Source of the DNA: Candidatus Saccharimonadota bacterium | Lineage (GTDB): Bacteria > Patescibacteriota > Saccharimonadia > Saccharimonadales > AWTP1-31 | Length of the DNA: 49,858 nt | Assembly (NCBI GenBank): GCA_003962975.1 | Contig: RXKC01000005.1 | Coordinates: 1,660-51,517, forward strand | Reading direction: 5' to 3' | In this document: one piece after another, positions 1-49,858 of the stretch | Position numbering within the stretch: position 1 is the stretch's first letter | Layout: each line of letters starts with the position of its first letter | Made by a program: the position numbers and the translations under genes | The notes under the pieces: generated by a model | Databases searched by the model: none | The model's input: the letters and a program-made list of their open reading frames with translations, nothing else | Told to the model about the DNA's origin: nothing

Positions 1-2
1 CT

Positions 3-110
3 TCGGCCAACCCGGACAATGCTGACAACGCGTTCAACGCGAACTTCAATGAGACGGAAGTCAATCCGGCTGACAACAATAATCGTAACGCTGGGTTTGC
101 GGTTCGCTGA
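3..110 (+). CDS. 3' end of an Asn-rich, C-type-lectin/FGE-like protein (partial)
   Basis: The third forward frame is open from the window edge to a TGA at 108-110 and reads as an Asn-rich tail ending NRNAGFAVR. This kind of ending (many AAC/AAT codons, then GFAVR and a stop) is typical of formylglycine-generating-enzyme/C-type-lectin folds and of variable regions of DGR target proteins. It lies tail-to-tail with the ATPase gene on the minus strand. Only about 35 residues are visible, so the fold is inferred from composition and the terminal motif. It does not match the template repeat at 6018-6128. It could equally be a target of another DGR, a template-like copy, or a non-variable lectin-type surface protein. 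Confidence 0.45.
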   Translation, partial: SANPDNADNAFNANFNETEVNPADNNNRNAGFAVR

Positions 111-147
111 CTCTTACGGCATATTTCTGTGGTGGCTTTATGGCTTG

Positions 148-2856
148 CTACACCTCAATCGGCTCATCTTCCGAGTTATTATCTTTAGCGTCTTGTGTTT
201 CATGAGACTCGGTTTTATCTGCTTTTTTCTTTTTCGTTTCATCTTCGTACTCATACGCATACAACTTCCGTGAAGACTCTATGACTTTCCGAGCCATAGC
301 CTCATCTCCCTCGTCTTCCAGAAGCAAAGTCTCCCCAGACATCGGTTCCTGTGATCGTATAGCACTTAGCCTTGCATAGAAGTTGTAGCTTGGTAGATTG
401 GCTATCTCCCCTTCATCAATAAACGGCTTAAATAGTGGTAGTACAAGTTGTTCATCGACCGGGCTACCAGTCCGAAAACTTATAACTGTACCGACGTTTG
501 CCAGGATTATCTGTACGAGTCTTTGTTCGTCCTGCTGAGCAGTAGATTGCTCGGCCATAGTTAGGAATAGCTTGTATTTCCGAGCCTCACTCAGCATCTG
601 GACAAACGGCATGGTGGCAAAGTTCTGGAATTCATCGACGTAGAGGTAAAATGGTTCTCGCTCGTCTTGGGTTAACCGAGATCTACGTAAAGCTGCTAAC
701 TGTAGCTTGGCCAGCACAGCTGTACCAAATAGTTCTGACGTATCCTCTCCCAGGTTGCCCTTGCTGAAGTTGCAGATCAGGATCTTGCCAGAAAACAGGA
801 TATCATCAAAGTCGATGGTCGATTTGGGTCTGCACATAACTCGTTTGGTACTGGGCGAGAATTCAAAGCGACCAATTTTGCTGGTTACTCCATGGCTCAT
901 CTTGACTCGTTGCATCGCACCGGCTTTACCGAGTTCTTCTTTCCAAAATCGGGCTAGGCTTTCGTCTTTAAGGTTGCGGGTAACTTTCTTACGATAAGTG
1001 CTGTCGGTCAAAAGGCGCAGTACGGTAAATAGGGTGGCATCCTTGACGGTAAATGCTGTGTGAATAGCATTACGCAGTATTCGCTCAACACGGTAGGCAC
1101 TAGTATCGGAGTTATCATCAAAGATCTTTTGCAGCACTGATATAACTGCTTCCGTCACCATGTCTTTGGCGTGAGCTAGTTCGCTACCGGTTAAACCTTC
1201 TGGTAACTCAAGTAGGTTTAAGCCAATGGGGTAGTCTAGGTCGCTGGGGTTTAGGTATATAACGTCCTTGATGCGTTCTTTTGGAATGTGGCTAATGAGG
1301 TTACGAGCCGAGTCACCGTGTGGGTCAACAACCGCTACACCCTTGCCGGCTCGGATATCCTGCATAATGGCATATTCCAACATAGTGGTTTTACCGTTAC
1401 CGGTACCACCGACAATGTAGATATGCCGTTCACGTTCTGCAGTTGTGAGCCCGATAAGAGTATCGCTATCGTGATGCTTGTTGACACCTAAGACTACGTC
1501 AAGTCTGGTTCCATTCTTTAGGGATACTGTCGCTGGTAGTGTCTTACTATGTGATTTAATGACATTCTCGGTATCTACTGAATCGGGATTTGGGAAGTGG
1601 TACAGATCTGACAACTCAGAGCTGGATATAATTGTCTGCTGGCTCAGAATATGCGGGGTAAGTGTTCGATCGCGAAACCGTGCCATCTGTTTGTCGACGA
1701 CTCTAATAAGCGGAACATGCAGGCTCTGGTGAGCACGTAAGGCTTGATTAGTGGAGCTAAACGGCTCGAAGGCATCTATGAGAGAGTTGAGTCGCTGATT
1801 AATGTGATCATTGTCATCGGAAGCTACTAAAACTCGGATAGACGCTTCAAAGAGCTGCTGGTCGAGCTTGGTCTTAATGTTTTTACCAAGCTCTCTTTCG
1901 TAAGGGTCGTCCGTCCGTTTCTTATCGCGGTTTGTCTTGAGTGACTCAGGTAATTCATTGCCCCGAGAAAACATTGAGAAGATTATATCTACTGCTACCA
2001 CGACTATTTTCGCCATTTTACTCAAAAACCAGAACGGCGGGAACCATAGTAACCAAAGGAGTTGGCCAAGTGGAGTGCGTTGTACCTTAAGCTTGCTAGA
2101 TAACTCTTTACCCATCTTGATGCGAGCGCGGATAGTATTGGCATGTCGAAGTGAGCGGCGGTGTTGGGCGTGTAGGACTGGCGTAACGATAACCTGAAAA
2201 GCCACCAGTTCGCCTGTTTCGAGCTTAGTCATCTGTCCCGTTAAGAAGCCGATCGGATCATGTTCTTTTAATACGCTATGATCTTGCAGTGGTAATACAA
2301 AGTCGGCTGACAAGGTGAGTTCAACTATTCCGGCCTTGATACCGGGGCTGAGACTGGTGATGTAGTCGTCAATTCGCTTAATTTTTAACCCAGGCAAGTA
2401 TGAGCGTAGACTTCGCTCAATGTAGTCAACTTCGTGCTCAGGTACAGCCATAACATAACGCACACCGCCGTTACGACTAGAGACAATCTCCATAGCATGG
2501 GTTGTTTTTGGCGCAGCCAAGTGCTGCCAGAAGTTACGTCTTACCGTTTGGTTGCGCAGAAGAATGTGTAGTTGCTCTGTGGCAAAGGCAGATTTGCCTA
2601 CCTGGGCTGGAAAAGTTAGTTCTAGGAACAACTTTGGCGCTTCTTTGCCTCCGACACCACATTTACGCAGGATGTAGCCCATTAACAATGGGATGTTTTG
2701 CATAATTCGTACAATAGCGAGAAGAATAACGTAGGCCAGTACAAACTCGGCTAGGAGCGCACCAATCACAACTACAAGCGTCATACCTGGACTTAGATGA
2801 TGCTCCTGGGTGTAGCGAGCTGGACCATTGATGAGTGTATCCAGAATGTGATGCAT
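148..2856 (-). CDS. TraG/VirD4-like conjugation-type ATPase (type IV coupling protein family)
   Basis: Predicted membrane-anchored P-loop ATPase of 902 residues, related to type IV secretion coupling proteins and the TraM-recognition TraG domain. One hydrophobic segment lies near residues 25-50 and a second near 280. Walker A is GGTGNGKTT at about 483-491, followed by the VVDPHGD motif common in this family. Walker B is YVDEFQNFAT near 740. The start at 2856 is preferred over the upstream ATG at 2913 because GGAGG lies about 6 nt before it. In Patescibacteria such proteins occur with T4SS-like or pilus-like machines and in mobile regions; no other T4SS component is seen here. Its substrate (DNA or protein) cannot be told from sequence. 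Confidence 0.8.
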   Translation of the reverse strand: MHHILDTLINGPARYTQEHHLSPGMTLVVVIGALLAEFVLAYVILLAIVRIMQNIPLLMGYILRKCGVGGKEAPKLFLELTFPAQVGKSAFATEQLHILLRNQTVRRNFWQHLAAPKTTHAMEIVSSRNGGVRYVMAVPEHEVDYIERSLRSYLPGLKIKRIDDYITSLSPGIKAGIVELTLSADFVLPLQDHSVLKEHDPIGFLTGQMTKLETGELVAFQVIVTPVLHAQHRRSLRHANTIRARIKMGKELSSKLKVQRTPLGQLLWLLWFPPFWFLSKMAKIVVVAVDIIFSMFSRGNELPESLKTNRDKKRTDDPYERELGKNIKTKLDQQLFEASIRVLVASDDNDHINQRLNSLIDAFEPFSSTNQALRAHQSLHVPLIRVVDKQMARFRDRTLTPHILSQQTIISSSELSDLYHFPNPDSVDTENVIKSHSKTLPATVSLKNGTRLDVVLGVNKHHDSDTLIGLTTAERERHIYIVGGTGNGKTTMLEYAIMQDIRAGKGVAVVDPHGDSARNLISHIPKERIKDVIYLNPSDLDYPIGLNLLELPEGLTGSELAHAKDMVTEAVISVLQKIFDDNSDTSAYRVERILRNAIHTAFTVKDATLFTVLRLLTDSTYRKKVTRNLKDESLARFWKEELGKAGAMQRVKMSHGVTSKIGRFEFSPSTKRVMCRPKSTIDFDDILFSGKILICNFSKGNLGEDTSELFGTAVLAKLQLAALRRSRLTQDEREPFYLYVDEFQNFATMPFVQMLSEARKYKLFLTMAEQSTAQQDEQRLVQIILANVGTVISFRTGSPVDEQLVLPLFKPFIDEGEIANLPSYNFYARLSAIRSQEPMSGETLLLEDEGDEAMARKVIESSRKLYAYEYEDETKKKKADKTESHETQDAKDNNSEDEPIEV

Positions 2857-2934
2857 GGGTGTCCTCCGGTAACCCACCCAGCCTACCTCTGTTGATGTAT
2901 CTAATAACATCATAACACCGTTTCAGCAAAAATG

Positions 2935-2949
2935 TTGCAAACTTTTACC
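2935..2949. repeat. 15-bp direct repeat, left copy
   Basis: TTGCAAACTTTTACC is present here and again at 7481-7495 in the same orientation. The two copies bracket the toxin-antitoxin pair and the whole DGR. A 15-mer repeated once in 50 kb is close to chance expectation, so the link to an insertion boundary is only a suggestion. Confidence 0.35.
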
Positions 2950-3002
2950 CGGTATTTTGACGTATTCTATGTTTTGACCGGTCTAGTAGGCACAGAATAT
3001 GG

Positions 3003-3008
3003 TAAAAT
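3003..3008 (+). promoter_or_regulatory. -10 box of the toxin-antitoxin operon
   Basis: TAAAAT ends 6 nt before the antitoxin ATG, so the transcript would start at or next to the start codon (leaderless). This spacing recurs at many genes in this window. Confidence 0.5.
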
Positions 3009-3014
3009 ATAGGT

Positions 3015-3182
3015 ATGAATAAAAGCCAAGTTATCAATGTCGACGAAAATAGTCCTGAGTTTCTGCTTGAGCTGGAACGACGCGTTAAACTTGCTAAAAA
3101 TCCTAAAAACCGTGTGCCACTAAGTCAAGCCAAAAAGGATATTCTAAAGAAGTATCGGGAGCTGGCGGGTGCAAAAGTATAG
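3015..3182 (+). CDS. small antitoxin of a RelE/ParE-type module
   Basis: A 55-residue acidic/basic mixed protein beginning MNKSQVINVDENSPEF. Its gene overlaps the following toxin gene by 14 nt, the usual arrangement for a type II antitoxin placed upstream of its RelE/ParE partner. No DNA-binding fold is obvious from the short sequence, so the role is inferred mainly from context. The protein would bind and neutralise the toxin and may autoregulate the operon. The ATG follows a -10-like TAAAAT by 6 nt. Confidence 0.6.
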   Translation: MNKSQVINVDENSPEFLLELERRVKLAKNPKNRVPLSQAKKDILKKYRELAGAKV

Positions 3183-3510
3183 CGTCAACCTTACTGAAGA
3201 CGCCGAAAATGACATTGCCGAATTAATGGCTTTCTACGAAGAACTGGTAGATACAGAATCTGCTACAAAGTTTTTTGACGAAGCCATGGAAACTTTGGCA
3301 AACTTGCAAAGTTTGCCACGAGCCAGAGCTGTATTCAAAGACAATCCCGATATATATCGGGTTCAAATGGAAAAACACAAAGTTGCGATCGTCTACCTCG
3401 TCGATGATGGTCGACTTGAGGTTATAGCAATTCGCGCTTATCACCAAATGCAAGACCCAGCGCAGTATCAAGAATCGGTACGAGAGCGCATACGCAAGTT
3501 GCGTGGGTAG
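3169..3510 (+). CDS. RelE/ParE-family toxin
   Basis: A 113-residue protein with the RelE/ParE layout: two N-terminal helices with Asp/Glu-rich turns (TEDAENDIAELMAFYEEL), then a beta-sheet segment IYRVQMEKHKVAIVYLVDDG and the characteristic closing strand EVIAIRAYHQ. Length fits the family (about 90-115). It starts at a GTG inside the antitoxin gene, a 14-nt overlap that suggests translational coupling. RelE-type members cleave ribosome-bound mRNA and ParE-type members inhibit gyrase; the sequence does not decide between them. It sits directly upstream of the DGR target gene and may stabilise this accessory segment. Confidence 0.75.
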   Translation: MQKYSVNLTEDAENDIAELMAFYEELVDTESATKFFDEAMETLANLQSLPRARAVFKDNPDIYRVQMEKHKVAIVYLVDDGRLEVIAIRAYHQMQDPAQYQESVRERIRKLRG

Positions 3511-3584
3511 ATGTCATAAGACACCCACCGTTGTTATTGTGGCCAGAGTATGAGTTAATGAACTAAAGAACTAAAACTAAAATT

Positions 3585-5756
3585 ATGCCAGTAGAAAATC
3601 CTGATCCAACTTCACCCCAACTGCCAAATGAGCCCACTGAACTGGGCCAACCGATTGATGAGTGGCAACAGCTTGCTCGTGAAGCTCACGAAGGGTGGGA
3701 TATGGATCACCCCGGTGTCGCCGCTTTATATGAGCATCACGTGGCACCCAGACTGCAAAACGATAGTGCCGGTCAGCCAGCGCCGACTGGTGAAGAACGA
3801 GCTGGTGGCCGTTTTTTGCATAAACACGGTAGTGTTGACTCGAAAGAAGTTGAACAGGTCGTTGGTTATCTGCGTTCAAACGGCGAAACAGTCCCCGATA
3901 AAGCGGGCGATCGTACCGCTCATTACTTGAACTTTATGGCCGAGGCCGTCAATGATGGGATCTTAACCGGTGACCCAGATAGTGTGAGACGTCAAATTGA
4001 TGCACATGTCATTAAGACCGAAGATGTGCCGGAGAGCTATTTTGCCTTGCAACGCCGTATTGCACGAGAGCAAGGGCATGGTGATATTGAAATTACCCCA
4101 GACATGAAACGTCAACTGATTGAGGCTGCACAGGCAGATCAACGAGGCAGTTTAGATAAGTGGGTAGAGTATCTAGGTGGAGACGACGGAAGCTATCCTA
4201 ATTGGTTTAAGCGGTACGCCTGGGACTCCGTACTGAAACTAGGAGCCTATGATAAAGAAAAAGCTAAGTTTGATCGTCGCGACAACACTACGGTGGCTGC
4301 CTACCCTGAACTTAACCGTGAAGCCCTCGCCTACGCCTATGACACGGTAAAGAAGTTCCATGTCCTCGGTGAGACGGTAGATGAGCCACAGCTTACGCAG
4401 ATCCTCAAAGAAGGCAGTTTTGGTAGACTATATGCTCATGCCATTATGGAGGTTACGCCGGATTCACTAGAGAGCCGAAACGAAGTACGTGGCTCATGGA
4501 CGCTCTTTAACCAAACGACTGACCCGCGTACCGCTCGACGACTCAGTGGTTCTCTACAAGGTCACGGAACTGGCTGGTGTACGGCCGGCGAAAGTACAGC
4601 CGAAGCACAGCTTCAAGGTGGAGACTTTTACGTCTACTACACCCGAGACGAAGATGGCAAAGACACCATTCCTCGTGTGGCGGTTCGTATGCAAGCTGGT
4701 GAGGTGGCTGAGGTTCGTGGGGTACTGCCGAGCCAAGAACTTGAACCGATCATGGCAGATATTACCAGTGAACGACTCCAAGGCTTGCCTGGTGGCGAAC
4801 GATACATCCAGCGTGCTACTGACATGAAGCGACTCACGGCGCTTGATGGCAAACTGCAAAAAGATCCGAATACGCCACTAAGTAAAGAGGATTTACTCTT
4901 CCTATACGAGTTTGACCGTAACATCGAAGGCTTCGGCTATGATCGTGACCCCCGCATTGCAGAAATACGGTCTAAGCGTGGTGAACGCGATCTCCCTGAG
5001 ATTGCTGCCATGCTACCAGAGGTTCTAGCAAGCCAAGGAGCCGCAAGCTATTCAGCATATTATGAGATTGCGGGAGCCACTGGAGCAGAAGCGATTAGTG
5101 AGCTACAGTTCCGACACTTACTAGAGACACAGATGACTGAGTGGTCAACCAACGGGGTTATGGATTACGTCGTTCGTGACTTTATCGAAAGTGGCAATAA
5201 GCCCAACCTATTAGCTACCCCTAATGTGACTGCTAGCTGGCAGACATTACGCGCTATGGCCACCAAGTTCGGAGAGAGCCAGCCGTACGAAACGTACATC
5301 TACGAAGAGTTATACAGTCAATACACTGCTGAAGAATTATCCGGCCAACCGACAGGCGGAGCTCTTCGGTTTAGTATCATGCCATCTGGTGATACAAAGC
5401 AGCTAGGTTACGCACCCGTCAATGATCAGTTGACGGCACTGCGACGCATGCAGGCAGATCAGCCTAGACTAAACGCGCGAGTGCCAAGTGTTCTGGATGC
5501 ACTTACCTTCTGGCAGACCTTACGTGCCCGAGGTGATGCCCTCGTTGGTAGTGGAGTTTTTGAGAAAACAATTATTAGACACTTTGATCTTGCTGCTAAG
5601 CGCCTTGGTGGCTGGTCGGACGTGCCGTACTCGTTTGTGCTTGACGATGGCCGGCCCGCTTCGGCACTTCGGCTTCCGAGAATGACGACCATGCTCGCGT
5701 CCTGGTGGGGTAAAAACTTTATCTTTGCTCCTTCTTCTTTTTCCTTCTCCTTTTAA
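3585..5756 (+). CDS. DGR target protein with C-terminal variable region (frameshifted tail)
   Basis: A 723-residue protein and the presumed diversified product of the DGR. There is no signal peptide or membrane segment. The body holds a conserved-looking GTGWCTAGE motif at about 325-333 followed by GGDFYVYYTRDEDG, a core I do not assign to a named family. From residue 673 (RLGGWSDVPYSFV) the gene is the VR, matching the TR except at template adenines. A one-base loss near 5659 shifts the frame at about residue 692. Without it, the frame would end HARVLVG with a TAA at 5711-5713, just past the VR. The current frame runs on through pyrimidine-rich DNA to a Ser/Phe tail. Such VR-bearing C-termini form ligand-binding C-type-lectin-like surfaces in characterised DGRs. 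Confidence 0.8.
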   Translation: MPVENPDPTSPQLPNEPTELGQPIDEWQQLAREAHEGWDMDHPGVAALYEHHVAPRLQNDSAGQPAPTGEERAGGRFLHKHGSVDSKEVEQVVGYLRSNGETVPDKAGDRTAHYLNFMAEAVNDGILTGDPDSVRRQIDAHVIKTEDVPESYFALQRRIAREQGHGDIEITPDMKRQLIEAAQADQRGSLDKWVEYLGGDDGSYPNWFKRYAWDSVLKLGAYDKEKAKFDRRDNTTVAAYPELNREALAYAYDTVKKFHVLGETVDEPQLTQILKEGSFGRLYAHAIMEVTPDSLESRNEVRGSWTLFNQTTDPRTARRLSGSLQGHGTGWCTAGESTAEAQLQGGDFYVYYTRDEDGKDTIPRVAVRMQAGEVAEVRGVLPSQELEPIMADITSERLQGLPGGERYIQRATDMKRLTALDGKLQKDPNTPLSKEDLLFLYEFDRNIEGFGYDRDPRIAEIRSKRGERDLPEIAAMLPEVLASQGAASYSAYYEIAGATGAEAISELQFRHLLETQMTEWSTNGVMDYVVRDFIESGNKPNLLATPNVTASWQTLRAMATKFGESQPYETYIYEELYSQYTAEELSGQPTGGALRFSIMPSGDTKQLGYAPVNDQLTALRRMQADQPRLNARVPSVLDALTFWQTLRARGDALVGSGVFEKTIIRHFDLAAKRLGGWSDVPYSFVLDDGRPASALRLPRMTTMLASWWGKNFIFAPSSFSFSF
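5601..5710 (+). repeat. DGR variable repeat (VR)
   Basis: Aligned with 6018-6128, this segment is identical at every non-adenine template position. Twelve of the 18 template adenines between 6036 and 6091 are substituted: 6036 G, 6045 T, 6052 T, 6057 C, 6058 T, 6069 C, 6070 G, 6075 G, 6081 G, 6082 G, 6085 C, 6091 C. One adenine (6075 or 6076) is missing and five are unchanged. The 34 nt at 5674-5707 are identical to the template and would contain the initiation-of-mutagenic-homing site. A6126 is G at 5708, the only difference beyond that core. Adenine-specific change is the hallmark of DGR mutagenic retrohoming. Confidence 0.95.
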
Positions 5757-5890
5757 TGCCAGCAACCCTAAGCTTTGCTAAAATAGGTCGCAAGAGGTAA
5801 GGAATCCAAGTTGTGCTTTTTAGCGCTCATCGGTGCCTCGCTGATTGCTTGTAGGCATAGAGTCAAATATATCCTAGAGTAATATGTTTG

Positions 5891-6061
5891 ATGTCTGCAC
5901 AACAAAAACCTTTCAATCCCCACGTTATAGCCACTCAGAGTTCGCGGATTAGCGGGCTGAAAAAAGAAAAGAAGCAGTTGATGCGTCAACTGTGGAAGGA
6001 ACTGAGTGATGTACGAGCGCCTTGGTGGCTGGTCGAACGTGCCGAACTCGTATGTGAATGA
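5891..6061 (+). CDS. possible small ORF running into the template repeat
   Basis: A 56-residue frame beginning MSAQQKPFNPHVIA, rich in Lys/Gln/Arg, without a stop until TGA at 6059-6061. Its last 44 nt lie inside the TR, read in a different frame from the one the target uses. No homologue is recognised and no clear Shine-Dalgarno sequence precedes it. It could be a real accessory peptide, a decayed gene, or simply the leader of the TR RNA. DGR template RNAs usually include a non-coding flank next to the TR. Confidence 0.3.
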   Translation: MSAQQKPFNPHVIATQSSRISGLKKEKKQLMRQLWKELSDVRAPWWLVERAELVCE

Positions 6062-6128
6062 CGATGGCAAGCCCAACTTCAACAATTCGGATTCCGAGAA
6101 TGACGACCATGCTCGCGTCCTGGTGAGG
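6018..6128 (+). repeat. DGR template repeat (TR)
   Basis: Donor copy of the VR. Read in the target frame it encodes an Asn-rich stretch (RLGGWSNVPNSYVNDDGKPN and on through NFNNSDSENDDHARVLVR), with AAC/AAT codons at the sites that vary, exactly as adenine-directed mutagenesis requires. It lies 0.3 kb downstream of the target and upstream of the RT on the same strand. It is the RNA template for error-prone reverse transcription. The avd-like gene on the other strand ends 17 nt past its 3' edge. Confidence 0.95.
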
Positions 6129-6144
6129 ACTGAAAGAAAACTAC

Positions 6145-6460
6145 CTAGACACTTTTGCGCCAACCGCCAATTTGACGACGAGCTTCAACAAGCTTAGCTT
6201 GTAGCTTTAGTGCATTGGTCTCGTTGACTAAGTTAAGTTCCAGAATTGCACGCAGATTGAGTGCCGTAAACTCAGCATGGGTATCGGCCGCTATAAGGTA
6301 GGTAGCTTTATGGCTCTTCGGTGCATGCTTGGCTAAGATAAGTTGTTTGAGTGTCTCACCACAACTGGCTACCGTAGGCTCGCCCAGGGTGTGACGGTAC
6401 TTTTTATCTATGGTTGTGCTTAGGGTGGCTAGTTTCTTATATACTTCGTACGTAACTGTA

Positions 6461-6480
<20 letters not shown>
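6145..6480 (-). CDS. avd: Avd-like DGR accessory protein (four-helix bundle)
   Basis: A 111-residue helical protein with features of the bAvd/S23-like four-helix family: KKYRHTLGE near the first helix turn, long amphipathic helices, and an ending RRQIGGWRKS with the GGW seen in Avd proteins. Avd forms a pentamer that binds nucleic acid and the RT and is needed for mutagenic homing in the Bordetella phage system. The start at 6480 (MEELSVITVTYEV) is chosen over the ATG at 6612, because the longer frame would overlap the RT N-terminus and has no Avd-like extension. Unusually it faces away from the RT: the two 5' ends overlap by 20 nt on opposite strands. Confidence 0.75.
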
Positions 6481-7458
<978 letters not shown>

Positions 7459-7480
7459 TCAGTCACATATATTCTAGTTC

Positions 7481-7495
7481 TTGCAAACTTTTACC
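7481..7495. repeat. 15-bp direct repeat, right copy
   Basis: Exact second copy of TTGCAAACTTTTACC (first at 2935-2949), lying just after the RT remnant and just before the next gene. The TTGCAA could serve as a -35 box for that gene, with TACTGT 19 nt further on. That gives a simpler functional explanation than an insertion boundary. Confidence 0.35.
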
Positions 7496-7515
7496 TACCA
7501 GACCATACTGTTGGC

Positions 7516-7809
7516 ATGAAGGATGCGAGGAAAACGTATATTTACATCGCTGTCACGCCGAAAAGATGGCGAATTACTCGAGCTTATCGAACACTTGAAG
7601 CCATGAACAACCTCACGGAATACTTGCAGATGGGCTATGCTCTAAACGGTGTGCATCCTGGGATTGGCACACATCCAAACTTTGTACTGAATCTACAATT
7701 TGCTAGCTATGAGGAGAAGGAACAGTATGAGAACAGCATACTGTTCCCGTGGCTACTACAAAACCTTAAAAAGTATGCTAAACGGAAGCAACTCAAGGTG
7801 ATTATTTAG
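7516..7809 (+). CDS. hypothetical protein upstream of an XRE regulator
   Basis: A 97-residue basic protein beginning MKDARKTYIYIAVTPKRWRI, with Tyr-rich patches and a C-terminal Lys-rich helix (QNLKKYAKRKQL). No signal peptide, membrane segment or recognised motif is present. It is followed after 12 nt by the XRE regulator, so the two probably share a transcript. This pairing resembles small regulator plus partner modules, but no toxin or antitoxin fold is recognised. The function is unknown. Confidence 0.6.
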   Translation: MKDARKTYIYIAVTPKRWRITRAYRTLEAMNNLTEYLQMGYALNGVHPGIGTHPNFVLNLQFASYEEKEQYENSILFPWLLQNLKKYAKRKQLKVII

Positions 7810-7821
7810 CAATTGGTCGCT

Positions 7822-8043
7822 ATGAACGAAGCTAAACTACGAAAATCAATCGGTTCTAACCTGCAAAAAGCCCGCAAGGCCAAGCGATTGACGCAGCGTG
7901 AAGTTGCCGAGGCTGTAGGACTGACGACTAATTACTATGCCACGCTTGAGCAGGGTGCTGCCATAGCTTCAGTTGAAACACTGTACGCGGTATTCAAATT
8001 CCTTGGGGTCAAAGCTTCGAGTATTTTCCCTGACCGAGCTTAA
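7822..8043 (+). CDS. XRE-family helix-turn-helix regulator
   Basis: A 73-residue single-domain DNA-binding protein of the Cro/C1 (XRE) type. The helix-turn-helix is visible as RLTQREVAEAVGLTTNYYATLEQG at about residues 20-43, followed by a fourth helix SVETLYAVFKFLGV. The ATG at 7822 is preferred to the TTG at 7813. The gene overlaps the minus-strand gene 8040-8243 tail-to-tail by 4 nt. Position next to the DGR makes it a candidate regulator of this accessory region, but no operator is seen. Confidence 0.85.
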   Translation: MNEAKLRKSIGSNLQKARKAKRLTQREVAEAVGLTTNYYATLEQGAAIASVETLYAVFKFLGVKASSIFPDRA

Positions 8044-8243
8044 TCGTTCTTTTTCGTATAGTCGCGAATAGCTTCGGCTAAGGCTTCATCTGATCGGGCT
8101 ATTTCATTGCCTTTGATCTGCATGGCCTCGATAAACTGGATAGCGTAGTCACGATCTGCATTCTTTGGGTCGTGAATCTCGAGGTATGTAATAACCTTTT
8201 GAATATCTTCTTCAGTAATCTGGTATGGTTCGTGGTCTGACAT
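8040..8243 (-). CDS. small acidic hypothetical protein
   Basis: A 67-residue acidic protein beginning MSDHEPYQITEEDIQKVITY, predicted all-helical, without membrane segments. It lies 16 nt downstream of the PLD-like nuclease on the same strand and is probably co-transcribed with it. No family is recognised. It could be a small partner or an immunity-like protein for the nuclease, but nothing in the sequence shows this. Confidence 0.55.
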   Translation of the reverse strand: MSDHEPYQITEEDIQKVITYLEIHDPKNADRDYAIQFIEAMQIKGNEIARSDEALAEAIRDYTKKND

Positions 8244-8259
8244 AACTAAGGCCAGTATA

Positions 8260-8739
8260 TCACCAGAAACGGTTATAGATCTTGGTAAAGGAGGCCATTT
8301 GGCGGGCTTGTTGCTCGGACACTGTTCGGCGCATGACTTCTTTGCTTACTGCTTGTGACAAGATGTTTAAAGAACCCTCCCATAGAATAGTCTGGTCAAT
8401 TATGGCCAGTTTGCGGTGGCGCATATCGCTAAAGAAATATACCTTTACACCATTATCTCTTAGAATTCGTATTGATCGCCAGGCCTGGATTTCAAGCAAC
8501 TTGTCATGGTGACGAGGATTGCGTGTATTAATACGTACTTTAACTCCTTTACGGCTCAGTTTTCGTAATAACTTTGCGAACTGTAGCGTACGCCGTTCAG
8601 TTAGATATGGGCTTTCTATAATGACCGACGAAGAAGCATGCTTTATGTCCTTCGTGAACGCAGTGTAAAACGACACCTCATTGTACAGCGCAGTATTTGT
8701 TAGAGTAGTAACAGGGGTACGATTAAATATCCTGAACAT
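8260..8739 (-). CDS. PLD-like single-HKD nuclease/phosphodiesterase
   Basis: A 159-residue protein with one phospholipase-D HxK(x)4D motif: MRHRKLAIID followed by ILWEGSLNILSQ, where the motif's usual G/S residues follow. An N-terminal half (VIIESPYLTERR) has the usual PLD strand-loop. With one HKD, members such as Nuc/Zuc act as dimers on nucleic acids; lipid activity is less likely at this size. AGGAGG lies 6 nt before the ATG and a long hairpin sits directly upstream of it. No signal peptide is seen, so action in the cytoplasm is inferred. Confidence 0.75.
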   Translation of the reverse strand: MFRIFNRTPVTTLTNTALYNEVSFYTAFTKDIKHASSSVIIESPYLTERRTLQFAKLLRKLSRKGVKVRINTRNPRHHDKLLEIQAWRSIRILRDNGVKVYFFSDMRHRKLAIIDQTILWEGSLNILSQAVSKEVMRRTVSEQQARQMASFTKIYNRFW

Positions 8740-8751
8740 CTGATGCCTCCT

Positions 8752-8785
8752 GAGCTAGCAACTTATCAGATAAGTTTCCTAGCTC
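8752..8785. promoter_or_regulatory. long hairpin abutting the PLD-gene ribosome-binding site
   Basis: GAGCTAG, then AACTTATC, pair with GATAAGTT and CTAGCTC around a single-base turn, giving about 15 base pairs with a small internal bulge. On the minus strand it ends directly against the AGGAGG of the PLD-like gene. It could control translation or be an operator palindrome. It has no U-run, so it is not a terminator. Confidence 0.6.
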
Positions 8786-8829
8786 GAGGTACAGGGTTTC
8801 GAGACTACTCCCTCTTAGGTTCACCACGC

Positions 8830-8860
8830 AAAAAGCTCAGCCTTTCGGCTGGGCTTTTTT
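8830..8860. terminator. bidirectional rho-independent terminator
   Basis: A-run, stem AAGCTCAGCC, loop TTTC, stem GGCTGGGCTT, then six T. One G·U pair is needed on the plus strand. It separates the DGR/PLD segment from the aminotransferase side. Confidence 0.75.
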
Positions 8861-8935
8861 CGTGGCTACTCCCGAAGAATCTCACCCCGATTGTGTGAGC
8901 GTAGCGAACAGCAATCGGAGTGCGTTCATGACGAG

Positions 8936-8962
8936 CACGCGCAGATGCTTGCATCGAGCATG
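8936..8962. repeat. 27-bp intergenic hairpin element, copy 1
   Basis: CACGCGCA then the palindrome GATGC-TT-GCATC then GAGCATG. A second copy at 26769-26795 differs at three positions, two of which are a compensating pair in the stem (T/A here, A/T there). The surrounding 8870-9025 holds no gene; another hairpin (CCGATTG/CAATCGG, 8887-8918) lies just before it. Confidence 0.55.
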
Positions 8963-9025
8963 CGAGGAAATGCCGTCTTCCACAGCCGCCTTCCCCATAA
9001 GTTTCTTAAATGGTAAGAAAAAGCG

Positions 9026-10093
9026 TTAACTAAGCCAGTCTTTCTTGTCCTTCAAGTATTCTTCGATCCGTTTAAGACCTTCTTCGATTTTAGAAACATC
9101 CAGGGCATACGAAAGACGGATTCGGTTTGGAGCACCAAACCATGCTCCATCGTAAACGATTACGTTGTGCTGTTCATATAGCTCGCTAACAACCTGGTTG
9201 GAGTTTTTAATTTTAGGTAGAACGTAAAAGGCGCCTTCGGGTTGCCATAGGTCAAAACCAAGCGCCTTCAGGCCATTGTAAATAAAGTCCCGGCGCTCTT
9301 CCCAGATTTTAGTCTGCTGATTAATTATCACTTTGGGAACGCTCGTTGCTTGCAGAGCCATCTGCTGAGCGACAACATTGGTATTCATTGAGGTATGCGT
9401 CTTGATGTCGACAACAGTGTCTAGCAGTTCTTTGTCGGCTGTATATAGGTAGCCAACACGTAACCCGCACATCGAGTAGGTCTTAGAAAAAGAGTTAACC
9501 GTAATTACGTGATCACCCTGAATGAGGTAGTTCTCTCGACCGTAGATTAGATCCTTGTAGACTTCGTCGGATATCACGTAGGTGCCCTGTTCGGCTGTTA
9601 TCTTCTCGATCTGGCGGAGTGTCTCTATCTTCTCGACTCGACCGGTTGGATTTGATGGCGAGTTGATGATAACTGCTTTGGCTTGGCCCAGCTTGCTCGT
9701 GAAATCATCTAGGTCAATCTGTCCGTTAATTAAGTCGGTGTAGATTGGTGTATGACCAGCCAGCTCAACAAGTGGCGGGTAGGAATAATAGTAAGGTCGA
9801 CAGATGAGAATCTGGCTTGGGCCGTGCAGCTTGTAGATAGCACGAAGCGTTAAGTCGAGAGCCTCAGATGCTCCATTGGTTACGACAAATTCCTCAAAGT
9901 TGGCTGCTGGGTATTCTTTTGCTAACGCTTCTCTAAGCTTCGGCTCACCTTTGATTAAGCCGTACTTTAGTAATTTAGGAATGTTTAAATTCTCGAAGAT
10001 CTCTTTAGGTGGCTCAAGATCTGGTTGGCCGGAGCCAAACGAGATAATTCCTTCATCATTAACACCAATAAATGCGGCTGGGCTTTCAATCAT
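9026..10093 (-). CDS. class I/II PLP-dependent aminotransferase
   Basis: A 355-residue fold-type I aminotransferase. It shows SGQPDLEPP near the N-terminus, the TNGASEALDL cofactor-phosphate region, NSPSNPTGR (the conserved NPTG), SDEVYKDLIYG with the PLP-binding Asp/Tyr, and the PLP lysine in NSFSKTYSMCGLRVGY. The C-terminal RLSYAL carries the substrate-carboxylate Arg. Length is slightly short for the aspartate/aromatic aminotransferase group (about 380-400), mostly at the N-terminus. It is cytosolic. Substrate cannot be fixed from sequence. In gene-poor epibionts such an enzyme may serve salvage rather than full amino-acid synthesis. It is apparently leaderless. Confidence 0.9.
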   Translation of the reverse strand: MIESPAAFIGVNDEGIISFGSGQPDLEPPKEIFENLNIPKLLKYGLIKGEPKLREALAKEYPAANFEEFVVTNGASEALDLTLRAIYKLHGPSQILICRPYYYSYPPLVELAGHTPIYTDLINGQIDLDDFTSKLGQAKAVIINSPSNPTGRVEKIETLRQIEKITAEQGTYVISDEVYKDLIYGRENYLIQGDHVITVNSFSKTYSMCGLRVGYLYTADKELLDTVVDIKTHTSMNTNVVAQQMALQATSVPKVIINQQTKIWEERRDFIYNGLKALGFDLWQPEGAFYVLPKIKNSNQVVSELYEQHNVIVYDGAWFGAPNRIRLSYALDVSKIEEGLKRIEEYLKDKKDWLS

Positions 10094-10101
10094 AAGGTAC
10101 T

Positions 10102-10107
10102 AGTATA
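10102..10107 (-). promoter_or_regulatory. -10 box of the aminotransferase gene
   Basis: TATACT on the minus strand ends 8 nt before the ATG, implying a leaderless or nearly leaderless message. Confidence 0.5.
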
Positions 10108-10230
10108 TGTTAAATCTGGCAGGAGTTATAGCGTATAGCGCGTTAAATTTGGTCAGAAGGCAAAAACCACCAATATGGTTAACATTGCGTTTAACACATT
10201 ATATTATATAATATTCCTCAGAGAACTATT

Positions 10231-10860
10231 ATGTCCCGCGCGCCATCAATGACACCACTCGCAGCTCACGATACTGAACTGGCTTTTATGATTATGCAGA
10301 GGGCCTTTGAGTATGTGGCGACCACGCCGCCCGTCTATGTTGATTCATTACGAGGAGCCGCTCCTCTGGACATCAGTGCGTCACCGTATTGTCATTACAC
10401 TTCAGATAGCTCTACACGGATAGCTCAACATGCTGGACTGTATGCACTTCGAGAGCGCCATGATGATCGTAACGGCCTTGTGCATGCACTGACAGTTTTT
10501 CCAGAGCCAGGAGCTTTGCCGTCAGAAGAAGATTTGATCATGTGCCTCACCTGGCGCCAGTTTGATGGTCTCAGGGAACAGCCATCACCATTAGAGATTG
10601 CTGGTAAACCAGTTGCTGGCTATTTTGGACCCCGGCACGGTATAGCTCGTTTGCTAGAGCCAGGCTCTGGCACGTATGAACGCGCTTACTCTGCAGCAAG
10701 TGTAACTGATTGGCAAGCTTCGTATCGCCGCGGGCTTGAAGGACGGAACTACGGGCAATGGCGGCGCACAACCCCTCGGCAGCTACAAGTTGGAAGCTAT
10801 CCTTACGGCAAGATCAATCTTGTGACTAGTCTAAAAACCTTCTTTTCATCTTACGGATAA
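10231..10860 (+). CDS. hypothetical protein, 209 aa
   Basis: Soluble protein of about 209 residues with no signal peptide or membrane segment. It has a Trp/Tyr/Arg-rich C-terminal half (WQASYRRGLEGRNYGQWRR). No family is recognised. The start is the first in-frame ATG; an in-frame ATG six codons later (10249) is an alternative. TATAAT at 10207-10212 would give a leader of about 10 nt. It stands alone between the aminotransferase on the other strand and the surface-protein gene. Confidence 0.6.
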   Translation: MSRAPSMTPLAAHDTELAFMIMQRAFEYVATTPPVYVDSLRGAAPLDISASPYCHYTSDSSTRIAQHAGLYALRERHDDRNGLVHALTVFPEPGALPSEEDLIMCLTWRQFDGLREQPSPLEIAGKPVAGYFGPRHGIARLLEPGSGTYERAYSAASVTDWQASYRRGLEGRNYGQWRRTTPRQLQVGSYPYGKINLVTSLKTFFSSYG

Positions 10861-10883
10861 ACACACCTGTGGCCCTTCTGTGG

Positions 10884-10889
10884 TAAGAT
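10884..10889 (+). promoter_or_regulatory. -10 box supporting a start at 10896
   Basis: TAAGAT plus AAGCTT plus ATG has the same -10-to-ATG layout (including AAGCTT) as the gene starting at 41710. It supports 10896 as the true start of the frameshifted surface protein. Confidence 0.5.
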
Positions 10890-10895
10890 AAGCTT

Positions 10896-12755
10896 ATGCT
10901 AAAAAAAATATAAACAACCCATAAAACTTTTGCTGAGCATACTTGTTTTTGCTGTGCTATTTAACCTTTCTAGTTCACGCGCACAGGCTGCCACTCTCGC
11001 TGTAAATAATGACTGTACTCTTGCCGAAGCAATAGGCGCTGTAAATGGCGCAGCAGATGGTTCAGGTTGTGTAAAAACAGGCGCAGCATATGGTACTGAT
11101 GACAAGATAAACATACCAACTGGCACCATAACGCTCAGCGCAGATTTGCCGGCTTTGACCAAAGCTATAGAAATTACTGGTGCTGGTGCGAATAGTACGA
11201 CTATTAATACGGCCGGTAACGAGAGCTTTCGCTATTCATCCGCTAATAACAATGAGCAAGATACGCTTGATTTTAAGATATCAAAGCTTAAGATCACGAA
11301 TGCAGAACAGTACGCAATTTTTATTAGTGGCGCGCGAAAAGTTGAATTTGAAGGGCTTGAAATTACCGAATCAGGTGAAGGGATAAGGATATCCAACAGT
11401 TCGGATGTACTAATAGAAGATTGCTACATTCATAACAATACTACCGAGGCTGTTCTAGACGACACCACAGCTGGTCTTGCAATAGAGTTGTCTACAAAAG
11501 CGAGCAATGGTGAAGCCCAAGCTATTGTTCGAGATACGAGGATAAACAACAACACTGGTGCTCGATCAGGTGCATTACTTATGTCGAACGAGTGGATATA
11601 TGGGACTAATGATCAGCCTCTCAAGCCATACTTTCAGCTACAAAGAGTGCAGCTTTTAAACAATCAAGCGACTGATCAATCTGGACTGTTGGTTATTCAG
11701 TCCGGTGGTCCATTGGCGCAAAACTCAATGGAGCTGAGCGTTGATGCAACGACGGTTGCTAACAATACGGTAGACGTCGTTGTTCCTGAAGATGCTGTTA
11801 ACGCCTCGGTGCCGATCCTGGCGGGTTTTCTTATGACTGGCAAGCTCACTTCTGATCATCACTTTACAAATGTGACCGTTGCGAATAACGCTGCTATTAA
11901 TACCTCTCCTGACGACACCCGCCGTACGCTTGCAGGCTTTTACGCTTCCCTGGCTGTGGCTGGCTCAAACATGGAGAGATTCTAAACACGACAGTGGTTG
12001 GAAATTCTGTCCAAAATCATAACCCGGACTTTACTGCTCCATCTCTGTTCGCAACTAAAGTTGGGCTGAATGAGCAATTTGAGGTCTCGAGTCTTTCTAC
12101 GGGATCATCTGCTAAGAATGTGCTGGTTGCACATAACCTGTTTAACGGCCAAAGCAAAAACTGTCTTAACACGCTTGATGGTAACCTGTTTGGTTTCGAT
12201 CAAGACGTTGATGTTACACCTACCAACCTTGGTCATAACATGAGTGACGATCAGACGTGTACCGGCTATACTCATGTGCCAAACCTGTACGACACTATCG
12301 AGCATGAAGTGGCTGACAACGGCGGTTCGGTTCCAACTATAAAGCTATTGCCTGGCTCGCCAGCTATTAACGCGGGCGGTCAAGTACAGGGTATATCAAC
12401 TGATGCTCGAGGTGTAGCACGCACTGGGTACATTAGTGTTGGTGCTTACCAGGGTGAACTCTTGGCTGGTAGTACAAACACACCTTCCGGCACGCTAGCC
12501 AACACTGGTGCGCTGACTATATCGGCTGCGGTGCTGGGCCTCATAATTATTCTGGTGCTACTGATCATTTATCGTGACTACCGACGATATAAAAAGCCGC
12601 TGAAAGCTGTTGATCCTGATGTGCACTACTCGTTTGTGCATCACGTGCGGGTGGTTACTATTCCTTTGTTCCGTTACCGCTTCTCGATAAAGATTACCAA
12701 GAAAAACAGTCTCGACAGTAATCGCAAAGACCCTGACGGTCTGCACAAGTTCTAA
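10896..12755 (+). pseudogene. choice-of-anchor/beta-helix surface protein with LANTG sorting signal, two frame breaks
   Basis: Secreted, cell-wall-sorted beta-helix protein, paralogous to the transposon cargo at 42716-44227 (shared ATL-V--CTL-AI, then ITL-ADLP). From ATG 10896 the frame is lost after an A8 run (10901-10908). With A7 it gives a good signal peptide (MLKKYKQPIKLLLSILVFAV ending AQAATL). The main frame runs to 11985 and breaks at GAGAGA (11974-11979). Removing two bases joins it to the frame that continues through 11994-12755. The C-terminal part has NTGG-type anchor repeats, LANTG at 12494-12508, a membrane helix and a basic tail of about 70 residues, long for a sortase signal. 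It is broken as read; sequencing error or slippage are alternatives to decay. Confidence 0.8.
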
Positions 12756-12765
12756 AGCTACGTTT

Positions 12766-14055
12766 TTACATTTCACCAAGGCGAACGGTTGGTAGGTCAT
12801 CCCAATCTGTGGTGTAGTGCGGGCTACAGAGTTTACGGATAGGCTGCCAGGTGCGAGCTAGATCTTCTGCGGCATAGCGTACGGTACTGCGACCAAACCG
12901 GCTGTTGAGATTGTCGAGCGACTGCATGCGTTGCTGTGACTTGGTAAAAGCACTAAGGTCAGTCTGTCCAAAAAGATCAGTCTGTAAGTAACTGGCGGGC
13001 TGAAAGTCGTGTAGCCAAACACCGGCTCGGTGATAGAACTGGTTCGGTTCAAAGAGCTCGGACATAGTGTTAATGAGGCTTGTGATTAAGGTGCCCGTAT
13101 CGCTCGTGGGGGTTGAGAAAACAATCTCTTTGCTCCAGGTTCGAAAACCGGGCTTGTGGCGGTTAGTGGTGGCAAACAAGCCGGCTCGCCGGGTGATTTG
13201 CCCGGATTGTCGTAAGCGATAAGCGGCCTGTGTTGCGAAGCTTGCCAGGGCGGATTCGAGGATATGAAACTGGTTAGTATCTTCACCAAAAGTTCGGGTG
13301 CGTGAAATACTTTTTGGCTTTGTACCCAGTATTTGTAATTCAAAGCATGTCTCGCCCCGCAGTTCCCTGACCAATTGATCGCCGCGCACTCCCATAAGCT
13401 GACGAGCTCTGCGAGTAGACAGTTGAGCTAATTCAGCTGCTGTAGAGATGCCCTCGGCACGGAGTTTTGGCGCCAGCCGCCAGCCAACTCCCCATACATG
13501 TTCAAGCTCGGTCTTAGCAAGGGCTGTTGTTCGTAGCTGAGTATTACTGGTGAGGTCTGCGACCCCATGTAATTGAGGTTGGCTCTTAGCGTACTCACTG
13601 GCAAGCTTGGCAAGTGTTTTGCTGGTAGCGATGCCGACCGATACCGGCACCCCTACCTCGTTCCAAATACGTTCGCGCAGAGTTCGGGCAACGGCAGCAT
13701 AGTCGGTGTTGGTCAGCTGTGATAATTCCAGGAAAGCTTCATCGATGCTGTAGATTTCAGTACGAGGAGTTAATTCAGTCAGGATACGAATAATACGCTT
13801 TGATATGTCGCCGTATAGTTCAAAGTTGGCCGAGAATGGTATTACCTTTTCGCGCTTGAAGAGATCGCGGTACTTAAAGGCTGGTGCTCCCATGGGAATA
13901 CCCAGCGCTTTAGCTTCGTTGCTGCGAGCCACTGCGCAGCCGTCGTTGCTGCTGAGTACCACAACGGGTTTGCCCTCAAGATCTGGTCGAAAGATGCGCT
14001 CACAGCTGACAAAAAAATTATTGCAGTCTACTAACGCAAAGACAGTTTTGCTCAT
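12766..14055 (-). CDS. umuC: Y-family DNA polymerase, UmuC-like
   Basis: A 429-residue error-prone translesion polymerase. The palm carries VDCNNFFVSCE near the N-terminus and YSIDEAFLEL at about 102-111, supplying the metal-binding acidic residues. A helix-hairpin-helix region (VWGVGWRLAPKLRAEGI) follows, then a little-finger domain and the UmuC-type tail. Its start overlaps the stop of the umuD-like gene by 4 nt (ATGA), the usual umuDC arrangement. It would act at stalled forks, raising survival and mutation after DNA damage. No convincing LexA operator was found upstream of the operon. Confidence 0.9.
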   Translation of the reverse strand: MSKTVFALVDCNNFFVSCERIFRPDLEGKPVVVLSSNDGCAVARSNEAKALGIPMGAPAFKYRDLFKREKVIPFSANFELYGDISKRIIRILTELTPRTEIYSIDEAFLELSQLTNTDYAAVARTLRERIWNEVGVPVSVGIATSKTLAKLASEYAKSQPQLHGVADLTSNTQLRTTALAKTELEHVWGVGWRLAPKLRAEGISTAAELAQLSTRRARQLMGVRGDQLVRELRGETCFELQILGTKPKSISRTRTFGEDTNQFHILESALASFATQAAYRLRQSGQITRRAGLFATTNRHKPGFRTWSKEIVFSTPTSDTGTLITSLINTMSELFEPNQFYHRAGVWLHDFQPASYLQTDLFGQTDLSAFTKSQQRMQSLDNLNSRFGRSTVRYAAEDLARTWQPIRKLCSPHYTTDWDDLPTVRLGEM

Positions 14056-14393
14056 GCTGCTCCCCGGTATTCATGGATGACGTAGGTTACAACACCCCAC
14101 GGAATGATCTTGGGTGGGAGTTTGCTGGCCCGACTAATCATAAAAGCTTCGTCCCACCAGATCACTAGATCACTTTTCTTGGCGGATAAGGCGCGGTCAA
14201 CAACGGCGATGTCGCCGGGTTGAATACCTTCGTGTACACCGCTGTCCCCGGCGACACGCATGTAAAAAGTACTCGAAGGATGACGAATTAGTAGTTTTGA
14301 CAAATCCAAACTCGTGAGTCGCTGATCTGTCGCGGCGTTGGGAAAACCGGTGTGTTCTGAGACACCGCTATTGATAAGCTCCTCCTGGTCCAT
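14052..14393 (-). CDS. umuD: UmuD/LexA-like S24 protein lacking the catalytic lysine
   Basis: A 113-residue S24-family protein. It aligns with UmuD: GFPNAA near the usual self-cleavage site (Thr15-Gly16 here instead of Cys-Gly or Ala-Gly), LLIRHPSSTFYMRVAGDS with the nucleophile Ser51, and IQPGDIAVVDR. Where UmuD has FTVK with the general-base Lys, this protein has FMIS, placing Ser87 at that position. Self-cleavage to UmuD' would therefore be lost unless a nearby Lys substitutes. It could still dimerise and partner UmuC. It is the first gene of a two-gene operon with umuC. Confidence 0.85.
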   Translation of the reverse strand: MDQEELINSGVSEHTGFPNAATDQRLTSLDLSKLLIRHPSSTFYMRVAGDSGVHEGIQPGDIAVVDRALSAKKSDLVIWWDEAFMISRASKLPPKIIPWGVVTYVIHEYRGAA

Positions 14394-14443
14394 GCCTATA
14401 GCATAGCCGGAAACGCTTGCAGTATAAAGTGTGCCCTACCGAG

Positions 14444-15730
14444 TTACGGTGTAAAGGTAATGTTGGAGCGAGCACGCACAGCGCTGACCCAGGTTTGGCC
14501 TGGATTGAGTTTGAGGTCATTACCACGGCTGTCTTTGAAAACGATCTGATCTTTGCTGCTTGCCTTTTCCCAGATGCCTTCGGTGGCTACACCGTCTTGG
14601 AATACGACCACGGGGCCACTGCCGACATTTTGGTAGACGCTGTAAATGCCTTGTTGGCTCCATGGTATAACCATGGCTACTACCACTTTAGAACTGAGTT
14701 GCTTGCCGCTTTTCTCATCGACATGTGGGCCACCAGCTTGCGAGCGTAGATAGCTGTTTGTCTTGGCATCGTAAGTATAACTGGGGACATATTCGCCAGT
14801 TGATACGGCGATAGTGACTGATGAGGCAGTCGGTGTTTTGCTGGCGGCCTCTTTTTTACGAGCGAAACCAGTGAAAGTGCTTTTCTGCCAACCTTTAACA
14901 GCCTTTAGAGCATCTAGTGAAGAAATGCTCGTATAGACATTATGTGGCGCATAGCGGGCATCAATGCGCTCATATGAGCTGCCATTAGCGCTCTGGTCCA
15001 TAGAACGTACGCCGTCACTCGCAATCTTTGCCTTGGCGTCACCACTACCCCCAACGTGCGCGAGTGGTGCATCGAAACCTTGGAGCCAGTCCAGGTAGTA
15101 TGGACGTGCACTTCGGATGGGGCCAATATATTCAGGTTGTGCCTCTTGGTATAGTGCTAGGAAACGAGTGATGCCACCCTCGGCAATAGCTTCAAATACA
15201 ACACCAGCATCGTTGAGTCCCGACTGCGGCCATGATTCGGGATGATTTTCAATCATAATTCCAGTTACACCGCGTTCGTTGAGTTCGGGGGCAACTTGTA
15301 AACCAGTCAGTGTGCTGGCGACCGTGGTGGGCTTGGGCTTTTCAGCTTTCTTTTTACTTTGAATGGTTGGTAGTGGGCTCTCGCCCTTTAGTGCAAAGTA
15401 TGCACCTGCAGAGCCACCCAGCAAGACGAATACCATCGCGACGATAAACAAGATTTTTTTCTTCTTAGGTAAATCTAGAAACCATTGTTTTGGACTGCGA
15501 CGCTTCTTCTTTTTCTCTTTAGGCTCGTCGTCTTTCGAAAGATCAATGTCTTCAATTGTTTCTTCGCCTAAGGCGTGTTCATCGATTGAAGATTCTTTGT
15601 CCTCTGCCAGGTCTTCAATGGGTTCATCCGGTTTTGGTTCAGGTTTGGGTTCGGGCTTTTTTTCTGTTTTTGCTGGTGGTACCTCGAGAGGTGACGGGCG
15701 CTTAGGGCGTTTTACAAAATCATCATTCAT
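14444..15730 (-). CDS. DUF3048 (YerB-like) membrane-anchored protein
   Basis: A 428-residue protein. The first 90 residues are charged and repetitive (Pro/Glu/Lys), followed by a single membrane helix (FIVAMVFVLLGGSAGAYFAL, about 95-114) and a large outer domain of the DUF3048 family. It contains IENHPESWPQSGL, EGGITRFLAL, GPIRSARPYYLDW and the late VVVFQDG and SKDQIVFKDSRG segments. DUF3048 proteins such as YerB are extracytoplasmic and of uncertain function, possibly linked to the cell envelope. The positive-inside pattern predicts a cytoplasmic N-terminus and an external DUF3048 domain. It is monocistronic. Confidence 0.85.
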   Translation of the reverse strand: MNDDFVKRPKRPSPLEVPPAKTEKKPEPKPEPKPDEPIEDLAEDKESSIDEHALGEETIEDIDLSKDDEPKEKKKKRRSPKQWFLDLPKKKKILFIVAMVFVLLGGSAGAYFALKGESPLPTIQSKKKAEKPKPTTVASTLTGLQVAPELNERGVTGIMIENHPESWPQSGLNDAGVVFEAIAEGGITRFLALYQEAQPEYIGPIRSARPYYLDWLQGFDAPLAHVGGSGDAKAKIASDGVRSMDQSANGSSYERIDARYAPHNVYTSISSLDALKAVKGWQKSTFTGFARKKEAASKTPTASSVTIAVSTGEYVPSYTYDAKTNSYLRSQAGGPHVDEKSGKQLSSKVVVAMVIPWSQQGIYSVYQNVGSGPVVVFQDGVATEGIWEKASSKDQIVFKDSRGNDLKLNPGQTWVSAVRARSNITFTP

Positions 15731-15797
15731 AGAAGTCTATTGTATCAGCTTATGGTTAAGCTCGGAACATAAGGTTGATATAAACAGCTAAATATTG

Positions 15798-15803
15798 TAT
15801 AAT
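15798..15803 (+). promoter_or_regulatory. -10 box of the GNAT gene
   Basis: TATAAT ends 8 nt before the GTG at 15812. This supports the GTG start and a leaderless message. Confidence 0.5.
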
Positions 15804-15811
15804 TACTATTT

Positions 15812-16276
15812 GTGAATACTATAAATGACCTTCCTGTGCCGGCTGAACAATGCACTATACTGCAAGTTCCTGGTGACGCCTTAGGAGATTATCGTTGGGG
15901 AGTAGAAACCCTCCGCAGCGTATATGAGCTGCCAACACCTTTTGTTACTGGCAAGGGTGATTTACAGATGACACTCACCTTTGCTGATAAAAGCATGGTG
16001 GGCTATATGGCAATGCGCCCCCATGTCATGGCTGACGACATGCTCTATGTGAGCGGGATTTGCCTGGACGAAGACTACCGTGGGTACGGTGTTGCCGAGC
16101 GAATGATCGCATCTGGCCTGGACGAATTTCCTGGCATGCAGCGGGTACGACTCTTTCCGGTAAGCCGGGCGGTAAATTTTTATGACCGATTAGGTTTTGA
16201 GATGCAGGATGATGGCATTATGATAGCCCAGATTCCTGTTTTACAAGAACGGTTGGCGTTGGCTGCGGCCAAATAA
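15812..16276 (+). CDS. GNAT-family N-acetyltransferase
   Basis: A 154-residue GNAT protein. The acetyl-CoA pyrophosphate loop is DEDYRGYGVAERMI (about 89-102; R/Q-x-x-G-x-G/A pattern), preceded by the strand LYVSGICL and followed by VNFYDRLGFEM, the usual last motif. It transfers an acetyl group from acetyl-CoA to an unknown amine (protein N-terminus, antibiotic or metabolite). It is cytosolic. The GTG start is supported by the promoter position. It is convergent with gltX, with one nucleotide between the two stops. Confidence 0.8.
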   Translation: MNTINDLPVPAEQCTILQVPGDALGDYRWGVETLRSVYELPTPFVTGKGDLQMTLTFADKSMVGYMAMRPHVMADDMLYVSGICLDEDYRGYGVAERMIASGLDEFPGMQRVRLFPVSRAVNFYDRLGFEMQDDGIMIAQIPVLQERLALAAAK

Positions 16277-16277
16277 T

Positions 16278-17714
16278 CTATAGAGTTAGTGCGCGCTGCA
16301 TGCGCTCAAGGGATGTATCTTTGCCAAGCACGTGCAAAGTATCAAATAGTGCCGGCGAAAATGGCGCACCACTGACGGCAATACGGATAAGGCTAAACAA
16401 AATGCCTGGCTTAGTTTCAAGAGTCACAAGCAGATTGTTCAAGCGCTGCTCAAGATCTGTAAAACTGAAATCAGATTGTTCGAGTTCCTTGTATGCGGCT
16501 TGCAGCAGAGTTTGTTTTTGCTCAGGCGACAGCTTACGTAGCTGCTTGTTTGATTCGTCATAAAGAAGAGTTTGCACGGCTTCGGTAGTTGGCTCTTCAA
16601 AGAAAAAGCTGGTCAAGCTTGGTAGTTCCGCAAAGTACTTCAAGCGCTCCTGGACGATGCTAAGCACTTGTTTGCGGAAGTCTTCTTCATAGCCGCCGGC
16701 TGACTCGGGCCAAAACGTATCGGTTCGAGCGTAGAGGTCTTGTAACGGTAGCGCTCGGATGTGTGCGCCATTGAGCCACAGCAACCGTTGCTCATCAAAC
16801 TTGGCGCCGCTTTTTTGTACGCGGTCGAGGCTAAACTTAGCAACCAAATCGTCCGTGCTAAACACTTCTTGTTCTGTGCCGTCATTCCAGCCCAGAGTCG
16901 CCATAAAGTTTACTAACGCTTCTGGCAAGTACCCTTCTCTGGCGTAGTCCAGTACATCTTTCGCGCCGTCACGTTTGCTCAGTTTCTTTTTGCCGTCAGG
17001 TCCCATAACAAAAGGCAGTGTCACAAGCGTAGGAGGTGTGATGTCGAGCGCCTCATACAAGTTAAGGAATTTTGGGACACTAGCCAGGAATTCCTGACTG
17101 CGGGTTACGTGCGTACATTCCATTAAGAAGTCATCAATAATGTGACAGAAGTTATAGGTTGGGTAGCCATCTGATTTTATGAGTATAAAGTCATCAATAG
17201 CCTCTGGCCCGGTAGATAGCTCGCCCATGACGGCGTCCTGCCAGGTATATGATTTTGGATCCGAACGAAATCGTAGTGGCTGACTGCCATCCCATGCTGG
17301 AGGATTTTCTGGCCGGTGATTACGATACAAGAATGGCTGCTTGGCTGCTTTGGCTTCCTGACGAAACGCATCCACTTCCTCTGCTGTATACGGGTCGGCG
17401 TAGGCGCGGCCAGCATCAACCAGCTTTTGTCCCCACTCTTTATAAATGGCTAAGCGCTCACTTTGCATATACGGACCGTATTTTCCGCCGATGCTAATTC
17501 CCTCGTCCCAGTTAATGCCAAGCCAGCGCAATGATTCTTGGATATGGTCACCACTGCCGCTTACTTCGCGGTTCTTGTCTGTGTCCTCTAGACGCAGCAA
17601 AAAGCTACCGCCGGCTTGTCTGGCAATAAGCCATGCAAATAGTGCGGTGCGAACTCCACCCACGTGGAGTAGCCCGGTTGGACTGGGCGCAAAACGAGTT
17701 CGAACAGGTTTCAT
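16278..17714 (-). CDS. gltX: glutamyl-tRNA synthetase
   Basis: A 478-residue class I aminoacyl-tRNA synthetase that charges tRNA-Glu. It shows FAPSPTGLLHVGGVRTALF (HIGH-type signature) at the N-terminus, LRLEDTD, YPTYNFCHIIDD, and KKLSKRDGA (KMSKS-type) near 242, followed by the all-helical anticodon-binding domain. Length is normal for bacterial GltX. Whether it is discriminating cannot be judged; gatCAB is not in this window. It is apparently leaderless from TACAAT. Confidence 0.96.
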   Translation of the reverse strand: MKPVRTRFAPSPTGLLHVGGVRTALFAWLIARQAGGSFLLRLEDTDKNREVSGSGDHIQESLRWLGINWDEGISIGGKYGPYMQSERLAIYKEWGQKLVDAGRAYADPYTAEEVDAFRQEAKAAKQPFLYRNHRPENPPAWDGSQPLRFRSDPKSYTWQDAVMGELSTGPEAIDDFILIKSDGYPTYNFCHIIDDFLMECTHVTRSQEFLASVPKFLNLYEALDITPPTLVTLPFVMGPDGKKKLSKRDGAKDVLDYAREGYLPEALVNFMATLGWNDGTEQEVFSTDDLVAKFSLDRVQKSGAKFDEQRLLWLNGAHIRALPLQDLYARTDTFWPESAGGYEEDFRKQVLSIVQERLKYFAELPSLTSFFFEEPTTEAVQTLLYDESNKQLRKLSPEQKQTLLQAAYKELEQSDFSFTDLEQRLNNLLVTLETKPGILFSLIRIAVSGAPFSPALFDTLHVLGKDTSLERMQRALTL

Positions 17715-17721
17715 CCCTGTT

Positions 17722-17727
17722 ATTGTA
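17722..17727 (-). promoter_or_regulatory. -10 box of gltX
   Basis: TACAAT on the minus strand ends 7 nt before the ATG, a leaderless layout. Confidence 0.5.
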
Positions 17728-17738
17728 GCACGCCTGCG

Positions 17739-18857
17739 CTACAGGCTAGTCGCAATACGAGACAATTGCTCGGTATTTAGGCCGGCGTTGCCGTCTATGG
17801 TGTACCATACGCCGTGTTTGACCCAGGTTGCACCGCTGCGTGAAACATAGATTCTTTGGCCGTCGACTGTATTAACTTCAAAGTCTTTACCCTGCGCAGC
17901 CAGATTACTCGCCAGTCCATAGTTATCAAAGTTGGCAGTTGTTTGTGTAATGGTATAGCCACGGTCATCGCTGTTCGATTGATAGTTGGCCAACACGAGA
18001 CCTTTTTGATATTGGACTTTGCCTTTAAGCCCAAAACCAGAGGGCTGATAACTTGGTAGACTGGCTGCAAAACCTATCTCTGACCGTGCTGCTCGCAGAG
18101 CCATACGGGGAGTATTCTGCTGAGCAAAAAACACTACCAAAAGTAGTACGGCGGCAGATACTGTTGCCGCTGCCCGAAGGCCTTTTCGTTTCTTGCGACT
18201 CGACGTGGTGACATGATGACTGGTGGCGCTTTGGAGTGCATTCTCGAAGATGTCGGCACTTTTAGTAATTGTTTCACGCACCGTTTCAGCGGCAATCGCT
18301 AGGGTTGGTGGAGTGTCTTCAATGTTATAGCTGTGACTTGCTTTGTGCTCAGGAGCGACCTTGACCGGTATATGGGCTGTTTTATGATGTACGGGTGCAG
18401 CGCTCGCAAATTTACTAACTTTATTGCTACGGATAATGTGCTGGGCACGTTCAGTCCGCGTCGCAGAGTTATTCGTAATATGAATCGTGTTTGGCTGTGT
18501 TGCCAGACCAGCTTTGCTGCGGATAGGTTTGCTGACGGTCGGTTTTGCTAGCCCACTTCGCCTGAGGGTCTTGGATCGCTCAGTTTTTACATGAATAGAA
18601 TGAGCACGTTGTGCACTGGGTCGAGTATGGGTAGCTTTTTTCACCCGAGTTTCTGCGAGTGGCTTAGAAGGAGAAATAACGGTCGGTTCGGCAGTATCTT
18701 TAACTGTCACGCTGATGGTTTTACTGGCACGAGCCGGCTTTGCGGGTTTAGCGCGTAGAGCCTGCTTGGCTGGTTCGGCTGTGTGGCCTACAACCTGTCC
18801 GGTAGTAGCATCATAGATGCGTCCGTTAAATGTTATTGTGTTTCTTTTGACACCCAA
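17739..18857 (-). CDS. single-pass membrane protein with long basic N-terminus
   Basis: A 372-residue protein. About 220 N-terminal residues are basic and low-complexity (Lys/Ala/Thr/Arg, many SKP and KPAK patches), then a single helix (AAATVSAAVLLLVVFFAQQ, about 225-243) and an external domain of about 120 residues. The outer part (PSGFGLKGKVQYQKGLVLAN, SRSGATWVKHGVWYTIDGN) looks like an anti-sigma-type or substrate-binding beta domain seen in Saccharibacteria hypothetical proteins. The start is a TTG preceded by AAGGA with 7-nt spacing. The basic N-terminus may bind nucleic acid or anionic lipid on the cytoplasmic side. The function is unknown. Confidence 0.7.
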   Translation of the reverse strand: MGVKRNTITFNGRIYDATTGQVVGHTAEPAKQALRAKPAKPARASKTISVTVKDTAEPTVISPSKPLAETRVKKATHTRPSAQRAHSIHVKTERSKTLRRSGLAKPTVSKPIRSKAGLATQPNTIHITNNSATRTERAQHIIRSNKVSKFASAAPVHHKTAHIPVKVAPEHKASHSYNIEDTPPTLAIAAETVRETITKSADIFENALQSATSHHVTTSSRKKRKGLRAAATVSAAVLLLVVFFAQQNTPRMALRAARSEIGFAASLPSYQPSGFGLKGKVQYQKGLVLANYQSNSDDRGYTITQTTANFDNYGLASNLAAQGKDFEVNTVDGQRIYVSRSGATWVKHGVWYTIDGNAGLNTEQLSRIATSL

Positions 18858-18965
18858 AGGTTTATCCTTACAAAGCTTATGTCAATCAGTATAGAGGACA
18901 AGTGAGTTACTGAAAAGCCATAAGCGCATATTTTTGACTTATCTGCTAGCCCCTCAAGATGAGCG

Positions 18966-18974
18966 TGCTATAAT
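18966..18974 (+). promoter_or_regulatory. extended -10 promoter of the PEGA gene
   Basis: TGCTATAAT (extended -10, TGn plus TATAAT) lies 28 nt before the ATG at 19003, so this gene has a short leader, unlike its leaderless neighbours. No -35 box lies at 17 nt. Confidence 0.55.
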
Positions 18975-19002
18975 TGCCTATACGTTTACTTGAACAAAAA
19001 CT

Positions 19003-20475
19003 ATGGACTTTCTTGATCCCGTAAAAAAACGAGCCCACACACGCCGTCTGTTTATCGGCTACTTTTTGGTTGGTGTGGCAATTTTAATGGCCTCTGCTAT
19101 CTTGGTTATCTTGTCGTATGGCTACGACCTTGACAGAAAGACCGGTCAAGTTATCCAGAATGGTTTGATCTTTGCCAATGCGGCACCAGATGCGGCCACG
19201 ATTTATCTGAATGGTAAAGAAAATGGCCAAACCGATAAGCGGCTTACAGTGCCAGCCGGACAGTACGATATAGAATACCGGCGACAAGGTTACAGAACTT
19301 GGAAAAAACAGATCCAGCTAGACGGTAGTAGTATCGAGCGATTGGTGTACGCCAGACTCTTCCCTGAAAAGCTAGAGCAAGCTGAAAGCACAGTATTTGA
19401 CGTTGCACCCGCCTTTATTACGCAAAGTCCAGATAGGCGCTGGATAGTAGCTAGTCAGGGTGCGAATATTCAAACAATGCAGGTGTTCGATACTGCCAAC
19501 GTCGACGATGCGGCGAAATCGATATCCTTGCCTACAGGGTTGCTTACCCCGGCTGCCGATGCGAGCTTGGGGCAATTGGTGCTGGTCGAGTGGTCATCTG
19601 ATAACCGGCACATACTTGTAGAGCATCGTTACGATGATAAGCGAGAATTTCTCATGATCGATCGTCAGGATGCAGCTGCCTCAATTAACCTTAATAAAGT
19701 TCTTGGTGTTACGCCTAGCGAAATTGTTCTCCGAGACAAGAAGTTTGATCAGCTCTATGTGTACGATGCGACCGCTCAGACTCTGAGCCGGGCAAACACA
19801 AAAACTCCTGCGGTTACTCCCCTGTTAAATCAAGTAGTGTCATTTAAGCCCTACGGTGCGGACATGCTATTGCTGGCCACCAAAGACACCGCTAAGCCAG
19901 AAATGGTTCAGGTTGAGTTGTGGGATGACGGTGAACGATACAAAATAACCAGCTACAAAGATACCCCTGTCCTACTTGATATGGCGCAGTTCGATGGAGA
20001 TTGGTATGTGGCAATCTCACCTGTTAAAGAGGGGCGCGTATATATCTATAAAGATCCTGTCGACCGTATTAAAGATAAGAATTTGGCTCCCTTCGGCCTA
20101 CTAAGATTAGCTGATCCTCGTTATCTCTCCTTCTCTGCTAATACGCGTTTTCTGGCTGTGCAATCAGGAGCGTCATTTGTGTCGTACGACTTCGAGACTA
20201 AGCGCCGCTTTAGCTTTAAAGCAGCTGGCGAAGTGCCAGTCGAGCAAAAGGCGCGCTGGATGGACGGTCATCGCCTGGTACTGTCTCAGAACGAAAAGAT
20301 TGTTGTCATAGAGTTTGATGGTGCTAACCGACAAGAGCTGGCCGCGACACGCGCCAATGGTCTGCCCTTCTTTGATCGCGATTACGAAAGACTCTATACC
20401 GTCACCGCTGCCAAAGATGATGCAGCTAAGTCTGCACTAACCCGCAGCAGTCTAAAGCTTGACGTCGAACCCTAG
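19003..20475 (+). CDS. PEGA-domain membrane protein with beta-propeller-like outer part
   Basis: A 490-residue protein. It has a short cytoplasmic N-terminus, one membrane helix (about 18-38), then a PEGA domain at about 60-115 (ATIYLNGKENGQT, VPAGQYDIEYRRQGYRTW). The remaining 370 residues are repeats of strands with Asp/Trp/Ser turns (SPDRRWIVAS, WSSDNRHILVE), resembling a TolB/WD-type propeller. PEGA domains occur on surface proteins of uncertain binding function. It stands alone, tail-to-tail with the sortase gene (8 nt gap). A cell-surface role is inferred from topology. Confidence 0.75.
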   Translation: MDFLDPVKKRAHTRRLFIGYFLVGVAILMASAILVILSYGYDLDRKTGQVIQNGLIFANAAPDAATIYLNGKENGQTDKRLTVPAGQYDIEYRRQGYRTWKKQIQLDGSSIERLVYARLFPEKLEQAESTVFDVAPAFITQSPDRRWIVASQGANIQTMQVFDTANVDDAAKSISLPTGLLTPAADASLGQLVLVEWSSDNRHILVEHRYDDKREFLMIDRQDAAASINLNKVLGVTPSEIVLRDKKFDQLYVYDATAQTLSRANTKTPAVTPLLNQVVSFKPYGADMLLLATKDTAKPEMVQVELWDDGERYKITSYKDTPVLLDMAQFDGDWYVAISPVKEGRVYIYKDPVDRIKDKNLAPFGLLRLADPRYLSFSANTRFLAVQSGASFVSYDFETKRRFSFKAAGEVPVEQKARWMDGHRLVLSQNEKIVVIEFDGANRQELAATRANGLPFFDRDYERLYTVTAAKDDAAKSALTRSSLKLDVEP

Positions 20476-20483
20476 TTGATACC

Positions 20484-21707
20484 TTACGAGAAGAATTCTT
20501 TAATGCGTTGCCAGAGGCTTGGTGCATTACTTGGGATTATTGTCGTCTGATTATTGCTGTTGGTCGCGGTACTAGCTTTATTGGCAGTTGGGTCAGGACT
20601 GATTTGCTCACCAATAACGACCAGGCGGTTGGTGGATGTGCCCGGAGGATCACAGGTAATTAGGGTTGCAGTGTCGGGCTTCGAAGTTGTGCCCAGTACG
20701 CCTATTTCTGTAGGGCTAACAATCTTCTTTTCGAAAATTCGGTAAGCGTAACGCACACCGTCTTTATTGAGATAAAAAGTATCGCCGTTTTCTAAACGAT
20801 TTAACAATACGAATGCAAACTTATATTTACCCTGATTGAGTAGGTTATTACTTGAGTGACCAAAGATAACGGCATTGCCTTTTTGGCCTGGATCAGGCGT
20901 GGTGGCGTAGTGGACGACACCACGCTCTAGGGCTGCTTGAATGGCATCCTCTTGAATAGACGGTTCATCATATACAACCGGAATCTCAACATTTATTTTT
21001 GGAATAATAACCTTTGGTTCGGGTCCCACAGCAGTGTTGCTATCAATGAGGATGGGTGTTGAGCTTACTGACCTGCTGGGGGTAATGAATGGGGCGATAA
21101 AGCGGTCATTAAAGAAACCAAATAATAATACAAGTACAACAAGCGAACCCATGCCTACACCGAACAGAAGTGACTGAAAATGCTGCTTAGCTTTTAATTT
21201 CTTTGAAGCATTGCCGGCCGCTTTTGACAGGAGCTGTTCTTTGACTTGAGCGACAGTTTTTGTGCCTACAGGTTTTTTAGGGTGCTTTGCTACGTGGTCG
21301 GCGTGTGATGAAACTGTATGGACCGAAGGTCCGGCATACTTGTTCTGAGCTATGTCTTGCTCGGGGATGGCTGTGGCTTTAGGCTTTTCCGCAGTCTTTT
21401 TTTGTTTATCATGCTCAGCATAAAACTCTTGCCAGACGGCATGCTTTTCATCATCTGGGAGGGCCACATAGTAGTTGTGCCAAGCGGTTTGTATCTCGGC
21501 CAAAGACTTACCTGAAGCTGTTAAATCTTTCATGAAGGCCTGGTGTTTGCTGGGCGGATGATCTAAATGCGTAACCTCGGCTTTTTCTTCTTTTGCGCTT
21601 GGCTCCGCGTCATACATGCTATCAATTTTTTGCCGAATCAAATTAACAGCAGGCTCATTGTGTGAGCTAGCAGATTTCTTTGCAGCGGCTGAATCAGAAT
21701 CGGTCAT
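20484..21707 (-). CDS. sortase with long cytoplasmic N-terminus (class D/E-like)
   Basis: A 407-residue membrane transpeptidase. The first 170 residues are hydrophilic and charged, a helix lies at about 178-198 (GVGMGSLVVLVLLFGFF), and the sortase barrel follows. The catalytic triad is visible: His in VIFGHSSNN, Cys in TLITCDPPG and Arg in STNRLVVIGE. The TLxTC and downstream PxGT pattern fits class D/E enzymes. It would cleave sorting signals and attach proteins to the wall or to pilins. The candidate substrate encoded nearby is the LANTG protein at 10896-12755. It is distinct from the transposon-borne sortase at 42025. Confidence 0.88.
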   Translation of the reverse strand: MTDSDSAAAKKSASSHNEPAVNLIRQKIDSMYDAEPSAKEEKAEVTHLDHPPSKHQAFMKDLTASGKSLAEIQTAWHNYYVALPDDEKHAVWQEFYAEHDKQKKTAEKPKATAIPEQDIAQNKYAGPSVHTVSSHADHVAKHPKKPVGTKTVAQVKEQLLSKAAGNASKKLKAKQHFQSLLFGVGMGSLVVLVLLFGFFNDRFIAPFITPSRSVSSTPILIDSNTAVGPEPKVIIPKINVEIPVVYDEPSIQEDAIQAALERGVVHYATTPDPGQKGNAVIFGHSSNNLLNQGKYKFAFVLLNRLENGDTFYLNKDGVRYAYRIFEKKIVSPTEIGVLGTTSKPDTATLITCDPPGTSTNRLVVIGEQISPDPTANKASTATNSNNQTTIIPSNAPSLWQRIKEFFS

Positions 21708-21769
21708 GGTTATTACTGGTAGTATACAGCACTACCCCTAGTACTGTCGCCCTAACGCCAATATATTTG

Positions 21770-21778
21770 TGTTATAAT
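21770..21778 (+). promoter_or_regulatory. extended -10 promoter of tRNA-Leu
   Basis: TGTTATAAT ends 15 nt before the mature 5' end of the tRNA, leaving a short precursor leader. Confidence 0.6.
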
Positions 21779-21793
21779 TACCCCTGTATTTCT

Positions 21794-21878
21794 GGGCGAG
21801 TGGCGGAACTGGTATACGCGCACGACTCAAAATCGTGTTCCTAACGGAGTGAGGGTTCGATTCCCTCCTCGCCCACCA
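21794..21878 (+). tRNA. tRNA-Leu (CAA anticodon)
   Basis: An 85-nt class II tRNA with acceptor stem GGGCGAG/CTCGCCC, anticodon stem CACGA/TCGTG around CTCAAAA (anticodon CAA, reading UUG), a long variable arm (TTCCTAACGGAG region), T-arm GGGTTCGATTCCC and an encoded CCA. Such a tRNA is also a frequent integration site, but no att repeat is seen here. Confidence 0.95.
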
Positions 21879-21908
21879 AGCAGTATTAAAAGTTGAGGAG
21901 GATATGAC

Positions 21909-22559
21909 ATGCTCATAGGTGAATACATGGAAGCTGGAAAAGGCTTAGGCGATGTCATGCCAGATCCTGCTCACATTGACCCAACTGCTCACTTTGATCA
22001 ATCGGCTGCCATTGGCAACGTACTACACGTTGGTGGCGACGTTGTGGTTGGACCAAATGCACGTGTTTATAGAGGAGCTTATCTAGGTGATGGCGTTGTC
22101 ATTGAAGACAGCGCTGATGTTTTTTGGGGGGCTGTCTTGCTGGACGGTGTACGGCTGGGCAAACACGCGAATGTACATGAAAAGACAATTGTAGGACCTG
22201 GTGTGATAGTGCCAGAAGATACTGAACTTGGGTGGGATATGGTAATCCCTTCCAATGACACCTTTTCCGCACTTGGTAATATGGGACTTCGACAACGAAC
22301 CATGGCAATCTACGGCAGTGATACCGGCCCATTATTGAGCCTCAGTGGAGCGATGTTTACAAACCGAACACTTGCCGATCTCGTCGAGAATCTTGATACA
22401 AAGTTTGATACCACGGACGAGAGTGTTGCCCTGTATCGTCCACGACTCTCAGAAGTTGAAGAAGTCGGCCAAAAGGTTCAAGAAGCCTACGACCGCAACA
22501 GAGACCTGGTAGAGGAACTCAGGCAACAAGTAGCCTTACTTACAGGCTCACAAGAATAG
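21909..22559 (+). CDS. left-handed beta-helix (hexapeptide-repeat) protein, gamma-carbonic-anhydrase-like
   Basis: A 216-residue protein with repeated hexapeptides (about 20-130: ANVHEKTIV-type turns, IEDSADVFWGAVLLDG, VGPNARVYRGAYLGD) that form a left-handed beta-helix as in gamma-carbonic anhydrase/PaaY and acyltransferases. A C-terminal helical part (about 150-216) may form a coiled coil. GGAGG lies 7 nt before the ATG at 21909, deciding this start over the out-of-frame ATG at 21904. Only some of the metal-ligand His residues of true carbonic anhydrases are visible, so the enzymatic role is uncertain. It lies directly after tRNA-Leu. Confidence 0.75.
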   Translation: MLIGEYMEAGKGLGDVMPDPAHIDPTAHFDQSAAIGNVLHVGGDVVVGPNARVYRGAYLGDGVVIEDSADVFWGAVLLDGVRLGKHANVHEKTIVGPGVIVPEDTELGWDMVIPSNDTFSALGNMGLRQRTMAIYGSDTGPLLSLSGAMFTNRTLADLVENLDTKFDTTDESVALYRPRLSEVEEVGQKVQEAYDRNRDLVEELRQQVALLTGSQE

Positions 22560-22593
22560 TTCACAGAACAAGTTATGATTTTGTCTGGTTGTA

Positions 22594-23391
22594 CTAGGTT
22601 GTTATGGCTGTAGTGATGGCTTCAAATGGTTTGCTTGGGTTTTGGAGCCACCAGACGGCTACCTTTGCGGCAGTGCTGACCCGCCAAGAATCTTCTAAGC
22701 CTTGATCAACCTTGGTCGTACTTACCTGCCCGTTGAGTGCTACCAAGATAGTGTCGAGATGTTTGACGACAATGTACAAGGAAAATTGAGTTGTGAATTC
22801 GTGCAGTGTCTCGACCAGCTGCAGTAGATCCATGCTAAAGGTAAAGGCTTTAGGAAATCTAGCGTCTTGAGCCAACTTTTGCAGCTGTGCAATGGTTAAA
22901 ACCACGCAGGTGTTACCGCGGTTCAATATGCTCGAAGATGCACTGGTAAAGTAGTCAACTGCGTCTTTAGTAATTACCAGTGGCTCACTAGACTTACTGG
23001 CAAGTTTTTCCAGTACAATTGCTGTCTCGCTATTACGCCCAAAGTCGCCAGCCAGCAGCGCTGCGTCAGCCCAGTTACTAGCGGCTAATATTTCGGCTAG
23101 TGCCTTGCTGCCAAAGCCGCCACTTGGGGTGCTAGGTGCAAATTCAGCTCCAACGGCCGCACCCTGTACTTTAGTAAGTTGTGATCTTAAATGATCTGGC
23201 AGAATAACGCGTGCAACACCTACTCCCGACTGCTCTGCAACGGCAAAAGCTTCGGCTAGTGCGGCAAAGCCATGGGCATGACCACCCACAACAAGGAGCT
23301 TGCCGGCAAACTGTTTATTCTCAGGCCGACTCCACAGTAGGTCCGGAAACAGTGGCTGATCACCTTGCCTATGCCAGTAGGTAGCTGTCAT
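22594..23391 (-). CDS. NAD(P)HX-dehydratase/YjeF-C-like ribokinase-fold protein
   Basis: A 265-residue protein with the ribokinase-like opening of ADP-dependent NAD(P)H-hydrate dehydratases: FAGKLLVVGGHAHGFAALAEAFAVAEQSG, then ALLAGDFGRNSET and LVITKDAVDYF. The family's late phosphate-binding GxGD loop is not recognisable, so it may be a divergent or inactive member. It is last in a five-gene minus-strand operon and overlaps the phosphatase gene by 23 nt. If active it would repair damaged NADH/NADPH hydrates, fitting the house-cleaning theme of the operon (MazG, HAD, nuclease). Confidence 0.6.
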   Translation of the reverse strand: MTATYWHRQGDQPLFPDLLWSRPENKQFAGKLLVVGGHAHGFAALAEAFAVAEQSGVGVARVILPDHLRSQLTKVQGAAVGAEFAPSTPSGGFGSKALAEILAASNWADAALLAGDFGRNSETAIVLEKLASKSSEPLVITKDAVDYFTSASSSILNRGNTCVVLTIAQLQKLAQDARFPKAFTFSMDLLQLVETLHEFTTQFSLYIVVKHLDTILVALNGQVSTTKVDQGLEDSWRVSTAAKVAVWWLQNPSKPFEAITTAITT

Positions 23392-24103
23392 TGTGTTTCT
23401 CTAGTTTATAGATTACGTTCTTGCGCTCGACAACAACCTGCCAACTCTGCTTTTGTGCAGTTTCGAGCAAGGCCTTTGTCGGATTAAAGGCGATTGGATT
23501 TTCGACAATGGCAAGCATGGGAATATCGCTTTCGCTGTCACCGACAGCATAGCTGCCCGCCTGAGTTAGATTATGCTTTTGGATGAACTCTTTTAAGGCA
23601 GCATCCTTTTGAGCTGCACCATGAATCTTCTGACCAGTAAATCGACCTGAGTCTTGGGTATAGTCGGTGCCAACAAAATCATCGAAATCATAGTAATCGG
23701 CAATTTTTTTAATCAGCTCGGTTTGTGAGCCAGAAATTGCAAGCAAGAAATAGCCCTGCTCTTTTAGCTCGGCGATCAGGTCGCGAGTGAATGTATAGAC
23801 CTGATCTTTATGTTCATCAATAACCGCGTCTACGGCCTGGTTGAACTCCTCAACAGACAGTGTTTTTAAGATGGATTCGTATGCATCAACAACTGCATTT
23901 TCGTATTCCCGAAACGAGGTGGCATGGCTGCGCTGTTTCCATTTTTTTCTGGCTTGCCTGATCGAGTCATACAGTTCAGTATTTGTATCCGCTTTCAGTA
24001 GTACATCAGCAACCGCATGATATAGTTGCCACCGAATCAAAGTGCCATCTATATCAAAAACCGCGAATGGTCGAGCGCTATTGGTATTTAGTGTACTTGG
24101 CAT
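23369..24103 (-). CDS. HAD-IB-family phosphatase
   Basis: A 244-residue haloacid-dehalogenase hydrolase of the SerB-like IB group. Motif I is FDIDGTLIRW (about 16-25), motif II is LAISGSQTEL, a Lys follows in ALLETAQK or the preceding helix, and the acidic motif III/IV is AVGDSESDIPML. The helical cap sits between motifs I and II. It removes phosphate from small substrates such as phosphoserine; the exact substrate is unknown. It overlaps mazG by 26 nt and the next gene by 23 nt, indicating translational coupling. Confidence 0.85.
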   Translation of the reverse strand: MPSTLNTNSARPFAVFDIDGTLIRWQLYHAVADVLLKADTNTELYDSIRQARKKWKQRSHATSFREYENAVVDAYESILKTLSVEEFNQAVDAVIDEHKDQVYTFTRDLIAELKEQGYFLLAISGSQTELIKKIADYYDFDDFVGTDYTQDSGRFTGQKIHGAAQKDAALKEFIQKHNLTQAGSYAVGDSESDIPMLAIVENPIAFNPTKALLETAQKQSWQVVVERKNVIYKLEKHNDSYLLA

Positions 24104-24440
24104 GACTTCCTTTAGCTTTTTCGACCGGGTATTTTTTTCGATTCTGCTCCATCTTTTTTATAAATGCGGCCGGCAGATCAAGATCAAGATAGTGGCTGAG
24201 CAAGATCACCCAATAAAGTACATCGGCCAGCTCTTCACCGATATCGTCGCGATTACTTTTGACATATGAGGCCATTTCCTCTGGTGATTTCCACTGGAAA
24301 TGCTCTAGTACTTCACTAGATTCAAGTACAAGTGACAACGCTACGTCTTTTGGATTATGAAACTGTTCCCAGTCTCGCTCACGCACGTATTCGACGATTA
24401 TCTTTCGAATTTCTTCGATGCTTGCCGGATGCTTCTGCAT
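24078..24440 (-). CDS. MazG-like nucleotide pyrophosphohydrolase
   Basis: A 120-residue all-alpha NTP pyrophosphatase (MazG/dCTPase type). The Mg-binding acidic residues are visible as ESSEVLEHFQW (ExxE) and EELADVLYWVILL (ExxD). Single-domain proteins of this size hydrolyse non-canonical or excess (d)NTPs to monophosphates, keeping the nucleotide pool clean. It sits in a tight operon, 3 nt from the S51-like gene and overlapping the HAD gene by 26 nt. The RS21-C6/YpjD-like proteins are the closest in layout. Confidence 0.85.
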   Translation of the reverse strand: MQKHPASIEEIRKIIVEYVRERDWEQFHNPKDVALSLVLESSEVLEHFQWKSPEEMASYVKSNRDDIGEELADVLYWVILLSHYLDLDLPAAFIKKMEQNRKKYPVEKAKGSHAKYTKYQ

Positions 24441-24443
24441 ACT

Positions 24444-25043
24444 TTACTGCTCCACGACGATAAAATCGCCTTCCTCTAAAGCATATACAGGCAGTTCGGT
24501 ATTTCCGTATGCCTTTAGGTCACTGAGACCTTTCTCCCAGTCGACTGGACCACGCGGATCGTCCGCACCATAACTTGACTTAAAGTGCGGCAAGAACTTG
24601 ATGGGTAAAATACCAAGGCCATCGTTACAGTCCCGCCAGTCACAGGTAAAGTAGTGTGTAGCCAAGGCGTCAGAGCTGGCTGAGTTTACGCTGACAATTT
24701 TGCTTTGCCACACTTTAGGAAGGTCAAATCGGCTAAACCAATATTTTGCCAATGCATCATCACCGCCAAGGCAGTACACAATGTCAGCCCACGTGCAGTT
24801 ATCGACAAATGTATCGGGACTAGCCATCCTGAATTCTGGTTTGACATCTGCCGACATGTCCTCCAAAAAAGAAGCGCAGTACGACGGGTATTTTTCTTCC
24901 CAAAGTTCACGAGGCACAGTAAAAAGACAGACGAGCACTTTAGGGTTTTTTGGCGCAGTCTTTACAATCTCTGCATGCCAGAGTTTTTTCTTGTCAGGAT
25001 AGTTTCTGACACCCCCAGATTGAAGGATGTACTTTGTCGCCAT
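24444..25043 (-). CDS. S51/peptidase-E-like protein
   Basis: A 199-residue protein of the class-I-glutamine-amidotransferase-like fold. YCLGGDDALAKYW fits the GGG/D turn of peptidase E, and VNSASSDALATHYFTCDW stands where the nucleophile Ser elbow (SAG) is found, followed by LPIKFLPHFKSSYG. The SAG motif is altered to SASS, so peptidase activity is uncertain. Its start overlaps the xth stop by one base (TAATG), so it is the second gene of the operon. A cyanophycinase-like or dipeptidase role is only inferred. Confidence 0.65.
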   Translation of the reverse strand: MATKYILQSGGVRNYPDKKKLWHAEIVKTAPKNPKVLVCLFTVPRELWEEKYPSYCASFLEDMSADVKPEFRMASPDTFVDNCTWADIVYCLGGDDALAKYWFSRFDLPKVWQSKIVSVNSASSDALATHYFTCDWRDCNDGLGILPIKFLPHFKSSYGADDPRGPVDWEKGLSDLKAYGNTELPVYALEEGDFIVVEQ

Positions 25044-25843
25044 TAGATGTCCAGTTCGATACTTACTGGGCAGTGGTCAGAGCCCATGACATCAGCGTGA
25101 ATGGCCGCGGCTTTTACAGCACTCTTTAGGTCTTTTGATGCCAGCCAGTAATCGATGCGCCAGCCTACATTTCGGGCACGGGCATTGGCCCAGTGGGTCC
25201 ACCAGCTGTAGGCTTCTGTTTTATCTGGGAAAAGCAGACGGAACGTGTCAATAAAGCCGGCATCAACAAAGTTCTGAAAGCCTTCTCGCTCTTCATTTGT
25301 GAAGCCGTGTTTGCCAACGTTTGAAGCTGGGTTTGCTAGGTCTATTTCCTGGTGTGCGACATTGAGGTCGCCGCAAAAAACGACTGGCTTAGATTCTTCC
25401 AATCGTTTTGCATATGCTAGGAAGGCTGGATCCCACTGCTTATGGCGCAGCGCAAGTCGTGACAGATCGCCCTTGCTGTTTGGTGTGTACACAGTGAGTA
25501 CCCAAAACTTTTCGAACTCAGCGGCCATTACTCTACCCTCATCATTGGGGTCGCCATATGTGTCACCCGAAACGTTATATTTCTTGATAATGTCTTCAGG
25601 GAAACCATTAACAACCTGTACCGGCTTCACTTTGCTAAAGATTGCTGTGCCCGAATAGCCTTTCTTGACTGCTGAGTACCAAAATTCGTTGTAGCTGGGT
25701 AAGTCTATTTCAAACTGGTCGCGCTGAGCTTTTGTTTCTTGCAAGCACAAGATATCTGGGTCATGCTCGGCTAAGAATTTTTGAAATGCACCTTTGTTGA
25801 GTACGGCACGAATACCATTGACGTTCCAAGAATATAGCTTCAT
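25043..25843 (-). CDS. xth: exodeoxyribonuclease III / AP endonuclease
   Basis: A 266-residue EEP-family nuclease. It begins MKLYSWNVNGIRAVLNKG and shows DILCLQETKA (catalytic Glu), YSGTAIFSKV, GDLNVAHQEIDLANP, WWTHWANARARNVGWRIDYWL and GSDHCPVSIEL (catalytic His). It cuts at abasic sites and digests duplex DNA 3'-5' in base-excision repair. The ATG at 25843 is preferred over 25852 because the -10 box TACAAT overlaps the latter and ends 7 nt before 25843. It is the first gene of a five-gene operon devoted mainly to nucleotide and DNA repair. Confidence 0.94.
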   Translation of the reverse strand: MKLYSWNVNGIRAVLNKGAFQKFLAEHDPDILCLQETKAQRDQFEIDLPSYNEFWYSAVKKGYSGTAIFSKVKPVQVVNGFPEDIIKKYNVSGDTYGDPNDEGRVMAAEFEKFWVLTVYTPNSKGDLSRLALRHKQWDPAFLAYAKRLEESKPVVFCGDLNVAHQEIDLANPASNVGKHGFTNEEREGFQNFVDAGFIDTFRLLFPDKTEAYSWWTHWANARARNVGWRIDYWLASKDLKSAVKAAAIHADVMGSDHCPVSIELDI

Positions 25844-25850
25844 AACAATC

Positions 25851-25856
25851 ATTGTA
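25851..25856 (-). promoter_or_regulatory. -10 box of the xth operon
   Basis: TACAAT on the minus strand is 7 nt before the ATG at 25843, which decides that start. It is back-to-back with the pyrH promoter (TACACT, 25878-25883). Confidence 0.5.
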
Positions 25857-25891
25857 CTAAATTCCTTCGTAATCTGTTACACTGGTTCGCA

Positions 25892-26596
25892 ATGAGAAAG
25901 CGAATTCTAGTCAAAATATCCGGTGAACAGCTGGCCGGAAATTTTGGTTACGGGGTCGATCCAGAAGTGGTGGCCTTCTTCGCGGAAGAAATAAAGCAAG
26001 TTGTTGCGGCTGGCTGCCAGGTAGCTGTGGTGATCGGTGGCGGCAATATGGTGCGCGGCAAAGACATGGCTGGGCATGGCATTCGCCGGGTGACAGCTGA
26101 CCAAATGGGTATGCTGAGTGGCCTAATAAATGCCATGGCTGCGACTGATATTTTTGAGTCATTGGGCGTACAAACCAGGTGCCTAAGTAATATCTTTGCA
26201 GAACAGCTGGCTGAGTCGTATTCATTCCGTCTTGCTACAAAACACCTCGAGGGCGGCCGTGTAGTATTAATCGCTGGCGGTTTGTCGCGTCCGTACTTTA
26301 CTCACGACACTGCCGCTGTCAGTCTTGGGCTTGAGCTTGGTGTTGACGTAGTGCTGAAGGCTACCAAAGTCGACGGCATTTACAACAAAGACCCTAATAA
26401 GCACGAGGGTGCTACCCTGTTTAAGGAGCTGAACTACCAACAAGCTATCGAAAATACCGGTATCTCTGTCATGGATAAGGCTGCCTTGGGACTTGCTCTT
26501 GAGCAACAGCAACCAGTAATTGTTTATAATTCAACTAAGCCAGGCAACTTACTCAAGATTGTGCAGGGCGAAGCAGTTGGAACGCTGATTAGCTAG
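25892..26596 (+). CDS. pyrH: UMP kinase
   Basis: A 234-residue amino-acid-kinase-family UMP kinase converting UMP to UDP. It shows LVKISGEQLAG at the phosphate loop, GGGNMVRGK, TADQMGMLSGLINA, and KATKVDGIYNKDPNK with the ATP-binding segment, and ends normally for PyrH. It is cytosolic, hexameric in other bacteria and regulated by GTP/UTP; no regulatory residue is judged here. It is apparently leaderless (TACACT 8 nt before the ATG). tRNA-Ser begins 4 nt past the stop, so the two are probably in one transcript. Confidence 0.95.
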   Translation: MRKRILVKISGEQLAGNFGYGVDPEVVAFFAEEIKQVVAAGCQVAVVIGGGNMVRGKDMAGHGIRRVTADQMGMLSGLINAMAATDIFESLGVQTRCLSNIFAEQLAESYSFRLATKHLEGGRVVLIAGGLSRPYFTHDTAAVSLGLELGVDVVLKATKVDGIYNKDPNKHEGATLFKELNYQQAIENTGISVMDKAALGLALEQQQPVIVYNSTKPGNLLKIVQGEAVGTLIS

Positions 26597-26600
26597 TAAT

Positions 26601-26690
26601 GGAGGGGTCGCATAGTGGTCTAGTGCGCCATCTTGGAAAGGTGGTATAGGGGCAACTCTATCGAGGGTTCGAATCCCTCTCCCTCCGCCA
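26601..26690 (+). tRNA. tRNA-Ser (GGA anticodon)
   Basis: A 90-nt class II tRNA with acceptor GGAGGGG/TCCCTCC, anticodon loop CTTGGAAAG (GGA, reading UCC/UCU), a long variable arm (GTATAGGGGCAACTCTATC), T-arm GAGGGTTCGAATCCCTC and an encoded CCA. It starts 4 nt after the pyrH stop. Confidence 0.95.
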
Positions 26691-26697
26691 GAAGAGG

Positions 26698-26732
26698 CAG
26701 CCAAGGTCTTAAGATCTTGGCTGTTTCTTTTT
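26698..26732 (+). terminator. terminator after pyrH/tRNA-Ser
   Basis: CAGCCAAG-GTCTT pairs with AAGATCTTGGCTG (one G·U), followed by TTTCTTTTT. It ends the pyrH-tRNA transcript. Confidence 0.75.
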
Positions 26733-26768
26733 GCAGAAAGATTCGAACACTGGTTCGATCGACAAGGC

Positions 26769-26795
26769 CACGCGCAGAAGCTAGCTTCGAGCATG
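26769..26795. repeat. 27-bp intergenic hairpin element, copy 2
   Basis: CACGCGCA then GAAGC-TA-GCTTC then GAGCATG. It matches 8936-8962 except for a compensating stem pair and a loop base. Confidence 0.55.
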
Positions 26796-26874
26796 GTCGT
26801 AGTCGTGTAGCTATCCCTCTCCACATTAGCAACCTGCTACAATGTTTACCATAAGTAGTAAATAAGGAATAAAA

Positions 26875-27456
26875 ATGAATCCTACACAAAACCCAGACCA
26901 GCCCCTCACACCTAGCCCACAGCCGATTACTCCACCGGCATCACCTGCTCCTGATGCTGCCGCCGCGTTCCCTCCGCAACCTGCAGCTGCACCAGTCGCA
27001 CCACAGCCAGCTATGCCTAGTCAGGCACCTGTAGCGGGTGTACAGCCTGCCGCAGCGCCAGCACCTGTAGCCGCATCGGCACCAATGGCCAGTGTTCCTG
27101 AGGAAATTGCTAAAAAAGCCAAGTCAGCCGGTACGTGGGCGTTAGTCGTCGGTGTCCTTAACTTGCTTGGTTTAGGCGCGGTGCTTATGCTCTTGCCAGG
27201 AAAAGTCAATTACTTGCTACTCGGTCTGTCTGGGCTCGGCGTAGCAGCACTTACCGTTTTTGGTTTTCAGCTGAGACAACAAGCTAACCAAGATTTAGCT
27301 ACGGTTAAGCAAACACTGCAGTACAAGCTCTTACCCGCTATCGGTTTTCTGATTCTATTGTCAGCAGTTCAGGGCCAGGCAGTCGGTTTGTTGCCGCTTA
27401 TTGTTGCCTACTTGGCATATTCAACGCTTTCTAAAATCAACAAGCTTTCTAAATAG
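26875..27456 (+). CDS. membrane protein with Pro/Ala-rich N-terminus
   Basis: A 193-residue protein. The first 75 residues are almost entirely Pro, Ala, Gln and Thr (disordered linker), followed by about four hydrophobic segments between 83 and 188 (LVVGVLNLLGLGAVLMLL, NYLLLGLSGLGVAALTVFGF, LLPAIGFLILLSAVQG, LLPLIVAYLAYSTL). AAGGA lies 7 nt before the ATG. The N-terminal composition gives it a strong base bias, with no sign of transfer otherwise. No domain family is recognised. Such Pro/Ala-rich small membrane proteins are common in Saccharibacteria. The function is unknown. Confidence 0.65.
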   Translation: MNPTQNPDQPLTPSPQPITPPASPAPDAAAAFPPQPAAAPVAPQPAMPSQAPVAGVQPAAAPAPVAASAPMASVPEEIAKKAKSAGTWALVVGVLNLLGLGAVLMLLPGKVNYLLLGLSGLGVAALTVFGFQLRQQANQDLATVKQTLQYKLLPAIGFLILLSAVQGQAVGLLPLIVAYLAYSTLSKINKLSK

Positions 27457-27464
27457 TTCAGGCT

Positions 27465-28343
27465 TTACGCTTGCTGAGCCGGTGTTGTGCTCGGGCTTTG
27501 GTTAAGTAGGCCTAGTTTCTCTGCAAACCAGCGTATTTCATGTACGCGCGTAATCAGAAACGGGTGGGTTTCGAGTGACTGAGACAACAGCTTGCTGGTG
27601 CTCTTGGTCATTTTTTCTTGGTATAGAACACCCTCTTCTGTCATGTAGGCGGCAAACTTTGAGCCAACATGAATTTTGATAAGCGCCATGATAACAGTGT
27701 GCGGATCGTGCGTATAGGCTAGTGCTAGGCGGTCACAGGCTAGCTCAGCTCGTCTGCCCCAGAAACCAAATAACCAGCCTATGGCTGGGCCAAGTACAGG
27801 CACCAATACTGACAGTGGCTGAATATAAGCCAGAATCACAGTGTGTTTGTACTTGATGTGTGCCATTTCGTGGATCAAGACTGCCCGAAGCTCCTGGGCA
27901 CTTAACTCTTCGACCATGGCAGAGTGCAAAACAATGGTATACGGATGAGTATAACCAACTGCAAACGCGTTAAGGTATGGGTCTTGGGTGATATAGACAT
28001 CGACAACTGGCATACGGAGGTTTGTGGATATTTCTTGCACAATATTGAGTAAATAGGCGTGACGACCATTTTGTATACGCAGAGCATTGCCTAAAAACCG
28101 TACTTGCATCAGGCGAACATAGATAAGCGAAACAAGCAAAGCAGCGATAGCAGTTATGAAGATCTCGAGTGCAGTACCTTCGAAAAGTAGAAAAAGGAGA
28201 AACCCTGATATGAGTAAGGTAATGGTTAACACCAAGGTATCACCACTCTTTTTTGCAGAGCTAAGTATGCGCCCGTATTCAACCCCAGTTTTGTCTGGTG
28301 CTGCTTGTGTGGGCGGAGCTGTGGGTTGTGTATTGGGTTGCAT
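27465..28343 (-). CDS. htpX: M48-family zinc metalloprotease, HtpX-like
   Basis: A 292-residue membrane protease. It has two N-terminal membrane helices (about 30-70), then the zinc motif LIHEMAHIKYKH near 157-166, a further hydrophobic segment (YIQPLSVLVPVLGPAIGWLFGF) and the third ligand region RRAELACDRLAL. HtpX degrades misfolded membrane proteins. The start at 28343 (MQPNTQPTAPP) is preferred to 28532. The 63 extra residues of the longer frame are not M48-like, and TATACT at about 28366 gives a short leader to 28343. It is convergent with the Pro/Ala-rich gene. Confidence 0.88.
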   Translation of the reverse strand: MQPNTQPTAPPTQAAPDKTGVEYGRILSSAKKSGDTLVLTITLLISGFLLFLLFEGTALEIFITAIAALLVSLIYVRLMQVRFLGNALRIQNGRHAYLLNIVQEISTNLRMPVVDVYITQDPYLNAFAVGYTHPYTIVLHSAMVEELSAQELRAVLIHEMAHIKYKHTVILAYIQPLSVLVPVLGPAIGWLFGFWGRRAELACDRLALAYTHDPHTVIMALIKIHVGSKFAAYMTEEGVLYQEKMTKSTSKLLSQSLETHPFLITRVHEIRWFAEKLGLLNQSPSTTPAQQA

Positions 28344-28516
28344 AGTTTTGCAGTAATTGCAGTCAGTATAACAGGTTATGCTTAGCGGAATATTGTAAAA
28401 CTTGAAAATACGATTATAGATTTTATTACTACATTCTTTGGGTTGCAGATAGCGCAAGCTACAACGTAAGATAGAGCTAGAGTTTCTAGTCCCTTGCGGG
28501 AACAAAAAAGCCTCAC

Positions 28517-29395
28517 ATGCCATTAATCTCACTAAAAGACGTCAGTAAACTGTACGGCTTCGGCGACGCAACTACTGTTGCACTCGACGAAGTCAGTCTA
28601 GACGTTGAAGCCGGAGAATTCGTGGCCGTCATGGGCCCAAGTGGTTCTGGCAAAACGACACTAATGAATATGATTGGCCTGCTGGATCGGCCGACACACG
28701 GTGACTACATACTGAGTAAAAAATCAGTAGCAAAGTTACGACCAAACCAGCGCGCCAAGCTGCGCCGCGATCGTATCGGTTTTGTATTCCAGTCATTTAA
28801 CCTCTTGCCAAAACTTAATGTTTTAGACAATGTTGCCCTTCCCCTTATGTATAAAGGGATCATGCCTGTCCGACGCCTCAAGCGTGCTGCGGCAGTGCTG
28901 GAACGAGTTGGGTTGGCTGATCGTCAATACTTTATGCCGCGAGCTTTGTCTGGTGGTCAGATACAACGTGCAGCAATTGCTAGGGCTTTAGTAAATGATC
29001 CACAAATTATTATTGCCGACGAGCCAACGGGCAACCTGGATAGTACCTCTAGCCTTGTTGTTATGGAGCTGTTGAGCGAGCTGCACAGGACCGGTAACAC
29101 TATCTTGATGGTGACCCATAACCCAGAGCTAACTCGTTATGCTGACCGAGTGGTTTATATGCATGACGGCAGTATTGTGCATGATCAACATACTCCACTT
29201 GGTGAAGTTTCACCGCTTGCTAACAAGGCTCGTCAGCTATTCCCACGACGTACTGAAGAAGATGATTTGGCGGGTGTTTCTGCAATCATGGAGACATTTC
29301 CTCAGAAGACCGAGACAGCTAAGAAGCGTCGCAAGTCTGCAGCAAAGCCAAAGCGTAAGACCACACGAAAGGCAGTGACTCGTGCTAAGCGGTAA
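28517..29395 (+). CDS. ABC transporter ATPase, MacB/LolD type
   Basis: A 292-residue ATP-binding subunit. Walker A is GPSGSGKTT (about 38-46), the Q-loop is FVFQSFNLLPKL, the ABC signature is LSGGQIQRAAIARAL and Walker B is IIIADEPTGNLD, followed by the H-loop His in MVTHNPEL. The last 45 residues are a basic Lys/Arg tail not found in the core family. The gene overlaps the permease gene by 14 nt. The pair forms a mechanotransmission-type exporter (antimicrobial peptide, lipoprotein or polypeptide export). A leader of about 60 nt with two small hairpins (28474-28502) precedes the ATG. Confidence 0.9.
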   Translation: MPLISLKDVSKLYGFGDATTVALDEVSLDVEAGEFVAVMGPSGSGKTTLMNMIGLLDRPTHGDYILSKKSVAKLRPNQRAKLRRDRIGFVFQSFNLLPKLNVLDNVALPLMYKGIMPVRRLKRAAAVLERVGLADRQYFMPRALSGGQIQRAAIARALVNDPQIIIADEPTGNLDSTSSLVVMELLSELHRTGNTILMVTHNPELTRYADRVVYMHDGSIVHDQHTPLGEVSPLANKARQLFPRRTEEDDLAGVSAIMETFPQKTETAKKRRKSAAKPKRKTTRKAVTRAKR

Positions 29396-30617
29396 TTATA
29401 AAACTGCCTTGTCCCGTGTACGCTCTGCCAAATGGCAAAGTCTGCTGACGATGTTCGGCATTATTGTTGGTATTGTGTCAGTTATTACGACGGTCAGTCT
29501 TGGCGAAGGTATCAAGCGTCAGGTTCTGCAGCAAGCAAATCGCCTCGGCAATGATCTGATTACAGTACGTCCCGGAAAAATCTTGAGTCGTGATAAAAAC
29601 GGAGCAATTACCAAAGTAAATCCAGCCTTGGCCTATGGCTTTGGTACCGGCAGTTTGAGTGAGCAAGATATCGCTGTACTGCACCGGCAGAAAGGACTCA
29701 AGCATGTGAGCCCAGTATCACTTCTCAGCAGCGGGCCCGGTCTGGATGGTTCACAGTATAATGAAGGATTTACACTTGGCACTGACGCCTCCTTCCCGGA
29801 AGTTGTCGAACAAGAAGTTGAGTTCGGTGGTTACTTCACACCTGGTGAAGAAAACCGTCAAGTGGCCGTCATCGGTAAGCGTGTTGCCGAAGACCTGTTC
29901 CAAGAAAATATTCCGATAGGTCGAACGCTCACCATTCGCGGCCAAGAATTCATTGTACGGGGTATCTTTAAAGAGTTTGGCAGCACAACGTTGGGCCAAG
30001 GCGTAGATTTAAATAAAGCTGTCTTTGTTCCCCGCACTGCCCTGAATAATGTGGCTAAAGATGCTACTCAGCTTGTGCAGATCTTAGTACGTCCAGAGGA
30101 TCCTAAACAAACGGCTCAAGTCATGACTCAGGTCAATAATGCCCTGACTGCATCCCATGGAGGCCAGCAAGACATTACCGTACTACGACAGGATGAAAAC
30201 TTACTAGTTGCCAATGACATGCTACGTCTACTGACGACATTTGTAACCAGCATAGCGGCCATATCGTTGCTGGTAGGCGGAATTGGAATTATGAATATTA
30301 TGCTTGTTTCAGTGAGTGAACGAACCCATGAAATCGGCATCCGCAAGGCTATCGGCGCTACTAACCGACAGATACGCAACCAGTTTATGGCCGAAGCGGT
30401 TGTGCTGAGTTTTGTCGGTGGTATTGTCGGAGTTGTGCTGTCATATCTGGTTAACTTCATTCTGCGAATCTACACTAACTTCCAGCCGGTCATAACCTTG
30501 CCTGTTATCTTTGCTGCGGTAGGAGTGTCACTGCTCGTGGGCATTACCTTCGGGACGATTCCGGCAATTAAAGCCGCCCGCAAAGATCCTATAGAAGCTC
30601 TCCGTATTGGTGGCTAA
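29382..30617 (+). CDS. MacB/FtsX-family ABC transporter permease
   Basis: A 411-residue permease. It has an N-terminal membrane helix (SLLTMFGIIVGIVSVITTVSLG), a periplasm-type MacB_PCD outer domain (about 50-270), then three C-terminal helices with the FtsX signature (GGIGIMNIMLVSVSERTHEIGIRKAIGA). It starts at a GTG inside the ATPase gene. It works with the upstream ATPase to move a substrate across or out of the single membrane. Substrate is unknown; no accessory MacA/HlyD-type gene is adjacent. Confidence 0.9.
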   Translation: MLSGNYKTALSRVRSAKWQSLLTMFGIIVGIVSVITTVSLGEGIKRQVLQQANRLGNDLITVRPGKILSRDKNGAITKVNPALAYGFGTGSLSEQDIAVLHRQKGLKHVSPVSLLSSGPGLDGSQYNEGFTLGTDASFPEVVEQEVEFGGYFTPGEENRQVAVIGKRVAEDLFQENIPIGRTLTIRGQEFIVRGIFKEFGSTTLGQGVDLNKAVFVPRTALNNVAKDATQLVQILVRPEDPKQTAQVMTQVNNALTASHGGQQDITVLRQDENLLVANDMLRLLTTFVTSIAAISLLVGGIGIMNIMLVSVSERTHEIGIRKAIGATNRQIRNQFMAEAVVLSFVGGIVGVVLSYLVNFILRIYTNFQPVITLPVIFAAVGVSLLVGITFGTIPAIKAARKDPIEALRIGG

Positions 30618-30622
30618 GTTGA

Positions 30623-31948
30623 TTAGTTTAGGATAATAGTGGCCAGTCCAAGGAAGGCCATAAAACCTAGAATATCGGTAGCTGTAGTGATAAAGATGGT
30701 GGCAGATGTGGCTGGGTCTTTACCGAGCTTAGACATGATAAGTGGCACGAGCGTACCAAATAATGCAGCGACGAGTAGGTTAATAACCATAGCCATGGCC
30801 AACACAATCGCAACTTTAAAGTCACGGTTGATTGCAATCACGACGGCCGCTACCAAAATACCATTGATGATACCGTTAATCAGTCCGGCTCCCAGTTCGT
30901 TGCGAAGTGTCCGCCAGGCAGTCTTTAGCTCGATCTGCTTTAAGGCGATACCACGTACTTGCACCGCCAGGGTTTGCGTCGCGGCGTTACCACCCATACC
31001 GGCTACAATGGGCATATAGATAGCTAGCAGTACAAACTTGTCGAGTGTATCTTCGAATAGACCTACCGTAAAAGCTGCCATGAAGGAAGTAGCTAGGTTA
31101 ATGACGAGCCAACGGTAACGGTTCTTGACCTTTGATTTGGCAGAGTCAGTAACGCTTTCTGATTCGCGGATACCTGCAAAGTTATACAGTGAAGAAGCCT
31201 GGTCGTCTTGCAAGGCTTTGAGCATATCGTCGGAGTAAATGATACCGACTACTTCACTACTGTCATTGAGCACGGCAACTTTGTTATGTGGATTAGCTCG
31301 AAATAATGAAACAACATCTTTATGCTTGGCAGCGTATGAGATCGCAGATAGGCGGCGGCTGTACTTGCCAATCAGTTCACTTTTGGCAGCTAGTCCTAGC
31401 CTATGGCCGGGCAGATAGCCCGTTAGCTTACCCTCAGACATCACTAAAATAACTGGTGGCCGGCCGGTCTGCTTCTCATGCTGCATGAACTTTTTAGCGG
31501 TCGACTCAATATTCTCTTTGGCATCTACCTGTATATAGTCTAGGGTCATAAGACCGGCGGCAGTTTCTGGATCAAAAGCTAGCAATGTCGAAAGTGAATC
31601 TTTAAGCTCACTGCTGAGCAGTGCCAATACTTTTTCGCGCTTAGTCTTGCTGATCAGTTGCAACATGTCAGTTGCTTCGGTGGGCGCGACACTCTGGAGC
31701 AGCTTAACCATGTCCTCTTCGGGGAGACGCCTTAGAATATCTGCACGGACGCTGCGGGTTACGGAACGCAACATATCAAGTCGCTTATCAGGTTCAATGT
31801 TTAGAAATAACCTAGTTCGCTTGTCTTTACGGAACAGGATATCAGTTAATACAACAGGGTTAACGGATATTGGCTTAGTAAGTACCGCTGGTACTTGCAG
31901 CGGGGGTAGTGGAATTTTTGTATCGAGTCGGAATTTTTTTATGTTCAT
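30623..31948 (-). CDS. mgtE: magnesium transporter MgtE
   Basis: A 441-residue MgtE-type Mg2+ channel. It has an N-terminal helical superhelix (about 40-130, EEDMVKLLQSVAPTEATDML), a CBS pair (about 135-260), a plug helix, and a five-helix membrane domain with the hallmark VAGMGGNAATQTLAVQ and the late KDPATSATIFITTATDILGF. The N and CBS domains gate the pore in response to cytoplasmic Mg2+. TATACT lies 10 nt before the ATG, giving almost no leader. Together with CorA 1.4 kb away it suggests strong dependence on Mg2+ uptake. Confidence 0.93.
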   Translation of the reverse strand: MNIKKFRLDTKIPLPPLQVPAVLTKPISVNPVVLTDILFRKDKRTRLFLNIEPDKRLDMLRSVTRSVRADILRRLPEEDMVKLLQSVAPTEATDMLQLISKTKREKVLALLSSELKDSLSTLLAFDPETAAGLMTLDYIQVDAKENIESTAKKFMQHEKQTGRPPVILVMSEGKLTGYLPGHRLGLAAKSELIGKYSRRLSAISYAAKHKDVVSLFRANPHNKVAVLNDSSEVVGIIYSDDMLKALQDDQASSLYNFAGIRESESVTDSAKSKVKNRYRWLVINLATSFMAAFTVGLFEDTLDKFVLLAIYMPIVAGMGGNAATQTLAVQVRGIALKQIELKTAWRTLRNELGAGLINGIINGILVAAVVIAINRDFKVAIVLAMAMVINLLVAALFGTLVPLIMSKLGKDPATSATIFITTATDILGFMAFLGLATIILN

Positions 31949-32153
31949 GGATACATGCAGTATACAAGCAGATAGTACGTCATACCAAACCCGGCATAGT
32001 CCCTTCCTCGGTACTGTCTCTTCTCGAACCGTTCACGCGCGGGTGACCGCCTGCCTGAACTGCAAAAGTATTTTTGCATTTCCGCAGTCGGTTACGCCGG
32101 CTTCACTTAGGGTTCTCGACGAGGCAGTGACGAGGAAGTGGTAAGCTGTAGTG

Positions 32154-32663
32154 ATGATGTATCTGCTGCTCGGTTTTTTGGTGGTCGCGCTGCTTTTTAT
32201 GGTCACGGGTGTTTCGGGCGCACCTTGGGTGCCTGCCAGGACGAAAGACATCACCGATCTACTAGATAGCGCACATGTTACAAAGGGCACAAAGTTTTTA
32301 GAGTTGGGTTGTGGCGATGGCCGACTTGTAAAAGCGGCGGCACAGAGAGGTGCACAAGCCATTGGGTATGAACTAAATCCCCTGCTCTTTTTAATCGCAT
32401 GGTTCCGTTGCCTAGGCGTGGCTGGTGCGACTATAGTGCTGGGTGATCTTTGGCGAGTTAACTTGTCATCCTACGACGTAGTGATGGCATTTTTAGTGCC
32501 GCGTACAATGCCGCGACTGCACGCTAAGGCGGCGAAAGAATTGCGGCCCTCTGCTCTGTTGGTTAGCTACATATTTCCTATTGAAGGTAAGGAAGCTTTA
32601 AAGAGTTACCACAGCTGGCGTATCTATACGTATCCAGTTAAAAAATCTGCTGCAAAAAAGTAA
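32154..32663 (+). CDS. membrane-anchored class I SAM-dependent methyltransferase
   Basis: A 169-residue protein with a single N-terminal hydrophobic helix (YLLLGFLVVALLFMVTGVSG) and a Rossmann core starting with motif I FLELGCGDGRL and the acidic loop IGYELNP. Later, VVMAFLVPRTMPRLHAKAAKEL aligns with motifs IV-V of small methyltransferases. The substrate is unknown. Similar anchored methyltransferases act on proteins or lipids at the inner membrane face. The ATG at 32154 follows TAAGCT by 6 nt; GTG 32151 and ATG 32157 are alternatives. The 3' end overlaps the exoD gene by 26 nt on the other strand. Confidence 0.75.
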   Translation: MMYLLLGFLVVALLFMVTGVSGAPWVPARTKDITDLLDSAHVTKGTKFLELGCGDGRLVKAAAQRGAQAIGYELNPLLFLIAWFRCLGVAGATIVLGDLWRVNLSSYDVVMAFLVPRTMPRLHAKAAKELRPSALLVSYIFPIEGKEALKSYHSWRIYTYPVKKSAAKK

Positions 32664-33246
32664 CAATTATCGAAGCGGCTGCTACCATAACGCCGAGGCC
32701 AACGAGGCCAACGATGATTCCGATTACAGTCAACAAAACAACTTCAAGAATAAGACCTAGTGCAATGATGACTGCACCCATAGACGGTAAGGTATCCAGT
32801 CCAGAGAATGGGGGTGCTATGAGTGAGCCCAAAGCAAAAAGAAAAATAAAAATGCCGTTAGTAATACGAAAAGCTGGGTTCGTAAGGTAATGAGATAGGC
32901 GCGGGCGCGAGAAACGCTCAAACCACCGGATGCGGCGAATCATGAATGGCAAAGCACGTTTTAGTGTCGTGTCGCTAAGCTCTGCCCGAGCAATGCGTTC
33001 TGGCAGCCACAAAGCCGTTCTGCCAATTACCATTTGCATCGATGCAAACACCGTTGCTGGCACCAACAGCACCGTTGTAATACCGCCTGTTGGAACGGGT
33101 AATGATGGTATGAACATACAAATAAGCACCAGCATGGCAAAGCTTTTCTCGCCAAAGACCGATTGTAGACTGCCCATGGTTTTGGGCTGCGAGCTTTTGA
33201 GCCAGCGCTCAAGTTCGGTGCTAAACGGAATATTTGCGGAAGTCAT
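32638..33246 (-). CDS. ExoD-family membrane protein
   Basis: A 202-residue protein of the exopolysaccharide-synthesis ExoD family. It shows MGSLQSVFGEKSFAMLVLIC, IPSLPVPTGGITTVLLVPA, RTALWLPERIAR near the middle, and three further hydrophobic segments. ExoD was named from Rhizobium; its molecular role is not established. The ATG at 33246 follows TAGACT by 7 nt. It may modify the cell surface, but no polysaccharide genes are adjacent. Confidence 0.8.
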   Translation of the reverse strand: MTSANIPFSTELERWLKSSQPKTMGSLQSVFGEKSFAMLVLICMFIPSLPVPTGGITTVLLVPATVFASMQMVIGRTALWLPERIARAELSDTTLKRALPFMIRRIRWFERFSRPRLSHYLTNPAFRITNGIFIFLFALGSLIAPPFSGLDTLPSMGAVIIALGLILEVVLLTVIGIIVGLVGLGVMVAAASIIVTFLQQIF

Positions 33247-33353
33247 CACCTATAGTCTAACAGGCATATCTAGAAAAAGGTGGTCTGTCGTCAGTCTTCG
33301 AGCTATACTACAGATATACTTTTAAACACTTTGAAAACAAAAAGGATACTGCA

Positions 33354-34277
33354 ATGATGCGAATTTTTCATAGCTCCAGCAAAGCACCAGCGTTGGTTGA
33401 ACTCGAGCAAATTGCAGATGGTTCTTGGATGCATCTGGAGTCACCATCAGAACTTGAGCTTGCTGAGCTCAGCCAGGGTTATGAACTTGACGCCGATTTG
33501 CTGCAGGACGGTATTGACCCAAATGAGTCACCACGTATTGAACGAGACGGAGACAAAGTTTATATCTTTACTCGTTTTTGTTTGCCAGAGGCTGATAAGA
33601 CGACCACTGCTCCGCTGCTGATTGTCTACGCTAAGGGCATTACCATTACTATTTGTGAACGTCCTTTTTCTCACCTCGAACAGTTGATAAATTCGCAGAC
33701 GGTCATTACGAGCAAACGTGCGCAGCTCATCCTCGAAATCCTGCAGATCATTAACGGTGGGTATAAACGACGTATTAACACTGCCGGTCGAAGAATTTTG
33801 CAGACTCGTTCACACCTGGATAAAGACCAGATCACCAACAAAGATTTCATCGGCTTCATCGACATAGAAGAAGATCTTAATGATATATTGCTGGTGCTCG
33901 AGCCTACCACTAGTGTGTTGAACTCGCTTTTGAATGGCCGGTATATGCGACTGTATGAAGAAGATAAAGACCTCATTGAGGACTTGTCGCTCGGCACACA
34001 GGAGTTGACTCTGTTGGCTCAAACACGCCTGACTACTCTGCGCAACATTCGTGAGGCCTACAGTACTATTACGGCCAACAACTTGAACAAAGTCTTTAAG
34101 CTGATGACCAGCATCACCATTCTTATGGGTATTTTTACCCTGATCACCGGCTTTTACAGTATGAATATCGCGCTGCCAGCTGCAGAAGATCCCAATGCCT
34201 TCTGGATTATTCTGGGATCAACCGGTGGCTTGATCTCTATTGCTGCGTACTTCTTTAAGAAAAATCGTTGGTTCTAG
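33354..34277 (+). CDS. corA: CorA-family divalent-cation transporter with YSMN motif
   Basis: A 307-residue CorA-type channel. It has an N-terminal alpha/beta cytoplasmic domain, a long stalk helix and two C-terminal membrane helices. The selectivity motif at the end of the first helix reads TGFYSMNIALP (Tyr268-Ser-Met-Asn) instead of the usual GMN, while Met and Asn are kept. The change may alter ion preference or be neutral. AAGGA lies 8 nt before the ATG. It is divergent from exoD and near mgtE. Confidence 0.9.
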   Translation: MMRIFHSSSKAPALVELEQIADGSWMHLESPSELELAELSQGYELDADLLQDGIDPNESPRIERDGDKVYIFTRFCLPEADKTTTAPLLIVYAKGITITICERPFSHLEQLINSQTVITSKRAQLILEILQIINGGYKRRINTAGRRILQTRSHLDKDQITNKDFIGFIDIEEDLNDILLVLEPTTSVLNSLLNGRYMRLYEEDKDLIEDLSLGTQELTLLAQTRLTTLRNIREAYSTITANNLNKVFKLMTSITILMGIFTLITGFYSMNIALPAAEDPNAFWIILGSTGGLISIAAYFFKKNRWF

Positions 34278-34331
34278 GCTTACTGTAAAACACCACTGCT
34301 TCGCATAATATGCATGGGGATTTTGAAATTC

Positions 34332-35558
34332 TCACGGTTGCGTGTTTTTTTTAGCAATGATCGTAACCGTTGTGCCTTTATCTGTATGACTTGAGACTCG
34401 TAGCTCGCCGCCAACCCGCGCCATGATGATCTTATTGATGTGGAGATTCAATGCGGGTGGACCATGTTCCGCTCGGTTAGTTTCGGTCGGCTGAAAGAGT
34501 GTAGCCATTTGCTTTTCATCAATGCCTGTTCCTTGGTCAGCTATTGAAAGCTGTATTTTGCGTCCTGTTCGCTTGCCCCGCAGCAACACAGTGCCACCCG
34601 GCTTGCTGTAGGTGATAGCATTGTCAACCAGTGAAGTCATTAGTTGTGAAAAATCTGCCGGTATTATGCGGAAAGCCAGTCCTTTTTCTATGCGAGCTTC
34701 AACTTTGACATGGTTGGCGCTTGCCATAGTGGTGTATTCGTTCGCAAGCGCACGCTCGAGATAGGCAGACAATGCGAAAAGCGGCGCGTCTTCGGTTAGG
34801 TTAGCTGCAGTATGAGCGCGTTCCAAGCGGTTACTGATTGCTTCAAGCCAGCTAATACCTTTGAAGATGCCACGAGCTTGCGGTATAGCATGGAGTGTTT
34901 TGCTGCTCCGCTCTAGGCTAGAGGCTTGGTCATGCAAGCTCTTACATAGGTCATGAATATATTCGCGTCGTATATCAAACAGGTGTGCAGTTAAGGCGGT
35001 TTGGCGTTCGATGACATGTTTGTTGGCCTGGGCTGTTAGTAGCCGACGTAGCACCAAGGCCATCAGTAACCAACTGACCACAATGAACGCTAGGCTAAAA
35101 GCACGATCTAGTACGAGGGCCGCTGGTTTTATCGCCAAAACAGCAGCCGCGCCAGCCAAGGCTGCTATTGGCGGTATCCATAACTTCCACTGTTTCCATA
35201 CACTAGGGGTATTCGTAGAGGTGGTGCTGGCGTGTGTCTCGGCTCGAATCGTTGATGTTTCGTTATCGGCTTTTATATTTTGAACAAGCTTAGCAAGCTC
35301 TTTAAGACTGGCTTGTAGACCGAATATGGTGTCGCTGCCTGATAGGTTCTGTCCCCTTACGCGTTCTGTGGCTTCGGTCATGACTGCTAAGGGTGATTCT
35401 AAGTAACTCACGGCCGACAGCATAAAGTCATTGGTTGCCTGGCGCACAATTTGATAGCGATACGATATGCGATTGAGCTGGCTGATGCGCCTGCTCTCTT
35501 GATGGCTCTGCACGGCATAGATTAGTGCCGCAAGCAGTGGAATGCTCAAAAAAGCCAA
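34332..35558 (-). CDS. histidine-kinase-like membrane protein with degenerate H-box, probably frameshifted N-terminus
   Basis: As read, 408 residues from a TTG. The first 17 residues are half of a membrane helix. One extra T in the run at 35548-35553 would join them to an ATG at 35605 and complete the helix (LGWLFLSIPLLAALIYAV). A DHp-like stretch, FMLSAVSYLESPLAVM, has Tyr where the phospho-His of SHELRTPL should be. Two more helices (about 130-175) and a second helical pair with YIHDLCKSLHD follow. The C-terminal ATPase domain is complete (LVDNAITYSKPGG, IADQGTGIDE), but its last G-box is weak (GPPALNLHINK). It may be a pseudokinase or sensor partner of the adjacent two-component system. 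Confidence 0.75.
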   Translation of the reverse strand: MAFLSIPLLAALIYAVQSHQESRRISQLNRISYRYQIVRQATNDFMLSAVSYLESPLAVMTEATERVRGQNLSGSDTIFGLQASLKELAKLVQNIKADNETSTIRAETHASTTSTNTPSVWKQWKLWIPPIAALAGAAAVLAIKPAALVLDRAFSLAFIVVSWLLMALVLRRLLTAQANKHVIERQTALTAHLFDIRREYIHDLCKSLHDQASSLERSSKTLHAIPQARGIFKGISWLEAISNRLERAHTAANLTEDAPLFALSAYLERALANEYTTMASANHVKVEARIEKGLAFRIIPADFSQLMTSLVDNAITYSKPGGTVLLRGKRTGRKIQLSIADQGTGIDEKQMATLFQPTETNRAEHGPPALNLHINKIIMARVGGELRVSSHTDKGTTVTIIAKKNTQP

Positions 35559-35680
35559 CCTAACAGTTGGAGCGGCTCAATACTGAACGGCAGCGCTGCA
35601 AGCATGTGCATATTACACGTATCATACCATTTTGACGACTGTTCAGGTGGTTTTCAGCTCGGCGAGTTACAATGGGCGTA

Positions 35681-36358
35681 ATGAAGATACTTCTTGTTGA
35701 GGACGAACTTAAGTTAGGTAAAGCAATAAAGGCTGGACTTGAGCAAGACAGCTATGCGGTTGATTGGCTCACGACTGCCGATGAAGGTTTGGCCTATGCC
35801 GAGACCGAGGTGTATGACTTTATCATTTTGGATCGCATGTTGCCCGATGGTAAGGACGGTTTGGATATTTGCCGGACAGTACGTGCGCAAGGGGTGACAT
35901 GCCCAATACTCATGCTGACAGCCCGAGGTGAATTATCTGACCGGGTAGATGGTCTAGATAGTGGTGCCGATGATTACCTGGTTAAGCCCTTTGCGTTTGA
36001 AGAGCTACTTGCTCGTCTGCGGGCACTAAAACGGCGACCCGAAGCTGCTGTACAGCAAATACTCACGTTTGGTGATCTGCGCATTGATACTACACAGAAG
36101 TATGTGACTGTAGGTCAGCAGGATGTGCAACTTAGCCGTAAAGAATATGCCTTGCTCGAATATTTGGCGCACCATTCTGACCAGATCTGCAGCAAAGACC
36201 AGCTCATAGAACATATCTGGGACTTTGATGCTGATATCTTGCCAAATACGGTAGAGGTCTTTATACGTAGTTTACGAAAAAAACTGGACGGTTCTCGGAG
36301 TGAATCGTATATCGAGACGGTGCGTGGCTTTGGGTATAGATTACGGAGGAGTAGCTAA
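35681..36358 (+). CDS. OmpR/PhoB-family response regulator
   Basis: A 225-residue regulator. The receiver domain has the acidic pair in LLVEDELKLG, the phospho-acceptor Asp in FIILDRMLPDG (about 51), Thr in MLTARGE and Lys in YLVKPFAFEELLARL. A winged-helix trans_reg_C domain with SRKEYALLEYL and VRGFGYRLR follows. TACAAT at 35668-35673 ends 7 nt before the ATG at 35681, so the earlier ATG at 35672 is rejected. It abuts the sensor kinase gene (TAA directly followed by GTG), forming a standard two-component operon. The stimulus is unknown. Confidence 0.94.
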   Translation: MKILLVEDELKLGKAIKAGLEQDSYAVDWLTTADEGLAYAETEVYDFIILDRMLPDGKDGLDICRTVRAQGVTCPILMLTARGELSDRVDGLDSGADDYLVKPFAFEELLARLRALKRRPEAAVQQILTFGDLRIDTTQKYVTVGQQDVQLSRKEYALLEYLAHHSDQICSKDQLIEHIWDFDADILPNTVEVFIRSLRKKLDGSRSESYIETVRGFGYRLRRSS

Positions 36359-37360
36359 GTGTTTCAATCGGCAGTTGTTAAGCTAACCAGCTGGTATGTC
36401 GGTGCCCTTGTACTGGTTTGTTTGCTCTTTAGTATTCCTATCTATGCGATCACGACCACTCGTTTAAGAAGCAGCGGCCTGCGCCAGACCGATTATGTCC
36501 GCCAACTCCCTAATCAGTTTAATGCTCAGCGAATCGTTCCTCAGTTAGAAGTCGTGCGAGAACAGCAGTTGCGCCGCGACCGTGAGCAACTCATTCTAAA
36601 TCTCCTTATCATTAACGCAGCGATTATTGGCACGGGAGCCTACGCTAGCTATTTATTCGCACGTCGTACGCTACGCCCAATTGAAGAGGCTCATGCTACT
36701 CAAGCTCAGTTCACAGCTAATGCTAGTCATGAGCTCCGTACGCCACTAGCTGTTATGCAGACCGAGATTGACGTTGCACTGCGCAACAAAAAGCTGTCGA
36801 GTGCCGAGGCGCGGGAAATCCTGCAGAGTAATCTTGAGGAGGTAGCTCGCCTGAGACAACTCAGCGACCAATTACTTGGCCTTACACGGGCTGAAGCAGA
36901 ACAGATGAAGCTAGAAAAGGTAGATGTAGCCAAGTTGATCCAAAGCCAGATGGATCTCTTGGCGAGTCGCTATAACATACCTATCGCTGTCCAGGTTAAG
37001 AAGTTGGTACATGTAATGGCTGATGAATTATTACTTGCACAGGTGTTAGACATTATTGTTGAGAACGCTGTCACCTACAGTGGACTAGAGGATCCCAAAA
37101 TTAGCGTTGGTCTAGTAAGTGATAAACAGCAAGCAGTAATCACAATCACCAATCAAGGTAAAGTGATCGCCAAGAAAGATCTCGAGCAAATCTTTGACCG
37201 TTTTTACCGCGGTGCTCAGGCAACTTCGCAGAACCCTACCGGCCATGGTCTCGGCCTTGCCCTAGCCAAAGACCTGGTTGTCCGTCATGGTGGCGAGATA
37301 ACTGCCACGAGTAGCAAAAATGGTACAGTCTTCTCCATCCAACTTGACCACGCTAGTTGA
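36359..37360 (+). CDS. sensor histidine kinase
   Basis: A 333-residue transmembrane kinase. Helices lie near 12-30 and 78-98, flanking a small outer domain of about 45 residues. The H-box is FTANASHELRTPLAVM (His near 124), the N-box is IVENAVTYSG, F-box residues lie in DLEQIFDRFYRGA and the G-box is GHGLGLALAKDLV. It autophosphorylates and passes phosphate to the upstream response regulator. The GTG start directly follows the regulator's stop. The small sensor loop suggests detection of a membrane or envelope state. Confidence 0.92.
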   Translation: MFQSAVVKLTSWYVGALVLVCLLFSIPIYAITTTRLRSSGLRQTDYVRQLPNQFNAQRIVPQLEVVREQQLRRDREQLILNLLIINAAIIGTGAYASYLFARRTLRPIEEAHATQAQFTANASHELRTPLAVMQTEIDVALRNKKLSSAEAREILQSNLEEVARLRQLSDQLLGLTRAEAEQMKLEKVDVAKLIQSQMDLLASRYNIPIAVQVKKLVHVMADELLLAQVLDIIVENAVTYSGLEDPKISVGLVSDKQQAVITITNQGKVIAKKDLEQIFDRFYRGAQATSQNPTGHGLGLALAKDLVVRHGGEITATSSKNGTVFSIQLDHAS

Positions 37361-37383
37361 ACTTCTTTGCTATAGTGTCAGGT

Positions 37384-37689
37384 ATGAAACAGAAGGCATC
37401 GATTGATACATTGCTTGATTCAGTTATGCGTATCAAGGTCTTAAACGCTGGTGGTGCCTCACCTGCCATCTTTGGGTCTCCTAGCGCTGATAGCGACGTC
37501 ATTCACGCTCTCAAAAAGTCGGCAATCGCTTTTGCAGAAGCGTATCGTAATTCTGCTGCAGACCCTGCTATGGTTCGGACCTTGTCGGATGAATTCCGCA
37601 AGAATATTCTGACTGCTCAAGTCATTTTTGCTTTGTCTGAGGACGAAGCCTCTGCCTTACTTGATGCCTTAGGCTCACTAGATTCATGA
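37384..37689 (+). CDS. small hypothetical protein
   Basis: A 101-residue mostly helical protein beginning MKQKASIDTLLDSVM, without membrane segments. The start at 37384 follows TGCTATAGT, whose TATAGT ends 7 nt before the ATG, so it has its own promoter at the end of the kinase gene. It overlaps the next gene by 4 nt (ATGA). No family is recognised. Confidence 0.6.
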   Translation: MKQKASIDTLLDSVMRIKVLNAGGASPAIFGSPSADSDVIHALKKSAIAFAEAYRNSAADPAMVRTLSDEFRKNILTAQVIFALSEDEASALLDALGSLDS

Positions 37690-37958
37690 AGAAGCGCGCA
37701 GAACTAACTTGGTTCAGAAACGCCGACGGGCAGCTCACTTTGTTTCAGCGACCCAACATTCTCATATTCGCGTGGTTGGCTTGTACGGTGCTTTCTCGTC
37801 TCAGTAGTGCTGGCACATTCAAAACAGGTATGGCACGTCTGGCGACTACGCTGCTTTTTACATGGGCATTCCTAGAGTTAACCCAGGGCGTAAACTACTT
37901 TAGACGCTGCCTCGGCGCCGGGTTTATGCTGATCATCATTATCAACTTCTTTCGCTAA
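37686..37958 (+). CDS. small membrane protein (about three helices)
   Basis: A 90-residue protein with hydrophobic segments at about 25-40 (ILIFAWLACTVLSRL), 50-66 and 75-88 (GAGFMLIIIINFF). It is translationally coupled to the preceding gene by an ATGA overlap. It resembles small YqjK/inner-membrane hypothetical proteins found widely in Saccharibacteria, with no assigned role. A terminator follows at 37973. Confidence 0.6.
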   Translation: MKKRAELTWFRNADGQLTLFQRPNILIFAWLACTVLSRLSSAGTFKTGMARLATTLLFTWAFLELTQGVNYFRRCLGAGFMLIIIINFFR

Positions 37959-37972
37959 ACGTTCTCGAGAAT

Positions 37973-38002
37973 AAAAAAACAGCACCTAGCGGGTGCTGTT
38001 TT
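37973..38002. terminator. bidirectional terminator
   Basis: A-run, CAGCACC, short loop, GGTGCTG, TTTT. It closes the operon ending at 37958 and may also serve the minus-strand gene at 38021. Confidence 0.7.
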
Positions 38003-38020
38003 AGTCTAAAGGGTCACTAG

Positions 38021-38314
38021 TTAGCGTGGCTGGCTGGTGACGTTCAAGAGCGTCCAGGTGAAGTTTGAAGCGTCAAACTGCAGGCGATATCGCTTGGTGC
38101 CGTCACTCATGTCAAACAGCTGAACCATGCTGTGACCTTTTTGTAGCAAGTAGCGCATACCAGTCTCTACGAAAGTTATCTCCTCGGTGTCGATAGCGAT
38201 CTGCTTTGGAAAAGTGCGGAACTTCCCTTTGCCTGAGAATGATAATGCTTTGACTTCGATTTCTTTGTTAACAATTGTTTTTGTTTCGGCTTCCTGATAA
38301 TGAGTGATAGACAT
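38021..38314 (-). CDS. small hypothetical protein, 97 aa
   Basis: A 97-residue soluble protein starting MSITHYQEAETKTIVNKEIE, predicted beta-rich with alternating hydrophobic residues in the middle (ITFVETGMRYLLQKGHSMVQL). GGAG lies 8 nt before the ATG. The upstream 400 nt is gene-free and structured, so its message may have a long leader. No family is recognised. Confidence 0.55.
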   Translation of the reverse strand: MSITHYQEAETKTIVNKEIEVKALSFSGKGKFRTFPKQIAIDTEEITFVETGMRYLLQKGHSMVQLFDMSDGTKRYRLQFDASNFTWTLLNVTSQPR

Positions 38315-38711
38315 TGTTTTGCTCCAGAGATGTATAAATAATAAGAGATACTCGCGTTGCGTTACCGCAGGAGTCGAACGGCTTTACCTCTGTTATTTCC
38401 TGAGAAAAAGAGGATTTGGAGCTGCTTATTGGTCTAAGAGTTGCTACCGTTCGAGAGCTCGTCTATTGATGACCGTCTAAGCTGTATAGCGGTAAGGCAG
38501 TGACGCTTTGGTAAGAAAAGATCATACCTAGTGTGTGTGCTTTCCGAGTGACTTTTGCCCATTCGGGCTGTTATAGCCTATGAGTAGGAAGATTCGTAGT
38601 TTTCGAGGGTCTCGAAAAGGCCTTGAACCAGCACCCATATTGCTAGTGCTCAGTATGCGCCCCAACCTACAGCAATACAAGTTTGTTTTTTACAACTATT
38701 GCACAGAGTAT
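38315..38711 (-). other. 397-nt gene-free stretch with strong local hairpins; possible ncRNA or leader
   Basis: No open frame with coding character on either strand. Hairpins are TTTTCGAG-GGT-CTCGAAAA (38600-38618), TATTGCT/AGCAATA (around 38638-38677), GCCC/GGGC (near 38560) and a purine-rich block. It lies between terC and the small gene at 38021, both on the minus strand. The hallmarks of tmRNA (tag ORF, tRNA-like ends), RNase P and SRP RNA were looked for and not found. Length and structure fit an unassigned structured RNA or a long 5' leader. Confidence 0.4.
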
Positions 38712-39713
38712 TTATTCGTCAATATGAATGGTTTGTGACTGTACTTTGCGCGGCCAGCGCAGTGACACAAATATGGCACCAAAGAGGAAGGTAGCCAGAA
38801 CACTTAAGCTAATGGCTATTGGTACATGCAAACCAAGCGGGACAACAATCATCTTGAAGCTTATCCAGGCCAAAATACCACTGAGCGCCCAGGATAGTGC
38901 CCAGAACTTGTCGGCTACAGACTGGTAGACAAAGAACAAAGCGCGTAGTCCTAAGAGCGCAAAGACGTTGCTCGAATATGCAATGAATCGGTCAGGACTC
39001 ACGGCCAAAACTGCCGGTACACTGTCGACAGCAAAGATGACGTCAGTGAGCTCGATCAAAATAATGACTCCAGCCATGAGGGTTAACATGCGCTTGCCAT
39101 TTACTTTGGTGGTGAGTCTGTGGCCAACAAACCGGTGATGTATAGGCAGAACCTTTGTAATTGCCTTCCATAGTTTTTTGTCAGTGATCTCGACTTCGTC
39201 CTCGATGTCATGACCGCCTCGGGCCTCTTTAAAGGCTTTCCAGGCTGCTTGCAAAAGGATGAGTCCAAAAATAATGCTCACCCAGCTAAAGCGTTTAAGT
39301 AATTCCAGCCCAGCTAGAATAAAGATAAGTCGAAAGAAGATGGCCCCGGCAATACCATAATTGAGCATGCGGCGCTCGAGTTTAGCTGGTACATTAAAGC
39401 TGGCGAAAATAAGACCGATAACAAACAGATTATCCAGACTCAGTGCCTTCTCTATAGCCCACGCTGCCAGGTATTCCCCAGCCGCTTGGTGTCCGACGAA
39501 CAGAAAAACTGGGATGGCAAACGCCAGCGCAATGCCAATGTAAAAGATTGACCAGCGGACGGCCTCGGGAAATTTAATCTCATGATCTTTCCGGGTGTGA
39601 TGTATCTCGATCAAGGTGTAGCCTAGCAAGGCCAGCCCGACCAAAGCATACATAAACCACGGTACATGGTAACTATGGACGGCAGCAGCGCCAGCAGCGA
39701 ATAACGAGTGCAT
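38712..39713 (-). CDS. TerC/Alx-family integral membrane protein
   Basis: A 333-residue protein with about nine membrane helices. Family motifs are EKALSLDNLFVI, ILIELTDVIFAVDSVPAVLAVS (acidic residues within the membrane) and SSNVFALLGLRALFF. TerC/Alx proteins export Mn2+ or load metal on secreted enzymes. In other bacteria alx-type genes often carry a yybP-ykoY Mn riboswitch, and none is seen upstream here because the gene overlaps the yihY stop by one base (TAATG). It is co-transcribed with yihY. Confidence 0.9.
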   Translation of the reverse strand: MHSLFAAGAAAVHSYHVPWFMYALVGLALLGYTLIEIHHTRKDHEIKFPEAVRWSIFYIGIALAFAIPVFLFVGHQAAGEYLAAWAIEKALSLDNLFVIGLIFASFNVPAKLERRMLNYGIAGAIFFRLIFILAGLELLKRFSWVSIIFGLILLQAAWKAFKEARGGHDIEDEVEITDKKLWKAITKVLPIHHRFVGHRLTTKVNGKRMLTLMAGVIILIELTDVIFAVDSVPAVLAVSPDRFIAYSSNVFALLGLRALFFVYQSVADKFWALSWALSGILAWISFKMIVVPLGLHVPIAISLSVLATFLFGAIFVSLRWPRKVQSQTIHIDE

Positions 39714-40636
39714 TAGGCGTTCTTCTCTTTGTTTTTTAGTTCAGGATTGAGAAGTATATCTGCCTTAGTGATGGCCTGGCCACTAAAGCTTCGTGGCCAA
39801 TAATTATGCTTACGTACAATAGTAACTTCTGATGTATAGAGTACGACCAAAGCCTGTACGTAGATCCAAAATAAAAGTCCCAAGACCAGTGCAAAGGTGC
39901 CATAAAGTGGGCTGAGTGTTTTTAGCTGGTTAGCAATTAGCCAGCCACCAAGCGCTTGCAAGATTATGACACCTACACTTGAAATAACGGCGTTAAATAA
40001 TACGTCACGTCGGGTTGCTCGGTGTTCAGGCAGGCTGGTGCTATACAAAAAGAAAAAGGTTGGTACCAAGAACAAGAAACCTACACCCAGCGACAAGACT
40101 TTAAATACAAACAAACGACCTAACCCAGAGGCTGAAGCTGATAGCAGGGCTGCTGCTAGCAAGCCTAGTCCGCCGACGCTGGTCATGGCCATGCTCTTGA
40201 TGATGTTCAGTGGAAAGCCAGTTCGCTTCTTTTTTGGGATGTCCCAAATGTGGTACATGGCTTTTCGAAAGGCATCTGCCCCGCCCCGCGCACCATAGAA
40301 CGCCAGAACCAAACCGACGACAAGCGCAATACCGGATTTAGTCGAAGCCTGAATGTTACGAGACAGCTGCTCGCCGATAACCGGAAAATACGACTGCACG
40401 CTCTGCATGATCTCTTGCTCTATTGTGCTGTTACCAAGCGATAGAATACCCACAACCGAGGTCGCTACCAATAACAGCGGAAACAATGACAAAAAACCAT
40501 AGTAGGTAATGAGCGCTGCCTGATAGCCTGCGTCATCGTCGCCAAATTTCTTGATGACGGCTATAGGAAAGGCTAAGGCTGGGTGTTTTTGCTGAAATAA
40601 GTCTAGGTTTTGTAACTGACGCTCAAGTGTATTCAT
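39713..40636 (-). CDS. YihY/BrkB-family membrane protein
   Basis: A 307-residue protein with six predicted helices and family features: ITYYGFLSLFPLLLVATSV, FYGARGGADAFRKAMYHIW, and ALVLGLLFWIYVQALVVLYTSEVT at the end. The family was once called RNase BN in error and is now regarded as a membrane transporter or envelope protein of uncertain role. It forms an operon with terC. The start is the first ATG in frame. Confidence 0.88.
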   Translation of the reverse strand: MNTLERQLQNLDLFQQKHPALAFPIAVIKKFGDDDAGYQAALITYYGFLSLFPLLLVATSVVGILSLGNSTIEQEIMQSVQSYFPVIGEQLSRNIQASTKSGIALVVGLVLAFYGARGGADAFRKAMYHIWDIPKKKRTGFPLNIIKSMAMTSVGGLGLLAAALLSASASGLGRLFVFKVLSLGVGFLFLVPTFFFLYSTSLPEHRATRRDVLFNAVISSVGVIILQALGGWLIANQLKTLSPLYGTFALVLGLLFWIYVQALVVLYTSEVTIVRKHNYWPRSFSGQAITKADILLNPELKNKEKNA

Positions 40637-40732
40637 ATTTGCTTACAACTATAACAAATACCTCACATTTTTGGGTGTTTTTCTCTGGGTTAAGACGCTC
40701 ATGTTTGCTACACTATATTCATAAACATTTAG

Positions 40733-41029
40733 GCTGGGTACGAGGTACTTATCGCCAATGATGCCAGAGATGGTTTGACGCACGTCTTGAAGCATCACCC
40801 GCAAGTGATCCTGCTTGACATGCTCATGCCAGAAATGAATGGCATTGAGTTTCTGCAGGCACTGCAACCTAAAAACCTTCCTCGTACCAAGGTTTGTGTA
40901 CTTAGCAATATCGAGAATCCCGAAATTATTGCCGCTGCTAAAAAACTGGGTGCAGTCGATTACCTGTTAAAGGTTAACTACACCCCGTATCAGATCGCAG
41001 ATTTGGTCAAAGATTTGGTCAAGCGATAG
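40733..41029 (+). pseudogene. truncated response-regulator receiver domain
   Basis: The open frame begins right after a TAG (40730-40732) and reads AGYEVLIANDARDGL, then PQVILLDMLMPEMNG with the phospho-acceptor Asp, VCVLSNIENPE and VDYLLKVNYT with the conserved Lys. The first beta strand and its acidic pair (about 25-30 residues) are absent and no ATG or GTG precedes the remaining domain; the first possible start is a TTG at 40775. It is therefore a 5'-truncated relic of a single-domain regulator. The mutation need not be recent, because the rest is well preserved. Confidence 0.65.
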
Positions 41030-41032
41030 TCT

Positions 41033-41710
41033 TTAGTTCGTCATGAACGTCACAATGAACGAGTTGCGCGTTATTGGTTCTTGAGTGAGATTCGTCGGAC
41101 TTCGATGCAAGTGATGCCCGCGCAGCAGATAAGCACTATTTTCGTCCGGCTGCACCCACGTTACACCGTGCTCTCGTAGCCAACCGTCGATTTCAGACGC
41201 TGAACTTTCATTAGACTCCAAATATTCTCCGAGCATTTCAAAATCGACGGGCGCATCTATGGGTAGATCGTATTCTTCGCAGTATGCTCGGACTACAGCT
41301 TCAGGTATATCGCCTGCGAGATGTTCTGAGCCGTCACGTTCATCAACGCGCACTGTCAGCAATCCATCTGTGTCGCCATCACTGTGCCAGCGAACAATAC
41401 TGCTGTGAGATTGCCCCGGTTGCGCCACGGTACGCTCGAAATCGATACCTCGATAGTCTAGACTATCTTTTCCCCACCCCAGCTGCTCTTGCAAGTCTGT
41501 GCGTACAGGTTCAAGAATGGACATAGCAGCCGCACGAGCCTTACGATCTTTTTCAATACTTATCAGATCCCATTTTTCAGGCATTTCCTGATCAATAGGC
41601 GCTCGGTATCTGCAATCACCGCGAATTAACTCAAAATAATCAGCTAATGCCTGAGGTTCAACATGATGAAAGACTTCGGGCGCCGGGAAAGCTCCATAAC
41701 TGAGTGACAT
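41033..41710 (-). CDS. putative 2-oxoglutarate/Fe(II)-type oxygenase-like protein
   Basis: A 225-residue protein with a possible double-stranded beta-helix iron site. RWHSDGD supplies His109-x-Asp111 and YLLRGHHLHRSP supplies a distal His near 200, followed by RNSFIVTF with an Arg in the usual co-substrate place. The family cannot be named more precisely. The ATG at 41710 (MSLSYGAF) is chosen because the -10 TATAAT overlaps the longer TTG start. The transposon inserted 4 nt upstream of that -10, so the gene has lost its native upstream promoter region. Confidence 0.55.
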   Translation of the reverse strand: MSLSYGAFPAPEVFHHVEPQALADYFELIRGDCRYRAPIDQEMPEKWDLISIEKDRKARAAAMSILEPVRTDLQEQLGWGKDSLDYRGIDFERTVAQPGQSHSSIVRWHSDGDTDGLLTVRVDERDGSEHLAGDIPEAVVRAYCEEYDLPIDAPVDFEMLGEYLESNESSASEIDGWLREHGVTWVQPDENSAYLLRGHHLHRSPTNLTQEPITRNSFIVTFMTN

Positions 41711-41716
41711 AAGCTT

Positions 41717-41722
41717 ATTATA
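41717..41722 (-). promoter_or_regulatory. -10 box of the 41710 gene, next to the transposon
   Basis: TATAAT plus AAGCTT plus ATG (6 nt), the same layout as at 10884. The target duplication of the transposon starts 3 nt upstream, so any native -35 box was displaced. Confidence 0.6.
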
Positions 41723-41725
41723 CAA

Positions 41726-41733
41726 TAAAATAA
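41726..41733. repeat. 8-bp target-site duplication, left
   Basis: TAAAATAA, repeated exactly at 46412-46419 on the far side of the element. Eight bp is the duplication length known for the IS1595 family. Confidence 0.9.
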
Positions 41734-41757
41734 GGCAATTATATACCTGACGTTACC
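41734..41757. repeat. left terminal inverted repeat
   Basis: 24 bp starting GGCAATTATATACC. It differs from the right end at one base: C here, T at the right end. On this end the inward-facing hexamer is CTGACG, not TTGACG. Read outward it contains TATAAT (41738-41743, minus). Confidence 0.9.
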
Positions 41758-41786
41758 AAATCTAAAATGATTCGGCGTTGAGGGGT

Positions 41787-41999
41787 TTATTCTTGCCCAG
41801 CTTCTCTTTGTTTCTTAGCCCACTCTGTTAAATCTTTGTTGCTAATTGGTGGGGTATTCGACATCTTTTTAATAGCACCCTCGATATTCTCACCAATCCT
41901 AACTCGTCGTTCATTTTCTCGCACTGGTTTTTCTTGGTCGCTCCTAATTTGCGTTTCAAGGACTTTAATCTCTTTGTTTGTTAGTTTTTTGTCATTCAT
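41787..41999 (-). CDS. small charged protein, transposon cargo
   Basis: A 70-residue, highly charged, probably coiled-coil protein beginning MNDKKLTNKEIKVLETQIRS, without membrane segment. TATAAT at 42008-42013 is 8 nt before the ATG, so it has its own promoter within the element. It is the cargo gene nearest the left end. No family is recognised; a regulatory or partner role to the sortase cassette is possible but unsupported. Confidence 0.6.
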   Translation of the reverse strand: MNDKKLTNKEIKVLETQIRSDQEKPVRENERRVRIGENIEGAIKKMSNTPPISNKDLTEWAKKQREAGQE

Positions 42000-42024
42000 A
42001 ATTAGTGATTATACTGCATCAACG

Positions 42025-42711
42025 CTACAATCCTTCAGCAACAATAATGATGCGCGCATCATAAGTTCTATCGGCTTTATTAAATTTACCACCACATGTT
42101 ATTAGGTTTAGTTGTTTGGCAATGGATGTATCACGTACGTACAGCGCTGTGTCTGCCTCTTTTACGGAAACCGTTTGGACTTTTTTAACCTTGAAGTTTT
42201 TTACAGACTTATCACCAAAGGTAACAGTAAAAGCATCGTCACTCTTGAGTTTGCCAAGATTTGCGAAGATACCCTTGGCGTAGAGCCCATTTACATGTCC
42301 ATCGATAATGCTCAGGCCATTTGCACCAGGCAATACGCTCTTAGTGTACCAGCCGGCCATGTGGACGTTGCTAGGTACTACCATCTGATTGTTTTTATCT
42401 GCCCCAACTTGCTGAATGAAGCCTTCTGCTTTGATTGTTGGTAGCTGAATAGACAGGGGCTTATCTGCAGGTACGCTATAACTGCTTGGTGGTCGTTGCT
42501 CACTCGGCTGATCAGTAGAAGCGGTGGCTACCGTATGTCCTGCCGGTACGCCACCGTGCTGTACTCCATGCCATTTGTAGGCGGCGTTTACACCTACACT
42601 AATCAATAGCAAACCAACAACAAGAGCGATCACACGGCTTTTCTGCCTGAGCGACAGTGGTCGCCATCTAACCTTTAGGGGCTTCCTATTGCTTCTCTTA
42701 CTTCGAACCAT
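42025..42711 (-). CDS. class F-like sortase, transposon cargo
   Basis: A 228-residue sortase with one N-terminal membrane helix (ALVVGLLLISVGVNAAY, about 28-44), a Ser/Pro/Gln-rich linker and the sortase barrel. The catalytic His lies in SIIDGHVNG, the Cys in LITCGGKF and the Arg in YDARIIIVA. The short size and LITCGG pattern fit class F. It starts 4 nt after the stop of the surface-protein gene, an operon in which the substrate is made first. It probably anchors that APNTG protein. Confidence 0.88.
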   Translation of the reverse strand: MVRSKRSNRKPLKVRWRPLSLRQKSRVIALVVGLLLISVGVNAAYKWHGVQHGGVPAGHTVATASTDQPSEQRPPSSYSVPADKPLSIQLPTIKAEGFIQQVGADKNNQMVVPSNVHMAGWYTKSVLPGANGLSIIDGHVNGLYAKGIFANLGKLKSDDAFTVTFGDKSVKNFKVKKVQTVSVKEADTALYVRDTSIAKQLNLITCGGKFNKADRTYDARIIIVAEGL

Positions 42712-42715
42712 CTAC

Positions 42716-44227
42716 CTATTTTATCGTAAGTCGCTTGCGGGAGGCATATACGATCATGCTGAGCCCCAGTAGACTTGCTGATACGGCAAAGACGGATGAT
42801 ACTGCACCAACGCCCGTGTTTGGTGCTCCCGCATTACCACCTGATGCAGATGGTGTGGAGGCACCGCAGACCGCACCGACGAATTGGTAAGCACCGACAG
42901 ATGGGCAGTCGCCCGGACGAGCGGTACCGCGAGCATCAGTAGTTACGCCCAGGACTGCGCCTCCGGCGGCAATGGCTGGTGAGCCAGCCAGTAAGGCCCG
43001 CGTTGGAACGTTCCCCCCGTTGTTTTGGAGGGGGCCAAGGGTAGAAATAATGTTGCTGATATTTTGTAGATCACCATCCTCGGTAAATGAAGTACATGTA
43101 TCATCATCAGAGATGTTGTATCCAAGTGAGTTGATAACCGCAATAGAATCGGTACCGCTACCCCCAATAAGGCTCGTCATGTCAGCTTCGGTACAGTTTG
43201 AGGAATCATTGTCATTTATATTGTTAGCCATGAGGCTATTGGTCACGTTAACGGTCGCACGAGCTTGATCTCCAGGTTGCATAGCAGCCGATGCAGAATA
43301 GAAGGCGCCCGATTTAATTCCAGCACTACCGCCTGTTCCAGTTTTACCCCGCATGCCAGTAATAGTCACGTTCTGGACGTCTGTAGTGACAGTAGCCGGG
43401 CTACCAATCATTGTCCCCCCAAAGCTGCCAAACGGTATGACGTTATCCTCCCCAGTAATATCGTCAATCGTCGTATTACTAATAACTGTGTTCACTGTTC
43501 CATTCATGGCAAGCGAGATAATACCAAAAAGACTATCCCCTATGGATGTGCTATGGATGTCGGATATGGTTACATTGTTAATATCGGCGTTTATCGTACC
43601 AGACCCTTCTTGTTCAACTCTTAGAACGGTGTTGCCGCCGTTACTGTTAATACTATGGGCATATATATTGTCTACATCAACTGCATAGTTTGCAGTATTA
43701 GTGAACCGAAACCATATAACATAATCAATGTTTGGGCTGGCTCCTTGACCGTCGATTTCAATATTATTGAGTATGACGTTAGAGTTTACCGATCGAACAG
43801 CAAATCCACTAAACGCAGTTATCTGCAAATCCTCAATGGTTACGTCCAGTGGTGATGAGGTTCCAATATCGAACATGTCATACTGTCCATTATCACCACT
43901 AATAATTGTATCGGTCATACCAGTGCCCTGGATGGTTACCGAAACGGTAATATCAGGCAAATCAGCCGCAAGAGTTATCGCCCCAGCTGGAATAGTAACC
44001 GTATCGTTTGTTCCGTAACCAGCTCCTGTAGCGGTACAACCGCTCTGGTTAGCACCGGCATTTACGGAGTTAATGGCAATTGGCAGGGTACAGCCACCGC
44101 TCACATTCAAAGTTGCAGCATGCGCTCTGCCACCGCCAAAAGCCAGTACAGCCAGGAAGGCGAAGGTGGCTAGGATGAGTTTGTTGGTTTTGGTGAGTTT
44201 GTTTATTTGGTCGAGGATACTGTACAT
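42716..44227 (-). CDS. secreted beta-helix surface protein with APNTG sorting signal, transposon cargo
   Basis: A 503-residue protein with a signal peptide (ending AHAATL), a repetitive Asn/Thr/Ile-rich region of parallel-beta-helix character, a choice-of-anchor/NNGG-type segment (GPLQNNGGNVPTRALLAGSP) and a sorting signal: APNTG (42812-42826), a hydrophobic helix (VFAVSASLLGLSMIVYA) and a short basic tail SRKRLTIK. AGGAACC lies upstream of the ATG. The paralogue at 10896-12755 has a different C-terminus. It would be displayed on the cell surface by the adjacent sortase and could take part in adhesion. Confidence 0.88.
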   Translation of the reverse strand: MYSILDQINKLTKTNKLILATFAFLAVLAFGGGRAHAATLNVSGGCTLPIAINSVNAGANQSGCTATGAGYGTNDTVTIPAGAITLAADLPDITVSVTIQGTGMTDTIISGDNGQYDMFDIGTSSPLDVTIEDLQITAFSGFAVRSVNSNVILNNIEIDGQGASPNIDYVIWFRFTNTANYAVDVDNIYAHSINSNGGNTVLRVEQEGSGTINADINNVTISDIHSTSIGDSLFGIISLAMNGTVNTVISNTTIDDITGEDNVIPFGSFGGTMIGSPATVTTDVQNVTITGMRGKTGTGGSAGIKSGAFYSASAAMQPGDQARATVNVTNSLMANNINDNDSSNCTEADMTSLIGGSGTDSIAVINSLGYNISDDDTCTSFTEDGDLQNISNIISTLGPLQNNGGNVPTRALLAGSPAIAAGGAVLGVTTDARGTARPGDCPSVGAYQFVGAVCGASTPSASGGNAGAPNTGVGAVSSVFAVSASLLGLSMIVYASRKRLTIK

Positions 44228-44332
44228 GGAGAAGGTTCCTATTTTACTTTATACGCTTACGGTTATTGTAACACAGAACCCCTCTTGTCAACCTGTCTAG
44301 TCACGTCACACAAATCGCTGCAGTAGTACTGC

Positions 44333-45181
44333 CTAATCTTCTGCTGTGTCTTCCGGTGAATGTATTCTGCTGAGCGATCTTGCCTCATCTGTCTCAACTA
44401 CATACCACACCTTCTCGGCTGCTTTCGTTGCACCTTCGATCTGCTGTCTGATCGTAGTCGCAAACACCAACGCATCATCCCATTGGTCATCAAGAATCTT
44501 CTTCATCTGTCGGTTAAGTTTCTTCTGGCTTCGTTCGTCTTCGCAAACAGCTAGTATTGCCGGGTATGGTTCATCTTCTTGCCACTCTCCGCTGTCCTTA
44601 AAGTTGACATAGTTCCTGGTCTTTCTGACACCGACAAAGAATGGTTTTGTACCGTCCCAGATATCTACAAAGTAGTGTTTTGTTGGTGTTTCGCCCTTGC
44701 CCGGTATTTCAATATGCAGGTCTGGTGTCCAGCTCGGGTAATAGCTGAGTTGTGCCATATAGCTTTTAGGGAGTATGTGGAGTTTTTTGCTATCGCCGTA
44801 TATAGCTCTCAGTCTTTGGGCTGTTTCGGTTACGACAATACAGTGCTTTAGAAAGTCGTCCGAGACAGTCTTGTTCTTATACAGGCTCTTGGTTGCCCAG
44901 GCATTGGTTGAGTCTGGGCTGGCTTTTTCAAGTGTCCGTGCACCTTTTGGGGTAATGAAGTATTCGGCAGATCGTCCGACTAGTTTGTATGACTTGTCAT
45001 AGCGTTTGCCAATGAGTTCCTGGGCTTCCAGTATCTGGAGCTTGTTCTGGATAGCTTTGGGGTTGGTCTTGTCGAATGATCTAGCGAGCTGTCTGCTGGT
45101 ACAGAAGCGATACCAATATAGTAAGTGTAGTGTTCTAATCTGCTGCTTATTTAATGGTCTACGATACTTAACTTCATTCAT
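44333..45181 (-). CDS. replication-relaxation family protein, transposon cargo
   Basis: A 282-residue protein of the replication-relaxation family. It has an N-terminal winged-helix (KQQIRTLHLLYWYRFCTSRQLARSF; then ITPKGARTLE) and a C-terminal endonuclease-fold-like half (PDLHIEIP, HYFVDIWDGT). Family members accompany conjugative or rolling-circle plasmids and transposons, and may help relaxase or replication. The start at 45181 (MNEVKYRR) is preferred to 45196. It could assist replication or transfer of the element, or be left from an older mobile element. Confidence 0.75.
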   Translation of the reverse strand: MNEVKYRRPLNKQQIRTLHLLYWYRFCTSRQLARSFDKTNPKAIQNKLQILEAQELIGKRYDKSYKLVGRSAEYFITPKGARTLEKASPDSTNAWATKSLYKNKTVSDDFLKHCIVVTETAQRLRAIYGDSKKLHILPKSYMAQLSYYPSWTPDLHIEIPGKGETPTKHYFVDIWDGTKPFFVGVRKTRNYVNFKDSGEWQEDEPYPAILAVCEDERSQKKLNRQMKKILDDQWDDALVFATTIRQQIEGATKAAEKVWYVVETDEARSLSRIHSPEDTAED

Positions 45182-45418
45182 ATAACTACCCGACAATACT
45201 TACTAAACTAGGATCTAATCTAATAACTAGATCACCAAAACCACACTCAACATTACAGACCACAATTCACAAATCTTACACTTAGCCATCTACTTATAAC
45301 CCTACATCACTTTAATCATCTGTTCTCCTCTATATTTATATAAAAAGAAAGGGAGAAAAGAAAGAAGAAAAATATAGAGATAATTTAGGAAAGATAAGTT
45401 GGGTGTCGGTAAGTAAGT

Positions 45419-46363
45419 TTAGTTCTTTTTGGCAACGAGGCTAGTATAGGTTAATCGCTTGCCGTTTAAGTGGTTAAACCAGTCTTCAAAACGTTCGCCG
45501 TCAGTGAGCTCGCGGGTATTCCAACGATAGCTATATTCATCGCAATATCGTTGCAGATGTTTAGCACTGACATGGTGGTAAATACCGTTAATACCACGCT
45601 TGAGGTGTGACCAGAATGACTCTGCCGTGTTAGTGCTAGCCACACCATTCACGAATTCTTTGACGCCGTGATTGACGCTTTCATGCTTAAAGCCAATCTT
45701 GGGCAGTGTTCGGTAGGGCATATGTTCGTCTGTGTAAACTGTGGCGTTAATATCGATATGTGTACGGGCTAGGGTCATGAGTGTCTTGCTGCCAGTATCT
45801 TTTGTGGCAATAGCATGGAGTTGGCCACCACGTTCTACCATGCAGACAACCGGAGCTTTGCTGTTCTTACTACCGAAACCTTGTGCACCTTTGCCGGTGA
45901 CGGCCTTCAATTTCTTGTGAGCGTGTTTGTTGCTGTCTTTACCGCCAATGTAAGCTTCGTCCATTTCAACTTCACCATTGAGTAGATCAAAGCAGTCGTT
46001 TTCAAAAACGTAGCGAATACGTTGAAGCATAAACCAAGCGGTTTTTTGAGTGACACCAATGTACTTACTAAGCTGGATTGAGGAGATGCCTTTCTTATAG
46101 CTACCGCATAGATATATGGCTAGAAACCATTTCTGAAGTGGTACAGGGCTGTCTTCAAAGACACTTCGCGTGCGAACAGTAAAGGTATTACGGCAACTAG
46201 CACACTTGATACGACCACTAGCGAGCTTATAGGTTTTTACGTTAATCTCACCACACTTTGGACAAGTTACGCCATCTGCCCAGCGAGCTTTATATAAGAA
46301 GTTCTGACATTGTTTCTCAGTACCGAACTTCTGATAGAACTGGATGAGATTGAACGACTCCAT
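45419..46363 (-). CDS. IS1595-family transposase
   Basis: A 314-residue DDE-type transposase with the IS1595 layout. It has an N-terminal zinc-binding part (CPKCGE and CASC), helix-turn-helix STIQLSKYIGVTQKTAW-like segment, then the DDE/D core: MDEAYIGGKD, YTDEHMPY and NTAESFWSHLKRGINGIYHH. Complete, with no internal stop. It lies 25 nt inside the right terminal repeat and is probably transcribed from a promoter whose -35 is in that repeat. It is the likely catalyst of the 4.7-kb element. Confidence 0.92.
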   Translation of the reverse strand: MESFNLIQFYQKFGTEKQCQNFLYKARWADGVTCPKCGEINVKTYKLASGRIKCASCRNTFTVRTRSVFEDSPVPLQKWFLAIYLCGSYKKGISSIQLSKYIGVTQKTAWFMLQRIRYVFENDCFDLLNGEVEMDEAYIGGKDSNKHAHKKLKAVTGKGAQGFGSKNSKAPVVCMVERGGQLHAIATKDTGSKTLMTLARTHIDINATVYTDEHMPYRTLPKIGFKHESVNHGVKEFVNGVASTNTAESFWSHLKRGINGIYHHVSAKHLQRYCDEYSYRWNTRELTDGERFEDWFNHLNGKRLTYTSLVAKKN

Positions 46364-46369
46364 GTATCC

Positions 46370-46398
46370 ACTCTAACAGAGGTAAATGGTAACGTCAA
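46370..46398 (-). promoter_or_regulatory. transposase promoter, -35 inside the terminal repeat
   Basis: On the minus strand TTGACG (46393-46398), 17 nt, TAGAGT (46370-46375), 6 nt, ATG. The -35 box lies in the right terminal repeat. The single mismatch between the two repeats changes this hexamer to CTGACG at the left end. Confidence 0.6.
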
Positions 46399-46411
46399 GT
46401 ATATAATTGCC
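46388..46411. repeat. right terminal inverted repeat
   Basis: Inverted partner of 41734-41757 with one mismatch. It contains the transposase -35 (inward) and a TATAAT (46402-46407) pointing outward to the right. Confidence 0.9.
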
Positions 46412-46419
46412 TAAAATAA
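46412..46419. repeat. 8-bp target-site duplication, right
   Basis: TAAAATAA, exact copy of 41726-41733. Removing one copy plus the element rebuilds the pre-insertion sequence. Confidence 0.9.
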
Positions 46420-46468
46420 TGTAAAGGTCTACTTCCCATTACTGTAAGATTAGCAGTATAGTGAAAGT

Positions 46469-46858
46469 ATGAATACTGCAATAAGTGTGTTTAATAGCAC
46501 AATTCCTGAGGGGCGCCGCGAAATATGCGAGCTGCTCGCAAAAGAGATTACTCAGGCACTGCCCGAAGCAGAGAGTAAAATTTGGCACGGTTCACCAGTC
46601 TGGTTTTTGGACGGTAATCTGGTAGCCGGCTACGACAATCTAAAAGCCAGTGTCCGCCTGCTCTTTTGGAGCGGTCAGTCGTTTGATGAGCCAGGGCTAG
46701 AGATCGAAGGGACATTTAAAGCAGCTGACAAGCGCTACACTGACGTATCACAAGTTGATACTACTGAACTGGCGCGTTGGCTCGCTAAAGCCCGTGATAT
46801 ACAGTGGGACTATAAGAATATTGTTAAACGTAAAGGTAAGCTAGAGAGGATAAAATAA
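46469..46858 (+). CDS. DUF1801 (YdhG-like) protein
   Basis: A 129-residue protein with the DUF1801 pattern: AEKE-type opening around ALPEAESKIWHGSPVWFLDGNLVAGY, then FWSGQSF. The YdhG/YdeI/DUF1801 family is of unknown function; some members are linked to stress or bacteriocin protection. The ATG follows TATAGT by 6 nt. The stop overlaps the next start by one base (TAATG). A second family member-like protein (YdeI) lies at 49178. Confidence 0.75.
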   Translation: MNTAISVFNSTIPEGRREICELLAKEITQALPEAESKIWHGSPVWFLDGNLVAGYDNLKASVRLLFWSGQSFDEPGLEIEGTFKAADKRYTDVSQVDTTELARWLAKARDIQWDYKNIVKRKGKLERIK

Positions 46859-47061
46859 TGGCCAAGACAGAAAACAACTTTATTAAAATCGGTAAAGACA
46901 AAAAAGAATCAGGAACAATCGCCTTCCTCACCTACATTGGTGCGGCAGTATACTTTGTTAATCAGGTTGATGGTTTCTGGAACGTTGTCGCCGCTTTGCT
47001 TAAGGCAGCGGTCTGGCCGGCTATCCTTATCTACAATATTCTGCAGTCGTTTACAGCGTAA
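46858..47061 (+). CDS. small membrane protein, 67 aa
   Basis: A 67-residue protein with a polar N-terminus and two hydrophobic segments (FLTYIGAAVYFVNQV; AAVWPAILIYNILQSF). It is coupled to the DUF1801 gene by TAATG. It resembles small uncharacterised Saccharibacteria membrane proteins. The function is unknown. Confidence 0.55.
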   Translation: MAKTENNFIKIGKDKKESGTIAFLTYIGAAVYFVNQVDGFWNVVAALLKAAVWPAILIYNILQSFTA

Positions 47062-47065
47062 ATAG

Positions 47066-47695
47066 TTACGCTGCGTTAGCGTAATCGTGTAAGCTTCTGG
47101 CTACGGTATCAAAGACTATGTCAGGTTGACTCATGGCATCTACGGTAACGAGCAGTCCGAGGCTTTCGTACACAGCTAATACTGGGCGAATCTTTTCATC
47201 AAATTCACACAAACGAGTCACCATGCTTTCTAGAGTGTCATCATCCCTGCCGCGGGCTGGACTGGCTTCGAGTCGACGCAGCGATTCACTTGCCGGTATA
47301 TCCAAAAATACCGCAGCTCGCATTGGGTGACCTGCTGCAGCGGTTGCCTGCAGTACACCCTGCTCTTCACCACGTACTCTTCCTACAGAACTCAAGAATA
47401 ATGGTGAGGCCGTCATTGTAGGTTCACTCAAGAAAGGTGTGACTGCATTTACGAAAATATCGGTTTCGATAAGTTCGCCACTATTCATGCTGGCTAAGTG
47501 TTCTGGCGATAAAACACCACGTGCAGCGCTTTCACGCAGAATAGCTCCGCCGCTCAATATGTGTGCACCAACTCGTCGAGCCAGCTGAGCACACTGCGTA
47601 TCTTTACCGGCAAAAGGTGTACCAAAAAAGTTAATGCTTCCTGTTCCAAGCCAGTCTTTTATTTCGTGTATCGCACGGTTTCTATCTATAGGCAT
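47066..47695 (-). CDS. adenylate-kinase-like P-loop kinase
   Basis: A 209-residue nucleoside-monophosphate-kinase-fold protein. The P-loop is FFGTPFAGKDTQC (GxxxxGKD-T type) at about 23-35, ILSGGAILRESA follows as the NMP-binding region, and FLDIPASESLRRLEASPARGRDDD has the Arg-rich lid found in adenylate kinases. It is more divergent than the housekeeping Adk; the zinc-type lid is absent. Substrate (AMP or another NMP) is unclear. The ATG at 47695 is preferred to 47713, supported by a -10-like TATATC 8 nt upstream. Confidence 0.75.
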   Translation of the reverse strand: MPIDRNRAIHEIKDWLGTGSINFFGTPFAGKDTQCAQLARRVGAHILSGGAILRESAARGVLSPEHLASMNSGELIETDIFVNAVTPFLSEPTMTASPLFLSSVGRVRGEEQGVLQATAAAGHPMRAAVFLDIPASESLRRLEASPARGRDDDTLESMVTRLCEFDEKIRPVLAVYESLGLLVTVDAMSQPDIVFDTVARSLHDYANAA

Positions 47696-47750
47696 GAATC
47701 TACGATATAGCACTGTACTGTAGTGTCAAATGCTTACGGTTGCTGATAGT

Positions 47751-48218
47751 TTACTTTTTGAACTGGTCAAATGCGGCTATCTCGATCTTTTTCATCTCCA
47801 TCAAGGCGGCAAATGCTTTTGGATTCGTCATTAAATCATCAATTTCCCGAGGTACAACTTGCCAACTTAATCCATACTTATCCTTGCACCAGCCGCACTG
47901 TTCGAAGGATGGGTCGCTAGATAAATGCTTCCAGTAGTAGTCTATCTCTTCTTGGTCCTTGCAGTTGATCATAAAGGACACAGCTTCGCTAAAGGTAAAC
48001 TCTGGGCCGGCGTTAATAGCAATAAAACGATTGCCGTCTAGTTCAAATTCAATAGTGAGTACCTTGCCTGCTAAGGGCTTTTGAAAGTCCGCCAGGCCCT
48101 CTGTTGGATAATGCGCGGTGGTTATAATTTTGCTGTTTGGAAACACGCTAACGTAAAAATCGACAGCCTCCTGGGCATTGCCATTGAACCAAAGATTAGG
48201 AATAATTTTCTGTGACAT
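47751..48218 (-). CDS. VOC-superfamily (PhnB/DUF-like) protein
   Basis: A 155-residue protein of the PhnB/3-demethylubiquinone-methyltransferase-like group in the vicinal-oxygen-chelate superfamily: IPNLWFNGNAQEAVDFYVSVF, GKVLTIEFELDGNRFIAIN, KYGLSWQVVPREI. Most members are small metal-binding proteins with unknown reaction. The start at 48218 (MSQKIIPN) follows AAAGGTGG. It is cytosolic. Confidence 0.8.
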   Translation of the reverse strand: MSQKIIPNLWFNGNAQEAVDFYVSVFPNSKIITTAHYPTEGLADFQKPLAGKVLTIEFELDGNRFIAINAGPEFTFSEAVSFMINCKDQEEIDYYWKHLSSDPSFEQCGWCKDKYGLSWQVVPREIDDLMTNPKAFAALMEMKKIEIAAFDQFKK

Positions 48219-48324
48219 CGAACCACCTTTCATTTAGTAAAGCTTGCTCCTACCAAATCATAGTATACGCCCGATCAATGTACGGGCTTGTATATTTTTA
48301 TACTTGTGACGTATGATGCTCGTA

Positions 48325-49146
48325 ATGAGTAAAGCTGCGCAAGTTCATCCGTATGATCCTCGCCATGCGTTGGTAAACCCAACAGAGTTTTATCAAGGTG
48401 CATTTCAAAACTACCCTCGCCCTGCAGTTGTAGGAGTTGTCGGTAGAGTTATCATGGCATTGACTCGTCCAGAAGTATCATTCCACGGTGGCGTTAGTGA
48501 GGCACAGTACTTTAGCGAGTTAGATCCGGCTATGCCGCTACTGGTAACCTATACTCATCGTGGAGAAAAACGCCTGCATGATGCCGGAGCTGGTGCAGCG
48601 GCGATCTTTGGAGTTAAAAGCCTCAAAAAAAGAATCGAACATACAAGGGTTTGGGCGGCAGCACCATATATGACTGATTCAAAAACGGGCGTACTTATAA
48701 AATCTCTGGGCGGTGTGCCAGTTATTCGTTCGCGTGACTATGGCAAGTTTGGTTTGACTATAGTTGAGGACGATTTAGCTCTACCAAATACCTTTACACC
48801 CGAAGAAAAACAAGCCGTTACTGATGCTCTGATCACTGAGTCAACTGAACATTTGCAAATACCGGGCAGCATACTGGCAGCATTCCCGGCCGGCACTAAA
48901 GGTGGTACCGAATTGCGCGACGGCGTTGGACAAGTTATGGAAAGATTAGAATACGCTGCCGCCTTGCCGGTTGCGTTAGTGTCTGATTCAGAAGAGACTA
49001 GTAATATTCCTAAGAACTTGCGTATCGCATTTGGGGAACCAGTGCCCGTAGAGTCAGGTTTGCTTTCGGCGCAGTACATGCTCTCTATTGGGCATAATCT
49101 TGACGTAGCTGTTATTTCTGTCGGTGGTCAACTAGCTACATCTTGA
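48325..49146 (+). CDS. PlsC-like glycerolipid acyltransferase
   Basis: A 273-residue protein with motifs resembling 1-acylglycerol-3-phosphate acyltransferases: THRGEKRLHDAGAG (in place of NHxxxxD) and FPAGTKGG (in place of FPEGTR). A basic helix separates them. The changed motifs mean the substrate may differ from classical PlsC. The enzyme would add acyl chains to lipids, notable in lineages with little or no fatty-acid synthesis. The ATG at 48325 follows TATGAT by 7 nt. Confidence 0.65.
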   Translation: MSKAAQVHPYDPRHALVNPTEFYQGAFQNYPRPAVVGVVGRVIMALTRPEVSFHGGVSEAQYFSELDPAMPLLVTYTHRGEKRLHDAGAGAAAIFGVKSLKKRIEHTRVWAAAPYMTDSKTGVLIKSLGGVPVIRSRDYGKFGLTIVEDDLALPNTFTPEEKQAVTDALITESTEHLQIPGSILAAFPAGTKGGTELRDGVGQVMERLEYAAALPVALVSDSEETSNIPKNLRIAFGEPVPVESGLLSAQYMLSIGHNLDVAVISVGGQLATS

Positions 49147-49177
49147 TAGCGCTAACTAACACAAGTACTATAGGTAT

Positions 49178-49444
49178 ATGTTTACTAAAAAACTTGTTGG
49201 TGGCACCGTACATAAAATGCCAGCTGATCTTGCCAAAGCACTGTCTACTCGTCGCAAGGCCCGATCTGCCTGGGAGAGTATAACGCCACTAGCCAGGAAC
49301 GAATTCATCTGCTGGGTAGAAAATGCTAAGATGATCGACACTCGCACTCGACGTATTCGTCGCACCTGGGAAGAACTGGAAGAAGGTAAAAGACGTCCCT
49401 GTTGTTGGATGGGCTGCATTCACAGAGTTAAGAATGGTACGTAA
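49178..49444 (+). CDS. YdeI/OmpD-associated family protein (C-terminal type)
   Basis: An 88-residue basic protein with the family pattern MPADLAKALSTRRKARSAWE followed by PLARNEFICWVENAK and TRTRRIRRTWEEL. It corresponds to the C-terminal domain of YdeI-like proteins, once described in relation to bacteriocin protection. A DUF1905 N-domain is missing, so this is a short form. Cys-rich end (RPCCWMGC). It is monocistronic. Confidence 0.75.
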   Translation: MFTKKLVGGTVHKMPADLAKALSTRRKARSAWESITPLARNEFICWVENAKMIDTRTRRIRRTWEELEEGKRRPCCWMGCIHRVKNGT

Positions 49445-49450
49445 GCGTGT

Positions 49451-49746
49451 TTAACTGCTCGCGATGAGCGTTAGAATAAATACGGCATAGCAAATGAGTG
49501 CTGTAAGTCCGAGTACTTTTGCGAGCTTTGTAGCCTTCTTGCTCCAGCTCAGGCACGAACCAGCCAGCAAGCCCCAGCATAGGCTATGGCCATATCGTAA
49601 AATGAACTGCATGACACCTGTTCTCTGACTAGCTTCATCTGGAACGACAAAAAATACACAATCGCAAGACAACTCGCAACTAACGCCCCGGCAGTACTAA
49701 TGAGTATTCTATGGCGTTCGAGTAAGCGTGCATGCTTTGGGTTCAT
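49451..49746 (-). pseudogene. small membrane protein with a homopolymer frame break
   Basis: Two overlapping frames. The N-terminal one starts at 49746 (MNPKHARLLERHR) and reaches CLAIVYF. The C-terminal one continues FVVPDEASQRTG to GLTALICYAVFILTLIASS. They would join into one protein of about 98 residues with three helices if the T-run at 49649-49654 (six T, minus strand) had seven. TACACT lies 8 nt before the ATG. It is a broken gene or a sequencing error. Confidence 0.6.
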
Positions 49747-49773
49747 CTAACTACAGTGTAGCAATAATCTTTT

Positions 49774-49836
49774 TTGACTGACAAACAAAAACGACCTACT
49801 GTAGAAGTGTCAAAACAAAAACAGAAAGGTCGTTTT
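49774..49836 (+). promoter_or_regulatory. promoter and inverted repeat before the last gene
   Basis: TTGACT, 17 nt, TACTGT (49774-49802) form a conventional promoter. The arms AAAACGACCT (49788-49797) and AGGTCGTTTT (49827-49836) pair across 29 nt, overlapping the -10 and ending just before the ATG. This could be an operator or the end of an insertion sequence. Confidence 0.45.
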
Positions 49837-49839
49837 CTA

Positions 49840-49858
49840 ATGAATACAATACAAAAAC
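49840..49858 (+). CDS. start of a gene cut by the window edge
   Basis: Only MNTIQK is visible. The promoter and inverted repeat immediately upstream are compatible with an insertion-sequence transposase or a repressed gene, but the product cannot be named. Confidence 0.4.

Follow-up and report, generated by a model that had tools for sequence, protein, structure and literature searches.

The closest described counterparts of the locus reported here are the Avd-containing diversity-generating retroelements (DGRs) of Bordetella phage BPP-1 and of the Vibrio phage VHML type, with which it has in common the RT fold (8UB7), the GxxIGNLTSQ and YxDD motifs, Avd, and adenine-specific change between TR and VR at the 3' end of the target. 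How DGRs are turned on and off is largely an open question in the field. A Quimbyvirus phage DGR has been described whose RT is encoded in three frames and for which programmed frameshifts were proposed (Benler et al. 2021, PMC8008677). The locus analysed here lies in a stretch of 49,858 nucleotides (the window) and is a DGR in a Saccharibacteria-like Patescibacterium.

The retroelement of the window

VR (5599..5710, plus strand) and TR (6016..6128, plus strand) are direct repeats located 417-418 nt apart that differ only at template adenines, and the VR-TR-RT spacing is common to the window and its relatives. The preliminary description reported adenine-specific divergence, and a position-by-position comparison over TR 6036-6091 reproduced its counts exactly: 12 of 18 adenines are substituted and one is missing, while none of the 38 other positions is changed. 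The probability that 12 random substitutions would all land on adenine is 3e-8. An additional A to G change at 6126, near the 3' end, was absent from that list and may be an IMH/IMH* difference. It was also overlooked that the missing VR adenine is a 1-nt deletion, which throws the last part of the target ORF out of frame.

The target gene (3585..5756, plus strand) carries VR at its 3' end and encodes 723 aa as it stands. The deletion swaps the family ending ...ARVLVG* (TAA 5711-5713) for an unrelated tail; the homologous targets of loci L073, L071 and L130, which are intact and 55-58% identical to the window target, terminate at the VR end, in the position of this TAA. Profile and structure searches with the target recovered no Pfam family and no PDB match, and a structure prediction looking for a C-type-lectin or Ig-like fold gave a model of low confidence (pLDDT 51). 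A ParE-like toxin (PF05016) at 3169-3510 adjoins the target upstream.

The avd gene (6145..6480, minus strand; 111 aa, ATG at 6480) lies head to head with rt, which is on the plus strand, an arrangement of strands that had not been mentioned. The 5' ends of the two genes share a 20-nt overlap, ATGACCGACAATTCTTCCAT at 6461-6480. The assignment of this gene as Avd-like is borne out by a match to bAvd (PF22296; E 5.5e-6), whose 27 bits lie below the curated cut-off of 40. The N-terminal half of rt (6461..7066, plus strand) contains the RT motifs up to motif 3 and runs for 201 aa to a stop introduced by a frameshift; it matches RVT_1 (E 1.2e-7) and is 70-74% identical to Saccharibacteria RTs. The C-terminal half (7042..7458, plus strand), recovered in another frame as a tblastn chain, contains GIPIGNLTSQ (motif 4), YGDD (7150-7161) and the thumb, so that the motifs of a DGR-type RT are present as had been claimed, with the catalytic half out of frame.

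Between motifs 3 and 4 lies an (AGCC)14 tract (6987..7043, plus strand; TRF 14.2 copies, 100% match), the sole simple sequence repeat (SSR) of the whole window. It shifts the frame, so RT reading ends at 7066 and the catalytic half is not read. A separate lesion, an in-frame TAA in the C-terminal half (7231..7233, plus strand), is beyond repair by any tract length. The window RT is hence no continuous ORF, and neither interruption had been recorded. The closest relative, L066, whose N-terminal RT half is 70% identical to that of the window, carries an in-frame (AGCC)12 in the corresponding position. The model of its RT (pLDDT 89.5) finds its best PDB match in 8UB7, a DGR ribonucleoprotein RT (TM 0.77), and the linker encoded by the repeat is a loop of low confidence (pLDDT 55-62).

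We propose that (AGCC)14 is a slippage switch whose present length would set the frame to OFF. The window copy is OFF and is probably decaying, since two further lesions, the TAA at 7231 and the VR deletion, accompany the out-of-frame tract. The preliminary description had called this a textbook DGR. The assignment to a patescibacterial DGR holds, with respect to the adenine-specific VR/TR divergence as well as to the Avd-like gene and the DGR-type RT; the word "textbook" does not fit, as the RT is out of frame and carries a TAA and the target is frameshifted in VR. For the same reasons a textbook active DGR was rejected for the window allele, from which ongoing VR diversification is not expected. 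A match was found in none of six close relatives from the same family. Viral carriage was rejected, the viral scans having returned a single related contig (IMGVR 3300033402_000781).

Repeat tracts in rt and avd of relatives

We compared rt with the RTs of the same order and of 66 loci from named Patescibacteria, among them Saccharibacteria, Peregrinibacteria, Peribacteria, Berkelbacteria, Nomurabacteria, Uhrbacteria and Magasanikbacteria; these are metagenome assemblies with one genome per species, in which tract lengths may be inaccurate. The loop before RT motif 4 contains repeats of AGAC, AGTC, AGCC, AAGC, GA, TC, CA or G, and in other relatives AC or CT repeats occupy another RT loop, which precedes the first by about 50 codons. 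Several RTs that lack a long tract show a short one in the corresponding position (G7 in L069, short GA in L079 and L116, C8 in L118), and about 20 of the 68 group A systems have no tract. Contigs L067 and L121 terminate within the repeat, as would happen with a tract of variable length or one too long for the assembly to resolve.

The putative tract-based switch arose repeatedly in patescibacterial DGRs. On a tree of 60 RTs, the presence of an SSR changes at least 14 times and the type of unit at least 25 times, counts that are rough because this is a quick tree with many open forks. Sister RTs differ in tract length or state: L104 has (GA)12 out of frame and L112 (GA)7 in frame, and L113 has (TC)15 out of frame where L110 retains a short remnant in frame.

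SSRs are concentrated in rt. At fixed thresholds, 66 kb of RT sequence holds 39 of them and 653 kb of flanks six; at stricter thresholds the counts are 37 and 11. Under the stricter thresholds the RT repeats comprise 24 dinucleotide, eight tetranucleotide and five mononucleotide tracts and no trinucleotide tract in the 66 kb, and the 653 kb of flanks contain no di- or tetranucleotide tract at all. No SSR was found in 11 phage DGR loci. The window's own genome has five tracts in about 316 kb, three of them within DGR loci.

In a second set of RTs (group B), which emerged when 380 genomes from the phylum were sampled, the tract is placed within the RT loops or else 3-46 nt past the start of the divergent avd. 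The avd tracts consist of C8-13, CA, CT, GA or the 5-nt unit AGGAC, and products of tract-bearing avd genes match bAvd (8.8e-12 for L151, 1.2e-7 for L160). A hand count limited to ATG starts finds the frame kept in about 13 of these avd genes and broken in 28. Among 74 group B systems the SSR is in avd in 39, in rt in 18, in neither in 17 and in both in none (p 6e-8); a script counted 36, 18 and 17 of 71, and manual inspection reassigned or added L154, L191, L208, L174 and L179. Since L162-L181 were picked for short RT frames, the share of rt is inflated, a bias that does not account for the lack of overlap.

The genome of the window encodes three further DGRs (L010, C12:1-1775; L011, C16:1-2700; L012, C31:1-2420). 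Their RTs are of another type, with GIAIGNL(T/I)SQ and YVDD and with TR downstream of RT; their VRs are 92-96% adenine-specific, and their targets, judged by eye, resemble FISUMP-like surface proteins. All three sit at the ends of contigs, which may mean that VRs interrupt assembly. Between RT and TR, a G tract (G7 at about 1400 in L010, G8 at 2256-2263 in L011, G9 at 1985-1993 in L012) stands directly before TACAATA, and by its position next to what is possibly a -10 box (TACAAT) it could switch TR transcription as well. Tracts of G9-G11 directly before TACAATA or TACTATA also occur at L237 (8540-8548) and L245 (619-627), both in the same genome, and at L068 (about 7095), and we regard these as candidate phase-variable promoters; the genes downstream of the L237 and L245 tracts have a start that resembles a signal peptide and code for a repeat-rich surface protein. 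In L108, whose rt contains a G13 tract, the next gene downstream has a G10 tract (about 7059) close to its start.

A proposed switch and its alternatives

We consider it probable, from comparison of the sequences, that rt of the DGR locus is a contingency locus switched by tract slippage. Within the loop that separates RT motifs 3 and 4, replication slippage would lengthen or shorten the tract; its units of 4 nt are not divisible by three, so every such change shifts the frame. With the tract in frame, it would form a flexible linker in a full RT and adenine-specific mutagenic homing would run; with the tract out of frame, translation would end before motif 4 and YGDD, and with the RT truncated homing would stop and the current VR would be retained. 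An equivalent switch elsewhere would use different units at the two RT loops, or the 5' end of avd. We infer that slippage takes place in living cells, that homing is lost when the gene is out of frame, and that switching confers an advantage.

For 34 SSR-bearing RTs the assemblies cover both halves; eight of these are in frame (ON) and 26 out (OFF). Frames 0, 1 and 2 are represented by 8, 9 and 17 RTs, which is compatible with one third in each, a random distribution not being rejected (p 0.12). Broken frames are found in 26 of 34 SSR-bearing versus none of 20 SSR-free RTs (p 1e-8), the SSR-free list omitting L076, which has one internal stop. Out-of-frame RTs appear as ORFs of about 150-240 aa, which suggests that many such systems would escape surveys that accept an RT only at 250-550 aa, as the DGR survey by Roux et al. 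2021 (PMC8144416) did.

One alternative is that the broken RTs are pseudogenes and the repeats a neutral expansion in dead genes. The three lesions of the window copy, the TGA of L085 and the internal stop of the tract-less L076 are what decay would produce; yet the 26 OFF RTs break at the tract, and both halves are otherwise open in all except two, the window and L085, whose TGA lies outside the tract. Nor does the downstream half evolve as dead sequence would: in OFF pairs at site b with unsaturated dS (dS is saturated in all pairs containing the window), dN/dS of the out-of-frame half is 0.07-0.14, similar to the upstream half and to intact RTs. Individual values for this half are 0.095 for L117/L119, 0.104 for L114/L120 and 0.074 for L117/L120; L074/L097 gives 0.192, and the intact pair L075/L080 gives 0.083. 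VR/TR mismatches fall on a template adenine in 97% of cases in OFF, 97% in ON and 96% in SSR-free systems, so the adenine specificity of broken systems equals that of intact ones. Together, low dN/dS in both halves and adenine-specific VRs indicate that these genes are in frame often enough for selection and function. The repeated reuse of the same two loops and the existence of in-frame sister genes (L112 versus L104, L092 versus L117 and L119) likewise speak against decay, and we hold this explanation to be improbable.

No better in our judgement, and similarly improbable, is programmed slippage at the repeat, whether ribosomal or transcriptional, which would yield full RT from any allele, as was proposed for the frameshifted DGR RT of Quimbyvirus (PMC8008677). 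It would account for selection on both halves and for recent VR activity in OFF alleles. It does not readily accommodate tracts that occupy all three phases and are built from many unrelated units, or the systems in which the tract is in avd rather than rt; moreover, no tetranucleotide repeat is known as a slippery site. That the tracts are assembly artefacts is very improbable: the genomes are metagenome bins and two contigs (L067, L121) end in a tract, but the tracts occur at the same codons in dozens of assemblies from different assemblers and places, in clean flanks where hardly any such tract occurs over 6 kb, even if exact lengths may still err.

Phase variation by tract slippage is therefore the simplest account, as pseudogenes, programmed frameshifting and assembly error each explain less. 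In a broader form, which we think likely with slightly less assurance than for rt of this locus, targeted hypermutation would be phase-variable across Patescibacteria, through slippage in rt (two loops) or in avd (5' end) and never in both, giving mixed populations of diversifying and locked cells. If so, the bacteria of a large phylum, tiny and for the most part symbiotic, hold a mutation engine under a heritable random switch, by which part of the cells would explore protein variants and others would retain a good one, and DGR regulation becomes testable using existing reads.

Comparison with known systems

In the open literature that was searched, no paper links a DGR rt or avd with simple repeats, slippage or phase variation, and the proposed control of an essential DGR gene by a slippery repeat is, relative to that literature, apparently new. 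The Quimbyvirus DGR resembles the systems described here in having a frameshift-interrupted RT together with an active-looking VR. Unlike for the patescibacterial rt, this was explained by programmed frameshifts, and a simple repeat is not mentioned in the part of that paper considered here (PMC8008677).

In contrast to the DGRs of BPP-1 and the VHML type, the patescibacterial rt or avd holds a frame-breaking SSR, of which the 11 phage DGRs have none. The patescibacterial avd, moreover, stands head to head with rt on the opposite strand, and the systems are cellular rather than phage-borne.

With the contingency genes of Neisseria, Haemophilus and Campylobacter, such as mod with its tetranucleotide repeats, these loci share a non-triplet repeat in the coding sequence (units of 1, 2 or 4 nt in rt of relatives), a mixture of in-frame and out-of-frame relatives, and conservation of both halves, with dN/dS of about 0.1 in each. 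Unlike in those genes, what would be switched in Patescibacteria is the engine of targeted hypermutation itself.

Follow-up and report, generated by a model that had tools for sequence, protein, structure and literature searches.

Mutagenic homing by diversity-generating retroelements (DGRs) requires both a reverse transcriptase (RT) and the product of avd, the accessory variability determinant. DGRs of the Patescibacteria (CPR) were reportedly covered in work by Paul in 2017. In the type case, the DGR of Bordetella phage BPP-1 (bRT structures 8UB7 and following entries), substitutions between the template repeat (TR) and the variable repeat (VR) are confined to adenines, the RT is of the GIPIGNLTSQ type, an Avd homologue is present, and the C-terminus of the target is the part that varies. 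The element that we describe here has each of these features. It departs from BPP-1 in the placement of avd on the opposite strand, in the microsatellite that occupies a length-variable loop just before GIPIGNLTSQ, and in an RT that is out of frame and carries a stop codon. With the Patescibacterial (CPR) DGRs that make up clade 2 of Roux 2021 (PMC8144416), it shares host group, cellular location, and a compact cassette. Repeat switches of the kind proposed here are described in no paper on that group that could be searched. Among the papers retrieved by full-text searches on DGRs and repeat-based phase switching, none describes such a switch in its title or the opening part of its abstract, several key DGR papers lying outside that search.

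Two other kinds of known system are relevant. Inactivated DGRs have been described (Schillinger 2012, PMC3521204) in which the RT has suffered a frameshift or a nonsense mutation and the VR and TR still differ only at adenines. The present element resembles them in both respects, but its frameshift lies at a repeat that recurs among Patescibacteria, and relatives with an in-frame RT exist. Simple-sequence contingency loci, such as those responsible for tetranucleotide phase variation in Haemophilus and the homopolymer tracts of Neisseria and Campylobacter (PMC2651432, PMC6321876), contain, within coding sequence and often close to the start codon, tracts of mono-, di-, or tetranucleotide repeats whose unit number sets the reading frame. 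The tracts described below are of the same type. Contingency loci typically switch surface structures, whereas here the gene that would be switched belongs to the hypermutation machinery itself, and switching is inferred from the sequence.

Results

The window (the whole stretch of DNA analyzed, 49,858 nt) contains a Patescibacterial-type DGR, with a target gene that bears a C-terminal VR, a TR, an opposite-strand avd, and an RT gene. The target gene (3585 to 5756, forward strand) encodes 723 amino acids at present. It has no match in Pfam, but other genomes from the same order contain homologues with 55 to 60% identity. Its 3′ end is the VR (5599 to 5710, forward strand; 112 nt), an arrangement that defines DGRs. 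The TR (6016 to 6128, forward strand) has 113 nt, of which 26 are adenines. An alignment of the two repeats has 113 columns, with 13 substitutions and one gap, and all 13 substitutions fall at TR adenines, which is again a defining feature of DGRs. By hand calculation, the chance of such a result given 26 adenines among 113 positions is (26/113)^13, or about 5 × 10^−9. Both the VR and the TR of this element are present once in the 1.21-Mb genome, which is assembled in 31 contigs. A short open reading frame (5891 to 6061, 56 amino acids), which has no Pfam match, lies between the VR and the TR and extends into the latter.

The avd gene (6145 to 6480, reverse strand) is encoded opposite the RT, and its 5′ end overlaps the RT start. 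Its product scores 100.8 bits against an Avd profile built in this analysis and matches the Pfam family bAvd (PF22296) with E = 5.5 × 10^−6, which is below the curated cut-off. The DGR-type RT gene (6461 to 7458, forward strand) lies near the TR/VR pair, as in DGRs generally, although here it is interrupted. We find that it is broken twice, with RVT_1 matches in both halves. Its frame is first interrupted by a perfect (AGCC)14.25 tetranucleotide tract (6987 to 7043, forward strand) in the length-variable loop before GIPIGNLTSQ, the second half of the RT being in a different frame from the first across this tract, our proposed phase switch in its OFF state. The second interruption is an in-frame TAA (7231 to 7233, forward strand) in the second half of the gene. 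The out-of-frame RT and this TAA argue against active mutagenic homing at present, although three other DGR RTs in the genome are intact and might act in trans.

In a relative (locus L126 of genome G017), whose RT has bRT 8UB7 as its best match, the orthologous tract is 49 nt long and in frame; here it is 57 nt long and out of frame, so that the two alleles are two units apart. The AGCC tract is perfect in both genomes, though the surrounding RT DNA has diverged. We also considered whether the tract might reflect a genome-wide feature and rejected this idea. Runs of at least five AGCC units occur at this site only in the entire genome, and tracts of this kind are rare in flanking DNA.

A preliminary description of this locus, made from the sequence letters, had read the VR as one base short of its template and the target gene as frameshifted beyond the loss. 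Both readings hold. The VR has 112 nt against 113 in the TR, the natural stop codon of the ancestral frame (TAA, 5711 to 5713) is passed, and the reading frame instead continues into a Ser/Phe tail (...GKNFIFAPSSFSFSF) that ends with the TAA at 5754 to 5756. Apart from the missing base and the resulting frameshift, the VR differs from the TR only at adenines. The same description had placed the deletion exactly at an adenine pair, with one A replaced and one A missing. The change from CCCAAC in the template (6072 to 6077) to CCCGC in the VR (5655 to 5659, forward strand) is there, but its assignment to the AA is unproven. Once adenine mutagenesis is allowed for, the missing base can be one of the three Cs of CCC, one of the two As, or the C after them, and these six placements within the template hexamer fit equally well.

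The VR sequence is a single consensus from a metagenome-type genome in 31 contigs, and thus the possibility has to be weighed that the VR, the RT tract, or both contain an error of sequencing or assembly. Another frameshifted VR in our survey, that of L388, comes from an old metagenome and, compared with its TR, has small indels at three separate places, which may be sequencing error. For the present locus, we consider error improbable. The replacement of CCCAAC by CCCGC is no simple homopolymer length error, the neighboring genes are open, and such tracts are found in many independent assemblies, a pattern for which assembly error offers no explanation.

VR indels were surveyed in 478 distinct TR/VR pairs, taken from 618 loci with DGR RTs. 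We detected 21 clean internal VR indel events. Sixteen measured 3 or 6 nt, and the remaining 5 had other lengths. Indels of frameshift length occur in five VRs, namely those of this locus, L093/L122, L306, L388, and L461. These counts bear out the earlier proposal that mutagenic homing also makes indels and that some of its products are null. The companion proposal, that VR indels occur at adenines, survives in part. When placement ambiguity was allowed and random indels put into real pairs served as the null, 20 of the 21 indels were adenine-compatible, compared with 13.1 expected (P = 5.6 × 10^−4). For frameshifts alone, the figures were 4 of 5 against 2.6 expected (P = 0.20), which is not significant, and at the present locus the lost base need not have been an adenine. 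We therefore do not retain a specific association between frameshifting VR indels and adenines, which was not significant by itself in the 478 pairs with simulated nulls. The events behind the overall signal are those of 3 and 6 nt, most of which lie in AAC codons. In-frame indels in multiples of three within AAC repeats were posited by Wu et al. 2018, according to Unlu et al. 2026 (PMC12875486), who credit the effect to that work; this part of our result is not new.

One of the other frameshifted VRs belongs to a close Saccharibacterial relative (L093/L122, Saccharibacteria CG_4_10_14_0_2_um_filter_52_9). There, AACAAC has become GCCTCTAC in the VR, a +2 frameshift, and the VR stands next to an RT that is in frame and contains a (CAGT) tract of 71 nt.

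How the base was lost at the present locus can be explained in more than one way. If the RT passed over a template adenine pair in the course of misreading it, the VR deletion would be a direct product of mutagenic homing. Adenine skipping is a plausible mechanism for single-base losses, and as the cause of this one we give it slightly less than an even chance. The general excess of adenine-compatible indels is consistent with it, as are the existence of a frameshifted VR beside an in-frame RT in L093 and the fact that the deletion is the sole non-substitution change in a VR with 13 of 13 changes at adenines. This has to be set against the origin of the general signal in in-frame AAC indels rather than in frameshifts, the ambiguous placement of the base lost here, and an RT that is now broken. 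Because the RT is out of frame and contains a premature stop codon, lesions that the preliminary description overlooked, the VR deletion could postdate the loss of activity. The lost base is either a homing error from the last active rounds or a later ordinary deletion.

Repeat tracts in the RT loop are not peculiar to this genome. We classified 528 RT loci with profiles for the RT half before the loop and the half after it. Relatives of the present element carry tetranucleotide tracts just before GIPIGNLTSQ, with the units AGCC, AGTC, AGAC, and AGCA, and wider sampling showed that poly-G, GA, CT, or CA tracts occupy this site in further lineages of Patescibacteria. Our cellular set comprises 180 DGR loci, mostly Patescibacterial, and its taxa are not independent. 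Within this set, all 31 RTs whose halves are in different frames carry a tract of 9 nt or more with period 1, 2, or 4, located at the junction or next to it, compared with 9 of the 148 in-frame RTs, the other 139 being without one. Under a stricter threshold, tracts remain in 27 of 31 out-of-frame and 7 of 148 in-frame RTs (Fisher P = 1.8 × 10^−21). The four OFF loci that fall below this threshold are L131 and L169, which have 10-nt tracts; L139, in which the tract is mid-RT; and L180, which is affected by a coordinate offset.

Both halves of the out-of-frame RTs score like those of intact RTs. Between 81 and 100% of the TR/VR differences in OFF loci are at adenines, which indicates that these elements were recently active. 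In-frame alleles are present for all three period classes, and the loop trait has undergone no fewer than 22 changes on an RT tree with 174 tips. The elements thus combine a frame-changing repeat tract in coding sequence with the presence of both in-frame and out-of-frame alleles among relatives, each a feature of contingency loci.

These observations bear on a rival explanation, plain decay. Here, the RT frameshift, the nonsense codon, and the VR deletion would all be ordinary loss-of-function mutations, and the repeat would be a neutral expansion in a pseudogene. Two independent RT lesions and a broken target in a single element fit such a history, and inactivated DGRs with adenine-only VR/TR differences are known (Schillinger 2012, PMC3521204). 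Random decay, however, does not account for 31 out-of-frame RTs in which the lesion is always at the repeat and the halves score as if intact, nor for in-frame RTs with the same tracts. The mutual exclusivity of the tracts, the absence of triplet periods, and their rarity elsewhere (see below) speak against it as well, leaving only the TAA of this copy explained. We regard decay as unlikely.

Part of the loci were picked for short open reading frames, and the ratio of ON to OFF alleles is consequently biased, while the association, exclusivity, and enrichment of the tracts are not obviously biased by this selection. A less selected subset comprises 13 OFF and 4 ON alleles. The predominance of out-of-frame alleles among the assemblies could be taken to favor recoding, in which transcriptional slippage or ribosomal frameshifting at the repeats would supply a constitutive low dose of full-length RT or Avd with no heritable switch. 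Poly-G and dinucleotide tracts can indeed promote slippage. Tetranucleotide tracts of 34 to 95 nt with several unit types, on the other hand, are unlikely slippage signals; in-frame alleles are found in all three period classes; and the same device would be required at three sites, in two genes, and on opposite strands. Recoding is possible for the poly-G tracts and unlikely for the long tetranucleotide tracts, and as a general account we think it improbable.

Three contigs (G047:C18, locus L108; G608:C22, locus L693; and G536:C27, locus L703) start at or near the RT loop. That of L108 starts inside the tract, which suggests that assembly breaks may hide further tracts.

Non-triplet tracts occupy three sites in the 180 cellular loci: the RT loop (34 loci), the middle of the RT (11 loci), and a position immediately downstream of the start codon of avd (35 loci). 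Tracts at these sites never coincide in a locus, where 10.0 coincidences would be expected, and only 1 of 200,000 shuffles gave so low a count. An avd gene was detected in 139 cellular DGRs and is antisense to the RT in 112 of them. Exactly one tract is present in 71 (63%) of these 112 elements and two in none, and the overlap of 0 against 12 expected was reached in 0 of 200,000 shuffles. The pattern is also seen in the less selected subset, in which 47 antisense-avd DGRs have an overlap of 0, with 4.2 expected (313 of 200,000 shuffles).

The avd tracts are poly-C, CA, CT, or GA and lie between the start codon and the body of avd. Among the 33 of 35 loci examined, 7 are ON, 23 are OFF, and 3 are undecided. 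Mid-RT tracts consist of AC or GA, and about half of the 11 loci are out of frame. We detected no triplet-period tract in the RT or in avd 5′ ends, compared with 80 loci that have a non-triplet tract. In total, 86 tracts were found in 289 kb of RT and upstream sequence, as opposed to 9 in the 678 kb of DNA that flank it in the same loci, where they are thus about 20-fold rarer. A tract is not a general property of DGR RTs, however, as only 3 of 340 viral-contig DGRs carry one.

Discussion

A slipped-strand phase switch would explain the repeat in the RT of this element. We put the probability at roughly 0.8 that the tract is such a switch, that it is OFF here, and that the VR is now fixed in a null state. 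The case for phase variation comes from comparing alleles: the tracts have frame-changing periods only and several stop-free units, they recur, they exclude one another, and both states occur among relatives. Replication slippage would change the number of repeat units and so set the frame of the RT or Avd. Mutagenic homing would then be turned on or off as the two parts of the RT came into or fell out of a common frame. Such switching would be stochastic, so that a minority of cells diversify and the bulk of the population stays stable. Here the switch would be OFF, a state that the TAA probably makes permanent; this copy, having that TAA, is probably past switching. The OFF state would freeze the frameshifted null VR, which the next round of homing could overwrite in an active element.

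Many Patescibacterial DGRs are probably contingency loci with one microsatellite switch each, placed in the RT loop, in the middle of the RT, or at the start of avd. If this is true, DGRs would be subject to heritable and reversible on/off control via a microsatellite in the RT or avd, which would couple two main bacterial strategies for stochastic diversity, phase variation and targeted hypermutation. A single switch per element would address both how DGR hypermutation is controlled and the broken appearance of many DGRs in sequence data. It would also caution against dismissing “frameshifted” Patescibacterial RT or Avd genes as pseudogenes.

The genome studied here contains three further DGRs of a different kind, with FGE/lectin targets and the order VR-RT-TR. 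Their RTs are intact, and none has a VR indel. The TR of one of them, the second DGR, lies in the window (11 to 116, forward strand), and its intact RT and VR are just outside. In this element (L088, 1 to 1775), the 398–amino acid RT is directly upstream of the window, the VR and TR differ almost only at adenines and without an indel, and a run of N just precedes the TR. The other two intact FGE-type DGRs are on contigs C16 (L089) and C31 (L090) of the same genome (G000). The DGR on C31 adjoins a homologue of the large ATPase gene found at 148 to 2913 of the window, as does the copy on C12.

Several DGRs are also found together in another Patescibacterial genome, G559, which has at least five (L661 and L712 to L715), each with its own avd tract. 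These tracts differ in length (CA13, CA25, CT19, CA18, and CA21), and one reads as ON and four as OFF.
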